From: Cellulomonas marina
Lineage (GTDB): Bacteria > Actinomycetota > Actinomycetes > Actinomycetales > Cellulomonadaceae
Assembly: GCF_900111925.1 (NCBI RefSeq)
Contig: NZ_FOKA01000009.1
Coordinates: forward strand, 62,001-126,000
DNA length: 64,000 bases
Reading direction: 5' to 3'
Shown: positions 1 through 64,000 of the stretch, piece after piece
How positions within the stretch are numbered: the first letter of the stretch is position 1
Layout of the letters: each line of letters starts with the position of its first letter
Position numbers and translations under genes: made by a program
Notes under the pieces: model-generated
Told to the model about the DNA's origin: nothing
Seen by the model: the letters and a program-made list of their open reading frames with translations, nothing else
Database searches by the model: none

Positions 1-5
1 GTCGT

Positions 6-29
6 CGCACCGGCCCAGCGACCGGTGCG
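6..29. terminator. possible terminator hairpin beyond the beta-glucosidase gene
   Basis: An 8-bp perfect inverted repeat (CGCACCGG at 6-13, CCGGTGCG at 22-29, 8-nt loop) lies about 65 bp beyond the stop codon of the leftward GH3 gene. There is no U-tract, which is usual in actinobacteria. The rest of 1-94 shows nothing else. Confidence 0.35.
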
Positions 30-94
30 GACCTCACCGGCGGCCCGCGCCGACGTCACCCGGGTGGGCGCGTCGGCGCGGGCGGGGCGACCCG

Positions 95-2390
95 TCAGGA
101 CGCGACCGCGGCGGCCGCCTCCTCCAACCACTCCTCGGTCACCGGCGACCCGGGGAAGCGGGCCAGCCGACGCATCGGGATGGCGCGCATCATCTGCCCG
201 GTCTCCGGGTGGTCCAGCATGGCGCCGTGACCCGTCCCGGCGAGGGCCGTCCGCAGACGGTCCCCGAGGACGGGGTGCGCCAGCCACTGCTCGGCGGTGG
301 AGTCCGCCCCGACGGGCAGCACGACGGGCTCGGCGGCCAGCTCGACCGTGCCGCGCAGCCGGACGTCCCGCGACGACGCGCCCACGAGCACGGCGAACGT
401 CCCCGGCTCGACGGTCCAGCGACGCAGCACGGGGTGCCAGAAGGCGAACGCGCGCGCGTCGAGCTCGAGCTCGACCCGGGCCGAGGCGCCCGGCTCGAGG
501 GCCACCTTGGCGAACCCCTTGAGCTCCTGCTCCGGCCGGAACACGCTGGCCTGCTCGTCCGCGACGTACACCTGCACGACCTCCGCCCCGGCGCGCGCGC
601 CGGTGTTGGTCACCGTGAGGGACACCCGGACCTGCGGCTGCGCGCCGTCGACCACGACCGTCGTCGTCAGGTCGGCGTACGCGAAGGTCGTGTAGCTCAG
701 GCCGTGCCCGAAGGGGTAGGCCACCGGCAGCGCGTGCGCGTCGTACCAGCGGTAGCCGATGAGGAGGCCCTCGCCGTAGCGGACCGTCTCCCCGTCGCCG
801 GGGAAGTTGCCGAGGGCGGGGTTGTCGACGAGGCCGACCGGCATGGTCTCGGCCAGCTTCCCCGACGGGTTGACCGCACCGTCAGCACGTCGGCGACGGC
901 CCCGCCGCCGGCCTGGCCGAGCAGCCACGACTCGACGAGGGCGTGCGCGTGGTGCTGCCACGGCCCGACCTCGACGACGGACCCGTTGGTCAGGACGACG
1001 ACCACGCGCTCGGCCACCGCGGCGACGGCCTCCAGCACGGCGACCTGCTGGGGCGGCAGGTGCATGTGGTCGCGGTCGTAGCCCTCCGACTCGTAGGCGT
1101 CGGGCAGGCCGAGGAAGACCACGGCGACCGCGGCGTCCCGGGCGGCGGCGACGGCCTCGTCGAGCAGGGCCCGCGCCTCGTCGGCGGGGGTCTCGTCGGA
1201 GAGCGTGAAGCCGGGCGCGAAGCGCACCTCCCGGCCCGTCACCTGCTCGCGCAGCGCGGAGAGGGCGTCGTCGAGCCGCGTGGGCGTCACCTGCGAGCTG
1301 CCGCCGCCGCCGAAGCGCGGGGAACGGGCGAACTCGCCGACGACGGCCACCGCGCCGCCCGCGGCCGGGTCGAGCGGCAGCGTGGCGTCGGTGTTCTTCA
1401 GCAGCACGACGGAGGCGGCCGCCGCCTCGCGGGCCAGGGTGTGGTGGGCGGCCTCGTCGTACGTCTGGCCGGGGGCCAGCGCGGCCTGCGAGCGCGAGAC
1501 GAGCTCCAGCACGCGGGTCACCGCGCGGTCGACCTCGGCCTCCGTGAGGGTCCCGGCCTCCAGGGCCCGGTGCACCGCGGCGGCACCGACGCCGCCGGAG
1601 GACGGCATCTCGAGGTCGAGGCCCGCGGCCACGGCGCGGTCTCGGTCGTAGACGGCGCCCAGTCGGAGACGACGAGCCCCTCGAACCCCCACTCGTCGCG
1701 CAGCACCGTGGTCAGCAGCCAGGGGTCCTGCGAGGCGTAGACGCCGTTGATGCGGTTGTAGGAGCACATGACGGTCCACGGCTGGGAGCGCGTCACCACG
1801 GTCTCGAACGCGGGCAGGTAGATCTCGCGCAGGGTGCGCTCGTCGACCTCGGCGGAGACCGACATGCGGTCGGTCTCCTGGTTGTTGGCGGCGACGTGCT
1901 TGAGCGAGGTGCCCACGCCGTGCGCCTGCACGCCGTCGACGAGGGCGGCGGCGAGGTGCCCGGCGAGGAACGGGTCCTCCGAGAAGTACTCGAAGTTCCG
2001 CCCGCACAGCGGGGAGCGCTTCATGTTGACGCCCGGCCCGAGCACGACGGACACGCCGAGGGCGCGCGCCTCCTCCGCCAGCGCCCGCCCGACGCGGCCG
2101 AGCAGCGCCACGTCCCACGACGACGCGGTGGCGGCCGCCGGCGGGAAGGCGACGGCCGGCGCGGCCTCCAGCCCGCCGAGGTGGTCGCCCTCCTCGTGCT
2201 GGGCGCGCAGGCCGTGCGGGCCGTCCGCGACCATGACCGTCCCGATGCCCAGGCGCTCGACGGCCAGCGTGCGCCAGAAGTCGGAGCCGTCGAGCAGGGA
2301 CACCTTCTCCTCGAGCGTCAGCCGGGCGAGCAGGTCGGGGACGTCGAGGGGGGCGCCCGTGGTCGTGGGGGGTGTGGTCGTGGTGGTCAT
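95..2390 (-). pseudogene. glycoside hydrolase family 3 beta-glucosidase, two frame breaks
   Basis: This encodes a GH3 enzyme that hydrolyses terminal beta-glucosides, about 765 aa once two missing bases are restored. The N-terminal TIM-barrel part is read from 2390 (ATG, with GGAGG 7-8 nt upstream). It carries the GLKHVAANN-like Lys-His block and the nucleophile motif VVSDW. The alpha/beta domain has the GGGSSQVTP and EGYDRDHMHLP segments, the latter holding the likely acid/base Glu. A C-terminal FnIII-like domain ends at 95. The frame changes near 1658-1660 (DW then GAVYDRDR) and near 879-880 (DVLT then AVNPSGKLAETMP); one extra G/C at each place restores a continuous GH3 protein. There is no signal peptide, so it should act in the cytosol on sugars brought in by the MFS protein 62 bp upstream. 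Either the two breaks are sequencing errors or the gene is dead; the full conservation of both halves favours the first. Confidence 0.85.
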
Positions 2391-2452
2391 GCGGGTCCTC
2401 CGGTGGTGCGTGCGGGTGCGAGGTGCGGGCTGGACGGACGGGGTCACGGCGC

Positions 2453-3634
2453 TCAGCGGGCGCCGCGGATGAACATCGTGCTGAGGGCGCCGAGGGCCAC
2501 GATGACGGCGCCGGCGACGAACAGCGCGGCGTAGTTGTCCGCCGCGCCGGCACCGATGCCCAGGAAGACGGGTGCGACGGCGGGCGCGATGGACTGCGGC
2601 AGGGCGTTGGCGATGTTGAACACGCCCATGTTCTTGGCGGCCTCCGTGTCCCGGTTCGGCAGGACGTCGGTGACGAGGGCCAGGTCGACGGCGAAGTACG
2701 CGCCGAGGCCGAGGCCGAACAGCGCGGCGCCGACGTAGAGCAGCTCCGGCGCCTGCGCCACGGCGAAGACGACGAGCCCGGCCGCGGCGAGGACGGTGGA
2801 CACGACGACGAACACCTTGCGCCGGCCCGTGCGGTCCGAGGCGGCGCCGCCGGCGGCCGCGGCGACGAAGAGCAGGAGGGCCTGCACCACCATGAGGCGC
2901 AGCTGCCAGGACAGGGCCGTGGCGGTGTCGAAGCCGAAGCGCTCGAGCAGGTAGTAGACCTGGAAGGCGTTGTAGCTGGCGAACCCGAAGAGCAGCAGGA
3001 ACCGGCCGGTGAACGCCCAGGCGAAGTCCGGGTGGCGCCGCGGGCTGATCCAGAAGCCCCGCAGGAACGCGCCGAGGCGGAAGGGCCCGACGGTCGACCG
3101 GTCGAGCACGCGGTCGCGCAGGGTCGCGGTCAGCCAGAGGACGCCCGCCAGCCCGATGACGGTGGGCAGCAGGAACATCCACGTGCTGGCCGCACCCGCG
3201 GACGTCAGCGCGAAGGCCAGCGCGATGCCGACGAGCGGCGCCACGTTCTGGGCGATGCCGAGCCACCCGGAGACGCGGGCGCGCTGGGCCTCGTCGACCT
3301 GGTCCGGCAGGAGCGCCTGGAGCGCGGCCTGCGTGCCGTTGAAGGCCGCCTGCGCGAGCGCCCACCCCACGACGACCACCGCGATGCTCGGCGCGAAGGC
3401 GATGACCGCGATGCCGACCGAGCCGAGCACGCCGCCCCACAGCAGCCAGGGGCGCCGCATGCCGAGGCGGGACGTGGTGCGGTCGGACAGCGCCCCGGCC
3501 AGCGGGTTGGCGACGAAGGCGAAGAAGGCGCCGACGCCGGTGACGAGCGCGAGGTCCGCGGCACGGGTCGCCTCGCCCGACAACCGGTAGCGGAGCCGCA
3601 GGTCACGACGGTGCCGCGCTAGGGTGACGCGCAT
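2453..3634 (-). CDS. MFS sugar transporter, N-terminally short
   Basis: This is a major facilitator permease of the sugar/glycoside type that usually sits beside GH3 enzymes. Recognisable parts are the loop 2-3 motif GALSDRTTSRLGMRRPW and about eleven hydrophobic helices. TM1 is missing: the first helix seen (ALVTGVGAFFAFVANPLAG) is normally TM2, and the residues before it (RHRRDLRLRYRLSGEATRAAD) are charged. The only nearby in-frame start is an ATG at 3634, which gives 393 aa; family members are usually about 440-460 aa. A longer reading from 3790 would run antisense through the TetR gene and adds only Arg/Gly/Pro-rich sequence, so I rejected it. The start overlaps the divergent TetR start by 2 bp. 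It is likely co-transcribed with the GH3 gene. Transport of beta-glucosides or oligosaccharides is inferred from context. Confidence 0.8.
   Translation of the reverse strand: MRVTLARHRRDLRLRYRLSGEATRAADLALVTGVGAFFAFVANPLAGALSDRTTSRLGMRRPWLLWGGVLGSVGIAVIAFAPSIAVVVVGWALAQAAFNGTQAALQALLPDQVDEAQRARVSGWLGIAQNVAPLVGIALAFALTSAGAASTWMFLLPTVIGLAGVLWLTATLRDRVLDRSTVGPFRLGAFLRGFWISPRRHPDFAWAFTGRFLLLFGFASYNAFQVYYLLERFGFDTATALSWQLRLMVVQALLLFVAAAAGGAASDRTGRRKVFVVVSTVLAAAGLVVFAVAQAPELLYVGAALFGLGLGAYFAVDLALVTDVLPNRDTEAAKNMGVFNIANALPQSIAPAVAPVFLGIGAGAADNYAALFVAGAVIVALGALSTMFIRGAR
3620..3625 (+). promoter_or_regulatory. leaderless -10 element of the TetR gene
   Basis: TAGGGT followed by 7 nt and then ATG at 3633. 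It lies inside the 5' end of the opposing MFS reading frame. Confidence 0.6.
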
Positions 3635-4319
3635 GAGCCTGCCCGCCACGGACGACGGGGCCGCCGTGGCCGACGGGGCCGCCGGTCCCGCACCCGGCCC
3701 CGCACCCGGTCCCGCACCCCGCCGGCGTCGGACCGCCCCCGACGGCGCGAAGGGCCGCGCCCGTCGCCGGGACGTCATCGCGGCCGCCACCGAGCTCTAC
3801 GGGGAGGTCGGCTACCGCAGCGCGTCGCTGCGCGAGGTGGCCGCCCGCGCGGGGCTGTCGCACCCGGGCCTGCTGCACCACTTCGGCACGAAGGAGGCGC
3901 TCCTCCTGGCCGTGCTGGAGCAGCGCGACGAGGACGACACGGTCGCCTTCGTCGAGGGGCGCCGGGGCGTGGCGGCCCTGGCCGGCATGGTCGACATCGT
4001 CGAGCGCAACACCCACCGGCCGGCGATCGTCGAGCTGTTCTGCGTCCTGTCCGCCGAGGCGACGGCGCCGGACCACCCGGCGCACGACTGGTTCCGCCGG
4101 CGGTACGAGACCGTGCTCGCCTTCGCCGCCGACGCCTACCGCGCGGCGGCCGAGGACGGCCACCTGCGGGCGGGCGTCGAGCCGGAGGACGCCGCGCGCC
4201 GCCTCGTCGCCCTCATGGACGGCCTGCAGGTGCAGTTCCTGTACGACCGCGCGGGCACCGACATGGTGGCGCGGCTGCGCGACGAGCTGCGTGCGGAGCT
4301 CACCGTCCCGCTGCCCTGA
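3633..4319 (+). CDS. TetR/AcrR family transcriptional regulator
   Basis: A one-component repressor of 228 aa. After a Pro/Ala/Gly-rich N-terminal tail (APGPAPGPAP) comes the TetR helix-turn-helix: RDVIAAATELYGEVGYRSAS, then LREVAARAGLSHPGLLHHFG and the KEALLLAVL helix. The ligand-binding C-terminal half is helical and unclassified. I chose ATG 3633 because TAGGGT sits 7 nt upstream; the GTG at 3624 would overlap that hexamer. Its divergent position beside the MFS/GH3 pair suggests it regulates beta-glucoside uptake and hydrolysis. The effector is unknown. Confidence 0.9.
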   Translation: MSLPATDDGAAVADGAAGPAPGPAPGPAPRRRRTAPDGAKGRARRRDVIAAATELYGEVGYRSASLREVAARAGLSHPGLLHHFGTKEALLLAVLEQRDEDDTVAFVEGRRGVAALAGMVDIVERNTHRPAIVELFCVLSAEATAPDHPAHDWFRRRYETVLAFAADAYRAAAEDGHLRAGVEPEDAARRLVALMDGLQVQFLYDRAGTDMVARLRDELRAELTVPLP

Positions 4320-4323
4320 CGGG

Positions 4324-5121
4324 TCACGCCGGGTCGGCCACCTCCAGCAGCACCGGCGCGTGGTCCGAGGCGCCCTTGCCCTTGCGCTCGTCGCGGTCGA
4401 TCCGCACGCCGGTGACGCGTGCGGCCAGCGCGGGCGAGGCGTAGGCGAGGTCGATCCGCATGCCCTCGCGCCGCGCGAAGCGCAGGTGCTGGTAGTCCCA
4501 GTAGGTGAAGGTGTGCGGCTCCGGCAGGTGCACCCGCGTCTGCTCCTGCAGCCCCAGCGCGTCCAGCGCCGCGAGGGCCGCGCGCTCCGGCCCGGACACG
4601 TGCGTGCGCCCGACGAAGACCTCCGGGTCCCACACGTCGTCGTCGAGCGGCGCGATGTTCCAGTCCCCGACGAGGGCCAGCGGCAGGTCCGGGTCCGCCG
4701 CGAGCCAGCCCGCCGCCGCGTCCCGCAGCCGAGCCAGCCAGTCGAGCTTGTACGCGTAGTGCGGATCGGTCAGCTCGCGGCCGTTGGGGACGTACAGGCT
4801 CCAGACGCGCAGGCCGCCGCAGGTCGCGCCGAGCGCGCGCGCCTCCGCCGCGGGCGGCTCGCCCCACCCGGGCTGGCCGGGGAAGCCGTCGGCCACGTCG
4901 TCGAGCCCGACGCGGGACACCAGTGCGACGCCGTTCCACTGGCTCGTGCCCAGCGCGGCCACCCGGTAGCCGCGCTCCTCGAACGCCGCGGCCGGGAACT
5001 GCTCGGCCGTGCACTTCGTCTCCTGCAGGGCCAGCACGTCGAGGTCGTGCCGCTCGAGCAGCGCGAGCGCGCGGTCCAGCCGCGCGCGCACGGAGTTGAT
5101 GTTCCACGTCGCCAGTCGCAC
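4324..5121 (-). CDS. xth: exodeoxyribonuclease III (AP endonuclease family)
   Basis: This 265-aa EEP-fold nuclease removes 3' blocking groups and cuts at abasic sites in base excision repair. It opens with RLATWNINSVRARL, followed by the metal-binding Glu in LQETK, then WNGVALVSR, the catalytic GDWNIAP (Asp-Asn), RIDLAYASPAL and the C-terminal SDHAPV (Asp-His) motif. GTG 5121 is the start: it places Val-Arg-Leu directly before the first motif, and TACGGT lies 7 nt upstream. Its 3' end nearly meets the TetR gene, with which it converges (4-bp gap). It is divergent from the SDR gene, with only 44 bp shared between them. Confidence 0.93.
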   Translation of the reverse strand: MRLATWNINSVRARLDRALALLERHDLDVLALQETKCTAEQFPAAAFEERGYRVAALGTSQWNGVALVSRVGLDDVADGFPGQPGWGEPPAAEARALGATCGGLRVWSLYVPNGRELTDPHYAYKLDWLARLRDAAAGWLAADPDLPLALVGDWNIAPLDDDVWDPEVFVGRTHVSGPERAALAALDALGLQEQTRVHLPEPHTFTYWDYQHLRFARREGMRIDLAYASPALAARVTGVRIDRDERKGKGASDHAPVLLEVADPA

Positions 5122-5128
5122 GCCCGGC

Positions 5129-5134
5129 ACCGTA
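5129..5134 (-). promoter_or_regulatory. leaderless -10 element of xth
   Basis: TACGGT on the minus strand, 7 nt before GTG 5121. It is paired with the divergent TAGGGT at 5153-5158. Confidence 0.6.
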
Positions 5135-5152
5135 GCCCTCAGCGCGGGTCCG

Positions 5153-5158
5153 TAGGGT
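5153..5158 (+). promoter_or_regulatory. leaderless -10 element of the SDR gene
   Basis: TAGGGT, 7 nt before ATG 5166. This decides that start over the GTG at 5157. Confidence 0.6.
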
Positions 5159-5165
5159 GGGCGGC

Positions 5166-5933
5166 ATGGGTACCGCACTCGTCACCGGCGCGAGCGCCGG
5201 CCTCGGGCTGGAGTTCGCCTGGCAGCTCGCCACGGCCCGGCACGACCTCGTCCTCGTCGCGCGCGACGCCGAGCGCCTGACCCGGCTCGCGCGGCAGCTC
5301 GAGGCGGCCGCCGGGGTGCACGCCGAGGTGCTCGTCGCGGACCTCGCGACGCGGGAGGGGGTCGACCGCGTCGCCGAGCGGCTGCGGTCCGACGAGCGAC
5401 CGGTCGGCCTGCTGGTCAACAACGCCGGCCACGGGCTGGGCCAGCGGTTCGTCGGGGGCGACCTGGCGAAGGAGGAGCAGGCCCTGGACGTCATGGTGCG
5501 CGCCGTCCTCGTGCTGTCGCACGCGGCGGCGGGGGCCATGGTGGCGCGCGGGCGCGGCGCGGTCCTCAACGTCGCGTCCGTGGCGGCGCTGCTGGCCGGC
5601 GGCACGTACTCGGCGCACAAGGCCTGGGTCCGCACCTTCACGGAGGGGCTGGCGGTCGAGCTGGCGGGGACCGGCGTGACCGCCACCGCGCTGTGCCCGG
5701 GGCTGACGCACACCGAGTTCCACGCGCGGGAGGGGCTCGACGTCAGCTCCCTGCCCGAGGTGGCGTGGCTCGACGCGGAGGACGTGGTGGCGCGGGCGCT
5801 CGCGGACGTGCGACGCGGGCTCGTCGTGTCGACGCCGAGCCTGCGGTACCAGGCTCTGTCGGCGGCGCTGCGCGTGACGCCGCGCTGGGTGGTCCGGGCG
5901 GTCGGGCGGCGCCGGCTGGGGCTGCGCCGCTAG
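5166..5933 (+). CDS. SDR family NAD(P)-dependent oxidoreductase
   Basis: A 255-aa classical short-chain dehydrogenase. The cofactor motif TGASAGLG is at residues 7-14, NNAG at 85-88, the catalytic Ser at about 138 and YxxxK (Tyr148, Lys152) in GTYSAHK. The C-terminus is basic (GRRRLGLRR) and may touch the membrane. It resembles the DltE/YqjQ-like group that acts on lipids or other hydrophobic ketones, but the substrate cannot be read from the sequence. Its TAG stop codon supplies the first bases of the pyrE -10 element. Confidence 0.88.
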   Translation: MGTALVTGASAGLGLEFAWQLATARHDLVLVARDAERLTRLARQLEAAAGVHAEVLVADLATREGVDRVAERLRSDERPVGLLVNNAGHGLGQRFVGGDLAKEEQALDVMVRAVLVLSHAAAGAMVARGRGAVLNVASVAALLAGGTYSAHKAWVRTFTEGLAVELAGTGVTATALCPGLTHTEFHAREGLDVSSLPEVAWLDAEDVVARALADVRRGLVVSTPSLRYQALSAALRVTPRWVVRAVGRRRLGLRR

Positions 5934-5936
5934 CCT
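5931..5936 (+). promoter_or_regulatory. -10 element of pyrE built on the SDR stop codon
   Basis: TAGCCT, 6 nt before GTG 5943. Its first three bases are the TAG stop of the preceding gene (5931-5933). Confidence 0.55.
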
Positions 5937-5942
5937 GCGGGC

Positions 5943-6518
5943 GTGACGACCTCGACCGCCGCCTCCCCGCGCGAGCAGCTCCGCGCGCTCATCGCCGAGC
6001 TCGCCGTGGTGCGCGGCCGCGTGACGCTGTCCTCCGGCCGCGAGGCCGACTACTACGTGGACCTGCGGCGCGTGACGCTGCACCACCGCGCGGCGCCGCT
6101 CGTCGGGCACGTGCTGCTGGACCACCTCGAGGAGGTCGGGCTGGGCACCGCGGAGGTCGACGCCGTGGGCGGGCTGACGCTCGGCGCCGACCCCGTGGCC
6201 ACGGCGCTGCTGCACGCCGCCGCCTCCCGCGGGCAGGACCTGGACGCGTTCGTCGTGCGCAAGGAGGCCAAGGCCCACGGGATGCAGCGCCGCATCGAGG
6301 GCCCGGACGTCGCCGGTCGGCGCGTCGTCGTCCTGGAGGACACCTCCACGACGGGCGCGTCCCCCATCGCCGCGGTCGAGGCGGCGCGGGAGGCGGGCGC
6401 CGAGGTGCTCGGCGTGGCGGTCGTGGTCGACCGGGCGACGGGTGCCAAGGAGAAGATCGAGGCGCTGGGCGTGCCCTACCACCACCTGTTCGACCTGGCG
6501 GACCTCGGCCTGGTGTAG
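5943..6518 (+). CDS. pyrE: orotate phosphoribosyltransferase
   Basis: PyrE converts orotate and PRPP to OMP, the fifth step of pyrimidine synthesis, in the cytosol. The 191-aa product has the expected length and motifs: SSGREADYYVDLR near residue 30, VGGLTLGADP near 75, the catalytic-loop stretch VVRKEAKAHG at 104-113 and the PRPP-binding loop VVVLEDTSTTGAS at 128-140. GTG 5943 is preceded by a TAGCCT hexamer. Downstream it converges on the HAD gene with a 6-bp gap. Confidence 0.95.
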   Translation: MTTSTAASPREQLRALIAELAVVRGRVTLSSGREADYYVDLRRVTLHHRAAPLVGHVLLDHLEEVGLGTAEVDAVGGLTLGADPVATALLHAAASRGQDLDAFVVRKEAKAHGMQRRIEGPDVAGRRVVVLEDTSTTGASPIAAVEAAREAGAEVLGVAVVVDRATGAKEKIEALGVPYHHLFDLADLGLV

Positions 6519-6524
6519 TGCGCC

Positions 6525-7304
6525 TCAGACGTAGGCGGTGACCTCGGCGATCGACGGGAGGATCTCCGTCGGGCGGATGGGGTAGCGCTCGACGTCCTCG
6601 CGCCGGGTGGAGCCGGTCAGGACGAGGAACGTCTGCAGCCCTGCCTCGAGGCCGGCCAGGACGTCGGTGTCCATGCGGTCGCCGACCATCGCGGCCGTCT
6701 CGGAGTGCGCGTCGATCCGGTTGAGCGCCGAGCGGATCATCATGGGGTTCGGCTTGCCCACGAAGTACGGCTTGCGGCCCGTGGCGGCGGTGATCATCGC
6801 GGCCACGGCGCCGGTCGCCGGCAGGTCGCCGTCGGCGGACGGGCCCGTCACGTCGGGGTTCGTCGCGATGAAGCGGGCGCCGTTCTGGATGAGCCGGATC
6901 GCCTGCGTGATGGCCTCGAAGGAGTACGTCCGCGTCTCGCCCAGGACGACGAACTCCGGACGCGCGGCCGTGAGCGTGTAGCCCGCGTCGTACATCGCGG
7001 TGGTCAGGCCGGCCTCGCCGACGACGTAGGCGCTGCCGCCGGGCACCTGGTCGGACAGGAACCGCGCGGTCGCCAGCGCCGAGGTCCACAGGGACTCCTC
7101 GGGCACGTCGAGGCCGGCCGCCGCGAGCCGCGCCGACAGGTCCCGCGGCGTGAAGATGGAGTTGTTCGTGAGGATGAGGAAGGGCCGTTCCTTCTCCCGC
7201 AGCGCCGCGATGAACTCCGCGGCGCCGGGCAGCGCGACGCCCTCGTGCATGAGGACGCCGTCCATGTCGGACAGCCAGGCCGCGACGGGTCGCACGGAGG
7301 TCAC
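6525..7304 (-). CDS. HAD-IIA family hydrolase (NagD-like phosphatase)
   Basis: A 259-aa HAD phosphatase of subclass IIA, the group of NagD and 4-nitrophenyl phosphatases. The nucleophile motif LSDMDGVL is at residues 11-18 (Asp13, Asp15). Motif II is ILTNNS, motif III Lys lies in GKPNPMMI, and motif IV is MVGDRMDTDVLAG. The central C2 cap is present. GTG 7304 overlaps the DedA stop as GTGA, so the two genes are translationally coupled. The natural substrate is unknown; nucleotide or sugar phosphate clean-up is typical of the family. Confidence 0.9.
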   Translation of the reverse strand: MTSVRPVAAWLSDMDGVLMHEGVALPGAAEFIAALREKERPFLILTNNSIFTPRDLSARLAAAGLDVPEESLWTSALATARFLSDQVPGGSAYVVGEAGLTTAMYDAGYTLTAARPEFVVLGETRTYSFEAITQAIRLIQNGARFIATNPDVTGPSADGDLPATGAVAAMITAATGRKPYFVGKPNPMMIRSALNRIDAHSETAAMVGDRMDTDVLAGLEAGLQTFLVLTGSTRREDVERYPIRPTEILPSIAEVTAYV

Positions 7305-8044
7305 CGCAGCGTCCCGTCGACGGCCTCGGCGGCCGGGCTGAGCGGGGCCTCGGCCAGCGCGGCGGCCGCGGCGGCGGCCTCCCGGCGCCGGTCGCGGCGG
7401 GCGCGCAGGATCTCCACGGCCATCGGCACCAGCGAGGCGAGGACGACGAGGACCAGCAGCGCCTCGATGTTCTCCTTCACGAACGGGATGGTGCCCAGCG
7501 CGAAGCCCAGCAGCGTCACGCCCACGCCCCACAGGAGCGCGCCGAGCGCGTTCCACGTGACGAAGTGCCGGTAGGACATCCGCCCGACCCCGGCCGCGAC
7601 CGGCGCGTAGGTCCGCACGAAGGGCACGAACCGCGCCACGACGATGGTCCGCCCGCCGTACTTCTCGAAGTAGGCGTACGTCTGGTCGATGTACGCGCGC
7701 TTGAAGAACCGCGAGTCCGGCCGGTCGAAGACCCTCGGGCCGAGCGTCCGCCCGATGAGGTAGGCGACCTGGTCCCCCGCGAAGGCGGCGACGAACAGCA
7801 GCACGCACAGCAGCCAGATGGGGAAGTCGAGCTGCTCCTGCGCCACCAGCGCGCCCGCGGTGAACAGCAGCGAGTCGCCCGGCAGGAACGGGAACAGCAG
7901 CCCGGTCTCGATGAAGACCACGGCGACGATGCCGATGATGGCGGCCGTCCCGAAGGAGGAGATGAGGTTCTCGGGGTCGAGGAAGCCGGGCCCGAGGGCG
8001 GGGACGGCGGCGCTCGTGAGGCCGGCCAGGGCGGTCGTCAGCAT
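7301..8044 (-). CDS. DedA family integral membrane protein
   Basis: A 247-aa DedA/VTT-domain protein. Family members act as lipid scramblases or C55-isoprenyl-phosphate recycling factors. Visible marks are ETGLLFPFLPGDSLLFTAG in the first re-entrant region, GDQVAYLIGR, and the signature FVPFVRTYAPVAAGVGRM with its essential Arg. About five or six hydrophobic segments are followed by an Ala-rich, charged tail. TACCCT (8053-8058, minus strand) lies 8 nt before ATG 8044. It is the first gene of a two-gene unit with the HAD phosphatase, overlapping by 4 bp. Confidence 0.9.
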   Translation of the reverse strand: MLTTALAGLTSAAVPALGPGFLDPENLISSFGTAAIIGIVAVVFIETGLLFPFLPGDSLLFTAGALVAQEQLDFPIWLLCVLLFVAAFAGDQVAYLIGRTLGPRVFDRPDSRFFKRAYIDQTYAYFEKYGGRTIVVARFVPFVRTYAPVAAGVGRMSYRHFVTWNALGALLWGVGVTLLGFALGTIPFVKENIEALLVLVVLASLVPMAVEILRARRDRRREAAAAAAALAEAPLSPAAEAVDGTLR

Positions 8045-8052
8045 GGTCCCCG

Positions 8053-8058
8053 AGGGTA
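8053..8058 (-). promoter_or_regulatory. -10 element of the dedA-HAD unit
   Basis: TACCCT on the minus strand, 8 nt before ATG 8044. Confidence 0.5.
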
Positions 8059-8127
8059 CGGGCCGGACACGTGCGCGGGGTGTGGACGTGATGGGGATCG
8101 CGTGAGGACGTGGGCCACGATGGGCCC

Positions 8128-9348
8128 GTGACGACGATCGGGACGCCGGGGACGGCGGGGGCCACGCGGGTGCTGCTGCTGGGCGCGGGGGAGCTGGGCA
8201 AGGAGGTCGCCCTCGAGCTGCAGCGCCTCGGCGTGGAGGTCGTCGCCGTCGACCGCTACGCCGGGGCGCCGGCCATGCAGGTCGCGCACCGCGCCCGGGT
8301 GGTGGACATGCTGGACCCGGTCGCGCTGCGCGCCGTGCTCGACGAGGAGCGCCCCGACGTGGTCGTCCCCGAGATCGAGGCCATCGCCACGGCGGTGCTG
8401 GCCGAGGTCGAGGCCGCGGGCGTCCGCGTGGTGCCCACGGCCCGGGCGACGCGCCTGACGATGGACCGCGAGGGCATCCGGCGGCTGGCGGCCGAGACGC
8501 TGGGGCTGCCGACCTCGCCCTACCGGTTCGTGGACTCGCCGGAGGGGCTCGCCGACGCCGTGGCGGCCCTGGGGCTGCCGTGCGTGGTCAAGCCGGTCAT
8601 GTCCTCGTCGGGCAAGGGGCAGTCCGTGGTCCGCACGCCCGACGACCTGGCCGGCGCGTGGGAGGCGGCGCAGTCCGGCGGTCGGGCCGGGGCGGGCGGC
8701 GGAGCGGCGGTGCGGGTGATCGTCGAGGGGTTCGTGGAGTTCGACTCCGAGATCACGCTGCTCACGGTGCGGCACGCCGGCGGCACGTCGTTCTGCGACC
8801 CCGTCGGGCACGTGCAGGTGGACGGGGACTACCGCGAGTCGTGGCAGCCGGCGGCCCTGCCCGCGGCGGCGCTGGCCGAGGCGCAGCGGGTGGCCGTCGC
8901 CGTGACCGACGCGCTCGGGGGCTGGGGGCTCTTCGGCGTCGAGCTGTTCGTCGTGGGGGAGCGGGTGCTCTTCAGCGAGGTGTCACCGCGGCCGCACGAC
9001 ACGGGGCTGGTCACGCTCGTCTCGCAGGACCTGTCGGAGTTCGCGCTGCACGCGCGGGCGGTGCTGGGGCTGCCGGCGGGCGAGGTGCTGCGGCTGGGCG
9101 CCGGTGACGGCCAGGGGGCGGCGGCGTCGTGCGCGGTGCTGGCGGAGGGGCACGGGGTCCCGCGGTTCGAGGGGGTCGACGCGGCGCTCGCCGTGCGGAC
9201 CGCGCAGGTGCGGCTGTTCGGCAAGCCGGTGGTGGCAGGGCACCGCCGCGTGGCGGTCACCCTCGCGCGCGGCGCGGACGTCGACGAGGCCCGGGCGCGG
9301 GCGCGCGAGGCGGCCGCGCGCCTCGTCGTGCACCTCGACCCGGCGTGA
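8128..9348 (+). CDS. purT: formate-dependent phosphoribosylglycinamide formyltransferase
   Basis: PurT formylates GAR with formate and ATP, the folate-independent third step of purine synthesis. The 406-aa ATP-grasp protein has the N-terminal [19 protein letters not shown] fold, ATP-binding [33 protein letters not shown] and the C-terminal [12 protein letters not shown] block that binds metal and phosphate. A Gly/Ala-rich insertion ([10 protein letters not shown]) sits in the ATP-grasp lid. GTG 8128 is favoured because CACGAT lies 6 nt upstream; GTG 8110 is the alternative. The next gene overlaps by GTGA. Confidence 0.93.
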
Positions 9349-10019
9349 GCGGCACGGGCGGGGGGACGGACGAGCCTCGGGTCGGCGTCGAGGTCGGCGT
9401 CGGGCCCTGGCCCGGGGGCCCGGACGCCTGGCCCGACGACCCGCGCCTCGACCCGGTCCTGCTGGCCGAGGGGGACCGGCGCAACGTCGTCGACCGCTAC
9501 CGGTACTGGACGGTGGAGGCGGTGGTGGCCGACCTCGACCGGAGCCGGCACCCCTTCCACGTCGCCGTGGAGAACTGGCAGCACGACCTCAACATCGGCT
9601 CGGTGGTCCGCACGGCCAACGCGTTCAACGCGGCCGGGGTGCACGTGGTGGGCCGGCGGCGGTGGAACCGCCGCGGCGCCATGGTGACCGACCGCTACCT
9701 GCACGTGCACCACCACGCGACGGTGGCCGACCTCCTGTCGTGGGCGCGCACGGGCGAGCCGGGGGGCGCGCCGCTGCCGGTGCTGGGCCTGGACAACGTG
9801 CCGGGGTCGGTGCCGCTGGAGGGCCGGGCGCTGCCGCGCGCGTGCGTCCTGCTGCTCGGGCAGGAGTCCGCGGGCCTGTCCGCGGAGGCCGTCGCGGGCG
9901 CGGACGCCGTGCTCCGGATCGCGCAGTACGGCTCCACGCGCTCGCTGAACGCGGGCGCGGCCGCCGCGATCGCGATGCACGCCTGGGTCGTGCAGCACGC
10001 GGGACCGCCGCCGGCCTAG
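9345..10019 (+). CDS. TrmH/SpoU family RNA 2'-O-methyltransferase
   Basis: A 224-aa SPOUT methylase that moves a methyl group from SAM to the 2'-OH of tRNA or rRNA. The three family motifs are present: [21 protein letters not shown] (motif 1, catalytic Arg and Asn), [11 protein letters not shown] (motif 2) and [19 protein letters not shown] (motif 3, the SAM knot). The Gly/Thr-rich N-terminus has no recognisable RNA-binding domain. GTG 9345 overlaps the purT stop. The exact target nucleotide is not predictable. Confidence 0.9.
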
Positions 10020-10044
10020 GCGCCCGGCCGTCGTCGGTGCGGGC

Positions 10045-11252
10045 TCAGCGGGCGTGCATCTCCCGCTCCTCGCCCGACGACCACTGCGCGACGAGCAGCG
10101 TGGCGTCGTCCTGGAGCCGGCCCTCCTGGTGGCGGAGCACGGCGTGCACCACCTGCCGGAGCGTCTCGGGGGCGGGCTCGCCGTTGGCCGCCGACCGCGC
10201 GAGCTGGTCGACGAGCCGGTCCACGCCGAAGAAGGTGCCGTCGGGCCCGCGCGCCTCGGTGATCCCGTCGGTGTGCAGGACCAGCCAGTCGTCGGGCTGC
10301 AGCCACTCCTCGGCCACCTCCAGCTCCCCGTGGCCCAGCCCGAGGACGATGCGGCGGCCGCCCTCCAGGCGCTTGACCACCTTGCGGTCGCGCATGAGCA
10401 GCGGGGCCGGGTGGCCGGCGTTGACGTACCGCAGGCGCCCGCTGGGCAGGTCGAGCTCGGCGAGGACGGCGGTCACGAACGTCTCGCCGTGCCACTGCTC
10501 CTGCAGGGCCTCCTCGATCCCCGTGACGGTCTCGTACAGGGTCCGGCCCTCGCGGCGCGCGTTGCGCAGGGCGGCGACCGCGACCGAGACCGCCAGCGTC
10601 GCCTGCAGGTCGTGGCCGGCCGCGTCCAGCACCGCCAGGTAGGCCGTCCGGTCCTGCACGGCGTAGTCGAAGGCGTCCGCGGCGACCTCGTAGCAGGGCT
10701 CCAGCAGCCCGGACACGACGAGCCCCGGGCAGCCGAAGGTCAGGGGTGGCAGGAGCCCCGACAGCAGCTCGGTGGCCACGGACCGGTGCCGGCGGCGCCC
10801 GACGACGTCCAGCGTGTCCCCGTACGGGTTCTTGGCGGCCAGGAGGTGCCCGACGAGGTGCGCGAGCAGCGCGGACCGGTCGCGGACGTCCGGGTCGTCG
10901 GGGGAGTCTCCCGCCGCCAGCTCGTACTGGACCACCCCGAACCGGTGCACCCCGTCGAGCAGGGGGAGCCACAGCACGGGCGGCTCGCCGGGTGCGGGCA
11001 CGGGAGTGACACGGCGGAAGGCCCGCCCGGCGAGCGTGCCGTCGAATCCCACCGGCTCCGCGGGCGGCAGCTCCGTGGTCGGCACGGGCACGAGCAGGCG
11101 CTGCTCGAAGTCGGTCACCCACAGCCGAGCCCGCCAGCCGAGCAGCCGCGCCGCGTCGTCGGCCACCCGCGCGACGTCGTCGGGGTGGCGAGGTGGACCT
11201 CGTCGAGGAACGTGCGCAGCACCCGCAGGGTGAGGGTGTCGTCGCTCGTCAT
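10045..11252 (-). pseudogene. GAF-linked SpoIIE-type serine phosphatase, one frame break
   Basis: A PP2C-like phosphatase of the RsbU/SpoIIE group that dephosphorylates STAS anti-anti-sigma proteins; about 402 aa if one base is restored. A GAF-like domain (WVTDFEQRLLVPVP to FGVVQYELAAG) precedes the phosphatase domain, which has VLDAAGHDLQATLAV, NAGHPAPLL, LHTDGITEARGPDG and the final DDATLLVAQW. ATG 11252 with TACGGT 6 nt upstream gives MTSDDTLTLRVLRTF and then loses frame in the G run at 11182-11185. One extra G joins it to PDDVARVADDAARLLG. The two STAS proteins at 15013 and 15513 are plausible substrates. A shorter product from an internal GTG is possible if the break is real. Confidence 0.82.
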
Positions 11253-11258
11253 CCCGCC

Positions 11259-11264
11259 ACCGTA
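11259..11264 (-). promoter_or_regulatory. leaderless -10 element of the SpoIIE-type gene
   Basis: TACGGT on the minus strand, 6 nt before ATG 11252. It supports the upstream start, which is separated from the main frame by the break at 11182-11185. Confidence 0.55.
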
Positions 11265-11315
11265 GGGGGGCCGAGGTCGCGCCACCCGCCGGGGCGGCGG
11301 GACCTCCGGTGCGCG

Positions 11316-13772
11316 CTACCCGGCGGAGGCGCCGCGCAGCGCGTCGACCTCGACCTCGACGCCGAGCGGCAGCACGACGACGGCGGCGCGGCGGCCGACG
11401 ACGACCCGGTGCTCCCCCGCCGCCCGGGCGTGCTGCGCCCGCAGGGCGGCCCCCCGCACGCGCGCCCGTCCCTCGTCGTCCCGGTCCCAGCTCACCCGGA
11501 CCTCCACGCCCGGCCGGGCGACGAGGCCCCGCACCGCGCCGGCGCGCAGCGCGGCCGGCACCGCGGGCAGCAGCTCGACCTCCCCGCGGTGCGACTGCAG
11601 GAGCGCCTCGGCCAGGGCGGCGGTGACGCCGAGGTTGCCGTCGAGCTGGAACGGCGGGTGCGCCGCGAGCAGGTCCGGGTAGAGCCCGCCGCTCGTGCCG
11701 CCGCGGTCGGTCGTCATGTCGCGCAGCACGAGGCGCAGGAGACGGTCGACCGCCGCCGGCTGCCGCAGGCGGGCCCGCAGCGCCAGCTTCCACGCCAGCG
11801 ACCAGCCCGTCGCCTCGTCGCCGCGCTCGTCGAGGAACCGCTCCGCCGCGGCCAGCCACGCCGGAGCCGGGAGCTCCGTGGGGCTGCCGGGGAACAGGTC
11901 CACCAGCGGGGACAGGTGCCGGTGGTGCGGGTCGACCTGCTCGTGGTCGCCGGCCCACTCCGCGAGGGCCCCGGACCGGCCGGCGGCGGGCCGGCGCAGC
12001 GCGGGCAGGACCGCGCGCGCACGGCGCACGACGGGGTCGTCGTCGGACGTCCCGCGCCGGTCGGCCTCCCGCAGGACGAGCTGCAGGTGGCCGCGCACGA
12101 GGTCGAGGTCGACCGCGGACGAGGCGGCGACGGAGGCGACCCGACCGTCGGCGGTGCGCAGGTCGTTCTCCGGCGAGGTGGACGGGTTGGTGCCCCACAG
12201 CCCGTCGGCGTCGCGCACCAGCAGGTCCAGGGCGAAGGCGGCCGCCCCGCGCAGCACGTCCGCCATGTCGTCGAGGAGGGCGTCGTCGGGCGCGAAGGAG
12301 GCGTGGTCCGCCACGTGCCGCACGAGCCACAACCCCGCCAGGGGCCACGCCGCCCACTTGGGGTCGTGGCGCCCGTGGCCGGTGGGCAGCGTGTACGCCC
12401 AGGCGTCGCTGTTGTGGTGGGCCGCCCAGCCGCCGGCGCCGTACAGGCGCCGGGCGGTGCGCGCTCCGGTGACCGCCATCGCCCGGACGAGGTCCAGCAG
12501 CGGCTCCTCCGTCTCGGCGAGGTTCGTCGGGCCCGCCGGCCAGTACGCCATCTGGACGTTGATGTTCGTCGTGTAGTTCGAGCTCCACGGCGGCTGCAGC
12601 TCCCGGTTCCAGATGCCCTGCAGGGTGGCGGGCAGCGTGCCGGGGCGCGAGGAGCAGATCAGCAGGTAGCGCCCGAGGTGGAAGAGGGTCGCGAGCAGCG
12701 TCGGGTCCTGCGCGGGGTCGGCCCCGTCGGGGCCGTTCACGGCCAGCAGCCGCTCCGCGGTGTCGCCGCCGGTGACGGCGTCGTCGAGCGTGAGCTCGGC
12801 CCGGCCGTAGAGCGCGTCGTGGTCGTGGAGCTGGGCGCGGCGGACCGCGGGGACCCCGGCCGCCAGCGCGGCGTCGACCCGGTCGCGGGCTGTGGCCGCC
12901 GCGTCCCGGGCGTCGCCGCGCGGCGTCTGCAGGGGGCCGGCGGAGGTGGTGGCCGTGGCCAGGACGACGACGAGCCGCGTGGCGCCGGCGACGACGAGGC
13001 GGCCGTCGTCGTCGCGCCGCGCGGTGCCGTCGTGCTGCAGGCGGGCGACGAGGGCGCCGCGCAGGGAGGCGCCGGGGCGGTCGTCGTAGCGGACCGGGTC
13101 GGGCACGTCGTCGTGCGTCGGCGCCACGTCGGCGGGCAGCTGGAGGTGGAGCACGAGCCCGTCGGCGCCGTCCGTCGCCCCCAGCACGCGCAGCGGGCTG
13201 GACACGGACAGGCGCACGTCCTGCGGCGCGCGGGTGGCCACCTCGTGGACGAGCACGCGGTGGGGGGCGCTCACCCAGGTGCGGTGCGCGACGGCGGGGT
13301 CGTCGGCGGGTCCCTCGGCGGTCAGGTGCGTGGCGGTGCGCAGGTCGAGGGTCCGTCGCACGGCGGGACCCGGCGTCAGGCTCTCCGGCGCACCCAGCAC
13401 CTCGACGACGAGGTCGGCGAACGGCAGGTAGGCCTGGCTGTGGCGGTGCTGCAGGGCGCGCAGCGCGTCCGTCGCGGCGACGAGGTCACCGGCGTCGACC
13501 AGCGCCCGCGTGCGCGCCAGGACCGCCGCGGCCTCGTCGGGCGTGGGCAGCCCGGGCTCGTCCTGGGACGCGGGGCTGCCGGACCACGCGGTGTCGTCGT
13601 TGAGCGCGAGCGTCAGGTGGCGCGCGTCGCCGAGCACCATGGCACCCAGGGACCCGTTGCCGAGGGGGAAGGCCTCCTCGAAGGCCCGCGCGGGGAAGGT
13701 GTGGACCAGCACGTGCGGCCCGGCCGGCAGCGGCGGCAGGTCCAGCGGGCTGACGTCGGCGTCGGCGGTCAC
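11316..13772 (-). CDS. glycoside hydrolase family 95 alpha-L-fucosidase
   Basis: An inverting GH95 glycosidase of 818 aa, normally acting on alpha-1,2-fucosyl (or alpha-L-galactosyl) groups. The N-terminal beta-sandwich begins with PLGNGSLGAMV and LNDDTAWSG. The (alpha/alpha)6 barrel holds LQGIWN, the Asn pair in NYTTNINVQMAYWPAGPTNL, HHNSDAWAYT, the general-acid Glu in NPSTSPEND and the Asp in QLDGNLGVTAAL. These match the catalytic set known for Bifidobacterium AfcA. The C-terminal beta domain is short and Arg/Val-rich. No signal peptide is visible, so cytosolic action on imported oligosaccharides is likely. GTG 13772 is chosen because TAGCGT is 7 nt upstream; GTG 13781 overlaps that hexamer. 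Confidence 0.9.
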   Translation of the reverse strand: MTADADVSPLDLPPLPAGPHVLVHTFPARAFEEAFPLGNGSLGAMVLGDARHLTLALNDDTAWSGSPASQDEPGLPTPDEAAAVLARTRALVDAGDLVAATDALRALQHRHSQAYLPFADLVVEVLGAPESLTPGPAVRRTLDLRTATHLTAEGPADDPAVAHRTWVSAPHRVLVHEVATRAPQDVRLSVSSPLRVLGATDGADGLVLHLQLPADVAPTHDDVPDPVRYDDRPGASLRGALVARLQHDGTARRDDDGRLVVAGATRLVVVLATATTSAGPLQTPRGDARDAAATARDRVDAALAAGVPAVRRAQLHDHDALYGRAELTLDDAVTGGDTAERLLAVNGPDGADPAQDPTLLATLFHLGRYLLICSSRPGTLPATLQGIWNRELQPPWSSNYTTNINVQMAYWPAGPTNLAETEEPLLDLVRAMAVTGARTARRLYGAGGWAAHHNSDAWAYTLPTGHGRHDPKWAAWPLAGLWLVRHVADHASFAPDDALLDDMADVLRGAAAFALDLLVRDADGLWGTNPSTSPENDLRTADGRVASVAASSAVDLDLVRGHLQLVLREADRRGTSDDDPVVRRARAVLPALRRPAAGRSGALAEWAGDHEQVDPHHRHLSPLVDLFPGSPTELPAPAWLAAAERFLDERGDEATGWSLAWKLALRARLRQPAAVDRLLRLVLRDMTTDRGGTSGGLYPDLLAAHPPFQLDGNLGVTAALAEALLQSHRGEVELLPAVPAALRAGAVRGLVARPGVEVRVSWDRDDEGRARVRGAALRAQHARAAGEHRVVVGRRAAVVVLPLGVEVEVDALRGASAG

Positions 13773-13779
13773 GGGCAGC

Positions 13780-13785
13780 ACGCTA
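13780..13785 (-). promoter_or_regulatory. leaderless -10 element of the GH95 gene
   Basis: TAGCGT on the minus strand, 7 nt before GTG 13772. Confidence 0.55.
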
Positions 13786-13915
13786 CGACGGCCCGACCGC
13801 TGGGCAGGACGTCCCGGTCACCTCCGCACGGGACGTGCCAGACTCGGGGGCAGACCGGTCGGCGGACCGCCGCGCCGGAGCCACCCCCACCACCGACACG
13901 CAGGAGATGCCCGCG

Positions 13916-14938
<1,023 letters not shown>

Positions 14939-14960
14939 CCACCGCCGCCCGGCTCGACGA

Positions 14961-14996
14961 CGGAAGCCCGGTCCCCCGAGGGGGACCGGGCTTCCG
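14961..14996. terminator. strong hairpin terminator after fbaA
   Basis: A perfect 16-bp stem (14961-14976 with 14981-14996) closed by a 4-nt loop CGAG, lying between two convergent genes (fbaA ends 14938, STAS ends 15013). No T-run follows, as is usual in high-GC actinobacteria; it should work in both directions. Confidence 0.85.
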
Positions 14997-15012
14997 GCGT
15001 GCATGCGTCGGG

Positions 15013-15411
15013 TCAGCCGACGGGCGAGCTCTCCGCGCCGCTGGCCGGCTCGTCGACGACGTCGAGCAGCTCGCCGATCTTCGTGACGTCGAGCAGGAAC
15101 CGCACCGTCGGCGGGACGCGCAGCAGGCGCACGCGGTGCTTGCTGCGCATGGAGAGGCGCGCGAGGAACGCGACGCCGGAGGAGTCCATGAAGGTGACGT
15201 GGTGGGCGTCCACCTCGACGGGGAGGCCGCGCTCCTCCGCCTCGGCCGTGGCCTCGCCCAGCTCGGGGCTGAGGTCCGCGTCGATCTCGCCCGACAGGAC
15301 GATGACCGTCCGGTCCTGCTCGGTGATGACGTGCACCGACCCCGGCTCACCCACCGTGACGTCCGAGCCGTCCGGTGCGCCGTTCCCCGGCTGCGTGCTG
15401 CTGTCTGACAT
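15013..15411 (-). CDS. STAS domain anti-sigma factor antagonist
   Basis: A 132-aa anti-anti-sigma protein of the SpoIIAA/RsbV type. After a flexible N-terminus comes VHVITEQDRTVIVLSGEID, then the phosphorylation site in VTFMDSSGVAFLARL (Ser of DSSG) and the LLDVTKIGELLDV helix. Unphosphorylated protein would bind an anti-sigma kinase and free its sigma factor; the SpoIIE-type phosphatase at 10045-11252 is a candidate reactivator. ATG 15411 has only a weak GGAACGGAC ribosome site. A four-copy 12-bp tandem repeat lies 15-62 bp upstream. No partner kinase or sigma factor is encoded here. Confidence 0.88.
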   Translation of the reverse strand: MSDSSTQPGNGAPDGSDVTVGEPGSVHVITEQDRTVIVLSGEIDADLSPELGEATAEAEERGLPVEVDAHHVTFMDSSGVAFLARLSMRSKHRVRLLRVPPTVRFLLDVTKIGELLDVVDEPASGAESSPVG

Positions 15412-15425
15412 GACGTCCGTTCCGT

Positions 15426-15473
15426 GGGGCTCTGTGCGGGGCTCTGTGCGGGGCTCTGTGCGGGGCTCTGTGC
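15426..15473. repeat. 12-bp tandem repeat, four copies, upstream of the STAS gene
   Basis: Four exact copies of GGGGCTCTGTGC in direct succession in the 101-bp space between two STAS genes. Both genes read leftward, so the repeat lies in the upstream region of the 15013-15411 gene. Confidence 0.9.
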
Positions 15474-15512
15474 GGGTGCGTGGCGGTGGTGCCTGCGTGG
15501 CAACCTACGGGA

Positions 15513-15941
15513 TCACGGGTGGGGCCGGTCAACACCCGCGGGTGCGGCGTCGGCCTGCGGCGCGACGACGTCCTCCTCGACGGGCGTCCCCCCGGGCGGC
15601 GTCCCGTCGTCGGGCGTCTCGGGGCAGCGGTGCTGCGTGTCGAGCCGGAACATGTCGAGCACGCCGCAGATCTCGAGCACGAAGAGGTCCCGCGCCGCGG
15701 CGCCGCGCAGCACGGTGGCGGCCCCGCGCCGCCGGCCGCCGTCCGCCAGGGAGATGAGGAACGCGGCTCCGGTGGAGTCGAGGAACGTCACACCGCACAT
15801 GTCGACGACGAGGAGCTGACGCCGCAGGGACCCGACGCGGGCCGTCACCTCGGGGAACTGGTCGCGCTGGCCGAGGTCGAGGTCTCCGGTGACCGTCAGC
15901 GTCGTCGTCGTCGGCGACGTCGAGATCTGGATCACGCGCAC
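15513..15941 (-). CDS. STAS domain protein, second copy
   Basis: A second STAS-fold protein of about 142 aa. The domain starts at VRVIQISTSPTTTTLTVTGD, has the phosphorylatable serine motif VTFLDSTGAAFLISLADGG, and continues to FVLEICGVLDMFRLD. An acidic, Pro-rich tail (about 40 aa) is unlike the usual family end and its role is unknown. The start is uncertain: GTG 15941 and GTG 15935 both fit the domain, and no -10 or ribosome site decides between them. It lies 101 bp upstream of the other STAS gene on the same strand. Confidence 0.8.
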   Translation of the reverse strand: MRVIQISTSPTTTTLTVTGDLDLGQRDQFPEVTARVGSLRRQLLVVDMCGVTFLDSTGAAFLISLADGGRRRGAATVLRGAAARDLFVLEICGVLDMFRLDTQHRCPETPDDGTPPGGTPVEEDVVAPQADAAPAGVDRPHP

Positions 15942-16081
15942 GTCCCGGGCTCGGCAGGGCCGGGACGTCAGGGAGGGCCCGGCGCCGGCGGTCGGGCCTC
16001 CGGCGCCCGTCAGCGTACGAGCGGCCCCCGGGGTCCGCACGTGCAGGGGCGCCGCCCGGGGCGGCGTCACCCGTGCGCGGT

Positions 16082-16101
16082 ACGGGAGCGGCGTCTCCCG
16101 T
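16082..16101. promoter_or_regulatory. inverted repeat upstream of the DUF3151 -10
   Basis: ACGGGAG at 16082-16088 and CTCCCGT at 16095-16101 form a perfect 7-bp inverted repeat with a 6-bp centre, ending 6 bp before the TACCGT hexamer. It could be an operator. No regulator is assigned. Confidence 0.35.
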
Positions 16102-16107
16102 CCGCAG

Positions 16108-16113
16108 TACCGT
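16108..16113 (+). promoter_or_regulatory. leaderless -10 element of the DUF3151 gene
   Basis: TACCGT, 7 nt before ATG 16121. Confidence 0.6.
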
Positions 16114-16120
16114 CGCACCC

Positions 16121-16546
16121 ATGAGCCACGACAACCTCCTGGGCGGTCCCGCGCCCACGCTCCTGCCCGCCGAAGGACCTGACGCGACGGCCCGCGCGGC
16201 GCTGGCCGCGGGCGACGACGCCCGTGCCGCCGCCCGGACGGCGCCCTCGGCGAGCCTGCCGTGGGCGCTGCTGGCCGAGCAGGCCCTGGCCACGGACGCC
16301 GTGGCCGCCTACGCCTTCGCCCGCACCGGCTACCACCGCGGGCTGGACGCCCTGCGCCGCGCAGGCTGGCGCGGCCAGGGCCCGGTGCCCGCCGCCCACG
16401 AGCCCAACCAGGGTTTCCTGCGCGCCCTGCTGGCGCTCGCGCAGGCCGCCGAGGCCATCGGCGAGGACGACGAGGCGACCCGTTGCCGGACGTTCCTCGT
16501 CGACAGCGGCACGAGCGCGGACGAGGTGATGGCCCTGCGCGGCTGA
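16121..16546 (+). CDS. DUF3151 domain-containing protein
   Basis: A 141-aa helical protein matching the DUF3151 family, which in actinobacteria usually sits between the aldolase gene and purA, as here. Typical family features are [32 protein letters not shown], the [17 protein letters not shown] segment and a C-terminal CRTFLVDSG. The function is unknown. It looks TPR-like but no clear repeat is seen. It is soluble, with no signal peptide. It is probably a single-gene transcript, since purA has its own promoter 50 bp downstream. Confidence 0.85.
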
Positions 16547-16596
16547 CGGGCCGGGGCCCAGCCGGCGGGGGCCCAGGACGCCGACGGGCCGTTCGG

Positions 16597-16602
16597 TAGC
16601 AT
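16597..16602 (+). promoter_or_regulatory. -10 element of purA
   Basis: TAGCAT, giving a predicted start near 16609 and so an unusually long 5' leader of about 110 nt before purA. Confidence 0.5.
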
Positions 16603-16610
16603 GGCTGGGC

Positions 16611-16632
16611 GCGGGGGCGAGCACGCCCCCGC
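16611..16632 (+). promoter_or_regulatory. hairpin at the start of the purA leader
   Basis: A perfect 9-bp stem (GCGGGGGCG at 16611-16619, CGCCCCCGC at 16624-16632) with loop AGCA, placed within a few nt of the predicted transcript start. It may stabilise the mRNA or form part of a regulatory leader; no known riboswitch was recognised. Confidence 0.45.
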
Positions 16633-16717
16633 TGCCCGGGACCAGCGGCGTGACGCCGCCCGCGAGGGCAGGACGCGCAGACGCGAGACCATCCGCAGAC
16701 CCGGAAGTGGTGAGGAC

Positions 16718-18001
<1,284 letters not shown>

Positions 18002-18186
18002 CGACCAGCCTGGGGGGCGCCCCGCTGCACGACGACCGCCGTCAGGTCGGTGTCCGCCCAGGTGGTGTGCTGCTCGCCGACGACCCACGTCCGGGACGTC
18101 GACACGCACCCTCTCGTCCTCGTCGCCCGCGGACGGAGCTCGTGGTCCTGCGCGGACGGCGGGACGGGGGTGTCGGGGGGCCCCGC

Positions 18187-18192
18187 TAGGCT
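18187..18192 (+). promoter_or_regulatory. -10 element of purD
   Basis: TAGGCT, 8 nt before GTG 18201. Confidence 0.55.
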
Positions 18193-18200
18193 CCGGCGGC

Positions 18201-19469
18201 GTGAGGATCCTCGTCGTCGGCACCGGCGCCCGCGAGCACGCGCTCGTCCGCGCGCTGCACCAGGACCCGGCCGTCACGGCCCTGCACGCCGCCCCGGGCA
18301 ACCCGGGGATCGGCGCGCTGGCCACGCTGCACGCGGTCGACCCGCTCGACGGGGAGGCCGTCGCGGCCCTGGCGGCGCGGCTCGGGGTGGACCTCGTCGT
18401 CGTGGGGCCCGAGGCGCCCCTGGTCGCCGGCGTCGCGGACGCGGTGCGCGCCGCCGGGATCGCCGCCTTCGGCCCCTCGGCCGCGGCCGCGCAGCTCGAG
18501 GGCTCCAAGGCGTTCGCCAAGGACGTCATGGCGGCCGCCGGCGTCCCCACGGCCGAGGCCCGCGTGGCGCTCGACGAGGCGGAGGTCGCCGCCGCGCTCG
18601 ACGCGTTCGGCCCGCCCTACGTCGTCAAGGACGACGGGCTCGCGGCCGGCAAGGGCGTCGTCGTCACCGACGACCGCGACGAGGCCCTGGCGCATGCCGC
18701 CGCGTGCCTCGCCAAGCCCGGGGGCCGTGTCGTCGTCGAGGAGTACCTCGACGGCCCCGAGATCTCGCTGTTCGTCCTGTCCGACGGGACCGACGTCGTG
18801 CCCCTGGTCCCGGCGCAGGACTTCAAGCGCGCGCACGACCAGGACGCCGGCCCGAACACGGGCGGCATGGGCGCCTACTCGCCGCTGCCGTGGGCGCCGG
18901 CCACGCTCGTCGACGACGTCGTCCGCGAGGTCGCGCGCCCGACGGTCGCGGAGATGGCCCGCCGCGGCACCCCCTTCTCCGGGGTCCTGTACTGCGGCCT
19001 CGCCCTGACGTGGCGGGGGGTGCGCGTCATCGAGTTCAACGCCCGGTTCGGCGACCCCGAGACGCAGGTGGTGCTGGCCCGGCTCGCCACGCCGCTGGCC
19101 GGCGTCCTGCAGGCGTCCGCGACGGGCACGCTCGCCGCGCTCCCGCCCCTGGAGTGGCGCGACGAGGCGGCGGTCACCGTGGTCGTCGCCGCGCACGGGT
19201 ACCCGGGCACGGTCCGGTCCGGGGACGCGATCACGGGGCTCGACGAGGCGGCGGCGGTGCCGGGCGTGCACGTCCTCCACGCCGGCACGGCACAGGCGGA
19301 CGACGCGACCCTCGTCGCCGCGGGCGGGCGCGTCCTGTCCGTCGTCGGCGTCGGGGTGGACCTGGCCGGTGCGCGGGAGGCCGCCTACGCCGGGGTCGAG
19401 AGGGTCGGCCTGCCCGGGTCGCACCACCGGACGGACATCGCGCTGACGGCGGCGGCGTCGCAGGATTGA
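18201..19469 (+). CDS. purD: phosphoribosylamine-glycine ligase
   Basis: PurD makes GAR from phosphoribosylamine, glycine and ATP, the second step of purine synthesis. It is 422 aa with the N-terminal [21 protein letters not shown], the ATP-grasp parts [16 protein letters not shown] and [35 protein letters not shown] and the metal-site [13 protein letters not shown]. It precedes an unknown small gene and purC on the same strand. The GTG start is supported by TAGGCT 8 nt upstream. Confidence 0.96.
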
Positions 19470-19518
19470 CGGCGGTCGGGCCGCGACGGCGCCCGGCCAC
19501 GGACGGAGGGGGAGGGTC

Positions 19519-19926
19519 GTGAGCGGCTCCGAGACGTTGACGTACGGCGGCGGCGAGTGGGGCGGGGACCCCGCGGACGAGCCGAGCCTGACCATCGAGG
19601 TGCACGAGAGCGACCTCGCGACCGTGACCTACCGGCCCGCGCCCGAGGGGCTGGGCCGCTTCTACCTCGGCTACCAGCCGCGCGACTACTACGACGACCC
19701 GGCGGAGAGCGAGCCGGTGGACCTCGCGGGCGAGGCCGAGGCCTTCGCCGCCTGGGCCGCCGAGGTCGGGCACGACGACGTGCAGCCGGGCGAGGTGCGC
19801 GCGCTCCTCGCCGAGGAGGGCGTCGAGGACCCGCAGGACGTCTTCGTCGAGGAGACCGTCGAGCGGCTGCTGCGCCTCGTCGGGCTGCCCGTGCCCGACG
19901 CGCTGCACGACGCGGACCTGGGGTGA
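19519..19926 (+). CDS. hypothetical protein between purD and purC
   Basis: A 135-aa acidic protein (pI clearly low, very rich in Glu and Asp) that I do not recognise. It has Tyr-rich segments (GRFYLGYQPRDYYDDP) and ends in helices VRALLAEEGVEDPQDVFVEE and VERLLRLVGLPVPDALHDAD. It has no cysteine, signal peptide or TM segment. GTG 19519 has GGAGGG 3-8 nt upstream. Its stop overlaps the purC start as GTGA, so it is translationally coupled to purC. The coupling suggests a link to purine synthesis, but that is inference from position only. Confidence 0.75.
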   Translation: MSGSETLTYGGGEWGGDPADEPSLTIEVHESDLATVTYRPAPEGLGRFYLGYQPRDYYDDPAESEPVDLAGEAEAFAAWAAEVGHDDVQPGEVRALLAEEGVEDPQDVFVEETVERLLRLVGLPVPDALHDADLG

Positions 19927-20852
19927 CGGGCGTCGGGGTGCCCGTCGTCGGCGCGCTGCCGGGCTGGCGGCACACCTACTCCGGCAAGGTCCGCGACCTG
20001 TACGAGCCGGACGAGGGGGAGGCGGGCCGCGCCCTCGTCGCCGCCCACGGCGACGTCGTGCTCGTCGTGGCCTCGGACCGGGTCTCCGCCTACGACCACG
20101 TGCTCAGCCCCGGCATCCCGGACAAGGGCGTCGTCCTGACCCAGCTCAGCCTGTGGTGGTTCGAGCAGCTCGCCGACCTCGTCCCGCACCACGTGCTCCC
20201 GGTCCCGGTGCCCGCGGCGGTGGCCGGGCGCGCGATGGTGTGCCGCCGCCTGGACATGGTGCCGGTGGAGTGCGTCGCGCGCGGCTACCTCACCGGGTCC
20301 GGGCTGGCGGAGTACCGCGCCTCCGGCTCCGTGACCGGCATCCCGCTGCCGCCGGGCCTGCTCGACGGCTCCCGGCTGCCCGAACCCGTGTTCACCCCGG
20401 CGACGAAGGCCGCCGTCGGCGAGCACGACGAGAACGTCCCGTTCGAGACCGTGGCCGCCACCGTCGGCGCGGACCTCGCGGCGCAGCTGCGGGACCTCAC
20501 GCTCGCGGTCTACACCCGGGCCGAGGGCATCGCGCGGGAGCGCGGGCTCGTCCTGGCCGACACGAAGCTCGAGTTCGGCACGGACCCGGTCACCGGCGCC
20601 CTCACGCTGGGCGACGAGGTGCTCACCCCCGACTCCTCGCGGTTCTGGCCGGCAGCGACGTGGGAGCCGGGGCGGGCGCAGGAGAGCGTCGACAAGCAGG
20701 TGCTGCGGGACTGGCTGACCTCCCCGGCGTCGGGGTGGGACCGGGCGTCGGACGCGCCCCCGCCGCCCCTGCCGGACGACGTCGTCGCGCGGACCCGGGA
20801 CAAGTACCTCGAGGCGTTCGAGCGGCTGACGGGTCGTGCGCTCGCGCTGTGA
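19923..20852 (+). CDS. purC: phosphoribosylaminoimidazole-succinocarboxamide synthase
   Basis: PurC (SAICAR synthetase) joins CAIR and aspartate with ATP. It is 309 aa, of the longer actinobacterial type. Motifs: YSGKVRDLY near the start (nucleotide loop), VVLVVASDRVSAYDHV, VECVARGYLTGSG, FTPATKAAVGEHDENVPF, LADTKLEFG and LTPDSSRFWPA, with DKQVLRDWL at the end. GTG 19923 overlaps the stop of the small upstream gene. Downstream lies a hairpin with the iron-regulated promoter of the ABC importer. Confidence 0.95.
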   Translation: MTGVGVPVVGALPGWRHTYSGKVRDLYEPDEGEAGRALVAAHGDVVLVVASDRVSAYDHVLSPGIPDKGVVLTQLSLWWFEQLADLVPHHVLPVPVPAAVAGRAMVCRRLDMVPVECVARGYLTGSGLAEYRASGSVTGIPLPPGLLDGSRLPEPVFTPATKAAVGEHDENVPFETVAATVGADLAAQLRDLTLAVYTRAEGIARERGLVLADTKLEFGTDPVTGALTLGDEVLTPDSSRFWPAATWEPGRAQESVDKQVLRDWLTSPASGWDRASDAPPPPLPDDVVARTRDKYLEAFERLTGRALAL

Positions 20853-20862
20853 CGGAGGCATG

Positions 20863-20917
20863 GTCGAAGGGGTAGTGGGAGAAGGTTAGGCTTCCCTCAC
20901 TCTCCGCCCCCTTCGAC
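20863..20917. terminator. long imperfect inverted repeat after purC, enclosing the iron box
   Basis: Outer arms GTCGAAGGGG (20863-20872) and CCCCTTCGAC (20908-20917) are perfectly complementary. Inner parts (AGTGGGAGAAGG against CTTCCCTCACT) also pair. It may end purC transcription, and it encloses the DtxR-like site at 20881-20899. Confidence 0.55.
20881..20899 (+). promoter_or_regulatory. putative DtxR/IdeR iron box over a -10 element
   Basis: The 19-bp stretch GAAGGTTAGGCTTCCCTCA matches the DtxR/IdeR consensus at 14 of 19 positions by my count and contains a TAGGCT -10 hexamer (20887-20892). It lies 34 bp before the GTG start of the iron-importer binding protein. Repression by Fe2+-loaded IdeR/DtxR is inferred. 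Confidence 0.65.
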
Positions 20918-20932
20918 CTCCCGGGAGCTCCC

Positions 20933-21985
20933 GTGCGCCACCTGCGCCGCAGCGCGTCCGCCGGCCTCGTCGCCGCCGTCGCCCTCGCCCTCGCCGCCTG
21001 CGGCGGCACCGACAACGCCGGCTCGAGCAGCGCCGGCTCCGCCGAGCCGGCCGCATCGTCGAGTGCCGGTGGCGACGCGGCGTTCCCCGTCACCATCGAG
21101 GGCGCGCTCGGCCCGACGACGATCGAGGCGAAGCCCGAGCGCGTCGTCACCCTGGGCTGGGGCGCCGACGACATCGCCCTCGGCCTCGGCACGGTGCCCG
21201 TCGGCATCGAGGAGGACACGTGGGGCGGCGACGAGGACGGCTACCACCCGTGGTTCCGCGACGCCGTCGAGGAGCAGGGCGCCGAGCTGCCCGAGACCAT
21301 CGCCATGTACCCGGAGCTCGACGTCGACGCCGTGCTGGCCCTCGAGCCGGACCTCGTCCTGGCGCCGCAGTCGGGCCTCGAGCAGGACGTCTTCGACCAG
21401 CTCTCGCAGGTCGTCCCGGTCGTGGCGTACCCCGAGCAGCCGTGGCAGACCCCGATCGAGGAGCAGGTCGAGATCGCCGCGACCGCCCTCGGCGTCCCCG
21501 AGCGTGCCCAGGAGCTGCTCGACGAGCGCCAGGCCGCCATCGACGAGGCCGTCGCGGCGCACCCGGAGCTGCAGGGCGTGTCGTTCGCCTACGTCTACGC
21601 CGGCACCCAGCCCGGGGCCCTCACCGTGTACATGCCGGGCGACACGCGCGTGGAGTTCCTCACCCAGCTCGGCCTGACCGTCGCCCCGTCCGTGGCGGCG
21701 CTGCAGCCCGACGAGGGGACCTTCACCGCGTCGCTCGGCCTGGAGAACGCGGACCGGCTCGCCGACGCCCAGCTGCTCTTCACCTGGTTCAACGACGAGG
21801 CCGAGCAGCAGGCCACGGAGGGCCAGGAGCTCTTCGCGCAGATCCCGGCCGTGCAGTCCGGCGCGTACGTGCCCATGCTCGACCGCCAGCTCGGCATGGC
21901 CGTCTCCACCGCCACGCCGCTCGGCATCCCGTGGGCCGTCGACGCCTACGTGCCGATGATCACCGCCGCCGCCGAGAAGCTCTGA
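20933..21985 (+). CDS. iron-siderophore ABC transporter substrate-binding lipoprotein
   Basis: A 350-aa FecB/FepB-type binding protein anchored outside the membrane. The signal peptide (RRSASAGLVAAVALALAAC) ends in a LAAC lipobox with Cys at about residue 22, followed by a Ser/Gly/Ala linker. The periplasmic-binding fold begins PVTIEGALGPTTIEAKPERVV, with LDVDAVLALEPDLVLAP in the first lobe. A Trp/Asp-rich insert (DTWGGDEDGYHPWF) lies before the hinge, as in the hydroxamate or catecholate groups. GTG 20933 has GGGAG upstream. It heads a four-gene importer operon behind an iron box. The exact siderophore is unknown. Confidence 0.92.
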   Translation: MRHLRRSASAGLVAAVALALAACGGTDNAGSSSAGSAEPAASSSAGGDAAFPVTIEGALGPTTIEAKPERVVTLGWGADDIALGLGTVPVGIEEDTWGGDEDGYHPWFRDAVEEQGAELPETIAMYPELDVDAVLALEPDLVLAPQSGLEQDVFDQLSQVVPVVAYPEQPWQTPIEEQVEIAATALGVPERAQELLDERQAAIDEAVAAHPELQGVSFAYVYAGTQPGALTVYMPGDTRVEFLTQLGLTVAPSVAALQPDEGTFTASLGLENADRLADAQLLFTWFNDEAEQQATEGQELFAQIPAVQSGAYVPMLDRQLGMAVSTATPLGIPWAVDAYVPMITAAAEKL

Positions 21986-21998
21986 CGCCCGGCACCGC

Positions 21999-23075
21999 GT
22001 GGTCGTGACGGCACCCTCCGCGGGGGCGGCCGGGGCACCCGCCCCGGCCGCCCCCGCGGTGCGCCGCCCGCGGGGGCGTACGGGCCTGCTCGCCGCCGGG
22101 CTGCTGGTGGCGGGGGCGGCCCTGGTCCTCGCTGCCGGGCTGAGCATCGCCGTCGGGGCGCGGGGCGTTCCGCTCGCCGCTGTCTGGACGGCGCTCGTCG
22201 CGCCCGACGGGTCCTTCGAGGCGACCGTGGTGGCCTCCCGGGTGCCGCGGACCCTGCTGGGCCTGCTCGTCGGCGCCGCGCTGGCCGTCTCCGGCGCGCT
22301 CATCCAGGGCCTGACCCGGAACCCGCTCGGCGACCCCGGGCTGCTCGGCGTCAACGCGGGGGCGGCGGCGTCGATCGTCGTCCTCACGGCGGTGGCGGGC
22401 GCGGGGGTCGGGCGCACGCCGTGGGCGGCGGTGCCCGGGGCCCTGCTGGCGGCGGTCGTCGTGCAGCTCGTCGGGTCCGGCGGGGCCCGGGCCGGCCGCG
22501 GCGGGGCGGGCCCGGTGCGGCTCGTGCTGGCCGGCGCCGCCGTCAGCGCCGTGCTCGGCGCCGTCATCCAGGCGGTCTCGCTCGCGGACCCCACCGTCTT
22601 CGACGCCTACCGCGCGTGGGTGCTCGGCTCCCTCGCGGGTCGGGACCCCGCGGTGGTCGGGCAGGTGCTGCCGTTCGTCGCCGCGGGGCTCGTGCTGGCC
22701 CTGGCCTTGGCGCGCCCGCTCGACGCCCTCGCGCTCGGCGACGAGGCCGCCACCGCGCTCGGCCTGCGGCCCGGCACCACACGCGTCCTCGGGCTGGTGG
22801 CCGCGACGCTGCTCGTCGCCGGGGCCGTCGCCGCGGCGGGTCCGATCGGGTTCGTCGGGCTCGCCGTGCCGCACGTCGTGCGGGGCTTCACCGGCCCCGA
22901 CCACCGGTGGCTCCTGCCCTACTGCGCCCTGCTCGGGCCGGTGCTCGTCCTGGCCGCCGACGTCGTCGGCCGGGTGGTCGCGCGGCCGGGGGAGCTGGTC
23001 GTCGGGGCCGTGACGGCGTTCGTCGGCGCGCCGTTCCTCGTCGCCGCGGTGCGACGCGGTCGGGTGGCGGCATGA
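21999..23075 (+). CDS. FecCD family iron-siderophore ABC permease (first)
   Basis: A 358-aa BtuC/FecCD permease. It has a positively charged N-terminus and nine to ten hydrophobic helices. Family marks are SRVPRTLLGLLVGAALAVSG, LIQGLTRNPLGDPGLLGVNAGA and the coupling/cytoplasmic region LGDEAATALGLRPG, ending in PIGFVGLAVPHVVRGFTGPDHR. GTG 21999 (or GTG 22005) is 13 nt after the lipoprotein gene. Its stop overlaps the next start as ATGA. It forms a heterodimer with the next permease. Confidence 0.92.
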   Translation: MVVTAPSAGAAGAPAPAAPAVRRPRGRTGLLAAGLLVAGAALVLAAGLSIAVGARGVPLAAVWTALVAPDGSFEATVVASRVPRTLLGLLVGAALAVSGALIQGLTRNPLGDPGLLGVNAGAAASIVVLTAVAGAGVGRTPWAAVPGALLAAVVVQLVGSGGARAGRGGAGPVRLVLAGAAVSAVLGAVIQAVSLADPTVFDAYRAWVLGSLAGRDPAVVGQVLPFVAAGLVLALALARPLDALALGDEAATALGLRPGTTRVLGLVAATLLVAGAVAAAGPIGFVGLAVPHVVRGFTGPDHRWLLPYCALLGPVLVLAADVVGRVVARPGELVVGAVTAFVGAPFLVAAVRRGRVAA

Positions 23076-24121
23076 GCGCCCTCGCCACGCGCCCGGCCCC
23101 GGCCGACGGGCCCGTCCGCCGTCCCGGGCACGCGACGCGGCGCCGGTCCGTCGCGGTCGGGGTGGGTGCCCTGCTCGTCGCCACCGCCGCGGGTCTCGCC
23201 GCGCTCACGCTGGGCCGCCTCGGCCTCGCGCTGCCGGAGGTCGCGCAGGTGCTCGGCGGCGGCGGGACGCGCATCCAGCGCTTCGTGGTGCTCTCCGACC
23301 GGCTGCCGCGCGTCGCGGTCGGGGCCCTGGCCGGGCTCGCCCTCGGCGTCGCCGGCGCCCTCCTGCAGTCCGTCACCCGCAACCCCCTCGGCAGCCCGGA
23401 CGTCATCGGCCTCGGCTCGGGGGCGGCCGCCGGCGCCGCGGCGGCGGGACTCGTCTGGCCCGGTGCCGTGCCCGTGCCGGTCGGCGCGCTGATCGGGGCC
23501 GGCATCGCCATCACGGCGGTCTTCCTCGGGTCGGGTCGCGGGTTCGCCTCGCCCTTCCGGATGGTCGTCGTCGGGATCGCCGTCGGGGCGATGGCGCTGG
23601 CCTTCGTCGAGACCGCCCTGGCGCGCGCGACCCGCGAGGACGCGCTCGAGGTCGCCGCCTGGATCTACGGCTCGCTCGCGGCGCGCGGCTGGGACGACGT
23701 CCTGCTCGTCGGTGCGGCCGTGGTGCTGCTGCTGCCCGCCGCCCTGGCGCTCAGCCGCCCGCTCGGCCTGGTGGAGATGGGCGACGAGTCGGCCACCGCC
23801 CTCGGCGTCCCCCCGGCGCACGTCCGGACCGCCGGGGTCGTGCTCGCGGTGCTGCTCACCGCGGCGGCGGTGGCCGTCTGCGGGCCCGTGGCGTTCGTCG
23901 CGCTGACGGCGCCGCAGGTGGCGCGGCGGCTGACGCGGGCGGCGGGGCCCGGGCTGGCGGCGGCCGGGTGCACCGGCGCGGCGCTGCTCGTCGTCGCCGA
24001 CCAGGTGGCGCAGCGGGCCGTGCCCGGCACGCCCTACCCGGTCGGCGTGGTGACCGGCGCCCTCGGCGGCGCGTACCTGGCGTACCTGCTGGTGCGGGAG
24101 TGGCGGAGGGCCTCGGCATGA
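23072..24121 (+). CDS. FecCD family iron-siderophore ABC permease (second)
   Basis: A 349-aa permease of the same family as the preceding gene. Visible marks: DRLPRVAVGALAGLALGVAG, LLQSVTRNPLGSPDVIGLGSG, MGDESATALGVPP and PVAFVALTAPQVARRL. It starts at ATG 23072 within the upstream stop, and its own stop overlaps the ATPase start (ATGA), so the operon is tightly coupled. The N-terminal 25 residues are basic and Pro-rich. Confidence 0.92.
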   Translation: MSALATRPAPADGPVRRPGHATRRRSVAVGVGALLVATAAGLAALTLGRLGLALPEVAQVLGGGGTRIQRFVVLSDRLPRVAVGALAGLALGVAGALLQSVTRNPLGSPDVIGLGSGAAAGAAAAGLVWPGAVPVPVGALIGAGIAITAVFLGSGRGFASPFRMVVVGIAVGAMALAFVETALARATREDALEVAAWIYGSLAARGWDDVLLVGAAVVLLLPAALALSRPLGLVEMGDESATALGVPPAHVRTAGVVLAVLLTAAAVAVCGPVAFVALTAPQVARRLTRAAGPGLAAAGCTGAALLVVADQVAQRAVPGTPYPVGVVTGALGGAYLAYLLVREWRRASA

Positions 24122-25005
24122 CGCGGTGGACGGGTGCGACGAACGGCACGACGAGAGGCGCGACGACCGGCACGACGACCGGCACGGCCACGGGTCCGGC
24201 GGGGCGAGCCGCACCCCTCGTCGCGGAGCGGCTGACGCTGGCCTACGACGACCGCGTCGTCGTCCACGACCTGACCCTCGAGGTGCCCGCCGGGTCCTTC
24301 ACCGTCGTCATCGGCCCCAACGGCTGCGGCAAGTCCACGCTGCTCCGGGCGCTGGCGCGGACCCTGCGCCCGCGCGACGGGCACGTGCTGCTGCACGGCC
24401 GCCCGATCGCCGAGCAGCGGCCCAAGGAGGTCGCCCGCCGCCTCGCGCTGCTGCCGCAGAGCCCCGTGACCCCCGAGGCGATCACGGTGGCGGACCTCGT
24501 CGCGCGCGGGCGCTACCCGCACCAGCGGGTCCTGCGGCCGTGGTCGACGGCCGACGCCGCGGCCGTGGGTGCCGCCATGGCCGCCACGGAGGTGGCCGAC
24601 CTGGCCGAGCGGCCCGTGGCCGAGCTGTCCGGCGGCCAGCGCCAGCGCGTCTGGCTGGCCATGGCCCTCGCGCAGGAGACCGACCTCCTGCTGCTCGACG
24701 AGCCGACCACCTACCTCGACATCGCCCACGCGGTCGAGGTCATGGAGCTGCTCGCCCGCCTGCACGAGGAGGGCCGCACGCTCGTCGCCGTGCTGCACGA
24801 CCTCAACCAGGCCGCGCGGTACGCGACCCACCTCGTCGCCCTGCGCGACGGCCGCGTCGTCGCCCAGGGACCGCCGGCGGAGGTCGTGACGGAGGCGCTC
24901 GTCGAGGACGTGTTCGGGCTGCCCTGCCGGGTGGTGCCGGACCCGGAGACGGGCACGCCGCTGGTCGTTCCGCGTCGGCCGGGTCCCCGGCCGGCAGCGG
25001 TCTGA
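24118..25005 (+). CDS. iron-siderophore ABC transporter ATP-binding protein
   Basis: A 295-aa FepC/FhuC-type ATPase. Walker A is GPNGCGKST, the Q-loop LLPQSPVTPEAITV, the signature LSGGQRQRVWLAMALAQ, Walker B LLLLDEPTTYLD and the H-loop VLHDLNQAARY. The first 35 residues are a Thr/Gly/Ala low-complexity tail encoded by short degenerate repeats, absent from most homologues. It is the last gene of the importer operon and converges on the asparaginase gene across 85 bp with no clear terminator. Confidence 0.93.
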   Translation: MTRWTGATNGTTRGATTGTTTGTATGPAGRAAPLVAERLTLAYDDRVVVHDLTLEVPAGSFTVVIGPNGCGKSTLLRALARTLRPRDGHVLLHGRPIAEQRPKEVARRLALLPQSPVTPEAITVADLVARGRYPHQRVLRPWSTADAAAVGAAMAATEVADLAERPVAELSGGQRQRVWLAMALAQETDLLLLDEPTTYLDIAHAVEVMELLARLHEEGRTLVAVLHDLNQAARYATHLVALRDGRVVAQGPPAEVVTEALVEDVFGLPCRVVPDPETGTPLVVPRRPGPRPAAV

Positions 25006-25090
25006 GGCGCGCGCTGCCCGCCGCGCCGACCGCTGCACCCTGGCGGGGTGGGCGGGCTGGACGGATGAGGCGGAGTGGCCGGGCGGGCGG

Positions 25091-26125
25091 TCAGGCTGCG
25101 GCCAGCGCCTCGAACGCCGTGCGCAGCGCGTCGCCCGACAGCCCGGCCCGCAGGCACAGGGCGAGCAGCAGCCGCGCCTTCGCGCCGGTGAGCAGGCCGC
25201 CCCACAGCGCGCCCGCGCCGAGCAGGTCGATCTCCCCGCCGGGGTAGCCGTAGGTCCGCCGGAGCGTGGGCCCGACGCCCGCGCGGCTGCAGACGGCGAC
25301 CGGCCCGTGCGCCAGCGCACCGCGCACGTGCTCCATGGCCACCGCGGCGACGTGGCCGCCACCCATCCCCTCGACCACGACCCCGGCGTAGCCCAGCGCG
25401 GCGAGGTGCGGCAGGAGCCGCAGGTCGTCGCCGAGGCCGGTGCCGACCAGCGCGACCGCGGGCCAGCCCCCGGGCGGCGCCGCCAGCAGCGCGTCGGCCG
25501 CCGCGAGCCGGGGCACGGGCTGGGCGACGAGCGGCAGGTGCGGGACCCGCTCGTGCACGTGCCCGACGGGACCCCACGGCGCCGACGTGAACGCCGAGGT
25601 GTGCGTCGACGACTCCTTGCGCACGTGACGGCCGGCGTGCACGGCGTCGGCGAAGGCGACGAGGACCCCGTGCCCCCGTGCGGCCGGGGACGCGGCCACG
25701 TCGACCGCCGCCACGAGGTTGGCCGGTCCGTCCGTGCCCGGGGCCTCCCGGTCCCGCATGGCGCCCGTGACGACGACAGGCAGGTCCCGCGCCGCGCCCA
25801 GCACGTCGAGCACGAACGCCGTCTCCTCGAGCGTGTCCGTGCCCTGGGACACGACGACCCCGGCGAACCCGCCGTCGGTGGCGTCCTCGGCCGCCGCACG
25901 GACCGCCCGGGCGACGGCCAGGACGTCGTCGAGCAGCAGGGACGGCGAGGGGGCGAGCCGCAGCTCGTGCGGGACGAGCGTGACACCCGCCAGCCAGGGC
26001 TCCAGCTCGCGGGCCAGCAGCGCGGCGCCGGAGGTCGGCACGATTCCCGCGTCGGGTGCGCCGCCCGCCGGCCGCGAGGAACCGATGGTGCCGCCCAGCG
26101 TGAGGAGCAGGACCCGAGCGCTCAC
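25091..26125 (-). CDS. asparaginase
   Basis: A 344-aa L-asparaginase-type amidohydrolase, converting Asn to Asp and ammonia. The two threonine centres are present: TLGGTIG at the N-terminus and VSQGTDTLEETAF with its TDT motif. GAMRDREAPGTDGPANL follows (typical Arg/Asp/Gly block), and a Lys-containing VRKESSTHTSAF segment carries the catalytic Lys region. There is no signal peptide, so it is probably cytosolic. GTG 26125 overlaps the stop of the upstream nuclease gene as GTGA. The functional link between the two is not obvious. Confidence 0.9.
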   Translation of the reverse strand: MSARVLLLTLGGTIGSSRPAGGAPDAGIVPTSGAALLARELEPWLAGVTLVPHELRLAPSPSLLLDDVLAVARAVRAAAEDATDGGFAGVVVSQGTDTLEETAFVLDVLGAARDLPVVVTGAMRDREAPGTDGPANLVAAVDVAASPAARGHGVLVAFADAVHAGRHVRKESSTHTSAFTSAPWGPVGHVHERVPHLPLVAQPVPRLAAADALLAAPPGGWPAVALVGTGLGDDLRLLPHLAALGYAGVVVEGMGGGHVAAVAMEHVRGALAHGPVAVCSRAGVGPTLRRTYGYPGGEIDLLGAGALWGGLLTGAKARLLLALCLRAGLSGDALRTAFEALAAA

Positions 26126-27105
26126 GCGAGCAGCCGTTCGACGTCGGTGGCGGTGCGCAGGGGCAGCCAGTCCTCGCGCGTCGGCGCGGTCGCGGGCACG
26201 ACGGCGCCCGCCTGCACGTCGGCCGCCACGAGCGGACCGAGCCCCAGGCCCGTGCGCGCCGCGACGTCCGCGACGGGGACGGTGAACGTGCGGAAGGGCC
26301 CCAGCGGCGGGGGCTCGTCGGCGGCCTGGGCCCGTGCGCGTCCGGCCCGCAGCTCGTCCTCGTCGAGCGCGGGCTCCTGGTCGAGCACGAACGCGAGGGC
26401 GCGCACGCGGTCCCCCTCCGCCCACGCCGCGACCTTCCAGAACAGCAGGGGGATGCCGATGCCGCGGTAGACCGGGTCGTCGTCGGCGAGCACGGGGCCG
26501 GTGAGCACGACGAGCCGGCTCCGCTCCGCCCGCGCGTACGCCAGCACGTGGTCCTCGAGGCCGACCCACAGGTCCTCGCCCTGGTTGAAGCGGGACGCCT
26601 GCGGGGCGGCGTTGGGGTAGCGGAAGGTGTCGGCGTTGGCGCGCGCGGCCACGGCCGGCGGGCCCCACACCGGGTCCCGGCGGCGCACGAGGTGCCCGCG
26701 GTCGAGGTCGTTGCGGGCGTACAGCTCCGGACCCGCCTGCTCGTCCGCCGGCACGCGCTCGTCGAGCCGCCAGTCGTCGCCGCGCGGCACGTCGACCAGG
26801 GACGCGCCGTCGACGTCCACGACCGTCGCCGCGGCCAGGCGCCGGACCGGGTCCAGCAGCACGGTGAAGTGCGTGGCCGGCAGCTCCCGCACGCGCTGGG
26901 CGGGCACGGGCAGGGGGACGGCCAGCGCGGGTGCGTCCCCGAGGAAGCCGGGGTCGTGGCCGAGGGGCTCGTCGGCGTGCGGGACCACGGGGCCGGACCC
27001 GGGCACGGGCCCATCGATGGGCCCGTCGACGGGCCCGTCGACGGGCCCGGTGACGGGAGCGGTGACGGGGACGGGCGTCGGCGTCGCGCCGGGGGAGGAG
27101 GTCAC
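26122..27105 (-). CDS. DNA/RNA non-specific endonuclease (NUC family)
   Basis: A 327-aa betabetaalpha-metal nuclease. The catalytic motif is NDLDRGHLVRRRD (His of DRGH as base), and the metal-binding Asn segment is FRYPNAAPQASRFNQG followed by WVGLEDHVLAYAR. The N-terminal 45 residues are a Pro/Val/Gly repeat (PVDGPVDGPIDGP) from a 12-bp tandem repeat. No classical signal peptide or lipobox is seen, and no immunity gene is adjacent, so a toxin role is not supported. GTG 27105 is set by TAGCGT 7 nt upstream. Confidence 0.88.
   Translation of the reverse strand: MTSSPGATPTPVPVTAPVTGPVDGPVDGPIDGPVPGSGPVVPHADEPLGHDPGFLGDAPALAVPLPVPAQRVRELPATHFTVLLDPVRRLAAATVVDVDGASLVDVPRGDDWRLDERVPADEQAGPELYARNDLDRGHLVRRRDPVWGPPAVAARANADTFRYPNAAPQASRFNQGEDLWVGLEDHVLAYARAERSRLVVLTGPVLADDDPVYRGIGIPLLFWKVAAWAEGDRVRALAFVLDQEPALDEDELRAGRARAQAADEPPPLGPFRTFTVPVADVAARTGLGLGPLVAADVQAGAVVPATAPTREDWLPLRTATDVERLLA
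27007..27054. repeat. 12-bp tandem repeat inside the NUC gene
   Basis: Four copies of GGGCCC(A/G)TCGA(T/C)-type units, the last diverged, encoding the PVDG/PIDG repeats of the nuclease N-terminus. The unit is a multiple of three, so copy changes keep the frame. Confidence 0.85.
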
Positions 27106-27112
27106 GCGTCGC

Positions 27113-27118
27113 ACGCTA
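27113..27118 (-). promoter_or_regulatory. leaderless -10 element of the NUC gene
   Basis: TAGCGT on the minus strand, 7 nt before GTG 27105. Confidence 0.55.
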
Positions 27119-27172
27119 GCGACCGGGACCGACACGGGCCCCACGGACCCTCAGGGACCCGCACCGACCCGG

Positions 27173-27508
27173 TCAGCCGCCGCGCGGCGCGTACATGATC
27201 ACCGCGACGCCGACGAGGCACACGAGCGCCCCGACGACGTCGAACCGGTCCGGCCGGTACCCGTCGACGACCATCCCCCATACCAGCGACCCCGCGACGA
27301 ACACCCCGCCGTAGGCGGCGAGGATCCGCCCGAACTGCGCCCCGGGCTGCAGCGTCGCCACGAATCCGTACAGGCCCAGCGCGACGACGCCCGCCCCGAT
27401 CCACACCCAGCCCCGGTGCTCGCGCACCCCCTGCCACACCAGCCAGGCGCCGCCGATCTCGGCGAGCGCGGCGGCCACGAACAGGGCGACGGAGGCGAGG
27501 ACGCTCAT
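27173..27508 (-). CDS. YnfA/UPF0060 family membrane protein
   Basis: A 111-aa protein with four TM helices matching the UPF0060 (YnfA) family, small-multidrug-resistance-like membrane proteins. Family features: an early helix with [19 protein letters not shown], then [32 protein letters not shown] and [14 protein letters not shown] with a final helix [14 protein letters not shown]. The length is typical (about 108-112 aa). ATG 27508 has TACCGT 6 nt upstream. Transport of cationic compounds is suggested for the family but not proven. Confidence 0.92.
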
Positions 27509-27514
27509 GCACGC

Positions 27515-27520
27515 ACGGTA
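27515..27520 (-). promoter_or_regulatory. leaderless -10 element of the YnfA-type gene
   Basis: TACCGT on the minus strand, 6 nt before ATG 27508. It abuts a direct repeat of a 10-bp CCGGCACCGG-type unit at 27534-27555. Confidence 0.5.
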
Positions 27521-27593
27521 GGGGTGCCGCGGCCGGCACCGGCCGGCACCGGCCGGCGACGCCCGGCCGCGGGCACCGTGCCGACCGCGGGCG

Positions 27594-28517
27594 TCAGTCG
27601 ACCGTGACGACGACCTTGCCCGCGGCGTGCCCCTCCTCGGAGAGGCGGTGGGCGTCCGCGGTCTGCTCGAGCCCGAACGTCGCGGCGACCGGGACCGTGA
27701 GCCGGCCCTCGTCGGCCAGCGCGCCGAGCGCGGCCAGGTCCGCCGCGTCCGGGCGCACCCACACGTAGGCGCCGCCGAGCTGCGTCACGGACCCGTCCGC
27801 CACCGACGCCAGCCGCACGCCGGCGGTCCCCACGTCGGACGTCGTCGTCGCGACGCCGCCACCGACGAGGTCGAGCACCGCGTCCACCCCGCCGGGCACC
27901 AGCGCGCGCACGGCCTCGACCATCCCGTCGCCGTAGGGCACCGGCTCGCCGCCGAACCCGCGGACGCGCTCGTGGTTGCGCTCGGAGGCCGTGCCGATGA
28001 CCCGCGCGCCGAAGGCCCGGGCCACCTGGACGGCGAAGGACCCGACGCCACCGGCCGCGTTGTGCACGAGCACGGTGTCGCCCTCGCCGACGCCCAGCCG
28101 TCGCAGCGCCTGGTAGGCGGTCAGCCCGGCGAGCGGCAGGCCCCCGGCCTCCGCCCACGACAGGCTCTCCGGCTTGCGCGCCAGCGTGCGCACGGGCGCG
28201 GCGACGAGCTCGGCGGTCGTCCCGCCGTGCATGACGTCCTTGCGCACGTAGCCGACGACCTCGTCGCCCACCTGGAACTCGGGGGTGTCGAGGCCGACCT
28301 TCTCCACCACGCCCGCGACGTCCCAGCCGGGCACGACCGGGAACACGTGGTCCAGGAGCCCCTGCAGGTGGCCCTGGCGCACCTTCCAGTCGACGGGGTT
28401 GACGCCCGCGGCGCGCACGCGGACCAGCACGGAGTCCGGGCCGACGAGGGGGGTGGGCAGGTCGACGGTCTCGAGGACCTCGGGTCCGCCGAAGCGGTGG
28501 TAGGCGACAGCTCTCAT
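27594..28517 (-). CDS. NADP-dependent quinone oxidoreductase-like protein (MDR family)
   Basis: A 307-aa zinc-free medium-chain dehydrogenase/reductase of the quinone reductase (zeta-crystallin) group. The GroES-like half has [19 protein letters not shown] and [15 protein letters not shown]. The nucleotide domain has [23 protein letters not shown], a GxxGxxG-type loop for NADPH. It lacks catalytic Zn ligands, as expected. It probably reduces small quinones or alkenals. It is separated from the photolyase-like gene by 82 bp and from the YnfA gene by 85 bp, so it is likely monocistronic. Confidence 0.9.
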
Positions 28518-28599
28518 GCCGGGCGCAACGGACGGCGGGGCCGGTCGTGTTCCCGGCGGGGCTCCACCGCGCGCGCCGGGCCCGTCGGCCGCGCGCCCG

Positions 28600-30084
<1,485 letters not shown>

Positions 30085-30163
30085 GCTGCGACGCTCCCAC
30101 GGCCCGCCGCCACCCGCCTGCCCGTGGGCCGGACGCCCGTTCAGGGCTGCCACAGCGGCTCGG

Positions 30164-30169
30164 TACCCT
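30164..30169 (+). promoter_or_regulatory. -10 element of the purS-purQ unit
   Basis: TACCCT, with a predicted transcript start near 30176 and a leader of about 44 nt before GTG 30220. An AGGGAG ribosome site is at 30207-30212. Confidence 0.5.
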
Positions 30170-30219
30170 GGGGCATCCCCATCGCCACCCCCACCCGCCG
30201 CGCAGCAGGGAGCTCACCC

Positions 30220-30507
30220 GTGGGACGAGTCGTCGTCGACGTCATGCCGAAGCCGGAGATCCTCGACCCGCAGGGCAAGGCCGTCGCCAACGCCCTGCCG
30301 CGCCTCGGCTTCGGGCAGTTCACCTCCGTGCGCCAGGGCAAGCGGTTCGAGCTCGAGGTCGAGGGCCCGGTGACCGCCGAGGTGCTCGACGCCGCCGCGC
30401 GCGCCGCCGAGCAGGTGCTGAGCAACCCCGTCATCGAGGACGTCGTGCGGGTCGCCGACATCGAGGCGGACGCCGCCGCGACCACCGCCTCCGCCGGGCT
30501 GGCCTGA
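30220..30507 (+). CDS. purS: phosphoribosylformylglycinamidine synthase subunit PurS
   Basis: PurS is the small bridging subunit of the FGAM synthase complex with PurL and PurQ. The 95-aa product has the family start [19 protein letters not shown], then [20 protein letters not shown] and the dimer helix [18 protein letters not shown] 30220 is supported by the AGGGAG ribosome site. The stop and the purQ ATG share one base (TGATG). purL is not in this window. Confidence 0.95.
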
Positions 30508-31205
30508 TGGCCACCCGCATCGGGGTCGTCACCTTCCCCGGCACGCTCGACGACCGCGACGCCGCGCGCGCGGTCCGCCTGGCCGGCGGCGAGCCGGTCG
30601 CGCTGTGGCACGCCGACGCCGACCTGCACGGGGTCGACGCGGTCGTGCTGCCGGGCGGGTTCTCCTACGGGGACTACCTGCGGGCCGGGGCGATCAGCCG
30701 GTTCGCGCCCGTCATGGGCGAGGTCGTCGACGCGGCCGGCAAGGGCCTGCCGGTGCTCGGCATCTGCAACGGCTTCCAGGTCCTCACCGAGGCGCACCTG
30801 CTGCCCGGGTCGATGGTGAAGAACGATCACCTGCACTTCGTGTGCCGCGAGCAGGAGCTCGTGGTGGAGAACGCGTCGACCGCCTGGACGCGGGACTTCG
30901 CCGACGGCCAGCACATCACCGTGCCGCTGAAGAACCAGGACGGCCAGTACGTCGCCGACGAGCGCACGCTCGACGAGCTCGAGGGCGAGGGCCGCGTCGT
31001 GTTCCGCTACGAGGGCGTCAACCCCAACGGCTCGCGCCGCGGCATCGCGGGGATCAGCAACGTCGCCGGCAACGTCGTCGGGCTCATGCCGCACCCCGAG
31101 CACGCGGTGGAGGCCGGCTTCGGGCCGGACGGGCCCCGCGGCCCGCGGACCGGCACCGACGGGCTCGGGTTCTTCACGTCCGTCCTGCACGCGCTCGTCG
31201 GCTGA
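30507..31205 (+). CDS. purQ: phosphoribosylformylglycinamidine synthase subunit PurQ
   Basis: PurQ is the glutaminase subunit that supplies ammonia to PurL in FGAM synthesis. It is 232 aa, a class I glutamine amidotransferase with [17 protein letters not shown], the nucleophile elbow [19 protein letters not shown] (catalytic Cys), KNDHLHFVC, and the His-Glu pair in [10 protein letters not shown]. The next gene, a GNAT, starts 2 nt after its stop, so purS, purQ and the acetyltransferase are probably co-transcribed. Confidence 0.96.
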
Positions 31206-31206
31206 G

Positions 31207-31740
31207 GTGACGACGAGCACGACGAGCACCGGTGCGGGTGCTGGCCGGAGGACGGGTGCAGCCGCCGACGTCCTCGTCGAGGAGGTCCCCTGGGACGACC
31301 CGGCGACGGCGCACCTGCGGGCCGAGCAGGAGGCCGAGCTGGCCGCCCGCTACGGCGGCGCGGACCCGGCCGTGGCCGGCGAGGCGGTGCTGCTGACGCT
31401 GCGCCTGCTCGTCGCCGGGGAGCCGGTGGGGTGCGTCGCCGTGCGCGACGTCTCCGCCGAGCACGGTCCGGGGACGGGCGAGCTGAAGCGCCTCTACGTC
31501 CGCCCGGACCACCGGCGGCGCGGGCTGTCCCGGCTGCTCCTGGCGGCGGCGGAGGCGGGGGCCGCCGCGCGCGGCCTGCACCGGCTGGTGCTGGAGACCG
31601 GCACGCGGCAGCCGGAGTTGCTGGCGCTGTACGCGGCGACCGGCTGGACCGCGATCACGCCCTACGGCGAGCACGCGGGTCACCCGATGTCGCGGTGCTT
31701 CGCCAAGCGGCTGACGGGCGGGACTGCTGCGACGGTGTGA
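31207..31740 (+). CDS. GNAT family N-acetyltransferase
   Basis: A 177-aa acetyltransferase using acetyl-CoA; the substrate is unknown. After a Thr/Ser/Gly/Ala tail come the substrate side (LTLRLLVAGEPVGCVAVRD), the acetyl-CoA motif A GELKRLYVRPDHRRRGLSRLL, and LHRLVLETGTRQPELLALYA. GTG 31207 follows the purQ stop by one base. It has no evident role in purine synthesis and may simply share the transcript. Confidence 0.88.
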   Translation: MTTSTTSTGAGAGRRTGAAADVLVEEVPWDDPATAHLRAEQEAELAARYGGADPAVAGEAVLLTLRLLVAGEPVGCVAVRDVSAEHGPGTGELKRLYVRPDHRRRGLSRLLLAAAEAGAAARGLHRLVLETGTRQPELLALYAATGWTAITPYGEHAGHPMSRCFAKRLTGGTAATV

Positions 31741-31791
31741 GTCGGGACCTGGACCCGGGACCTGGGCCTGGTCGGCGCGGCGGCGCGTGGG

Positions 31792-31797
31792 TACGCT
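31792..31797 (+). promoter_or_regulatory. leaderless -10 element of the Cys-Cys leader peptide
   Basis: TACGCT, 6 nt before GTG 31804. The transcript would therefore begin at or within a base or two of the leader start codon. Confidence 0.6.
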
Positions 31798-31803
31798 CGT
31801 CCC

Positions 31804-31833
31804 GTGCTGCTGACCCGGGTGTGTTGTCGCTGA
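31804..31833 (+). CDS. putative cysteine-responsive leader peptide (9 aa)
   Basis: A nine-codon open frame reading MLLTRVCCR then TGA, starting with GTG directly after a TANNNT promoter. Actinobacteria are known to carry short leader peptides beginning MLLTR and ending in consecutive cysteines upstream of sulfur or cysteine genes, where stalling at Cys codons controls the downstream gene. This one has the same start and two adjacent TGT codons, notable because TGT is rare in a genome of this G+C. A GC-rich hairpin follows at 31845-31877. Control of the 31907 gene is inferred. Confidence 0.7.
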   Translation: MLLTRVCCR

Positions 31834-31844
31834 GCTGACACCCC

Positions 31845-31877
31845 CGCGCGCCCGCGGCCACCGACGGCCCTCGCGCG
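31845..31877 (+). promoter_or_regulatory. hairpin between leader peptide and downstream gene
   Basis: CGCGCG (31845-31850) can pair with CGCGCG (31872-31877) and GGCC (31856-31859) with GGCC (31866-31869), with an asymmetric internal loop and a 6-nt loop. It sits 12 nt after the leader stop and could mask or free the GAGGAA ribosome site at about 31892-31897. Confidence 0.45.
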
Positions 31878-31906
31878 CACCCCCGGTCCAGCGAGGAACA
31901 CCCCCG

Positions 31907-32332
31907 ATGGCTGAGCTCCTGCTCGCGTCCCGTCCTGCCGCCCCGTCCCTCCCGGTCGCGTCCGTCGCCCGGACGTCCGCGCCCGCCGTCGTGCTCGAGC
32001 ACGGCCCGGACGTGCCCGACGACGCCGCCCTCGCGCGTCGGGCCGAGGCGCTGCGCGGCACCGCGCCCCGACTCCTGCCCCGTCTCCTGCTCCGGCTGCC
32101 CGTCGTGCTCGTGCCCGACGGGCCGGCCGCCGACGAGCGCATCGCCCGTGCCCGCGCCCTGCACGGCACGACCGACGCCATGGTCGGCGTCGGCTGGGCG
32201 CGCTCGGCGGCCTGGCTGGTGACGACGCCGTCGCGCCTGCGCGACGAGGTCGCCGCCCGCGTGGCCGCGACCGGCGCGGACGACGTCGTGCTCGCCCTCA
32301 CCCCGTCGGCGCGCCGGTTGCTGGCGGCCTGA
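31907..32332 (+). CDS. cysteine-free hypothetical protein under a Cys-Cys leader
   Basis: A 141-aa protein I do not recognise. Its composition is extreme: it contains no Cys, Lys, Asn, Gln, Phe or Tyr and is very rich in Ala, Leu, Arg, Val and Pro. A predicted alpha/beta pattern is visible: LLPRLLLRLPVVLVPDG, then RIARARALHGTTDAMVGVG, AAWLVTTPSRLRDEVAARV and DDVVLALTPSARRLLAA. There is no signal peptide or TM helix. ATG 31907 has GAGGAA 10-15 nt upstream. Absence of cysteine fits a protein that must be made during cysteine shortage. It converges on the pentapeptide gene 26 bp away. Confidence 0.75.
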   Translation: MAELLLASRPAAPSLPVASVARTSAPAVVLEHGPDVPDDAALARRAEALRGTAPRLLPRLLLRLPVVLVPDGPAADERIARARALHGTTDAMVGVGWARSAAWLVTTPSRLRDEVAARVAATGADDVVLALTPSARRLLAA

Positions 32333-32358
32333 CCTCCGGGCCGCAGGGACCCCCGCGG

Positions 32359-32958
32359 TCAGGCGAGCCGGATGCCGAGGTGCTCGGCGAGCAGCGGGGC
32401 CAGGGTCAGCAGGCCGTCGTGCGCCAGGGTCGCACCGCGCAGCCCGGCGACGCCGTCGAGCCGCTCGAGCGCGGCCACGTCCAGCCCCGTGAGGTCGGCC
32501 CCGGCCAGTGACGCCCGGTTGAGGTCGAGGCGCCGCACGCGGCAGTCGACGAGGGTCAGCCGGGACGTCTGCGCCCCGGCGAGGTCGAGGTCGTCGACCT
32601 GGCACCCCTCGAGCCGCACCGCCTCCAGCCGGGCGTCCCGCAGGTTGACGAAGCCCAGTCGGCACCCGCGCAGCGTCACCCGGTCCCACCGGGACCCGTG
32701 CGCGGTCAGCGCCCCCAGCCGCGAGCCCTCCCAGACGGTGTCCCGCCACCCGCCGTCCCTCGCGTGCAGCGCCGTGGCGTGGGAGCGGGTGATGCGGCAC
32801 GCGGCGAGGTCCGCGCTGTCGAGGACCAGCTCGTCGAGCGTGCAGCCGGTCAGCGTGACGTCGAGCCAGCGCGCCCCGGAGGCGTCCTCGCCGCTCAGGT
32901 CCTCGTCCACGAAGCTCTCGTCGTCGAGCAGGTCGTCGGGGACGAGGCGCGCGCTCAC
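32359..32958 (-). CDS. pentapeptide repeat protein
   Basis: A 199-aa protein built from A(D/N)LxX-type pentapeptide units that form a right-handed quadrilateral beta-helix. Clear repeats run from LDVTLTGCTLDELVLDSADL through RVTLRGCRLGFVNLRDARLE and DLDLAGAQTSRLTLVDCRVR to ASLAGADLTGLDV. Some family members protect DNA gyrase from quinolones, but most have no assigned role. GTG 32958 has CAGGCT 7 nt upstream. It is divergent from a GNAT gene, and the space between holds an 11-bp tandem repeat. Confidence 0.88.
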   Translation of the reverse strand: MSARLVPDDLLDDESFVDEDLSGEDASGARWLDVTLTGCTLDELVLDSADLAACRITRSHATALHARDGGWRDTVWEGSRLGALTAHGSRWDRVTLRGCRLGFVNLRDARLEAVRLEGCQVDDLDLAGAQTSRLTLVDCRVRRLDLNRASLAGADLTGLDVAALERLDGVAGLRGATLAHDGLLTLAPLLAEHLGIRLA

Positions 32959-32990
32959 GCCGACCAGCCTGGCACGGTCCCGCCCGTCAC

Positions 32991-33034
32991 AGGGGTGCCA
33001 CGGGGGTGCCACGAGGGTGCCACGGGGGTGCCAC
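32991..33034. repeat. 11-bp tandem repeat in the divergent promoter region
   Basis: Four copies of an 11-bp unit (G/A)(G/A)GGGTGCCAC in the 112-bp space between the pentapeptide gene and the GNAT gene. It is non-coding, and 11 bp is close to one helical turn. Confidence 0.85.
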
Positions 33035-33058
33035 GACGGTGACGGTGGCGGGCGCTGG

Positions 33059-33064
33059 CAGGAT
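33059..33064 (+). promoter_or_regulatory. leaderless -10 element of the GNAT gene
   Basis: CAGGAT, 6 nt before ATG 33071. Confidence 0.45.
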
Positions 33065-33070
33065 CGCGGT

Positions 33071-33664
33071 ATGCGGCACGACCTCGTCCTCACCGGTCCC
33101 GGCCTGCGCCTCGTCCCGCTGGAGGAGGACCACGCCGGCCCGTTGGTGGCACTCGTCGACGACGCGCTGTGGGCGGGCATGAGCACGCCGGTGCCGCGGA
33201 GCGCCGACGACATGGCGGCCTGGGTGGCCGCCGCCCACCGCGCGCCCGGTCGTCTGGCCTTCGCCGTCGTCGGGGACCAGGGGGAGGTGCGCGGTTCCAC
33301 GTCGTTCTACGACGTGGACGAGCACGCCCGCCGCCTCGAGATCGGGTCGACCTTCTACGGTCGCGCGTGGTGGGGCGGCCGCACGAACCCCGCGTGCAAG
33401 CTCCTGCTCCTGCGGCACGCCTTCGAGGTCATGGGCATGCAGCGGGTGGCGCTGCGTGCCGACGCCCGCAACGCCCGCTCGATCGCGGCGATCCGGCGGC
33501 TCGGCGCCCGACCGGAGGGCGTGCTGCGCTCGCACCGCGTCGACCCGACCGGTGCCCGCGCCGACACGGCGTACTTCTCCCTCCTGCCCGACGAGTGGCC
33601 GGCGGCCCGGACCGCGCTGGAGCGGCGGCTCGGGCTGACGGGCGACGGTCACCCCAGGCCGTGA
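33071..33664 (+). CDS. GNAT family acetyltransferase (RimJ/RimL-like)
   Basis: A 197-aa acetyltransferase of the RimJ/RimL-like group, which acetylates protein N-termini or small amines. Visible are the start LVLTGPGLRLVPLEEDHAGP, the beta bulge RRLEIGSTFYGRAWWGGRTN, then LLLLRHAFEVMGMQRVALRA and NARSIAAIRRLGARPEGVLR with the terminal PDEWP typical of the family. Its 3' end overlaps the convergent UvrA-like gene by 16 bp. Confidence 0.9.
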   Translation: MRHDLVLTGPGLRLVPLEEDHAGPLVALVDDALWAGMSTPVPRSADDMAAWVAAAHRAPGRLAFAVVGDQGEVRGSTSFYDVDEHARRLEIGSTFYGRAWWGGRTNPACKLLLLRHAFEVMGMQRVALRADARNARSIAAIRRLGARPEGVLRSHRVDPTGARADTAYFSLLPDEWPAARTALERRLGLTGDGHPRP

Positions 33665-35979
33665 CGGGCGGCGAGGTAGCGCCCGGTGAGGGAGCCCTCG
33701 ACGCCCACCAGGTCCGCCGGCGGTCCCGCGTGCACGACCTGCCCGCCCGCGGTCCCGGCGCCCGGCCCCAGGTCGACCACGTGGTCGGCGCGTGAGACGA
33801 CGTCGAGGTTGTGCTCGATGACGATGACGGTCGACCCCGCGTCGACGAAGCGGTCGAGCAGCGTGATGAGCCGGTCCACGTCGGACATGTGCAGGCCGGT
33901 GGTCGGCTCGTCGAGGACGTAGACCGACGCCGGTGAGCCGAGCTCGATCGCGAGCTTGAGCCGCTGCCGCTCGCCGCCGGACAGCGTCGACAGCGGCTGC
34001 CCGAGCGTCAGGTAGCCGATGCCCACGTCCTCCATCGCCGCGAGCTGCGTGGCCACCGGCTTCTCCGACCGCTCCGTGAAGAACGCCCGCGCCTCGACGA
34101 CGGACATCTCCAGGACGTCCGCGATCGACCGGCCGCGCAGCGTGTAGCCGAGGACCTCCTCGGTGTACCGGCGGCCTCCGCAGACCTCGCACGGCGACGT
34201 CATCGGCTCGAGGTTGCCCAGGTCGGTGTAGATGACGCCCAGGCCGCCGCACTCGGGGCAGGCGCCCTCGGAGTTGGCGGAGAACAGCGCCGGCTTCACG
34301 CCGTTGGCCTTGCCGAACGCCTTCCGGATGTGCTGGAGCATCCCGGTGTAGGTCGCGGAGTTGGACCGGCGGGAGCCGCGGGTCGTCGCCTGGTCCACGA
34401 CCACCACGTCCGGGTACCGGCGCGGCAGCTCGGCCCGGATGAGCGAGCTCTTGCCCGAGCCGGCCACACCCGTGACGACGGTGAGCACGCCGAGCGGGAT
34501 CTCCACCGTCACGTCGCGCAGGTTGTGCGTCCGCGCGTGCTCGATGCGCAGGGTGCCCGTGGGGACGCGGACGTCGCGCTTGAGCGGCTGCAGGGAGGTC
34601 AGGTGCCGTCCCGTGAGCGTGCCCGAGGCCCGGAGCCCCTCGAGGTCCCCCTCGTAGACGACCGTGCCGCCGGCCGTTCCCGCGCCGGGCCCCACGTCGA
34701 CCACGTGGTCGGCGATGGCCATGACCTCGGGCTTGTGCTCGACGACGAGGACCGTGTTGCCCTTGTCGCGCAGCGCCACGAGCAGCTCGTTCATGCGGTG
34801 GATGTCGTGCGGGTGCAGGCCCACGCTCGGCTCGTCGAACACGTAGGTGAGGTCGGTGAGGGCCGAGCCCAGGTGCCGGACCATCTTCACGCGCTGCGAC
34901 TCCCCGCCCGACAGCGTCGCACTGGGCCGGCTGAGGCTGAGGTAGCCCAGCCCGATGCGGACGAGGTCGTCGAGGCGGTCCCCGAGGTCGTCGAGCAGCG
35001 GCCGGTGCTCGGGGGCGTCGACGCCGCGCACCCAGGCGGCGAGCTCGGACACCTCCGCGTCCGCGCACCAGCCGATGGAGCGCCCCGCGACGAGGCTGCC
35101 GCGCGCGGCCGCGTTGAGCCGGGTGCCCTCGCACTCCGTGCACACCCCGCGCGTGGAGATGCGCTCGACCGCGGTGCGGATGTGGGACTGGAGCTGCTCG
35201 GGGTTCTTGCTCAGCGCGCTGCGCCGGAGGCGGGGGATCAGCGCCTCGTAGGACAGGGACATGCCGCCGACGTCGATCTTCTCGGCCTTCACCTTGCTGC
35301 GGGCCCGGGAGCCGGGGGTCGTCGACTCCTCCGGGCCCCACAGCAGCAGCCGCCGCTGCTCGGGCGTCCAGTCGCGCACCTTGGCGTCGACGTCGAACCA
35401 GCCCGACTCCGCGAAGATCTTCCAGAGCCAGGAGTCCGGCGCGAAGCCGGGGAAGTCGATGGCCCCCTCGCGCAGGCTCAGGTCGGGCCGCAGGAGGACG
35501 TCCTCGTCGATCGCGGCGACCGTGCCGATGCCCTCGCACACCGGGCACATGCCGCGAGGGTCGTTGAAGGAGAAGGCGATCGGCGTGCCGAGGTTCGGCG
35601 TGCCGAGCCGCGCGTAGATGCGGCGCAGCCACGCGTAGGTGTCGGTGGCCGTGCCCACGGTCGACCGCGACGAGCCGCCCATGGGCTGCTGGTCGACCAC
35701 GATCGAGGCGGTGAGGCCCGTGAGCGAGTCCGCCTCGGGCTGGCGGGACTGCGGCAGGAAGTTCTGGATGAACGCGGTGTGCGTCTCGTTGAGGAGCCGC
35801 TGCGACTCGGCGGCGACCGTGTCGAACGCGAGCGAGGACTTGCCGGACCCGGAGACGCCGGTGAACACGGTGATGCGGCGCTTGGGCAGGTCGAGGTCGA
35901 CGGCGCGCAGGTTGTTCTCGCGGGCGCCGCGGATGCGGATGACGTCGGTGTCGTGCTGGGGGACGTGCGGCGTGGTCAC
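33649..35979 (-). CDS. UvrA-like excinuclease ATPase (UvrA2 type)
   Basis: A 776-aa tandem ABC ATPase of the UvrA family, shorter than UvrA (about 950 aa). The first nucleotide domain has [16 protein letters not shown], signature [19 protein letters not shown] and Walker [12 protein letters not shown]. The second has [27 protein letters not shown] and [11 protein letters not shown]. The zinc module CPECGGLG to CEVCGG (CxxC-18-CxxC) is present, and CPVCEG and CTECEG occur in the first half. The missing length corresponds to the UvrB-binding region, as in UvrA2 and drug-resistance UvrA-like proteins. GTG 35979 lies about 22 nt after the predicted TAGCGT promoter start. DNA damage tolerance is likely; canonical excision repair is not. 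Confidence 0.88.
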
Positions 35980-36008
35980 GGCGGCCTCTCGTCGGGCGGT
36001 CGACGGGG

Positions 36009-36014
36009 ACGCTA
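36009..36014 (-). promoter_or_regulatory. -10 element of the UvrA-like gene
   Basis: TAGCGT on the minus strand, with a short leader and a GAGAGG ribosome site before GTG 35979. Confidence 0.5.
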
Positions 36015-36120
36015 GACCACCCCACCGACACGGGGTCCGGGGACCCTGCCCACCGACTGACCGTCGCGACGACGAGGACTCATCGGCCCCCCTCGGACCC
36101 GCCGTCGTCGTGTCCTCGGC

Positions 36121-36153
36121 GACCCGTCAGCGACCCGTCAGCGATCCGTCAGC
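36121..36153. repeat. 11-bp tandem repeat at the 3' end of a small membrane gene
   Basis: Three copies of GACCCGTCAGC (the third with one change, GATCCGTCAGC). The third copy overlaps the stop codon of the 36149-36436 gene, so the repeat may have grown from it. Confidence 0.8.
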
Positions 36154-36436
36154 GACCGTGGCCGACGAGGCGCCGCACGTGCGGCCGGCGCGGCAGGAGG
36201 CCCGCCGTGCAGGCGTCCCCGACGGTCGTCGCCGCGAGGTAGACCAGCAGGAACGCCGGCACGACGCCGTCGGCCGACCCGCCGCCGGACAGCGTCCACG
36301 CCGCGGCGACGAGGAGCAGCACCACCGCGAGGTCGGCGGCCGGCCGGGCCGCACCCGCCAGCCGCCGGCGCAGCGCGGCCGCCGCGGTCCCTCCCGCGGC
36401 ACCGAGCAGCATCGCCAGCAGCAGCGTCGTCCCCAT
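36149..36436 (-). CDS. small hypothetical membrane protein
   Basis: A 95-aa protein with three hydrophobic helices: MGTTLLLAMLLGAAGGTAAA, PAADLAVVLLLVAAAWTL and GVVPAFLLVYLAATTVGDAC, ending in a basic tail LPRRPHVRRLVGHGR. I do not recognise a family. ATG 36436 is supported by TACCGT 7 nt upstream. It is divergent from the flavin-fold stress gene at 36585 and is probably monocistronic. Confidence 0.7.
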   Translation of the reverse strand: MGTTLLLAMLLGAAGGTAAAALRRRLAGAARPAADLAVVLLLVAAAWTLSGGGSADGVVPAFLLVYLAATTVGDACTAGLLPRRPHVRRLVGHGR

Positions 36437-36443
36437 GGCAGGG

Positions 36444-36449
36444 ACGGTA
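36444..36449 (-). promoter_or_regulatory. leaderless -10 element of the small membrane gene
   Basis: TACCGT on the minus strand, 7 nt before ATG 36436. Confidence 0.5.
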
Positions 36450-36543
36450 CGTGCGGCGCCGGCGCAACCCCTGGGCCCTTCGTCCGCTGAGGACGCCACG
36501 TCCGTGGCGACGGGCTCGTCGAGCGGATGTCGGTGGCCCTCCC

Positions 36544-36549
36544 TAGCGT
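36544..36549 (+). promoter_or_regulatory. -10 element of the flavin-fold stress protein gene
   Basis: TAGCGT, with a leader of roughly 30 nt and a GAGGAGAGGGG ribosome site before ATG 36585. Confidence 0.5.
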
Positions 36550-36584
36550 GGAGGCGACCGATTCCCGAGGAGAGGGGCAGCACC

Positions 36585-37064
36585 ATGGGCGACAGCCCGC
36601 GCGAGAAGGTCGTCGAGCTCGTCAAGGACAGCAGGTTCGCGATGCTGACCACGGTCGGGGAGGGCGGCGCGCTCGTCAGCCGGCCCATGGCCGTGCAGGA
36701 CGTGGAGTTCGACGGCGACCTGTACTTCTTCGCCGACGCCGACAGCCACAAGGTGCACGAGATCCAGGCCGGCAGCCCGGCCAACGCCTCGTTCTCGAAC
36801 GCCACGTCGTGGCTGTCCATCTCCGGCTCCGCCGAGGTCGTGCGCGACACCGCGAAGGCCAAGGAGCTGTGGGGCCCGTCCGCCGAGGCGTGGTACCCCG
36901 ACGGCCCCGAGACGCCGAACCTCGTCATCGTCGTGGTGCACGGGCAGACGGCGGAGTACTGGGACAGCCCCGGCGGCCGCATCGCCACCGCGCTCAGCCT
37001 CGCCAAGAGCAAGCTCACGGGTGAGCGCTACGACGGCGGCGAGAACGCGACGGTCGCGCTCTGA
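36585..37064 (+). CDS. pyridoxamine 5'-phosphate oxidase-fold protein (general stress protein 26-like)
   Basis: A 159-aa split-barrel flavin- or F420-binding protein. It starts KVVELVKDSRFAMLTTVGEG, then LVSRPMAVQDVEFDGDLYFF, SHKVHEIQAGSPANASFSN and ELWGPSAEAWYPDGPETPNL, the latter typical of the Gsp26-like group. It may bind FMN or F420 and act on small quinones or aldehydes during stress; the cofactor cannot be decided by eye. A strong Shine-Dalgarno sequence marks ATG 36585. The next gene starts 2 nt after its stop and is likely co-transcribed. Confidence 0.88.
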   Translation: MGDSPREKVVELVKDSRFAMLTTVGEGGALVSRPMAVQDVEFDGDLYFFADADSHKVHEIQAGSPANASFSNATSWLSISGSAEVVRDTAKAKELWGPSAEAWYPDGPETPNLVIVVVHGQTAEYWDSPGGRIATALSLAKSKLTGERYDGGENATVAL

Positions 37065-37066
37065 CC

Positions 37067-37729
37067 GTGGGCGCTCCCGACGACGCGACGCCCGCCGCCC
37101 GGGTGGCGACGGGCGTCGCGACCGTCGTCGGCGCAGGGCTGGGCCTGCTCTCGGCCGCCGTCCGCGCGCTCGGGCGCCGGCGGCCGCTGCACCCCGTCGG
37201 CAGGGCGCTGCACGGCACCCTGCGGTGGGGGCCGGGCGCGGCCGTGGCAGGGCTGGGCGTCCCGGGTCACGAGCTCGCGGTGGTCGCCCGGCGCTCGCGG
37301 TCCGTCGGGCTGCCGGCGCCGCTGCCCGACGTGGACGGCCTCGCCCTGCGGTGGGGACCGGCCGACGCACCGCACGACGTGCTCCTGGCCTCGACCGGCA
37401 CGGGGCCGCTGTCCCGGTTCGTGCTGACGCTGCGCCGGCCGGGGGTCGAGGGCACCCTCGGGTCGCTCATGCCGTACCGGTCCCGGCTCGGGCCGCTCGT
37501 GCTGTTCGCCGCGCCGGAGGGCGCTCCCGGCCGCTGGACGCTGCGCGCCGCCGTCGGCACACAGCCCCTGCACGACGTGGGCGCGTTGACGCTGGACGAG
37601 GAGTCGCACGACACCCCCCGCCGCCTGGATCCGGTCCTGCACCCACCGGCCGGCGTCACGACGTACGGCTGGGCGGCCGCCGTCCGCCTGCGCCCCTACC
37701 GGGCCGCCCGCGGCGGTCGACCCCTCTGA
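37067..37729 (+). CDS. hypothetical protein
   Basis: A 220-aa protein. The N-terminal ARVATGVATVVGAGLGLLSA may be a short amphipathic or membrane-touching helix, and the segment PLHPVGRALHGTLR recalls the HPxGxxxxG stretch seen in catalase-related and similar small proteins. The middle has VLLASTGTGPLSRFVLTLRR and LVLFAAPEGAPGRWTLRAAV, suggesting a beta-rich fold. I cannot assign a function. GTG 37067 follows the upstream stop by 2 nt. It contains no cysteine. Confidence 0.7.
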   Translation: MGAPDDATPAARVATGVATVVGAGLGLLSAAVRALGRRRPLHPVGRALHGTLRWGPGAAVAGLGVPGHELAVVARRSRSVGLPAPLPDVDGLALRWGPADAPHDVLLASTGTGPLSRFVLTLRRPGVEGTLGSLMPYRSRLGPLVLFAAPEGAPGRWTLRAAVGTQPLHDVGALTLDEESHDTPRRLDPVLHPPAGVTTYGWAAAVRLRPYRAARGGRPL

Positions 37730-37775
37730 CGGCGCCCCCGTTCGCGGCAGCGGCCGGCGTGCCGTTCCCTGAGAC

Positions 37776-38590
37776 ATGACCGATGCCCGCGAGTCGCCCG
37801 CCGCCCCGCCCGCCGAGCCGGAGCCGGAGGTCGAGGACGCGTTCGACCGGCTCGTCGACGAGGGCGAGGACAGGTTGGCCCGGCCCTGGTGGCCGCTGGT
37901 CAGCACGGGGATCCTCGGCGGGATCGACATCGGGACCGGCGTGCTCGCGTACCTGGTGGTGCTCGCCGCGACCGACGACCACCTGCTGGCGGGGCTCGCG
38001 TTCTCCGTGGGGTTCGTCGCGCTCCTGCTGGCGCGCAGCGAGCTGTTCACCGAGAACTTCCTCGTGCCGGTGATCGCGGTCGTCGCGCGCAGGGGCAGCC
38101 CGCGGCAGCTGCTGCGCTGTGGGGCGTGACGCTGGTCCTCAACCTCGTCGGCGGGTGGGTCATGACGTGGCTGATCGTCCACGCCCTGCCGACGGTCCGG
38201 GCGACGGCCTTCGAGGCGGGTGAGCACATCGGGACCGCGCCGCTGGACCTGACGTCCTTCAGCTCGGCCGTGCTGGCGGGCGCCGTGATCACGCTCATGA
38301 CGCGCATGCAGCACGCGACGGAGAGCATCGGCGTGAAGGTGGTGCCGGCGATCCTGTTCGGCGCGCTGCTGGCCGGCGCGCAGCTCTTCCACTCCGTCCT
38401 GGACTCCCTGCTCATGTTCGCCGCGCTGCAGGTCGGCGCCGACTTCGGCTACCTCGACTGGCTCGCCCGGCTCGGGTGGCTGGTGCTGGGCAACGTCCTG
38501 GGTGGCGTGGTGCTCGTGACGGCGATCCGTCTCCTGCGCGTGCAGCACCGGGTGGTCCAGGAGCGGCGCGACCCCGTGGAGGGAGCCTGA
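37776..38590 (+). pseudogene. formate/nitrite transporter family protein, one frame break
   Basis: A FocA/YfdC-like channel protein of about 271 aa if one base is restored. The first part (from ATG 37776) has an acidic N-terminus with AFDRLVDEGEDRLARPWWPL, then helix GILGGIDIGTGVLAYLVVLA and the pore-region ARSELFTENFLVPV. The frame then changes near 38117 (QLLR, then LWGVTLVLNLVGG), and the rest continues through MTRMQHATESIGVK, FHSVLDSLLMFAAL and VLGNVLGGVVLVTAIRLLRVQ. A missing C at 38117 explains the break. The family also includes stress-related YfdC-type members, so transport of formate itself is not certain. Confidence 0.82.
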
Positions 38591-38650
38591 CGGGTGCGGC
38601 TCGTCGGGCGGGACGGGTCCGGGCGGCCGCCGCTCGTCGGCCGCGCGGCG

Positions 38651-39685
38651 TCATGCCTGCGGGACGATGCGCACCGTCACGTGATGACGACCGCTCCTCG
38701 CGTCCCGTCCGTCGACCACCCACCCCTGGGCCCCGCCGTCGCCGTCGGCTGACCGCCGCACCGCCACGGCGACGGTGCTCGGCAGCCGCACGGGGCTGCC
38801 GAAGGCGGCGCCCCATGTGAAGGCCGCACCACGGGCGCGGCCGACGAGGGCCAGGGCGCGGGCGGCTGTGTCCATGCCGTGCGCGATGGCTCGCGGCTGG
38901 CCCAGGGCGCGGGCCGTCGCGCGTGAGAGGTGGATGGGGTTGGCGTCGCCGGAGACGGCGGCGTAGCGGCGGCCCTCGTCGGCGGGCAGGCGCCACAGGG
39001 CCGTGCGGGTACCGGGGTCGCCCGTGCTGTCGGGGGAGGGGGCCTGGTCGTGAGGGACGCTCGCGGGGCCCGGGTCTCGACCGTGGCCGCCGGCCGAGGG
39101 GTCGATGCCCTGCCCGCCGCGGGCCAGGTACGTCGAGACGCCCGTCCAGGCGACCTCGCCGGCGACCGACACCTCGGCGACGAGGTCGACCGCCGTGCCC
39201 TTGGGGTGCGGCCGCAGGTCCCGGGCCCAGGCGCGGACGTCCAGGGCGTCCCCGACGTCCAGGGGGCGGCGCTGCTCGACGTGGTTGGCGAGGTGGACCA
39301 GGCCGAGCAGGGGGAGCGGGAAGTCCGGACGCGCCATGACGGCCATCGCCACGGGGAACGCCAGGACGTGCACGTATCCGGGGGGCAGCGTGTCCGACGC
39401 GGGTTCGCCGACGAGGTGCTGGTAGTCGGTGAGCCGACGGGCGTCCGCGCGCACGTCGGTCACGCGCAGGGCGATGGCAGGCAGGGCGGCCTCGGGCAGG
39501 GTGGGGGCGCTGCCCGTCGCGGCCCGGCCCCTCGTCGGCAGCCCACGCCCGAGTGCCCGCCGCGCTGCACCCGTGAGTGCCGCCCGGTACAGCGTGCCGA
39601 GCGCGGGGACTGACGGCAGGTGCTCCTCCCGCGCCGGTGCGACCAGGGCGGCCCGCGCTCCGACCACGGGCGCGCTCGTCGTCAC
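38651..39685 (-). CDS. MaoC-like dehydratase (enoyl hydratase, HtdX-like)
   Basis: A 344-aa double-hotdog (R)-hydratase that hydrates 2-enoyl-CoA or 2-enoyl-ACP. The catalytic hotdog motif is VSGDANPIHLS followed by RAIAHGMDTAARAL (Asp/His pair). The N-terminal half carries a degenerate hotdog (PPGYVHVLAFPVAMAVMARP, then LGLVHLANHVEQRRPLDVGD). It is last of three genes with the FabG4-like reductase and thiolase, an order matching mycobacterial htdX-fabG4-fadA2. GTG 39685 overlaps the reductase stop as GTGA. Confidence 0.9.
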   Translation of the reverse strand: MTTSAPVVGARAALVAPAREEHLPSVPALGTLYRAALTGAARRALGRGLPTRGRAATGSAPTLPEAALPAIALRVTDVRADARRLTDYQHLVGEPASDTLPPGYVHVLAFPVAMAVMARPDFPLPLLGLVHLANHVEQRRPLDVGDALDVRAWARDLRPHPKGTAVDLVAEVSVAGEVAWTGVSTYLARGGQGIDPSAGGHGRDPGPASVPHDQAPSPDSTGDPGTRTALWRLPADEGRRYAAVSGDANPIHLSRATARALGQPRAIAHGMDTAARALALVGRARGAAFTWGAAFGSPVRLPSTVAVAVRRSADGDGGAQGWVVDGRDARSGRHHVTVRIVPQA

Positions 39686-41046
39686 CGGCCGACCAGGTTC
39701 TGCCCGCAGACGCGCAGCGTGCGCCCCTGGATCCCGCCCGCGGCGGGCGACGCGAGGAAGGCGACGGCCTCCGCCACGTCGACGGGCAGCCCGCCCTGCT
39801 GCAGCGTGCTCAGCCGCCGCGCGACCTGGCGGGTCACCGGGGGGATGCGGGCCGTCATCTCCGTCTCGATGAAGCCGGGCGCCACCGCGTTGGCCGTCCC
39901 GCCGAAGGGCGCCAGCAGGGGCGCCGTGGCCCGGACCATGCCGATGACGCCGGCCTTGGAGGCCGCGTAGTTGGTCTGGCCGCGGTTGCCCGCGATGCCA
40001 GAGGTGGAGGCGAGGGCGACGAGGCGGGGTGCGTCGACGAACTCCCCGGACTCGAGCAGGGCCTCGGTGATGCGCAGCTGCGCCTCGACGTTGACGGCCA
40101 GCACCGACGACCATCGGTCCGGCGCCATGTTCGCGAGCAGCTTGTCCCGGGTGATCCCGGCGTTGTGCACCATGACGTCCAGGCGGCCGTGGCGGGCCAG
40201 GGCGTGCTCGAGGATGCGGGTGCCGGCGTCGGCGGCGGTCACGTCGAGCTGCAGCGCCGTGCCGCGGACGGCGTTGGCGACGCGGGCCAGCTTCTCCCCG
40301 GCCGCCGGGACGTCGACGGCCACGACGCGGGCGCCGTCACGGACCAGCGTCTCGACGATCGCGCGGCCGATGCCCTGCGCGGCGCCGGTGACGACGACGA
40401 CCCGGCCCTCCAGCGGCCGTGCCTCGTCGGCGACGACCGGTCCCGCCGGCACGTCGGCGTCGACCTCGAGGAGCTGCCCGTCCACGTACGCCGACCGCGC
40501 CGAGAGGAAGAACCGCAGCGTCGCCAGCACGGACGCCGCCGTGACCGGCACGCCGGCCGCCACGACGACGCCGTTGCCCGTCGCGCCGCCGCGCAGCTCC
40601 TTGGCCAGCGACCGCAGGAACCCGTCCACGCCCTGCCGGGCCGCGGCGAGCGCGGGTCCGTCGTCGGGCAGGGCGGGCCGGGACAGCGTGACGACCCGTC
40701 CGCCGGGCAGCAGGCCCTTCAGCACGCCGCCCACCACGAGCGCGGGGTCGGCGAGGTCGGACGGACGCGCCACCTCGGTCAGCACGGCGACGACGGCGGC
40801 GTACCGCACGCCGTCGTCGGCGTGCCGGTGCACCGCCAGGTCCCAGCCGCCCTCGGCGGGCGGCCCGGCCAGGTGCTGGGCGACGGCGTCGGCGTCCGGG
40901 CCGCGCCCCGCGACGAGCACCGGCCCGGCGACGAGCGGCGCCCCCGGCTCGTACCGCCGCAGGACCGGGGGCCGCGGCAGGCCCAGCTTCTTCGCGACGG
41001 TCCTCGTCGCCCCGTGGTTGACGAGGTGCAGGTAGGTGTCGGTCAT
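39682..41046 (-). CDS. high-molecular-weight 3-oxoacyl-[acyl carrier] reductase (FabG4-like)
   Basis: A 454-aa two-domain SDR that interconverts 3-oxoacyl and 3-hydroxyacyl thioesters. The N-terminal flavodoxin-like half (to about residue 205) is degenerate. The C-terminal domain has the full catalytic set: VVVTGAAQGIGRAI, HNAGITRDKLL, the Ser in LASTSGIAG and YxxxK in QTNYAASKAG, then NAVAPGFIETEMTA. This is the arrangement of mycobacterial FabG4. ATG 41046 lies one base from the thiolase stop, and its stop overlaps the MaoC start. Confidence 0.92.
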   Translation of the reverse strand: MTDTYLHLVNHGATRTVAKKLGLPRPPVLRRYEPGAPLVAGPVLVAGRGPDADAVAQHLAGPPAEGGWDLAVHRHADDGVRYAAVVAVLTEVARPSDLADPALVVGGVLKGLLPGGRVVTLSRPALPDDGPALAAARQGVDGFLRSLAKELRGGATGNGVVVAAGVPVTAASVLATLRFFLSARSAYVDGQLLEVDADVPAGPVVADEARPLEGRVVVVTGAAQGIGRAIVETLVRDGARVVAVDVPAAGEKLARVANAVRGTALQLDVTAADAGTRILEHALARHGRLDVMVHNAGITRDKLLANMAPDRWSSVLAVNVEAQLRITEALLESGEFVDAPRLVALASTSGIAGNRGQTNYAASKAGVIGMVRATAPLLAPFGGTANAVAPGFIETEMTARIPPVTRQVARRLSTLQQGGLPVDVAEAVAFLASPAAGGIQGRTLRVCGQNLVGR

Positions 41047-41047
41047 G

Positions 41048-42433
41048 TCAGGCCGCCTCGAGGAGGGCCGCCAGGCCGAGGCCGCCGGCGGCGCAGACGG
41101 ACACCAGCGCGCGCACGGGGCGGTCGTCGCCGTCCGCGAGCAGCGCGCGCCGGCGCAGGTGCAGCTCCTTGGCCACGGTGGCGACGATCCGCCCGCCCGT
41201 GGCCGCGAAGGGGTGCCCGGCCGCCAGCGACGAGCCGTGCACGTTGAGCCGCTCGGGCTTGACCGACCCGAAGGCGCCGTCCAGCCCCAGCCGCTCGCGC
41301 CCGAAGGCGTCGGACTCCCACGCCGTCAGCGTGCACACGACCGTCGCCGCGAACGCCTCGTGGACCTCCACGAGGTCCAGGTCGTCCAGCGTGAGCCCGT
41401 TCCGGGCCAGCAGCCGCGGCACCGCGAACACCGGCGCCATGAGCAGCCCGTCCTCGCCGTGCACGAAGTCCACGGCGGCCACCTCGGCGTCGACCACCGC
41501 GGCCCACGGGGTCAGCCCGTGCTCCGCCGCCCACGCGGCGCTGCCGAGCAGCACGGTCGAGGCCCCATCGGTCAGCGGTGTGGAGTTGCCGGCCGTCATC
41601 GTGGCCTCGCCGGGCAGGTCCTTGCCGAACACCGGCTTCAGCGCCGCCAGCTTCTCGAGGGTCGTGTCGGCACGCAGGTTCCCGTCGCGCGTCAGCCCGC
41701 GGTACGGCGTGACGAGGTCGTCGAAGAAGCCGGCGTCCCACGCGGCGGCCAGGCGCTGGTGGCTGCGGACCGCGACCTCGTCCTGCGCGCTCCGGCTGAT
41801 GCCCCACTGCGCGGTGGTCAGCGCCTGGTGCTCGCCCATCGAGAGACCCGTGCGCGGCTCGGAGGCGCTCGGGGCGTCGGGGACGAGGTGCGCGGGTCGG
41901 ATCCGCGCGAGGGCCCTGAGCCGTGCCTGCGGCGTGCGGGCGCGCTGCAGCTCGACGAGGGTCCGCCGCAGCCGGTCGTCGACGGCGACGGGGGCGTCCG
42001 ACGTCGTGTCGACGCCACCGGCGATCGCCGACTCGAGCTGGCCGAGCCGGATCTTGTTGGACAGGGCGACGACGGTCTCCAGGGACGTGGCGCACGCCTG
42101 CTGCACGTCGAACGCCGGTGTCGTCGGGTCCAGGGCCGAGCCGAGGACGGCCTCCCGCGTGAGGTTGAAGTCCCGGCTGTGCTTGAGCACGGCACCTGCC
42201 GCGACCTCGCCGATGCGCTCGCCCTGCAGCCCGTGCCGCGCGACGAGCCCGTCGAGCGCGGCGGTCAGCAGGTCCTGGTTGGAGGACCGCGCGTAGGCCG
42301 TGAAGGCCCGCGCGAACGGCACGCGGTTGCCGCCGAGCACGTAGGCCGGCCGCGCGCCGCCCGGCGTGCCGGCGCCGCCGCTGCTGTCGCCGACCCGGGT
42401 GCCGGGGGTGCCGATCGTGGCGGAGGGGGACAT
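41048..42433 (-). CDS. acetyl-CoA C-acyltransferase (thiolase, FadA2/FadI-like)
   Basis: A 461-aa degradative-type thiolase cleaving 3-oxoacyl-CoA. The nucleophile Cys is in AFDVQQACATSLE, and the active-site blocks are VEVHEAFAATVV, NVHGSSLAAGHPFAATGGR (His) and SVCAAGGLGLAALL (second Cys). I chose ATG 42433 because AGGAAG lies 7 nt upstream; ATG 42466 has no ribosome site. A TACTGT -10 in the palindrome at 42529-42555 would give a 60-95 nt leader. It heads the thiolase-reductase-hydratase operon, divergent from the TetR gene. Confidence 0.93.
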   Translation of the reverse strand: MSPSATIGTPGTRVGDSSGGAGTPGGARPAYVLGGNRVPFARAFTAYARSSNQDLLTAALDGLVARHGLQGERIGEVAAGAVLKHSRDFNLTREAVLGSALDPTTPAFDVQQACATSLETVVALSNKIRLGQLESAIAGGVDTTSDAPVAVDDRLRRTLVELQRARTPQARLRALARIRPAHLVPDAPSASEPRTGLSMGEHQALTTAQWGISRSAQDEVAVRSHQRLAAAWDAGFFDDLVTPYRGLTRDGNLRADTTLEKLAALKPVFGKDLPGEATMTAGNSTPLTDGASTVLLGSAAWAAEHGLTPWAAVVDAEVAAVDFVHGEDGLLMAPVFAVPRLLARNGLTLDDLDLVEVHEAFAATVVCTLTAWESDAFGRERLGLDGAFGSVKPERLNVHGSSLAAGHPFAATGGRIVATVAKELHLRRRALLADGDDRPVRALVSVCAAGGLGLAALLEAA

Positions 42434-42528
42434 GGCGCCTCTTCCTGCATCGTCGTCGATGGTCATGGAACTGGTGCTGTGCGGGTGCTGCTGCACGGCG
42501 GCCCTCGTCGGACCGCCGGTCTGTCTAC

Positions 42529-42555
42529 GACCGACAGTACCTGATACCGTCGGTC
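42529..42555. promoter_or_regulatory. 27-bp palindromic operator with both divergent -10 elements
   Basis: Arms GACCGACAGTA (42529-42539) and TACCGTCGGTC (42545-42555) are inverted repeats with one mismatch around CCTGA. The right arm holds TACCGT, 7 nt before the TetR GTG at 42558. The left arm on the other strand holds TACTGT facing the thiolase gene. A TetR dimer bound here would block both promoters. Confidence 0.75.
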
Positions 42556-42557
42556 CC

Positions 42558-43283
42558 GTGAGCCGCGACGACGAGGTGGTGCTGCGGGCGGTCCCCGGGA
42601 CGGGGCCGGACCTCGACGAGCCCGACGGCCGCACGACGCGCTGGGCCGAGCACCGCGAGGCCCGCCGGGCGGAGCTGGTCCGGGCAGCGCGTCGCGTCGT
42701 GCACAAGCGCGGGCCCGACGTCTCCATGGAGGAGATCGCCGCGGCCGCCGGCACCTCCAAGTCGATCGTGTACCGCTACTTCAACGACAAGACCGGCCTG
42801 CAGATCGCGGTCGGGGAGCTCGTCGTCGGGCAGATCGAGGGCGCGATCGAGGCCGTGCTGCGCCTGGCGCCCTCCCCGCGCGAGGGGCTGCGCTCGATGA
42901 TCGCGGTCTACCTCGACACCATCGAGCAGTCCCCGAACGTGTACGCGTTCGTCACCCGGGGAGGGTCGGTCGAGCTCGGCGGGCCGCTCGGGCACTTCCA
43001 GCAGTCCGTCGCGGCGCTCGTCGCCGCTCGGTTCACGCGGCTGGCCCCGGCCGACGACGAGGGCCGCGCCGAGCCCGACGAGGCCGACCGCTGGGCCGCG
43101 CAGGCCTGGGCCGCGGGTGTCGTCGGCTACGTCCGCGGTGCGGGCGAGTGGTGGATGGCCCACCGCGCCGACCCCGGCTGCCCCGACCGCACGGCGCTCG
43201 CCGACCGCCTGGCCCGCTGGCTCTGGGCCGGCCCCGGCGCCCTGACCCCCGCCCGTCCCGCCGCCGTTCCCTCGACCACCTGA
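42558..43283 (+). CDS. TetR/AcrR family regulator of the acyl-CoA locus
   Basis: A 241-aa TetR-type repressor. The DNA-binding part is RAELVRAARRVVHKRGPDVS, MEEIAAAAGTSKSIVYRYF and NDKTGLQIAVGELV. The C-terminal domain (AVYLDTIEQSPNVYAFVTRG to WAAGVVGYVRGAGEWWM) resembles regulators of fatty-acid genes, whose ligands are often acyl-CoAs. GTG 42558 is leaderless behind TACCGT. It overlaps the 27-bp palindrome, so autoregulation plus control of the divergent thiolase operon is likely. The acyl-CoA dehydrogenase gene follows 65 bp downstream on the same strand. Confidence 0.9.
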   Translation: MSRDDEVVLRAVPGTGPDLDEPDGRTTRWAEHREARRAELVRAARRVVHKRGPDVSMEEIAAAAGTSKSIVYRYFNDKTGLQIAVGELVVGQIEGAIEAVLRLAPSPREGLRSMIAVYLDTIEQSPNVYAFVTRGGSVELGGPLGHFQQSVAALVAARFTRLAPADDEGRAEPDEADRWAAQAWAAGVVGYVRGAGEWWMAHRADPGCPDRTALADRLARWLWAGPGALTPARPAAVPSTT

Positions 43284-43348
43284 CCCCTGCGGCCCTGACC
43301 GAGGCCACCACCCTGCCCGCTCCACGACGACGACGACGAGGAGTCCCC

Positions 43349-45520
43349 GTGACCACCACCGCCCCCCGCCCCACGGCCGGCGCGCCGGCCGCCCACGCCC
43401 CGGCCGCACCCGCACCCGGCACCGTGCCCAGCACCGTGCCCAGCACCGTGCCCAGCACCGTGCCCGACACCGGCGACCCCCGCCTCGACCGCGACAGCGC
43501 CGTCGACGTCCCGGCGCTGGCCGGGCTGCTGCTCGGCCACTACCCCGAGCTGCGCCGCCAGGCCCGTGCGCTCATGGCCCAGGACCGGTTCCACGGCGTG
43601 CCCGGCCTGCCCATGGCCGAGCACCGCACGCGCGTCCTGGAGCAGCTCCGCGCGCTCGCGGCGGAGGGGGACGTGCACCGCGCCTTCCCGACGAGGTTCG
43701 GCGGCGCCGACGACCACGGCGGCTCGCTGGCCCGCTTCGAGGAGCTCGTCGTCGGGGACCCGTCGCTGCAGATCAAGGCCGGGGTGCAGTGGGGGCTGTT
43801 CGCCTCGGCGATCCTGCACCTGGGGACCGACCGCCACCACGACGCCTGGCTGCCCGACGCCCTGTCGGTGGACGTGCCGGGCGTGTTCGCCATGACGGAG
43901 ACCGGGCACGGGTCGGACGTCTCGGCGATCGGCACGACGATCACGTTCGACCCGGCCACGGACGAGCTCGTCGTGCACACGCCGTTCCCCGCAGCGCGCA
44001 AGGACTACCTCGGCAACGCGGCGGTGCACGGCACGGCGGCCGTCGTCTTCGGGCGGCTGGTCACGGCTCCGCGCGGGGGGCAGCCCGTCGACCACGGCGT
44101 GCACGCCGTCTACGTGCCCATCCGGGACCGGGGGACGAACGCGCTGCTGCCCGGCATCGGCTCGGAGGACGACGGGCTCAAGGGTGGGCTCAACGGCATC
44201 GACAACGGCCGGCTCTGGTTCGACCACGTCCGCGTCCCGCGGACGAACCTCCTGGACCGCTACGGCCAGGTCGCTCCCGACGGCACGTACTCCTCGCCGA
44301 TCGCCAGCCCGGGCCGGCGCTTCTTCACCATGCTCGGCACGCTCGTGCAGGGCCGCGTCTCGCTCGACGGGGCCGCCGTCGCCGCCGCCCGCGCCGGCCT
44401 GGCCGTCGCGGTGACGTACGGCAACCAGCGCCGCCAGTTCGCCGGGCCCGGGGGCGACGAGGGCGTCCTGCTCGACTACGCCGAGCACCAGCGTCGGCTG
44501 CTGCCCCTGCTCGCCGAGACGTACGCGGCGGGCTTCGCCCACGAGGACCTGCTGGCCGCGTTCGACGACGTCTTCTCCGGACGCAACGACACCACCGAGT
44601 CCCGCGAGGACCTCGAGACCATGGCGGCCGCGCTGAAGGCCGCCTCGACGTGGTCGGCGCTGCGGACGCTGCAGACCTGCCGGGAGGCGTGCGGCGGTGC
44701 CGGCTTCCTGGCGACGAACCGCCTCGTCGGACTGCGCGCGGACCTCGACGTCTACGTGACCTTCGAGGGGGACAACACGGTCCTCCTGCAGCTCGTCGGG
44801 AAGCGGCTCCTGGCCGACCACGCGCAGGAGCTGCGGCACCTCGACGCGACGAAGGTCGCGCGCCTCGTCGCGGAGCGCGCCGCGGACGCCGCCCGGTACC
44901 GCACCCCGCTGCACCGCGCGCTGCAGACGGTCGCCGACGTCGGCGACCCGCGCCGCAGCGCCGGCCAGCTCCGCGACACGGCCACCCAGCGCGCGCTGCT
45001 CGTCGACCGCGTCGAGACGATGGTCGCGGAGGTCGCCACGGCGCTCCGGCCGGCGCGCAAGGCATCTCCGGAGGTCGCGGCGGCGCTGTTCAACGGCCAG
45101 CAGCACGCGCTGGTGGAGGCCGCGCGGGCGCACGCGGAGCTCATCCGCTGGGAGTCGTTCACGGCGGCCGTCGAGCGCACCACCGACCCGGGCACGCGGC
45201 AGGTGCTCGTCTGGCTGCGCGACCTGTACGGCCTCGGCCTCGTCGAGCAGCACCTGGCCTGGTACCTGCTCAACGGGAGGCTGTCCGCCGGGCGCGCCCG
45301 GACCGTCACCTCCTACGTCGACCGCCTGCTCGCGCGGCTGCGGCCGCACGCGCAGGACCTCGTCGACGCCTTCGGCTACGGGCCCGAGCACCTGCGCGCC
45401 GAGATCGCGACGGGGGCCGAGGGCCGCCGGCAGGACGAGGCCCGCCGGTGGGCCCGCGCCCGCCGGGCCGCGGCCGACGCCCCCGTCCCCGAGCGCCGGA
45501 CGGCTCGCCCGGCAGGGTGA
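43349..45520 (+). CDS. acyl-CoA dehydrogenase/oxidase family protein (FadE5-like)
   Basis: A 723-aa FAD enzyme that oxidises acyl-CoA to 2-enoyl-CoA. The family body has HGVPGLPMAEHRTRVLEQLR, the flavin-binding FAMTETGHGSDVSAIGTT, GLNGIDNGRLWFDHVRVPR, RFFTMLGTLVQGRVSLDGAA and YVTFEGDNTVLLQLVGKRLL with the likely catalytic Glu. The C-terminal extension is of acyl-CoA oxidase length. Residues from about 25 to 40 are a TVPS repeat encoded by a 12-bp tandem repeat. GTG 43349 has GAGGAG upstream. With the thiolase, reductase and hydratase it completes a beta-oxidation-like set. Confidence 0.92.
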   Translation: MTTTAPRPTAGAPAAHAPAAPAPGTVPSTVPSTVPSTVPDTGDPRLDRDSAVDVPALAGLLLGHYPELRRQARALMAQDRFHGVPGLPMAEHRTRVLEQLRALAAEGDVHRAFPTRFGGADDHGGSLARFEELVVGDPSLQIKAGVQWGLFASAILHLGTDRHHDAWLPDALSVDVPGVFAMTETGHGSDVSAIGTTITFDPATDELVVHTPFPAARKDYLGNAAVHGTAAVVFGRLVTAPRGGQPVDHGVHAVYVPIRDRGTNALLPGIGSEDDGLKGGLNGIDNGRLWFDHVRVPRTNLLDRYGQVAPDGTYSSPIASPGRRFFTMLGTLVQGRVSLDGAAVAAARAGLAVAVTYGNQRRQFAGPGGDEGVLLDYAEHQRRLLPLLAETYAAGFAHEDLLAAFDDVFSGRNDTTESREDLETMAAALKAASTWSALRTLQTCREACGGAGFLATNRLVGLRADLDVYVTFEGDNTVLLQLVGKRLLADHAQELRHLDATKVARLVAERAADAARYRTPLHRALQTVADVGDPRRSAGQLRDTATQRALLVDRVETMVAEVATALRPARKASPEVAAALFNGQQHALVEAARAHAELIRWESFTAAVERTTDPGTRQVLVWLRDLYGLGLVEQHLAWYLLNGRLSAGRARTVTSYVDRLLARLRPHAQDLVDAFGYGPEHLRAEIATGAEGRRQDEARRWARARRAAADAPVPERRTARPAG
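43421..43468. repeat. 12-bp tandem repeat in the acyl-CoA dehydrogenase N-terminus
   Basis: Four copies of ACCGTGCCCAGC (the last with GAC), encoding a Thr-Val-Pro-Ser linker. Copy change keeps the frame. Confidence 0.9.
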
Positions 45521-45655
45521 ACCTCGTCCCCGGGGGACGGAAGACCTGCCCCGGCGCCGCGCGTGCCCCGAAGATGGGGGTCGCCGTCGTGCAGGCACGC
45601 GCGCGGCACGACACGGCCGCCCCGCCCGGGCGGGTCGTTCTCGTCAGGGGGACGG

Positions 45656-47547
45656 ATGGGGGACGGACTGCCCTCGCCGCGGGACGGCGCGCCCGTGGGC
45701 GCGTTGCTGCACGACGCGAGCGCGGAGTGGACGGGGGACCCCGCCGGGCTGACGGGGGTCATGCTCGAGGCGATGTCCGCCCGCGGGGAGTCCATCTCCG
45801 TCGTCCGCCCGGTGCGCGACGTCCGGGGGCGGGTCGTCGACTTCGTCATCGTGGCCGACACGGGGCTGACCGAGCGGCTGTCGGGCCGTCCCTGCATCGG
45901 CCGCACCATCCGCGAGCTGTACGAGGCCGGACCCGCCGAGGACTTCGTGCGCCGCAACCGGGAGGTGCTCGAGCGCGGGGAGGTCGAGCCGAGGACTTCC
46001 CGCTCGGCCTCGACGCGGCGGGCCTGCGGCTGCCGCCGGACCGGGACGAGCCCGGGGTGGAGGTGCGCCAGGGCGTCCTGCTGCGGATCCCCGTGCGCGA
46101 CCGGGTCGTCGTCATGTGGCGCGACCTCACCGACGTCCGCGACGCCGAGGCCCGTCGGCAGCACGTCGAGGCCCTGCTGCAGCAGCAGGCGCTCGCGGAC
46201 CACCTCACGGGCCTGCCGAACCGGCGCTGGTTCACCGCGGCCCTGCGCGACGCCGTCGCCCGCTGCGACGCCTCGGGCACGCCGCTGGCCCTGCTCGTGC
46301 TCGACGTCGACGACTTCAAGGAGGTCAACGACACCCACGGTCACGCCGCGGGGGACCTGCTCCTCGTCGACATGGCGGCCCGGCTGTCCGCGGCGCTGAC
46401 AGGACCGGGTCTGGCGGTGGCGCGGCTCGGGGGCGGCGAGCTGGTCGTCGTCGCCGAGGGGTACGGGCCGGACGACGTGGAGGCCCTGGCCGGGCAGGTC
46501 GTCGGGGCGGTCCAGGGCCTGTACCGGCTGGGTGCCCTGACGGTCGAGGTCGCGCTCTCCCTCGGTGTCGCGCTGCGCGAGCCGACGGGGGCGGTGCCCG
46601 GGACGGTGCCCGGGAAGGTGCCCGGGAAGGTGCCCGGGAAGGTGCCCGGGAAGGGCGACGGCGGTCCGGACGACGAGCTCGCGGCGAGCCGTGCCGAGGA
46701 GCTGCTCGGGCAGGCGGACCTCGCGCTGTACGAGGCCAAGCGCCGCGGCCGCGCGCGCTTCCACGTGTACAGCGCGGAGCTCGGCGAGCCGGTCCAGCGC
46801 CGGACGGAGACCGGCACCCAGCTGCGCCGGGCGGCGGACCGTGGCGAGCTGACGCTGCACTGGCAGCCCATCGTGCGGCTGGCCGACGGCGCCACCGTCG
46901 CGGCGGAGGCCCTGCTGCGGTGGCAGCACCCCGTGCGGGGGCTGGTCGCGGCCGGGGAGTTCCTGCCGGTGGCGGCCGAGCTCGGGCTGCTCCCGGAGGT
47001 GGCCGCGTGGGCGGTCGAAGCCGCTTTCGCGCAGGCCGCGGCCTGGCGGCGTTGCGGCCACGCGCCGCACGTGTACGTCAACCTCGCGGCCTCGCAGCTG
47101 GCCTCCGTCGACCTCGGCAGCGAGCTGTCGCGGCTCGCGGCGGCGCACGGCCTGGACCGGCGGGGCGTCTCCCTCGAGCTGTCCGAGGACGTGCTCGGCA
47201 GCGACGTGGTGGCGCTGGGGGAGCGGCTGGCGCACCAGCGGGCGAGCGGCTTCTCCATCGCGCTCGACGACTTCGGCGCCGGCAGCACGGCCCTCGCCTG
47301 GCTGCGGCACCTGCCCGTCGACGTCCTCAAGCTCGACCGGTCGTTCGTCGCGACCGTCGGGGAGGCCCGCACGCGGACGGTCGTGCGGGCGATCCTCGCG
47401 CTGGCGCGCGACCTGGGCGTGCGGACGGTGGCGGAGGGCGTGGAGACGGAGGCGCAGCGCGACTTCTTCGCCGAGGCCGGCTGCGACTACGCGCAGGGGT
47501 GGCTCCTGGGCCGGCCCGTGCCCGCCGAGGTGCTGCTGCCCGGGTGA
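45656..47547 (+). pseudogene. degenerate-GGDEF/EAL protein (c-di-GMP phosphodiesterase), one frame break
   Basis: A cyclic di-GMP turnover protein of about 630 aa if one base is restored. The N-terminal sensor region runs VRPVRDVRGRVVDFVIVADT to IRELYEAGP. The GGDEF domain (LADHLTGLPNRRWFTAALRD onward) has RLGGGELVVVAEG in place of GGDEF, so cyclase activity should be lost. The EAL domain is intact: AAEALLRWQHP, NLAASQL, LELSEDVL, ALDDFGAGSTALAWLR, VLKLDRSFV, AEGVETEAQ. The frame breaks near 45988 (a missing G: GTCGAG then GCCGAGGACTTC). A five-copy 12-bp repeat interrupts the GGDEF domain. ATG 45656 has AGGGGGA upstream. It is paralogous to the next gene. Confidence 0.82.
46594..46653. repeat. 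12-bp tandem repeat inside the first GGDEF domain
   Basis: Five copies of GTGCCCGGGA(A/C)G encoding VPG(K/T) repeats, inserted between the ALREPTG strand and the DELAASRAEELL helix of the GGDEF domain. The paralogue has an unrelated loop there. Confidence 0.9.
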
Positions 47548-47646
47548 CGTCGGCGGGTGGCGCCGGTGAGGCCCTGTCCGCGACCGGCCATCCCGACACG
47601 TGGCCCGTCGCTGGCGCGCCGAGCCGCTGACCAGCAGAGTGGCGAC

Positions 47647-49926
47647 GTGGACGCGCTCCCCGAAGACTCCGGGCCGCCGGCCTGGGACCCGGACGAGCCG
47701 GCGCTCCTGGCGGCGCTCGTCGCCGGGCTGGCCGCGCAGGGTAGTGACGGCGTCACGGTGCTGCGGCCCGTCGGGCCGCCGGACGCGCCCACGGACTTCC
47801 GCGTGGTGGCCGACACGGGCATGACCGCCCGGCTGGCCGGGGTCCCGAGCCTCGGCCGGACGCTGCGCGAGCTCTACCCGCCCGCGTTCGCCGACCGGCT
47901 GGTGGCCGTCAACCGCGAGGTGCTCACCACCGGGGGCACGGTGCGCGAGGACGTCGAGCTGGTCGCGGACGCCGACGGCCGCCTGCGCCCTCCCGCCGTG
48001 CCCGGGGCGCCCGACGAGGGGTCGTCGGCGACCCGGGTCGCCGAGACGGTCCGCGTCCCGGCCGGCGGCCTCGTCGTCGTCCTGTGGCGGGACGTGACGG
48101 ACGTGCGCCGGGCGGAGGCCGCCCGGCGCAGCAGCGAGCAGCGGTTCCGCGCCCTCGTCGAGAACGCCGCCGACGCCGTCGTCGTCACGGACGCCGGGGG
48201 GACCGTGACGTGGAGCGGCCCGGCCGCCGTGCGGGTGAGCGGCCGCGGCGCCGACGCGCTCGACGGCGTCGCCCTGCCCGCCCTCGCGCTGCCGGAGGAC
48301 CGCGGGCTGGTCGAGGCGCTGCTGCGCGACGTGGCCGCGGAGCCCACGGGCGGGACCGCCGAGGTGCACGCGCGCGTGCTGCGCGGCCCCGGGCCGGAGG
48401 GGGAGGTGCGCTGGCTGCACCTGCTGGCGGCCAACTGGCTCGACGAGCCGGCCGTCGCGGGCCTCGTCGTGCACCTGCGCGACGTCACCGCGCAGCGCGC
48501 CGCCGAGGACCAGCTCCACCAGATCGCCCTCGAGGACCCGCTCACCGGCCTGCCCAACCGCCGGTGGTTCCTCGGGGCGCTGCGCGACGCGGTGGCCCGC
48601 AGCGCGCGGGACGGCACGTCGTTCGCGCTCGCCGTGCTCGACGTCGACGACTTCAGGGTCGTCAACGACAGCCTCGGTCACGCCGCCGGGGACCTGCTGC
48701 TCGTGGAGCTCGCCGCCCGCCTGGCCACGCAGCTGCGGCCAGGTCTCGCGCTGGCGCGGCTCGGGGGCGACGAGTTCGTCGTCGTCGCCGAGGGGCTGCC
48801 CGTCACCGCCAGCACGCTCAGGGACGCGTGTGGGAACGCGCACGGGGAGGCGACCGGCGAGGACGACGCCGGCACCCGGCTCGCGGCCCGCGTCGCCGCG
48901 GCGGCCGAGGGGCGGTTCCGCGTCGGCTCGGTGGCCACGCGCGTGACGGTGTCGATCGGCGTGGTCACGCACCAGCCCGAGGACCCGGGCGGCGACGACG
49001 CGCCGGCGGGCCTCACGGGCGGCCGCCGCGCCGAGGAGCTGCTGGCCCAGGCCGACGCCGCGCTGCACGAGGCCAAGCGCCGCGGCCGGGCCCGCGCCGA
49101 GCCGTTCACCGCCGAGCTGGGCGCCCGCGTGCAGCACCGCCTCGACCTGGGCAGCCAGCTCCACCAGGCGCTGGAGCAGGAGGAGCTCGAGCTGTACTGG
49201 CAGCCGATCGTCCGGCTGGCCGACCGGCGGACGGTGGCGGCCGAGGCGCTCCTGCGGTGGAACCACCCGCGGCGCGGGGTGGTGGAGGCCGCGCAGTTCC
49301 TGCCGCTCGCGGGGGAGGTGGGGCTCATGCCGGCGCTGTCGTCGTGGGCCGTGGACGCCGCCCTCGGCCAGGCGGCACGGTGGCAGGCCGCGGGCGACGG
49401 GCCGGACGTGTTCATCAACCTCGCGGCCGTGCAGCTCGCCGTCGCGGAGCTGGACCGCGAGCTCGCCGGGCTGGCCGCCTGGCACGGCGTCGACCCGCAC
49501 GGCGTGTTCTTCGAGCTGTCCGAGGAGGTGCTCGGCACCGACGTGCCGGGCCTCGGCGACCGGTTGCGGCGCAAGCGCGAGCGCGGGTTCGCCATCGCGC
49601 TCGACGACTTCGGCGCCGGCAACACGGCCCTCACGTGGCTGCGGCGGATGCCCGTGGACGTGCTCAAGCTCGACCGGTCCTTCGCGGTGTCCGTCGACGA
49701 GAGCCGGACCCGCACGGTCGTGCGGGCGATCCTCGGCCTGGCCCGCGACCTGGGCGTCCGGACGATCGCCGAGGGCGTCGAGACCGAGGAGCAGCTCGCG
49801 TTCTTCACCGAGGAGGGGTGCGACGACGCGCAGGGCTACCTGCTGGGCCGGCCCGGGCCGGTCGCGCTGCTGGGCGGGTTCGCGGGCGGGTTCGCGGGCG
49901 GCTCGGCGGGTGGCTCAGCGTCCTGA
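47647..49926 (+). CDS. PAS-GGDEF-EAL bifunctional c-di-GMP protein
   Basis: A 759-aa protein for making and/or breaking cyclic di-GMP. The order is: an N-terminal region shared with the upstream paralogue (VTVLRPVGPPDAPTDFRVVA), a PAS domain (RFRALVENAADAVVVTDAGG to HLRDVTAQRAAEDQL), GGDEF (DPLTGLPNRRWFLGALRDAV, with RLGGDEFVVVAEG complete) and EAL (AAEALLRWNHP, NLAAVQL, FELSEEVL, ALDDFGAGNTALTWLR, LKLDRSFA, AEGVETEEQ). Both catalytic sites look intact. GTG 47647 is chosen because CAGAGT lies 6 nt upstream. The last 91 bp, a Gly/Ala-rich tail from a 12-bp repeat, overlap the convergent MarR gene. Confidence 0.9.
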   Translation: MDALPEDSGPPAWDPDEPALLAALVAGLAAQGSDGVTVLRPVGPPDAPTDFRVVADTGMTARLAGVPSLGRTLRELYPPAFADRLVAVNREVLTTGGTVREDVELVADADGRLRPPAVPGAPDEGSSATRVAETVRVPAGGLVVVLWRDVTDVRRAEAARRSSEQRFRALVENAADAVVVTDAGGTVTWSGPAAVRVSGRGADALDGVALPALALPEDRGLVEALLRDVAAEPTGGTAEVHARVLRGPGPEGEVRWLHLLAANWLDEPAVAGLVVHLRDVTAQRAAEDQLHQIALEDPLTGLPNRRWFLGALRDAVARSARDGTSFALAVLDVDDFRVVNDSLGHAAGDLLLVELAARLATQLRPGLALARLGGDEFVVVAEGLPVTASTLRDACGNAHGEATGEDDAGTRLAARVAAAAEGRFRVGSVATRVTVSIGVVTHQPEDPGGDDAPAGLTGGRRAEELLAQADAALHEAKRRGRARAEPFTAELGARVQHRLDLGSQLHQALEQEELELYWQPIVRLADRRTVAAEALLRWNHPRRGVVEAAQFLPLAGEVGLMPALSSWAVDAALGQAARWQAAGDGPDVFINLAAVQLAVAELDRELAGLAAWHGVDPHGVFFELSEEVLGTDVPGLGDRLRRKRERGFAIALDDFGAGNTALTWLRRMPVDVLKLDRSFAVSVDESRTRTVVRAILGLARDLGVRTIAEGVETEEQLAFFTEEGCDDAQGYLLGRPGPVALLGGFAGGFAGGSAGGSAS

Positions 49927-50417
49927 CGCACGGACCCGCCGACGGTGCGGCGCGGCTGCCGGCCGTCCTCCTCCAGCCGGGCCAGGACGGCGCTCGCGAT
50001 GCCCCGGAGCTGCTCGACCTGCTCCTCGTCGAGCACGTCGAAGACGCTGCGCCGCACCTGCGCGACGTGCCCGGGGGCGGCGGCGCGCACGACGTCCCCG
50101 CCGGCGTCGGTGAGGGTCACGACCGTGGCCCGGCGGTCGGTGGGGCTCGTCGAGCGCGTCACCGCCCCCCGCGCCTCGAGGCGGGCGACGACGTGCGAGA
50201 GCCGCGGCAGCGTCGCGTCGGTGCGGCGGGCCAGGTCCGTCATCTGCAGCGTCGCGCCGTCGGCCTCGGACAGCATCGCCAGGACCATGTACTCGAAGTG
50301 CGTGAGCCCGGCGTCGCGCCGCAGCTGGGCGTCGAGCACGGTCGGGAGCCGCTCGACCACCGCGATGAGCGGCAGCCAGGCCGCCAGCTGCGCCTCGCCC
50401 AGCCACCGCGTGCCCAT
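49836..50417 (-). CDS. MarR family transcriptional regulator
   Basis: A 193-aa MarR regulator. The winged helix is clear: GLTHFEYMVLAMLSEADGAT, LQMTDLARRTDATLPRLSHV, then the wing VTRSTSPTDRRATVVTLTDAG. A C-terminal Pro/Ala tail (AEPPAEPPANPPANPP) arises from the antisense of the Gly-rich repeat that ends the opposing GGDEF-EAL gene, so the two genes overlap by 91 bp. ATG 50417 is leaderless behind TAGGGT. Its target is unknown. Confidence 0.9.
   Translation of the reverse strand: MGTRWLGEAQLAAWLPLIAVVERLPTVLDAQLRRDAGLTHFEYMVLAMLSEADGATLQMTDLARRTDATLPRLSHVVARLEARGAVTRSTSPTDRRATVVTLTDAGGDVVRAAAPGHVAQVRRSVFDVLDEEQVEQLRGIASAVLARLEEDGRQPRRTVGGSVRQDAEPPAEPPANPPANPPSSATGPGRPSR
49873..49918. repeat. 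12-bp tandem repeat shared by two convergent genes
   Basis: About four degenerate copies of GGCGGGTTCGCG. The plus strand encodes GGFAGGFAGGSAGG; the minus strand encodes the Pro-rich MarR tail. Confidence 0.8.
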
Positions 50418-50423
50418 GACGGG

Positions 50424-50429
50424 ACCCTA
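50424..50429 (-). promoter_or_regulatory. -10 element of the MarR gene built on the upstream stop codon
   Basis: TAGGGT on the minus strand, 6 nt before ATG 50417. Its TAG is the stop codon of the RNA ligase-like gene (50427-50429). Confidence 0.55.
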
Positions 50430-50954
50430 CGGCGTCGTCGGCGTCCCGTCAGCGCTGACCAGGGTGGTCACCGTCCCGGCTTCCGGGTCCCACCGGCGCA
50501 GCGCCACCAGCCGCAGGACGACGTCGGCGTGCCCCAGCACCGCCAGCGCCCGCCCGACGTCGGCGCGTGGCAGCCGCCGGGCCAGCGTGACGTGCGCCAG
50601 CCAGCCGGGGTGCGGCGTGGTGGGGGCCGCGGCCCGCAGCTCGAGCGCCGCCGCGGTGAGCGCGTCGGGCACGTCGACGAGCCGCGCGAGGGTCACCCGC
50701 TCCCCGCCCAGCACGACGAGGCCCGCCGCGCGCACCTCCAGCGGCAGGAGGGGCCCGACCAGCGCCGCGGCCCGCGCCAGCAGCGGCTCGTCGAGCGCGG
50801 GGGCGGGCAGCAGGGTGACGTGCGGGGCGTTCGTCGCGCCGGTGTGGTCGAGCTGGGACGGCAGGTCCGCGTCGCGCAGGGCCTGCCAGTCGGCGCGGAC
50901 CGCGGCGTCGCCGGCCCCGTCGGGCAGGAGCTCCAGGGCGTGGAGGCGCGGCAC
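50427..50954 (-). CDS. 2'-5' RNA ligase family protein (LigT-like)
   Basis: A 175-aa 2H phosphoesterase-superfamily protein. The two catalytic H-x-T motifs are HVTLLP (about residue 45) and HVTLAR (about residue 120). Members ligate or cleave 2'-5' or cyclic phosphate bonds in RNA; the biological substrate is usually unknown. GTG 50954 is 1 nt from the stop of the DUF2599 gene, so rhomboid, DUF2599 and this gene form one unit. Confidence 0.88.
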   Translation of the reverse strand: MPRLHALELLPDGAGDAAVRADWQALRDADLPSQLDHTGATNAPHVTLLPAPALDEPLLARAAALVGPLLPLEVRAAGLVVLGGERVTLARLVDVPDALTAAALELRAAAPTTPHPGWLAHVTLARRLPRADVGRALAVLGHADVVLRLVALRRWDPEAGTVTTLVSADGTPTTP

Positions 50955-50955
50955 G

Positions 50956-51888
50956 TCAGCCCTCGCCCTGCTCGACCGGGTTGCAGCCGGCGGCCAGCAG
51001 CTCGAGCGTGTCGACCTCGGGCCGCCACGGCTCGAGGTTCCAGGTCGCCTTCGTCGGCGCGCCGAGCTGGTGGCACCAGAGCTGGTCGTGCATCGACGTC
51101 GTCCCGGCCTCCGGCTCGCGGGCGACGAGCTGCGCCCACACGCCCTCCGCCGCGGCGGCCCCGCCCACGCGCGCCCAGGCCGAGGGGGTCACGGCCAGGG
51201 ACCGCCCGCCCTCGCGGTCGCCCCACCGCGCGTCGAGGACGGTGGTCGCGGCGAGCCACAGCGGCAGCTCGGCCGGAGTCGTGCCGGCGGTCGAGGTGGG
51301 GCTCGCGGGGAGCATGACCGCGAGGGTGCCGTCGGGACCGGGGACGACGCCCGCCCCGCGGGGCCCGGGGACGGACGTCGTCCCGTCGGCGGCCGGGGCC
51401 GTCCCCGGCGCGGCGACGCCCGCGACGAACCCGCCCGCCGCATCGGTGACGACCACCGTCCCGTCGTCCTCCGCGACGAGCGAGCGGTCCGGCGGAGCGG
51501 CCAGCCAGGCGACGGGGGACCGGGCCGCCGTCGCCCCGGGGGTGAGCCGGGCCAGCGCCGAGCCGTCCGGGCCCGCCTCGACGACGAGCGTCGTGCCGGG
51601 CGCGGGCAGGACCGCCAGCGTCACGTCGCCCGCGGTGAGGGCGGTGCCCCGGGCGCGCACGTCGGCGGCGTCGGCCGGGGCCGCGTGCGCGCTCGGGCCA
51701 CCGCTCAGGTCACCGCTCGGGCCGCCGGTCGTGCCGTTCGTCGGGCCGGCGGAGGCCGCCGGGCCCGTGCCGGTGCTCGTCGTCCCGGTGCTCGTCGGGC
51801 CGTCCGTCCCCGCCGTGCACGCGGCGGCGCCCCCGACGAGGAGCAGCGCGGCCGCCACCAGCGCGACCGGCGCCCGCGAGGGCGTCAC
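50956..51888 (-). CDS. DUF2599 domain-containing lipoprotein
   Basis: A 310-aa secreted lipoprotein. The signal peptide (APVALVAAALLLVGGAAAC) ends at a Cys near residue 24, then a Thr/Ser/Gly linker follows. The C-terminus matches the DUF2599 family of actinobacteria, with ARWGDREGGRSLAVTPSAWA, HDQLWCHQLGAPTKATWNLE and PWRPEVDTLELLAAGCNP, including two conserved Cys that may form a disulfide. The function is unknown. GTG 51888 overlaps the rhomboid stop, so an exported protein is coupled to a membrane protease. Confidence 0.87.
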   Translation of the reverse strand: MTPSRAPVALVAAALLLVGGAAACTAGTDGPTSTGTTSTGTGPAASAGPTNGTTGGPSGDLSGGPSAHAAPADAADVRARGTALTAGDVTLAVLPAPGTTLVVEAGPDGSALARLTPGATAARSPVAWLAAPPDRSLVAEDDGTVVVTDAAGGFVAGVAAPGTAPAADGTTSVPGPRGAGVVPGPDGTLAVMLPASPTSTAGTTPAELPLWLAATTVLDARWGDREGGRSLAVTPSAWARVGGAAAAEGVWAQLVAREPEAGTTSMHDQLWCHQLGAPTKATWNLEPWRPEVDTLELLAAGCNPVEQGEG

Positions 51889-52625
51889 CACCGGGTTCCG
51901 CGCCGGCGCTCGAGCCGCCGCGCCTCGTAGGGGTCCACGAGCCGGACCCGGCGGTCGACGCCGCGCCGCACGCGCTCCGGACGGGCCAGCGCCCGCGCCA
52001 GCACCAGCCCCGCGACGAACCCGCCGACGTGGGCGAAGTAGGCGACGCCGCCCCCGGCGAGGCCGGTGAGCGACGTGAGCCCGGACCAGAACTGCAGGAG
52101 GAACCACACGCCGATGAGCAGCCACGCCGGCAGCACGGGCCACACGAACAGCGGCGGCACGATGACGACGATCGTGCGCACCATCCCGCGCGGGAACAGC
52201 ACGACGTAGGCGGCCAGGACACCGGCGATGGCCCCGCTGGCACCGACGAGCGGCACCGTGCCCGAGGGGTCGACGAGCACCTGCGCGACGCTGCCGGCGA
52301 CGCCGGCCAGCAGGTAGAAGCTCAGGTACCGGACGTGGCCCAGGGCGTCCTCGACGTTGTCGCCGAACACCCACAGGTACAGCATGTTGCCGCCGAGGTG
52401 CAGCCACGAGGCGTGCAGGAAGGTGCAGGTCAGCAGCGTCGGCCACGTCGTCGGGTCGCTCGTGACGAGGGCCGGCACGGCGGCGTACCGCGCGAACGTC
52501 AGGGCCTGCTCGAAGGGCGTCGACAGGGCCGTGGAGACGAAGACGGCGACGTTGGTGACGAGCAGGAGGTAGGTGACCCACGGCGTCGTGCGGCGGCGGG
52601 AGTTGTCGTCCGCGATGGGGATCAC
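51885..52625 (-). CDS. rhomboid family intramembrane serine protease
   Basis: A 246-aa rhomboid protease with six or more TM helices. It cleaves TM segments using a Ser-His dyad: Ser in VPLVGASGAIAGVLAAYV and His in YFAHVGGFVAGLV. The HLGGNMLYLWVFGDNVED loop (His-Asn) is typical, and the basic C-terminal tail is cytosolic. GTG 52625 has TACCGT 6 nt upstream. It is first in a unit with the DUF2599 lipoprotein and the LigT-like gene. Its substrate is unknown. Confidence 0.92.
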   Translation of the reverse strand: MIPIADDNSRRRTTPWVTYLLLVTNVAVFVSTALSTPFEQALTFARYAAVPALVTSDPTTWPTLLTCTFLHASWLHLGGNMLYLWVFGDNVEDALGHVRYLSFYLLAGVAGSVAQVLVDPSGTVPLVGASGAIAGVLAAYVVLFPRGMVRTIVVIVPPLFVWPVLPAWLLIGVWFLLQFWSGLTSLTGLAGGGVAYFAHVGGFVAGLVLARALARPERVRRGVDRRVRLVDPYEARRLERRRGTRW

Positions 52626-52631
52626 CCGTGA

Positions 52632-52637
52632 ACGGTA
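52632..52637 (-). promoter_or_regulatory. leaderless -10 element of the rhomboid unit
   Basis: TACCGT on the minus strand, 6 nt before GTG 52625. A 12-bp repeat GTGGCGTCGGCA (two and a half copies) lies at 52668-52697 just upstream. Confidence 0.55.
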
Positions 52638-52704
52638 GGCGACCGCGGCCCCGCCCGGGCGCCGGCGGTGGCGTCGGCAGTGGCGTCGGCAGTGGCGGAT
52701 GGGC

Positions 52705-53424
52705 TCAGGGGCGCGGGGGGCGCTGCCCGCCGCCGGCCGCGACGACCGCGTCCCAGACCTCCTGCACCACCGCGCGGGCGTGCCGCTCGGCGGCGTCCTC
52801 GTCGCCGGCCAGGACGGCGGCCGCCGTGGCCTCGTGGTGGTCGAGCGCGTCCGCGACGGGCAGCGCGGGCATGAGGCCGAGCGTCGCGCGGCCCGCCAGC
52901 ACCTCCGCGACCGGGCCGGTGAGCGCCGCGAGCATCTCGTTGCCGCCGGCCTGCAGGAGCAGGACGTGGAAGGCCACGTCGGCGGCGAGGTACGCCTCGC
53001 TGCGGCCCTCGCCCTCCTCGCCCATGAGGCGCAGCCCGGCCGCCAGCTCGGCCAGCCGGGCGCGGTCGGCGGTGCTCGCGTGCCGGGCGGCGAGGCGGGC
53101 GGCCGTCGGCTCCACGGCCATGCGCAGCTCCGTCAGGGCGACGAGCTGCCGGTGCCGGCCCGGTCCGGCCAGCCGCCACTGGATGACCTGCGGGTCCAGC
53201 GCGTTCCAGCGGTCCTCGGGCAGGACGCGGACGCCGACGCGCTGCCGCGCCTCGACCATCCCGACCGCCTCGAGGACGCGGACCACCTCCCGCACCACCG
53301 TGCGGGACACCCCGAGCTCGGCCTCGAGGCCGGCCAGGGTGAGGACCGTGCCGGCGGGCCGTCGGCCGCCCGCGATCTCCTGGCCGAAGCGGTCCAGGAC
53401 GCCGAGGTGCAGGCCTCCGCGCAT
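52705..53424 (-). CDS. GntR family (FCD-type) regulator of gluconate genes
   Basis: A 239-aa FadR-subfamily GntR regulator. The winged helix is DRFGQEIAGGRRPAGTVLTL, GLEAELGVSRTVVREVVRVL and GMVEARQRVGVRVLP. The C-terminal FCD domain (ELRMAVEPTAARLAARHAS, DVAFHVLLLQAGGNEMLAAL, DHHEATAAAVLAGDEDAAER) holds the metal- and ligand-binding His residues. It is divergent from the gluconate permease operon, so gluconate or a phosphorylated derivative is the likely effector. ATG 53424 opens the helix-turn-helix; a longer reading from 53523 adds only Pro/Arg-rich sequence. Confidence 0.9.
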   Translation of the reverse strand: MRGGLHLGVLDRFGQEIAGGRRPAGTVLTLAGLEAELGVSRTVVREVVRVLEAVGMVEARQRVGVRVLPEDRWNALDPQVIQWRLAGPGRHRQLVALTELRMAVEPTAARLAARHASTADRARLAELAAGLRLMGEEGEGRSEAYLAADVAFHVLLLQAGGNEMLAALTGPVAEVLAGRATLGLMPALPVADALDHHEATAAAVLAGDEDAAERHARAVVQEVWDAVVAAGGGQRPPRP

Positions 53425-53544
53425 GCGTCCCCCTCGGTCTGGTGCGGCTGCCGCCGGTCGTGGGCGGCACCGGCCGGTGGCGGAGTCTAGGCGGGAGGGC
53501 CAGGGTCGGGACGGGGTCTCCAACGCAGGAGTCCACCAGCAGGG

Positions 53545-53566
53545 TTGCTAATAGTCGTACTTTTCT
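53545..53566. promoter_or_regulatory. putative GntR operator/promoter (AT-rich island)
   Basis: TTGCTAATAGTCGTACTTTTCT is strikingly AT-rich for this genome and lies about 90 bp before the permease start. It contains the short palindrome AGTCGTACT and the half-sites GTCG and CGAC flanking TACTTTTCTG. Binding by the divergent GntR protein is inferred. Confidence 0.45.
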
Positions 53567-53654
53567 GCGACGGTGGCGCGCCGGGCGACGCCGCCCGGCA
53601 CGCAGGCCGGATCCCCGGCGCAGGACACGACCCCCTCGATCGACGGAGATCCCC

Positions 53655-55043
53655 ATGGACGACTGGACCCAGACACTGGGCGCGGGACCGCTGCTCGGCA
53701 TCGCCGCCGCGGCGATCGCGCTGATCCTCGTGCTCGTCATCCGCTTCAAGCTGCACGCGTTCCTCACGCTCATCGTGGTCTCGCTGCTGACGGCGCTGGC
53801 CACCGGCATCCCGATCGGCGAGATCGTGAACACCCTCGTCGGGGGCTTCGGCTCCACGCTGGGGACGGTCGCGCTGCTCATCGGGCTGGGCGCGATGCTC
53901 GGCAAGCTCGTCGAGCACTCCGGCGGCGCCCGGGTGTTGGCCGAGGCGCTCGTGGCCCGGTTCGGGGAGAAGCGGGCGTCGTTCGCGCTCGGCCTCGCCT
54001 CGCTCATCATGGGCTTCCCGATCTTCTTCGACGCCGGGCTCGTCGTCATGCTGCCGATCATCTTCGCGGTGGCGCGGCGCCTGGGCGGCAACAACGTGCT
54101 CGCCTACGGCATCCCCGCCGCGGCCGCCTTCTCGGTCATGCACGTGTTCCTGCCGCCGCACCCCGGTCCCGTCGCAGCGACCGAGCTCTACGGCGCCAAC
54201 CTGGGTGTCGTGCTCATCGTCGGGATCATCCTGGCGTTCCCCGTATGGTACGTCTCCGGCTACATCTGGGGCAAGCGGGTCGGCACCAAGTACGTCCTGC
54301 CGGTCCCGGGCTTCTTCGGCGCCGTCGACGACGACCAGCCGACGAACCCGCCGCGGTTCGGCACGGTCATCGCCGTCATGGCCCTGCCGCTCGTCCTCAT
54401 CTTCATGAACACCGGGCTCGACGCGGCCGCCGCGGCGGGCGCCGTCGACGAGGAGGCCGGCTGGGTCCGCGTCCTGACGCTGCTCGGCACGTCCTCCATC
54501 GCGCTGCTCATCTCCGTGCTCGTCGCGATGGTCGTCCTCGGCTCGCGGCGCGGCGTCGAGGGCACCGCGCTGGAGAAGGTCCTCGACTCCTCGCTCGGCC
54601 CGGTCTGCTCGGTCATCCTCATCACCGGCGCCGGCGGCATGTTCGGCGGCGTCCTGCGCACGTCGGGCATCGGCGACGCGCTGTCCGACTCGCTGGCCTC
54701 CATCGGCCTGCCCGTCATCGTCGCGGCCTACGTCATCTCCGTCATCCTGCGGCTCGCGCAGGGCTCGGCCACGGTCGCCCTGGTCACGGCGGCCGGCCTC
54801 ATGGCCCCGGCCGTCACCGCCGGGGACTACAACGCGCTCCAGGTCGCCTGCATCACGCTCGCCACGGCGGCCGGCTCGGTCTTCGCCAGCCACGTCAACG
54901 ACTCGGGCTTCTGGCTCGTGGGGCGCCTCATGGGCATGGACGTCAAGACCACCCTGAAGACGTGGACCGTGCAGCAGACCATCGAGTCCGTGCTGGCCTT
55001 CGCGATCATCTCGGTGATCTTCGTCGGGGCGAGCGCGGTCTGA
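53655..55043 (+). CDS. gntP: GntP family gluconate:H+ symporter
   Basis: A 462-aa permease of the GntP family that imports gluconate or related sugar acids. It has 12-14 hydrophobic helices; marks include IRFKLHAFLTLIVVSLLTAL, GLASLIMGFPIFFDAGLVVM, AFSVMHVFLPPHPGPVAATE and FASHVNDSGFWLVGRLMGM. ATG 53655 has GGAG upstream. It heads a coupled operon: TGATG into the next SDR, then two dehydrogenase/kinase genes. Confidence 0.94.
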   Translation: MDDWTQTLGAGPLLGIAAAAIALILVLVIRFKLHAFLTLIVVSLLTALATGIPIGEIVNTLVGGFGSTLGTVALLIGLGAMLGKLVEHSGGARVLAEALVARFGEKRASFALGLASLIMGFPIFFDAGLVVMLPIIFAVARRLGGNNVLAYGIPAAAAFSVMHVFLPPHPGPVAATELYGANLGVVLIVGIILAFPVWYVSGYIWGKRVGTKYVLPVPGFFGAVDDDQPTNPPRFGTVIAVMALPLVLIFMNTGLDAAAAAGAVDEEAGWVRVLTLLGTSSIALLISVLVAMVVLGSRRGVEGTALEKVLDSSLGPVCSVILITGAGGMFGGVLRTSGIGDALSDSLASIGLPVIVAAYVISVILRLAQGSATVALVTAAGLMAPAVTAGDYNALQVACITLATAAGSVFASHVNDSGFWLVGRLMGMDVKTTLKTWTVQQTIESVLAFAIISVIFVGASAV

Positions 55044-55831
55044 TGGCCGCGGGCAGCACGGCCGTGGGCGGCCTGTTCGACGTCACCGGGCGGCTCGCGC
55101 TCGTCACCGGGTCGTCGCGCGGCCTCGGCCGGACGATGGCCACCGGACTGGCGGAGGCCGGGGCGCGCGTGGTCCTGCACGGCCGCGACACCGCGGCGCT
55201 GGAGGCCGTCGCCGACGACCTCGAGGCGCGCACCGGCACCCGGCCGGCGTCGGTCACCTTCGACGTGACCCACGCCGCCGCGGTGGCCGACGCCGTGGGG
55301 GCCCTCGTCGAGCAGCACGGCGTGCCCGACGTGCTGGTCAACAACGCGGGCGTGCAGCGGCGGGCGCCGATCCAGGAGTTCGCCGTCGAGGACTGGGACA
55401 CCGTCATCTCCTCGAACCTGTCGAGCGCGTTCTACGTCTCACGGCAGGTCGCGCCGGGGATGGTCGCGCGCGGCTCGGGCAAGATCGTCAACATCGCGTC
55501 GGTGCAGTCGCGGCTCGCGCGGCAGACCATCGCGCCCTACTCGGCCAGCAAGGGCGGGCTCGCCTCGCTGACGCAGGGCATGGCGGCCGACCTCGCGCGG
55601 TTCGGGATCCAGGTCAACGCGATCTCGCCCGGCTACTTCGCCACGGACATGAACGCGGCGCTGTGGCAGGACCCGACCTTCGACGGCTGGGTGAAGCAGC
55701 GCACGCCGGCGCAGCGGTGGGGGCGCGTCGAGGAGCTCGTCGGCGCGCTGCTGTTCCTGAGCTCCGACGCCTCGAGCTTCGTCTCGGGGCAGAACCTGTC
55801 GGTCGACGGCGGGATGTCCGCGGTCGTGTGA
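55043..55831 (+). CDS. gluconate 5-dehydrogenase-type SDR
   Basis: A 262-aa classical SDR resembling IdnO/Gno, which interconverts 5-ketogluconate and gluconate. The cofactor loop is TGSSRGLGRTMATGLAEAG, then NNAGVQRRAPIQEF, Ser in NIASVQSRL, and Tyr-Lys in APYSASKGGLASL. The signature SPGYFATDMNAALW and the ending LSVDGGMSAVV are typical of this group. It overlaps gntP by one base. Its role with the idonate-type dehydrogenase and gluconokinase fits ketogluconate or idonate use. Confidence 0.9.
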   Translation: MAAGSTAVGGLFDVTGRLALVTGSSRGLGRTMATGLAEAGARVVLHGRDTAALEAVADDLEARTGTRPASVTFDVTHAAAVADAVGALVEQHGVPDVLVNNAGVQRRAPIQEFAVEDWDTVISSNLSSAFYVSRQVAPGMVARGSGKIVNIASVQSRLARQTIAPYSASKGGLASLTQGMAADLARFGIQVNAISPGYFATDMNAALWQDPTFDGWVKQRTPAQRWGRVEELVGALLFLSSDASSFVSGQNLSVDGGMSAVV

Positions 55832-55897
55832 CCCGCCGGGCCGGTGCCCCCGGCCCGGCCCCGCTCTCCCGGTACCGCTCGACGAGGAGGTGGCGCC

Positions 55898-56956
55898 GTG
55901 CGCGCCCTGGTGATCCACGGCAAGGACGACCTGCGGGTCGAGGAGGTGCCCACGCCCGAGGCGGGCGAGGGCCAGGTCCGGCTCCGGATGGCGTACGGCG
56001 GCATCTGCGGCTCGGACCTGCACTACTGGGCGCACGGCGCCAACGGCGAGTTCGTCGTGCGGGAGCCGCTGGTGCCCGGGCACGAGGTCGTCGGGGTGGT
56101 CGAGACCGACCCGGCGGGGGAGCTGGCACCGGGCACGCCCGTGACGCTGCACCCGGCCACGTTCGGCACGTCGCAGCCGGGGGTCGAGGACGCGCCGCAC
56201 CTGTGGCCGGGCGGTGCGTACCTCGGCAGCGCGTCGACGACCCCGCACACGCAGGGCGGCATGAGCGAGCTCCTCGTCGTGCGGCGGGACCAGGTGCGGG
56301 TGCTGCCGGCGGACCTGCCGCTGCGGCGCGCGGCGCTGGCCGAGCCCCTCGCGGTCGCGCTGCACGGCGTGGCGATGGCGGGCCTCGCGCTCGACGGGAC
56401 ACCGGTCGTCGAGGGGGCGCGGGTGCTCGTCTCCGGCTCCGGGCCGATCGGGCTGCTGGCCGTCGCGGCGGCGCTGGCGCGGGGCGCGGCGGAGGTCGTC
56501 GCCACCGACGTGCTGACCGGGCCCCTGGAGCGGGCACGGGCGGTGGGCGCGGCGTCGACGCTGCAGGTGGGCGTCGACGAGGTGCCGGCGGGCGCGTTCG
56601 ACCTCGTGCTCGAGTGCTCCGGCGTGCCGGCGGCGGTCAGCACCGCGCTCGCGGCGGTGCGCCGGCGCGGGACCGTCGTGCAGGTCGGCATGGTGCCGAA
56701 CGAGCCCCGGCCGGTGAACCTCGCGCCGTTCATCTCCAAGGAGGCGACGGTCCGCGGCTCCTTCCGCTTCCTCGACGAGGTCGACGAGGCCGTGCGCCTC
56801 CTGGCCGCCGAGCCCGGCATCGGGTCCGTCGTGACGCACGTGCTGCCCGCCGACGACGCCGTGGTCGCGTTCCGCACCGCCGCCGACTCCACGGTCAGCG
56901 GCAAGGTGCTCGTCGACCTGTGGGGCGGGGACCCGGCCGCGGGGGCGGCCGCGTGA
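55898..56956 (+). CDS. L-idonate 5-dehydrogenase-type zinc alcohol dehydrogenase
   Basis: A 352-aa medium-chain dehydrogenase, closest to L-idonate 5-dehydrogenase. The catalytic Zn region is present: YGGICGSDLHYW (Cys) and PGHEVVGVV (His-Glu). The NAD domain has VLVSGSGPIGLLAVAAALARGA. The lobe that usually binds structural zinc through four Cys has none here (TLHPATFGTSQPGVEDAP, then LWPGGAYLGSASTTPHTQGG), so that zinc is probably absent. GTG 55898 has GAGGAGG upstream. Its stop overlaps the kinase start (GTGA). Confidence 0.9.
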   Translation: MRALVIHGKDDLRVEEVPTPEAGEGQVRLRMAYGGICGSDLHYWAHGANGEFVVREPLVPGHEVVGVVETDPAGELAPGTPVTLHPATFGTSQPGVEDAPHLWPGGAYLGSASTTPHTQGGMSELLVVRRDQVRVLPADLPLRRAALAEPLAVALHGVAMAGLALDGTPVVEGARVLVSGSGPIGLLAVAAALARGAAEVVATDVLTGPLERARAVGAASTLQVGVDEVPAGAFDLVLECSGVPAAVSTALAAVRRRGTVVQVGMVPNEPRPVNLAPFISKEATVRGSFRFLDEVDEAVRLLAAEPGIGSVVTHVLPADDAVVAFRTAADSTVSGKVLVDLWGGDPAAGAAA

Positions 56957-58491
56957 GCGGTGGGGCGGGCGCCGCGGACCTCGTCCTCGGCGTCGACCTC
57001 GGCACGACGAGCACGAAGGTCGTCGCGTTCGACACCGCCGGCACCCTCGTCGCGAGCGCGTCCCACGGCTACCCGTTGGAGGAGCCGCACCCCGGCCACG
57101 CGGTGCAGGACCCCGACCTCATCCTCGCGGCCGTGCACGCGGCGCTGCGGGACGTGGTCATGGAGGTCGGTGCCGAGCGGGTGGCCGCGCTGTCCTTCAG
57201 CTCCGCGATGCACAGCGTGCTGGGGCTGTCCCCGACGCTCGAGCCCCTCACCGAGGTGGTCACCTGGGGCGACACCCGCGCCGCGGCCCAGGCCGAGCGG
57301 CTGCGGTCGGCGCCGGGCGGGCTCGCCCTGCACCGCCGGACGGGGACCCCTCTGCACCCGATGTCCCCGCTGCCGAAGATCGTCTGGTTCCACGAGCAGG
57401 AGCCGAAGCTGTGCGAGCGCGTCGGCTTCTGGGTGGGCATCAAGGAGTACGTGCTGCTGCGGCTGTGCGGGGCGCTCGTCGTCGACCACTCCATCGCCAG
57501 CGCGACCGGTCTCATGGAGATGGCGACGCTCGCATGGGACGCCGAGGCGCTGGCGCTCGCGGGGATCACCGCGGAGCAGCTCCCGGAGATCGTCCCGACG
57601 ACGCACGTGCTGACGGGGCTGACGGAGGCGGGGGCGGCGGCGACGGGGCTGCCGGCGGACACGCGCGTCGTCGTCGGGGCGGCCGACGGGCCGCTGGCGA
57701 ACCTCGGCGTCGGGGCCGTGCGTCCCGGGGTCGCGGCGTGCTCGCTGGGGACGAGCGGGGCGCTGCGGGTCGTCGTCGACCGCCCGGCCGTCGACCCGCT
57801 GGGCGGGGTGTTCTGCTACGCGCTCACGCCGACGCGCTGGGTCGTCGGCGGGGCGATCAACAACGGCGGCGTCGTCATGGGCTGGGCCCGGGACACCCTC
57901 GCGCCCGACGCCGACGACGAGACGGAGCTGCTCGCGCTGGCCGAGGGGGTCCCGGTCGGGGCCGGCGGTCTGCTCATGCTGCCGTACCTGCTGAGCGAGC
58001 GGGCGCCGCACTGGAGCTCGCTGCCCAAGGGTGTCTTCGTCGGGCTGACGCGGTCCCACGGGCGCGAGCACCTGGTCCGCGCGGCCGTCGAGGGCGTGTG
58101 CCTGCAGCTCGCGACCGTGCTGGACGCCATGCGGGCCGCCGGCTTCGAGGTGTCGGAGGTGCGCGCCACCGGCGGGGTCATGCGCAGCGGCCTGTGGCGG
58201 CAGACCCTGGCCGACGCGTTCGGCATGGACGTGCAGCTCGCCGAGGGGCAGGAGGGCTCCGGCTTCGGGGCCGCGCTGCTGGGCATGGAGGCGATCGGGC
58301 TCGTGGAGAGCATCGACGTCGTGGCGGACATGGTGGAGGTGACGACGACCGTGCGGCCGCGTCCGGCGGCCGCCGCCGTGTACCGGTCACTGCTGCCGGT
58401 GTTCACCGGGCTGTACGACGCGCTGGTGCCGACGTTCACGTCCCTGCGGCGGCTCGCGCCGTCGCTGCCGCTGGAGGCCGACGGGTCCTGA
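56953..58491 (+). CDS. gluconokinase (FGGY family carbohydrate kinase)
   Basis: A 512-aa FGGY kinase that phosphorylates gluconate to 6-phosphogluconate for the pentose phosphate pathway. The ATP site begins VLGVDLGTTSTKVVAFDTAG. TWGDTRAA and the HPMSPLPKIVWF segment are typical of gluconate kinases. The C-terminal domain has SLGTSGALRVVV, NNGGVVMGWA, LLSERAPHWSSLPKGVFVGL and the signature VRATGGVMRSGLWRQTLAD. GTG 56953 overlaps the upstream stop. It is the last gene of the gluconate operon. Confidence 0.93.
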   Translation: MSGGAGAADLVLGVDLGTTSTKVVAFDTAGTLVASASHGYPLEEPHPGHAVQDPDLILAAVHAALRDVVMEVGAERVAALSFSSAMHSVLGLSPTLEPLTEVVTWGDTRAAAQAERLRSAPGGLALHRRTGTPLHPMSPLPKIVWFHEQEPKLCERVGFWVGIKEYVLLRLCGALVVDHSIASATGLMEMATLAWDAEALALAGITAEQLPEIVPTTHVLTGLTEAGAAATGLPADTRVVVGAADGPLANLGVGAVRPGVAACSLGTSGALRVVVDRPAVDPLGGVFCYALTPTRWVVGGAINNGGVVMGWARDTLAPDADDETELLALAEGVPVGAGGLLMLPYLLSERAPHWSSLPKGVFVGLTRSHGREHLVRAAVEGVCLQLATVLDAMRAAGFEVSEVRATGGVMRSGLWRQTLADAFGMDVQLAEGQEGSGFGAALLGMEAIGLVESIDVVADMVEVTTTVRPRPAAAAVYRSLLPVFTGLYDALVPTFTSLRRLAPSLPLEADGS

Positions 58492-58557
58492 GCCGTGCCC
58501 GCGTCCGATCTGGACGCGTCACCCTCGTCGGGAACGGTCGGGGCAGGATCACGAGAC

Positions 58558-59454
58558 GTGCGACGAGCGGTGGCGGTGGGGGCGACGGCGATGGTGTTCG
58601 TGGGCGGCAGCGCGGCGGTCTCCGGGGTGCTGACGGACGCGCCGCTCGCGACGGCGCAGGCGCTGCGCTACCTCGTGGCGTGCGTGCTGCTGGTCCTCGT
58701 CGCGCGGGCCGGCGGGCACGCGCTGCACCGGCCGCGCGGGGCGGAGTGGGCGTGGCTGGCCGGGGTCGCCGGCGCAGGGCTGCTGCTGTTCAACGTGGCG
58801 CTCGTGCGCGGGGCCGAGCACGCCGAGCCGGCGGTGTTCGGGGTGGCGGTGGCGGGGGTGCCGCTGGTCCTGGCGATCGCGGGGCCGCTGCAGGAGGGGC
58901 GCCGGCCGCGGCGGGCCGTGGTGGTCGCGGCGCTGCTGGTCACCGCGGGCGCGGCGCTGGTGCAGGGGTTCGGGCGCAGCGACCTGACGGGTCTGCTGTG
59001 GGCGGTCGTCGTGCTGCTGTGCGAGGTCGGGTTCACCCTGCTGGCCGTCCCCGTGCTGCGGCGGCACGGGCCGTGGGGCGTCTCGGTGCACACGACCTGG
59101 ATGGCGACCGCGGGCTTCGCGCTGGCCGCGGTCCTGGGGCTCGGCGGCCGCGGGGAGGGTCCCGGCGCGGTGACGCGGCTGGCGGTCGACGACCTGCTCG
59201 CGGTGGCGTTCCTGGCGGTGGCCGTCACCGCCGTCGCGTTCGTGCTCTGGTACTCCTGCGTGCGTGCCCTCGGGTCGGCGCGGGCCGGCCTCCTGACCGG
59301 CGTCGCCCCGGTCGCGGCGGCCGCCACCGGCATCGCGCTGGGCGGTCCGGTCCCGGCACCGCCGGTGTGGGCGGGCGTGCTCGTCGTCGCCGCGGGCGTC
59401 GCCCTCGGCATGCGCGCCGCGGACGCCGACCGGCCGGCGCCCGTGGCCCCGTAA
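58558..59454 (+). CDS. EamA/DMT family transporter
   Basis: A drug/metabolite transporter of 298 aa with ten hydrophobic helices in two EamA halves. The first helix is AVAVGATAMVFVGGSAAVSG; the second half begins LTGLLWAVVVLLCEVGFTLL. The last helices run AGLLTGVAPVAAAATGIALG and VWAGVLVVAAGVALGM. The exported metabolite is unknown. GTG 58558 is favoured by CAGGAT 8 nt upstream; GTG 58495, 4 nt after the kinase stop, would add 21 polar residues and is the alternative. Its TAA stop lies within the next gene's promoter. Confidence 0.85.
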   Translation: MRRAVAVGATAMVFVGGSAAVSGVLTDAPLATAQALRYLVACVLLVLVARAGGHALHRPRGAEWAWLAGVAGAGLLLFNVALVRGAEHAEPAVFGVAVAGVPLVLAIAGPLQEGRRPRRAVVVAALLVTAGAALVQGFGRSDLTGLLWAVVVLLCEVGFTLLAVPVLRRHGPWGVSVHTTWMATAGFALAAVLGLGGRGEGPGAVTRLAVDDLLAVAFLAVAVTAVAFVLWYSCVRALGSARAGLLTGVAPVAAAATGIALGGPVPAPPVWAGVLVVAAGVALGMRAADADRPAPVAP

Positions 59455-59457
59455 GGT
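59452..59457 (+). promoter_or_regulatory. -10 element of the ABM gene built on the EamA stop codon
   Basis: TAAGGT, 7 nt before ATG 59465. The TAA (59452-59454) is the stop codon of the transporter gene. Confidence 0.55.
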
Positions 59458-59464
59458 GCGACGC

Positions 59465-59788
59465 ATGTTCGCCATCGTCGTCCGCTTCGACCTGCCCGAC
59501 GAGGCCGCCGCCGCGCGCTTCGACGCCCTCGTCGCCGAGATCGTCCCCGACATCCACGCGCAGGAGCCCGGCACGCTGGTCTACACGACCCACCGGGTCG
59601 ACGACGCGCCGCTCTCGCGCCTGTTCTACGAGGTCTACCGCGACCGGGCGGCGCACGCCGCCCACGAGGCCCGCGCGGAGGTCGCCGCGTTCCTCGACGA
59701 GGTGCGCACGCTGGTGAGCGCGGTGCGCGTCGAGCACCTCGTGCCGGAGCACGGCGCCGAGGGCATCACCGCAGACGGCCCGGCGTGA
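59465..59788 (+). CDS. antibiotic biosynthesis monooxygenase (ABM) domain protein
   Basis: A 107-aa dimeric alpha/beta-barrel of the ABM/YgiN type: MFAIVVRFDLPDEAAAARFD, then IHAQEPGTLVYTTHRVDDAP, FYEVYRDRAAHAAHEARAEV and AAFLDEVRTLV. Members are cofactor-free monooxygenases or quinol-handling proteins. ATG 59465 is leaderless. Its stop overlaps the HNH-like gene start as GTGA, so the two are coupled. Confidence 0.88.
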   Translation: MFAIVVRFDLPDEAAAARFDALVAEIVPDIHAQEPGTLVYTTHRVDDAPLSRLFYEVYRDRAAHAAHEARAEVAAFLDEVRTLVSAVRVEHLVPEHGAEGITADGPA

Positions 59789-60252
59789 GCACCCTCGACG
59801 AGGTCGGAGCGCGCGACGGCTGGCGCTGCTGGCTCTGCGACGAGCCGGTGGACCCCGACGCCTCCGTCAACGCCGACCTCGGCCCGAGCGTCGACAGCGG
59901 CGGGCTGCCGGCCGCCGGCGGGGGCAAGGCCAAGAAGGGGAAGAAGGCGGCCCCGGCCGTCGAGCGGCTGGCCCACCGCGCCTGCAACACCCGCAAGGGC
60001 GCGGTCCGCCCGGTCGTGCCGTGGGGCGCGGACCTGTTCGTCGTCGATCCGGCGCCCATCGTCGAGATCGTCGAGCGGCTGGGCCGCACGGGCGGCCGCG
60101 AGGTCGTCGCCCGCTGCCCGTCGCGCTCGGACGCCGACGAGGCCGCCGCCTGGCTGGTCGACCGCGTCTCACGCCTGGCCCCGGACCTGCCGGTCACCGC
60201 CGAGGTCACGCCCGGCGGCGGTCAGTTCCTCCTGGCTCTCCGCGCGGTCTGA
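59785..60252 (+). CDS. HNH-like zinc-binding hypothetical protein
   Basis: A 155-aa protein with the outline of an HNH module: ARDGWRCWLCDEPVDPDASV supplies a CxxC, and after a Lys-rich loop (GGGKAKKGKKAAP) comes LAHRACNTRKG, giving His-x-x-Cys and the Asn-x-Arg-Lys-Gly typical of HNH endonucleases. The C-terminal half (VVDPAPIVEIVERLGRTGG to GGGQFLLALRAV) is not recognised. The canonical central His is not obvious, so nuclease activity is uncertain. It is translationally coupled to the ABM gene. Confidence 0.72.
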   Translation: MSTLDEVGARDGWRCWLCDEPVDPDASVNADLGPSVDSGGLPAAGGGKAKKGKKAAPAVERLAHRACNTRKGAVRPVVPWGADLFVVDPAPIVEIVERLGRTGGREVVARCPSRSDADEAAAWLVDRVSRLAPDLPVTAEVTPGGGQFLLALRAV

Positions 60253-60267
60253 CGCCCCAACCGCGAC

Positions 60268-60582
60268 TCATCGCGCCGCCACCGGCGCCCGGCGGACGTC
60301 GGTGGCCGGGAGCCAGGCCGCCCCCGTGTGCCGACGGGCGTCGGCCAGCCGGACGCGCACCCGGCTCGTCGTCCACTCCACCGCGACCGTCCGCACGGTC
60401 TCCTCCGGGTCCCGCTCCCACCGCAGCCGCGCCAGCACCGGCACGGGCTGCAGCACGTCGTGGTGCACGCCCGGCGGCACCGGCAGGGCGTTGAGCAGCC
60501 GCTGCGCCTTCTCCACGATGTCGGCCGAACCGGGGTTCGGCACGCGGTCGGGCGGGAAGGGGGAGCGGGCGCGCGTCGTCAT
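60268..60582 (-). CDS. hypothetical protein, last gene of a four-gene cassette
   Basis: A 104-aa soluble, basic protein I do not recognise. It has ADIVEKAQRLLNALPVPPGV, LQPVPVLARLRWERDPEETV and RTVAVEWTTSRVRVRLADAR, suggesting a small alpha-beta fold. It has no Cys. Its ATG (60582) overlaps the stop of the upstream gene as ATGA. It is the fourth of four overlapping genes that all read leftward from 61608. Confidence 0.7.
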   Translation of the reverse strand: MTTRARSPFPPDRVPNPGSADIVEKAQRLLNALPVPPGVHHDVLQPVPVLARLRWERDPEETVRTVAVEWTTSRVRVRLADARRHTGAAWLPATDVRRAPVAAR

Positions 60583-61160
60583 GGACGCACCCTGGCACCG
60601 CCGTCCGACACGTCCTCCGCGAGCCCGAGCTGCGCGAGCAACCAGGCGACGTGCTCATCGTGGATGCCGAGCTCGACCGCCCCCGTAGGTGTGGTGAGCT
60701 CGAGCACCGCCAGATTCGGCCAGACCGTCCAGTCCCGCGGGCCGGTCCACCGGCCGGTCCTCCGGGCTGCGAGGACGGGCAGGTCGAGGGGCCCGCCGGC
60801 GAGCACCCCGAACCCGGCCTCCGTCAGCCCCAGCCGACCGGGTCCGGGTCGAGCGGTGAGCGTCTGCCACCGCGGATGCAGGCCCCGGTGCGCGCGGCCG
60901 CGGTCGCGGACCACGACCTCGGCGTGACCACGACGGACGCGGCGGCGCTGCAGCCGTCGCCGGGCGAGACCGCCGAGCGCCAGGCCGCCGAGGATGCCGA
61001 GCGCGCCGATCGCCGAGCTGAGGAAGGCGTCGAGCGGCGGCTCGCCGAACAGGGATCGCAGGCCCGTCCCCATGCCGCTCAGCAGTGCGACGGACACGAC
61101 GAAGGTGATGACCTCGACCCGCCGACGCCCCGTCCTCGGGCGGAGGCGTGCGCCGATCAC
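60579..61160 (-). CDS. hypothetical membrane-anchored protein, third gene of the cassette
   Basis: A 193-aa protein with two N-terminal hydrophobic helices (VEVITFVVSVALLSGMGTGL and LSSAIGALGILGGLALGGLA), then an Arg-rich stretch and a beta-rich soluble domain with WTGPRDWTVWPNLAVLELTT and GIHDEHVAWLLAQLGLAEDV. The soluble part recalls PH-like or photosynthetic-complex-assembly-type domains but I cannot assign it. GTG 61160 overlaps the upstream stop (GTGA). Confidence 0.72.
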   Translation of the reverse strand: MIGARLRPRTGRRRVEVITFVVSVALLSGMGTGLRSLFGEPPLDAFLSSAIGALGILGGLALGGLARRRLQRRRVRRGHAEVVVRDRGRAHRGLHPRWQTLTARPGPGRLGLTEAGFGVLAGGPLDLPVLAARRTGRWTGPRDWTVWPNLAVLELTTPTGAVELGIHDEHVAWLLAQLGLAEDVSDGGARVRP

Positions 61161-61504
61161 CGCGGCCAGCTGAGTCCCTGACGCCGGGCGCGCCGGCGCT
61201 CCAGCAGGACGAACGAGACCATGGACACCACCGCGGCCCCGATCAGGGCGAAGAGCCACCAGGGCGGGTCGTCGACGGCGCGCACCGCGAAGCCGGGCAG
61301 GGCGAGCACGACGGTGAGCACCAACGCCAGACGCGAGCTCGCCGGCATGTCCTTCCAGCGTGCGTGGTTCTGGTAGGAGGTGGGGTCCTTCGCCGCCGCG
61401 CGGCGGTCGTCCTGCTCCACCTCGGCGCGGAACCGCCACATGCCGACCGCCATCACCGCCAGCACCGCGCCGATGAGCACGGTCGCGATCACCAGACCGG
61501 TCAT
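61157..61504 (-). CDS. small hypothetical membrane protein, second gene of the cassette
   Basis: A 115-aa protein with three hydrophobic helices: LVIATVLIGAVLAVMAVGMW, LALVLTVVLALPGFAVRAV and WWLFALIGAAVVSMVSFVLL, separated by an acidic/basic loop (RAEVEQDDRRAAAKDPTSYQ) and ending in RRRARRQGLSWPR. No family is recognised. ATG 61504 overlaps the stop of the 35-aa upstream gene. Confidence 0.7.
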   Translation of the reverse strand: MTGLVIATVLIGAVLAVMAVGMWRFRAEVEQDDRRAAAKDPTSYQNHARWKDMPASSRLALVLTVVLALPGFAVRAVDDPPWWLFALIGAAVVSMVSFVLLERRRARRQGLSWPR

Positions 61505-61608
61505 CGCCGGTTCCTCCGGGCGTACAGCACGGCGGCGATCACCACGACGACCATCACACCGATGAGTCCCACCGTGGGGGACAGGCTGCCCCCGGCCGTA
61601 CCGGACAT
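61501..61608 (-). CDS. 35-aa single-helix membrane protein, first gene of the cassette
   Basis: A very short protein: a Ser/Gly N-terminus, one TM helix (GLIGVMVVVVIAAVLYARRN) and a basic end, so likely N-out. ATG 61608 has GAGGGAAGGG upstream, a good ribosome site, and its stop overlaps the next start as ATGA. Short length makes it easy to miss. The overlap and the ribosome site support real translation. Confidence 0.65.
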   Translation of the reverse strand: MSGTAGGSLSPTVGLIGVMVVVVIAAVLYARRNRR

Positions 61609-61779
61609 CGTTCGTGCCCTTCCCTCGACGAGCCGGCACGACACCGTGCTGGTCGTCGTCTTCCTACCGTGACGGGCGTCGCAGCGCACTGCGTGAGCTA
61701 CCCCTCGCCAGCGGCCGCCGACGTGCCGGACAGGCGAGCCAGACCGAGCCAAGAGGACCGCCGCCGCATCGGGCCGGCG

Positions 61780-61968
61780 TCAGGTGCCGATGTCGCGCCG
61801 GTCGAAGCCGAGGGCACCTAGGACGTAGGCCACGAGGGCGAGGCCGTACAGCAGGAGCTGGGGCGACGTGCCCGTGAAGCCGTGCCGCAGCGGCTCCGAG
61901 CCGTAGGCCCAGTGGAAGGCGGACACGTCCCGGAGCCAGGGCAGCGCCGCGATGTCGCTGAGCACGAC
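61780..61968 (-). pseudogene. C-terminal remnant of an ABC-2 type permease
   Basis: About 62 codons match the typical end of an ABC exporter permease: LPWLRDVSAFHWAYGSEPLR, then a last TM helix LLLYGLALVAYVLGALG and the common ending FDRRDIG. No matching helices or ATPase gene occur upstream, where the same frame reads low-complexity antisense of the AraC gene. It is therefore a leftover of a deleted exporter, or a mis-assembled end. The rest of 61609-62140 holds no gene; it includes the upstream region of the AraC gene, with AGGTGT just before its start. Confidence 0.6.
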
Positions 61969-62140
61969 GGCTGCGTGCGGCTGCTGCCCGTCCGAGGAGT
62001 CTACGGGGAGTCCCCGGGGGGCGGATGTGCTCGGTGTGCGAACCGGTGTGCTCGTCGTGCACGGGTCGACGTCGGCGCCCTCGTGGGAGCGCACCCACCG
62101 TCGGGACCATGAGGCGTTGGCTGCCCGTGGAGGTGTCGAC

Positions 62141-63105
62141 ATGACGGTCAACTGGAGCGCGTCGCACGTGGAGGCCGACGTGCGCGCGGAGGCGCTGCGC
62201 GAGACGGTCCGCCGGGCGGTCGTGCGCGTGGAGCTGGACCTCCCGCAGCGCCCCGAGCAGGTCCGCGCCGAGCTCTCGCTGACGGACCTGGGGCGGGTCC
62301 AGCTGTGCTCGGTCGCCGCGATGCCGACGACGGTGACACGGACGGCGCGCGCGGCACGCGAGGACGAGGAGCCCGCGCTCTTCCTGACGCTGCAGGGCGG
62401 GCGGGGCTCGCTGATGGTCCAGCACGGCCGCCACGCGGTCCTGGAGCCGGGGCAGTTCGCGGTGTACACGACGACCTCGCCCTACTCGCTGCTGTTCGAC
62501 AGGGCGTGCAGGCGCACTTCTTCCGGTTCCCGCTGCGGGACCTCGCGCTCCCGGACGCGGTCGTCCGGAAGGTGTCGGCGCGCACGTTCGACGCCTCGGA
62601 GCCCCTGGCCGGGCTGGTCGCCTCGTACCTGCCACGGGTGGCGGTCAGCCCCGAGCTGCGCGACCTGGCGGTCGCGGACTCGCTGGCCCAGCCGACGGTC
62701 GAGCTGGTGCGCGCGGCCCTGCTGGCCGGCGCCGGGGAGGACCGGCGGACCAGGGACGCGCTGGAGCCGACCCTGGCGGCGCGGATCCTGGAGCACGTGC
62801 GGCGGCACCTGGGCGACCCGGACCTCGGCCCGGCCGGCATCGCGGCCGAACACCACATCTCGGTGCGGCACCTGTACGGGGTGCTGGCGGCCGCCGACGT
62901 CAGCCTCGGGAAGTGGATCCGGTCGGCCCGCCTCGAGGCGTGCCGGCGGGACCTCGCCGCGACGGCGGGAGCGGAGGGCCGGACGACCATCGCCGCGGTG
63001 GCCCGTCGGTGGGGGTTCGTCGACGCCTCCCACTTCAGCCGGGTCTTCCGCCAGGAGTACGGCATGTCGCCGCGGCAGTGGCGGGAGCTCCGAGCCCGGC
63101 GGTGA
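62141..63105 (+). pseudogene. AraC family transcriptional regulator, one frame break
   Basis: An AraC/XylS regulator of about 321 aa if one base is restored. The N-terminal AraC-binding-like domain (RVQLCSVAAMPTTVTRTARA to GQFAVYTTTSPYSLLFD) is read from ATG 62141, with GGAGGTG upstream. The frame changes at 62500 (LLFD, then QGVQAHFFRFPLRDLALPD) and one missing C restores it. The C-terminal double helix-turn-helix is intact: AAEHHISVRHLYGVLAAADV, WIRSARLEACRRDLA and AVARRWGFVDASHFSRVFRQ, then EYGMSPRQWREL. Targets are unknown. A bidirectional terminator follows. Confidence 0.83.
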
Positions 63106-63112
63106 GGCGCCG

Positions 63113-63147
63113 AGCAGGGCCGCAGCGGCGCCGGCTGCGGCCCTGCT
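63113..63147. terminator. bidirectional hairpin terminator
   Basis: A perfect 13-bp stem (63113-63125 with 63135-63147) and a 9-nt loop that is itself self-complementary, lying between the convergent AraC and DUF4396 genes. Confidence 0.8.
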
Positions 63148-63164
63148 GCCCTGTCCCGTCGGGG

Positions 63165-63638
63165 TCAGGTGTGGTGCCCCCCGGCGTGCGGCACCAGCGC
63201 GTGGCCGCGACCCCGCGCGATGAGCAGGGCGTTGACGGGCAGGGTGACGACGAACGCGACGGCCAGGGCCACGGCCATGGCACCCCAGAACAGGGCCGTG
63301 GTCGGTCCCGCCGTGAGGCCGCCCGGGAGGACCGCGAGGACCAGGTTGTCGACGAGCTCCATCACGCTGATCGAGACCACCTCCGCCGCCGCGGCCACGC
63401 GGACGGCTCGTCGCCAGGGCAGTCCCAGGCGTGCGATCCGCACTGTGGCCAGCGCGATGCCGGCCACGAACGCCAGCGCCACGGACAGGGCGATCGTCGC
63501 GACCGGCGACCAGCCGGCGCCCTGCCCGATCGCCATGCCGGTCACCTCGCCGATCGTGCAGCCGAGCAGGCAGTGCAGCGTCGCCGAGCGGGCGGCGGTC
63601 CAGTCGGGTGCAGGACCCCGGACGGCGGTGCCGGCCAC
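63165..63638 (-). CDS. DUF4396 domain-containing membrane protein
   Basis: A 157-aa membrane protein matching DUF4396. Family marks are RSATLHCLLGCTIGEVTGM (two conserved Cys and a His), SPVATIALSVALAFVAGIAL, SISVMELVDNLVLAVLPGG and the His-rich end GRGHALVPHAGGHHT. It has four predicted TM helices. The conserved Cys and His suggest metal handling; this is inference. GTG 63638 follows the hydrolase stop by 3 bp, so they are co-transcribed. Confidence 0.9.
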   Translation of the reverse strand: MAGTAVRGPAPDWTAARSATLHCLLGCTIGEVTGMAIGQGAGWSPVATIALSVALAFVAGIALATVRIARLGLPWRRAVRVAAAAEVVSISVMELVDNLVLAVLPGGLTAGPTTALFWGAMAVALAVAFVVTLPVNALLIARGRGHALVPHAGGHHT

Positions 63639-63641
63639 GGC

Positions 63642-64000
63642 TCAGGCCTCCGCGGCGACGCCGGCGCCAGCGACCAGGTGGGTCCGGACGAACTGCAGGG
63701 CGGTGTCGGCGACCTCCCGCCAGCCGTGGTCGATCGTCAGCGAGTGCCCCCGCCCGGCGAGCTCGACGAACTCCGTCGGCGACGGGTTGCGACGCTGCCG
63801 GACGAACGCGGCGTGGGCGACCGCGTGCGGGATGGTGTGGTCCTTCTCCCCGGACACGATCAGCAGCGGGCCCCGGTCGGGCGCCGCGACGTCCAGCTTC
63901 GTCTCGCTGAAGGGGTTCAGGTTCGCCGCCACGGCCTGGAAGATCGGGACGCCGGCGGCGGCGACGTGGAACTCGTCGTAGAGCGCGCGGGCCTCGTCCT
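63642..64000 (-). CDS. alpha/beta hydrolase, N-terminus cut by the window edge
   Basis: The C-terminal 119 residues of an alpha/beta hydrolase. The acid residue is Asp in LIVSGEKDHTIPHAVAHAAF and the catalytic His is in VELAGRGHSLTID. The upstream part within the window (ALYDEFHVAAAGVPIFQAVA, then NLNPFSETKLD) matches the cap region common in esterase/lipase-like members. The nucleophile elbow lies beyond 64000. It is the upstream partner of the DUF4396 gene. Confidence 0.88.
   Translation of the reverse strand, partial: DEARALYDEFHVAAAGVPIFQAVAANLNPFSETKLDVAAPDRGPLLIVSGEKDHTIPHAVAHAAFVRQRRNPSPTEFVELAGRGHSLTIDHGWREVADTALQFVRTHLVAGAGVAAEA

What the first reader, a model, noticed from the sequence alone, without database searches (positions are those of the whole stretch)
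31792..32332. Cys-Cys leader peptide controlling a cysteine-free protein of unknown function
Seen: a TACGCT hexamer, 6 nt, then GTG opening a nine-codon frame MLLTRVCCR-stop with two adjacent TGT codons (TGT is rare at this G+C); a GC-rich hairpin 12 nt later; then a 141-aa gene with no Cys, Lys, Asn, Gln, Phe or Tyr. Known: actinobacterial leader peptides of the MLLTR...CC type precede sulfur and cysteine genes and act by ribosome stalling at Cys codons. Inference: the unknown protein is made when cysteine is short, and its lack of cysteine allows that. If so, it is an undescribed part of the sulfur-starvation response.
Basis: partly seen in the sequence, partly recalled or inferred. Interest (0 to 1): 0.75.

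Follow-up and report, generated by a model that had tools for sequence, protein, structure and literature searches.

The report
Cysteine-sensing leader before shrunken monooxygenase
A nine-codon gene with two adjacent cysteine codons, which probably senses cysteine shortage, sits in front of a small sulfur-poor protein related to part of a sulfur-scavenging type of enzyme, and the pair recurs in Cellulomonas and two related genera.

Summary
A leaderless-type ORF, MLLTRVCCR*, lies at 31804-31833, 6 nt after TACGCT, and precedes a 141-aa gene at 31907-32332. It recurs beyond chance. The short gene was found in 57 of 221 family genomes: 50 of 81 of the own genus (Cellulomonas), 6 of 7 of a second genus, 1 of 19 of a third. 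In all 54 where the leader region is complete, an 8-11-codon ORF sits 6-7 nt after a TANNNT box. It contains CC (51) or WC (3), always with TGT codons there, although TGT is rare in window genes. The protein is not an orphan: profile comparison places the family on the C-terminal third of NtaA/DmoA-type FMN monooxygenases (probability 98, E 2.3e-13), without the N-terminal half. Seven of seven full-length relatives examined lie behind a SAM-IV riboswitch and a Cys-containing upstream ORF, and have no Cys and almost no Met. Close pairs show purifying selection. Most likely this is a Cys-responsive attenuator of the kind known from mycobacteria, controlling a miniaturised, probably non-catalytic relative of a sulfur-scavenging monooxygenase. 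Not shown: transcript start, induction by cysteine shortage, the RNA switch (pairing tests inconclusive) and the protein's activity.

The parts
31792..31797 (+). TACGCT, -10-type box (TANNNT)
   Evidence: Read. TANNNT lies 6 nt (40) or 7 nt (14) before the leader start codon in 54 of 54 complete loci.
31804..31833 (+). Leader ORF GTG...TGA, MLLTRVCCR*, probably translated without a 5' UTR
   Evidence: Same-position ORF in 54 loci of three genera, 21 different peptides.
31822..31827 (+). Two adjacent TGT Cys codons, the proposed sensor
   Evidence: CC in 51 of 54, WC in 3 of 54; 105 TGT and 3 TGC in the 54 leaders, the TGC being extra Cys codons before RVCC; window genes 7 TGT, 85 TGC.
31846..31878 (+). 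GC-rich inverted repeat between leader and gene
   Evidence: Minimum-energy fold. Conserved sequence blocks, but no significant conserved fold: 28 of 100 column shuffles as good; no terminator-like site.
31893..31898 (+). GAGGAA, Shine-Dalgarno-like site, 8 nt before the ATG
   Evidence: GAGG in 43, GAG in 1 and AAGG in 3 of 47 own-genus loci.
31907..32332 (+). 141-aa gene: Cys-free, half-size relative of the C-terminal part of NtaA/DmoA-type FMN monooxygenases
   Evidence: Family found in 57 of 221 genomes; weak TIGR03860 and Bac_luciferase matches in 4 and 5 of 9 members, none for the window protein itself; hhalign probability 98 for the family; dN/dS 0.17-0.67 in the 25 pairs with lowest dS.

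Best explanation
The locus is a cysteine-responsive attenuator in cis. Transcription starts at the GTG of a nine-codon ORF (inferred from the TANNNT spacing). A ribosome that begins there meets two adjacent Cys codons just before the stop. With enough Cys-tRNA it finishes and leaves, and the downstream ribosome-binding site stays closed. With too little it stalls on the TGT codons and covers the leader RNA, the site opens and the 141-aa protein is made (inferred by analogy with the mycobacterial polycysteine ORFs). The protein belongs to a family related to the C-terminal third of NtaA/DmoA-type FMN monooxygenases (shown by profile comparison). It probably descends from a sulfur-regulated enzyme gene that had a SAM-IV riboswitch and a Cys-rich uORF, and kept only the Cys sensor (inferred). 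It lacks the N-terminal half, so it is probably not an oxygenase on its own but a sulfur-starvation accessory or pseudo-enzyme (inferred).
For: Same architecture in 54 of 54 complete loci of three genera: TANNNT, 6-7 nt, short ORF ending CCR* or WCR* (one CCQLS*). In the 47 own-genus loci the gene starts 98-105 nt after the leader start. The start codon alternates ATG/GTG, the stop is TAG once, and the first codons vary while the Cys codons stay; this fits a translated ORF. The 18-nt pattern CGNGTNTGYTGYCGNTGA occurred in 53 of 221 family genomes: 44 with the TGTTGT spelling, all own genus, and 9 with other spellings that look like chance; the reversed control gave none. Full-length relatives: SAM-IV in 7 of 7 and an ORF with at least two Cys in 7 of 7, one ending LTRSCCR* (no control for the ORF count); 0 Cys and 2 internal Met in 2742 residues, with Lys, Phe and Gln near window level. 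Profile match probability 98, E 2.3e-13. Purifying selection in close pairs. A metZ-like motif lies on the opposite strand within 1.4 kb downstream in 17 of 47 own-genus loci, and a Cys/Met-metabolism PLP gene abuts the short gene in G103.
Against: No expression or transcript-start data. Three genomes (G028, G082, G085) have Trp-Cys instead of CC. The Cys codons pair with the SD (probability above 0.5) in only 4 of 47, with a mean below the shuffled-leader control. No significant conserved RNA fold. The swap test of leader against ribosome-binding site favours the own partner in only two of five leader groups. No sulfur gene was recognised among the neighbours examined in the window, and the metZ-like motif is not in the window. 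Three cysK-like loci of the own genome (L148, L149, L151, of five found) showed no leaderless-type ORF with two or more Cys. Low Cys in the short family comes with low Asn, Lys, Gln and Phe. Median dN/dS over 973 pairs with dS 0.05-1 is 0.79.
Confidence: 0.78

Rival explanations
1. The conserved element is a DNA or RNA site (regulator-binding or RNA fold) that happens to spell CCR*; it is not read by ribosomes as a cysteine sensor.
For: Nucleotides are almost frozen, including the TGT codons (105 TGT, 3 TGC); 23 of the first 32 positions are invariant or at least 90% conserved in 47 loci.
Against: Start codon, stop codon and the codons before CC vary while the frame stays open and the box-to-start distance stays 6-7 nt in 54 of 54. 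Full-length relatives have different, longer uORFs that contain Cys too. G042 has an inserted base yet keeps CC and a stop (MFSCRVCCQLS*).
Confidence: 0.12
2. Cysteine attenuation is real but acts on transcription through Rho rather than on translation.
For: No terminator-like site and no conserved fold; Rho was proposed for Cys leaders of mycobacterial cys operons (PMC1262725, passages).
Against: The SD-like site is well kept (GAGG in 43 of 47). Opening the ribosome-binding site costs more with the leader free than blocked in 40 of 47, mean 11.6 against 9.2 kcal/mol; this is weak, because blocking any RNA removes partners.
Confidence: 0.3
3. The short gene is a decaying remnant of a monooxygenase and the leader is a leftover.
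For: N-terminal half missing; variable linker; G070 appears frame-disrupted; found in 50 of 81 own-genus genomes, not all; median dN/dS 0.79 over 973 pairs with dS 0.05-1.
Against: dN/dS 0.17-0.48 in 24 of the 25 pairs with lowest dS, the other 0.67; kept with the leader in three genera. The high median may come from the linker, which aligns poorly (not tested).
Confidence: 0.1

Closest known systems
Leaderless polycysteine short ORFs of mycobacteria (Canestrari et al. 2020, Mol Microbiol 114:93; paper not held, known from passages in PMC9031893, PMC13236596, PMC9094748 and from recall)
   Same: Short leaderless-type ORF with adjacent Cys codons near the stop, before a sulfur-linked gene.
   Different: Another actinobacterial group, only two Cys (one in three genomes), TGT codons kept throughout, and a downstream gene family not met in the papers seen; cysteine response not measured.
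[quoted passage not shown] acnes and cbs of B. longum (PMC1262725, passages)
   Same: Runs of Cys codons near the stop, no terminator, mode unresolved.
   Different: Those precede cysteine biosynthesis genes; here a half-size LLM relative.
NtaA/DmoA family FMN-dependent monooxygenases (TIGR03860; solved relatives of the full-length forms include 3sdo, 1tvl, 5tlc, 6ak1)
   Same: Homologous to residues 235-351 of the 399-column full-length profile.
   Different: N-terminal half and C-terminal tail absent; best member match (E 4.6e-6) is far weaker than the full-length forms (1e-81 to 1e-85).
SAM-IV riboswitch plus Cys-containing uORF before full-length LLM genes
   Same: uORF with Cys codons, in six of seven ending TGTCGCTGA.
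   Different: SAM-IV upstream and, in six of seven by eye, an SD-like site before the uORF; the window locus has neither.

Membership tests
Leaderless polycysteine attenuator | ORF starts at or near the transcript start | tested here: met
   Sequence signature only: TANNNT 6-7 nt before the start codon in 54 of 54. Transcript start itself not mapped.
Leaderless polycysteine attenuator | Adjacent Cys codons close to the stop | tested here: met
   CC in 51 of 54, window included; WC in 3.
Leaderless polycysteine attenuator | Downstream gene belongs to cysteine or sulfur metabolism | tested here: inconclusive
   Relative of NtaA/DmoA monooxygenases whose full-length forms are under SAM-IV and Cys-containing uORFs; own function unknown.
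Leaderless polycysteine attenuator | Stalled ribosome opens a hidden ribosome-binding site | tested here: inconclusive
   folds suggest a closed site, controls nearly as good.
Leaderless polycysteine attenuator | Expression rises under cysteine limitation | not testable with these tools
   No expression data.
NtaA/DmoA FMN monooxygenase (TIGR03860) | Sequence homology | tested here: met
   hhalign probability 98, E 2.3e-13, 117 columns; TIGR03860 in 4 of 9 members, best 4.6e-6. The window protein alone has no LLM match.
NtaA/DmoA FMN monooxygenase (TIGR03860) | Complete barrel with the N-terminal half | tested here: not met
   Only full-length positions 235-351 are matched; 45 short proteins are 141-257 aa, seven full-length 372-425 aa.
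NtaA/DmoA FMN monooxygenase (TIGR03860) | FMN binding and monooxygenation | not testable with these tools
Classical attenuator with intrinsic terminator | Terminator hairpin with U tract | tested here: not met
   0 sites in 31700-32500.
SAM-IV riboswitch control | RF00634 upstream | tested here: not met
   No Rfam match in L001, 3.4 kb round the window gene, nor in L002, L003, L009.

The most novel reading that the evidence does not exclude
A sulfur-scavenging monooxygenase gene with two sulfur sensors in series (SAM-IV riboswitch and Cys-rich uORF) was duplicated and shrunk: the enzyme lost its catalytic half and the sensors collapsed to one leaderless nine-codon Cys switch. The resulting half-barrel protein is a dedicated, nearly sulfur-free effector of cysteine starvation in Cellulomonas and kin, acting without catalysis, for instance as a partner or regulator of LLM enzymes or flavin reductases.
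Probability: 0.3. Interest if true: 0.72.

Novelty: new variant of a known kind. Interest (0 to 1): 0.56.

Why it matters
If the reading is right, it extends ribosome-stalling cysteine control from mycobacteria to another actinobacterial group in a very short form. It gives a protein family without a function a testable condition, cysteine or sulfur shortage. It would also show a regulator outlasting the enzyme it once served: the Cys sensor stayed while half the enzyme was lost, in a gene kept in three genera.

Tried and rejected
Cys-codon:SD pairing as the switch: above probability 0.5 in 4 of 47; mean 0.076 against 0.091 for shuffled leaders; rejected as a general mechanism. Leader 5' part pairing with the SD: in 16 of the 47 loci looked at one by one, the SD pairs with leader nt 1-15 in 9 (probability 0.49 or more) and with nt 16-30 in 3; swap and shuffle controls are only partly passed, so it stays a suggestion. 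Consensus folds: weak. Leader as an NCBIfam family: the padded window leader and two uORF peptides of full-length genes gave none. cysK-like loci of the own genome: no leaderless-type ORF with two or more Cys in the three scanned of five found. PDB search with the short-family profile: with 9 rows two sub-threshold hits, an LLM (riboflavin lyase, E 0.12) and an unrelated one (0.68); none with 45 rows. Order-level pattern with start codon: 24 of 396 genomes, 8 of them own genus, one control hit; the 16 others were not followed.

Literature: listings (10-20 rows shown each, one) in the open PMC library showed no title or abstract start on this leader-gene pair; passages only were read of PMC8079986, PMC9094748, PMC13236596, PMC9031893, PMC7790235, PMC1262725, PMC8557817, PMC4633059. 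This is no proof of absence.

Full report
What is there. At 31804-31833 the window has GTG CTG CTG ACC CGG GTG TGT TGT CGC TGA, six bases after TACGCT, then GAGGAA at 31893-31898 and an ATG at 31907 that opens 141 codons. The 141-aa protein has no Cys, Lys, Asn, Gln, Phe or Tyr. Nothing else in the window on either strand has the TANNNT-start-CC form, and 20 block shuffles gave none. The window lies in a 3.96-Mb genome. Upstream genes are purQ and a GNAT acetyltransferase, and downstream a convergent pentapeptide-repeat gene.

Homologues and the leader. A profile of 45 relatives (A3) finds the short gene at E <= 1e-12 in 57 of 221 genomes of the family: 50 of 81 in the own genus, 6 of 7 in genus g4 and 1 of 19 in genus g2. 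A 58th genome, G173, matches only with a full-length frame. The leader region is complete in 54 of the 57. In all 54 an ORF of 8-11 codons starts 6 nt (40) or 7 nt (14) after TANNNT. There are 21 different peptides, such as MFLSRVCCR, MFSVRVCCR, MSLRKCCR, MFLMQTCCR and MSWSRECCR. CC is present in 51. In G028, G082 and G085 the first Cys is Trp (MSWTR[SI]WCR). In G040 the stop is TAG, and in G042 an inserted base and a substitution move it without loss of CC. Cys codons in the leaders are 105 TGT and 3 TGC, the latter extra Cys codons in G040, G042 and G093, against 7 and 85 in window genes. Of the three other cases, G091 begins inside the leader and G076 inside the gene, and G057 has another ORF with four Cys in 35 residues and no TANNNT box. 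G055 has the leader but no gene was called in the stretch taken, and no profile match. The looser pattern CGNGTNTGYTGYCGNTGA hit 53 of 221 genomes: 44 with TGTTGT, all own genus, and 9 with other spellings; of these L032 and L037 were read and lack the architecture. The reversed control found nothing.

What the protein is. The window protein alone matches no Pfam family and no NCBIfam family above noise. Among nine relatives, five match Bac_luciferase (best 3.6e-4) and four match TIGR03860, NtaA/DmoA FMN-dependent monooxygenases (best 4.6e-6). Searching the genus with the first profile also hits full-length LLM frames of 380-541 aa, mostly at profile positions 43-174. Profile-profile comparison with seven full-length genus members gives probability 98 and E 2.3e-13 over full-length positions 235-351 of 399. 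Three of the seven were scanned and match TIGR03860 at 1e-81 to 1e-85, two over the cut-off. So the short protein corresponds to the C-terminal third, with its own N-terminal motif (MAQPVL and the like) and a linker of variable length. The gene looks real: the 25 pairs with lowest dS have dN/dS 0.17-0.67, 24 of them 0.17-0.48. Against that, the median over 973 pairs with dS 0.05-1 is 0.79, perhaps because the linker aligns poorly, which I did not test. The own genome has no TIGR03860 member over the cut-off.

The sulfur link. Eight full-length LLM loci were taken; L133, from the own genome, was left out. In the other seven, SAM-IV (RF00634) lies upstream in 7 of 7. Between it and the enzyme lies one ORF of under 90 codons with at least two Cys in 7 of 7, in six ending with TGTCGCTGA; that of L134 ends LTRSCCR* (no control was run for such ORFs, and that of L128 is 60 codons with three Cys and no clear SD). 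These seven enzymes have 0 Cys and 2 internal Met in 2742 residues, with Lys, Phe and Gln near the window average and Asn at 0.32 of it. Three g4 loci likewise have an SD-preceded ORF of 15 codons with three Cys before a full-length LLM gene; a SAM riboswitch (RF00162) lies there in L245 but not in L243, and L244 was not scanned. In G103, G104 and G108 that gene lies 5-13 kb from the short gene, in G103 beside a second LLM and a DUF1684 gene. A metZ-like motif lies on the opposite strand within 1.4 kb downstream of the short gene in 17 of 47 own-genus loci; flanks were limited. In G103 the abutting gene is a Cys/Met-metabolism PLP enzyme, and G104 and G108 have a similar one (by eye). The short proteins hold 3 Cys and 15 internal Met in 9128 residues, two of the Cys in the frame-disrupted G070, against about 52 and 91 expected from window genes. 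They are also low in Asn (ratio 0.06), Lys (0.18), Gln (0.36) and Phe (0.39), so sulfur sparing is clear for the full-length enzymes and only plausible for the short ones. Sulfur sparing under sulfate starvation is described for Rhodococcus (PMC8557817, passages).

How it probably works. Cys-rich leader ORFs before cys operons were proposed for actinobacteria in 2005 (PMC1262725, passages) and seen by ribosome profiling in mycobacteria (PMC4633059, passages). Their Cys-responsive action was reported by Canestrari et al. 2020, which is not held; I know it from citing passages and recall. By analogy, a ribosome stalled on TGT-TGT would free the ribosome-binding site. My tests of the RNA side do not settle this. 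The Cys codons pair with the SD in 4 of 47. The cost of opening the ribosome-binding site is 11.6 kcal/mol free and 9.2 with the leader blocked (free higher in 40 of 47), and 10.3 with shuffled codons 2-6 (real higher in 32 of 47); the swap test favours the own partner in two of five leader groups. The consensus fold is matched by 28 of 100 column shuffles. There is no terminator-like site. Translational control and Rho-dependent control both remain open.

Verdict. The leader is a conserved, very probably translated ORF with the marks of a cysteine sensor, and the gene behind it is a half-size branch of a sulfur monooxygenase family, not a complete LLM enzyme. The control principle is known. 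The gene family, the lineage and the miniaturised form were not met in the listings.

Noticed in passing
L128, L129, L130, L131, L132, L134, L135 (upstream of full-length LLM genes): SAM-IV riboswitch, then an ORF with two to four Cys, then the monooxygenase gene in 7 of 7: two possible sulfur sensors in series.
   Followed up: partly
L003, L004, L005 (G082, G028, G085): Leader has Trp-Cys in place of Cys-Cys (TGG for TGT), raising the question whether the switch also senses Trp.
   Followed up: no
L127 (G057): The only short-gene locus with a different, 35-codon ORF with four Cys and no CCR ending.
   Followed up: partly
L079 (G404, another family of the order): Pattern hit reading MSAIRSCCR* from an ATG; neighbourhood not examined.
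   Followed up: no
L246 (G105): Short gene in a neighbourhood with a metZ-like gene, a rhodanese-like gene, a cysteine-desulfurase-like gene (names by eye) and SAM-IV and SAM riboswitch matches.
   Followed up: no
window 22001-24000: Strong AT skew (-0.464) at 81% G+C; the two short tandem arrays found in 20-26 kb lie outside it, at 24137-24186 and 24592-24637.
   Followed up: no
window 28600-30153 (-): DPRP (photolyase-related) gene near purQ.
   Followed up: no
L026 (G070): The short gene seems frame-disrupted between its N-terminal motif and its conserved domain.
   Followed up: no
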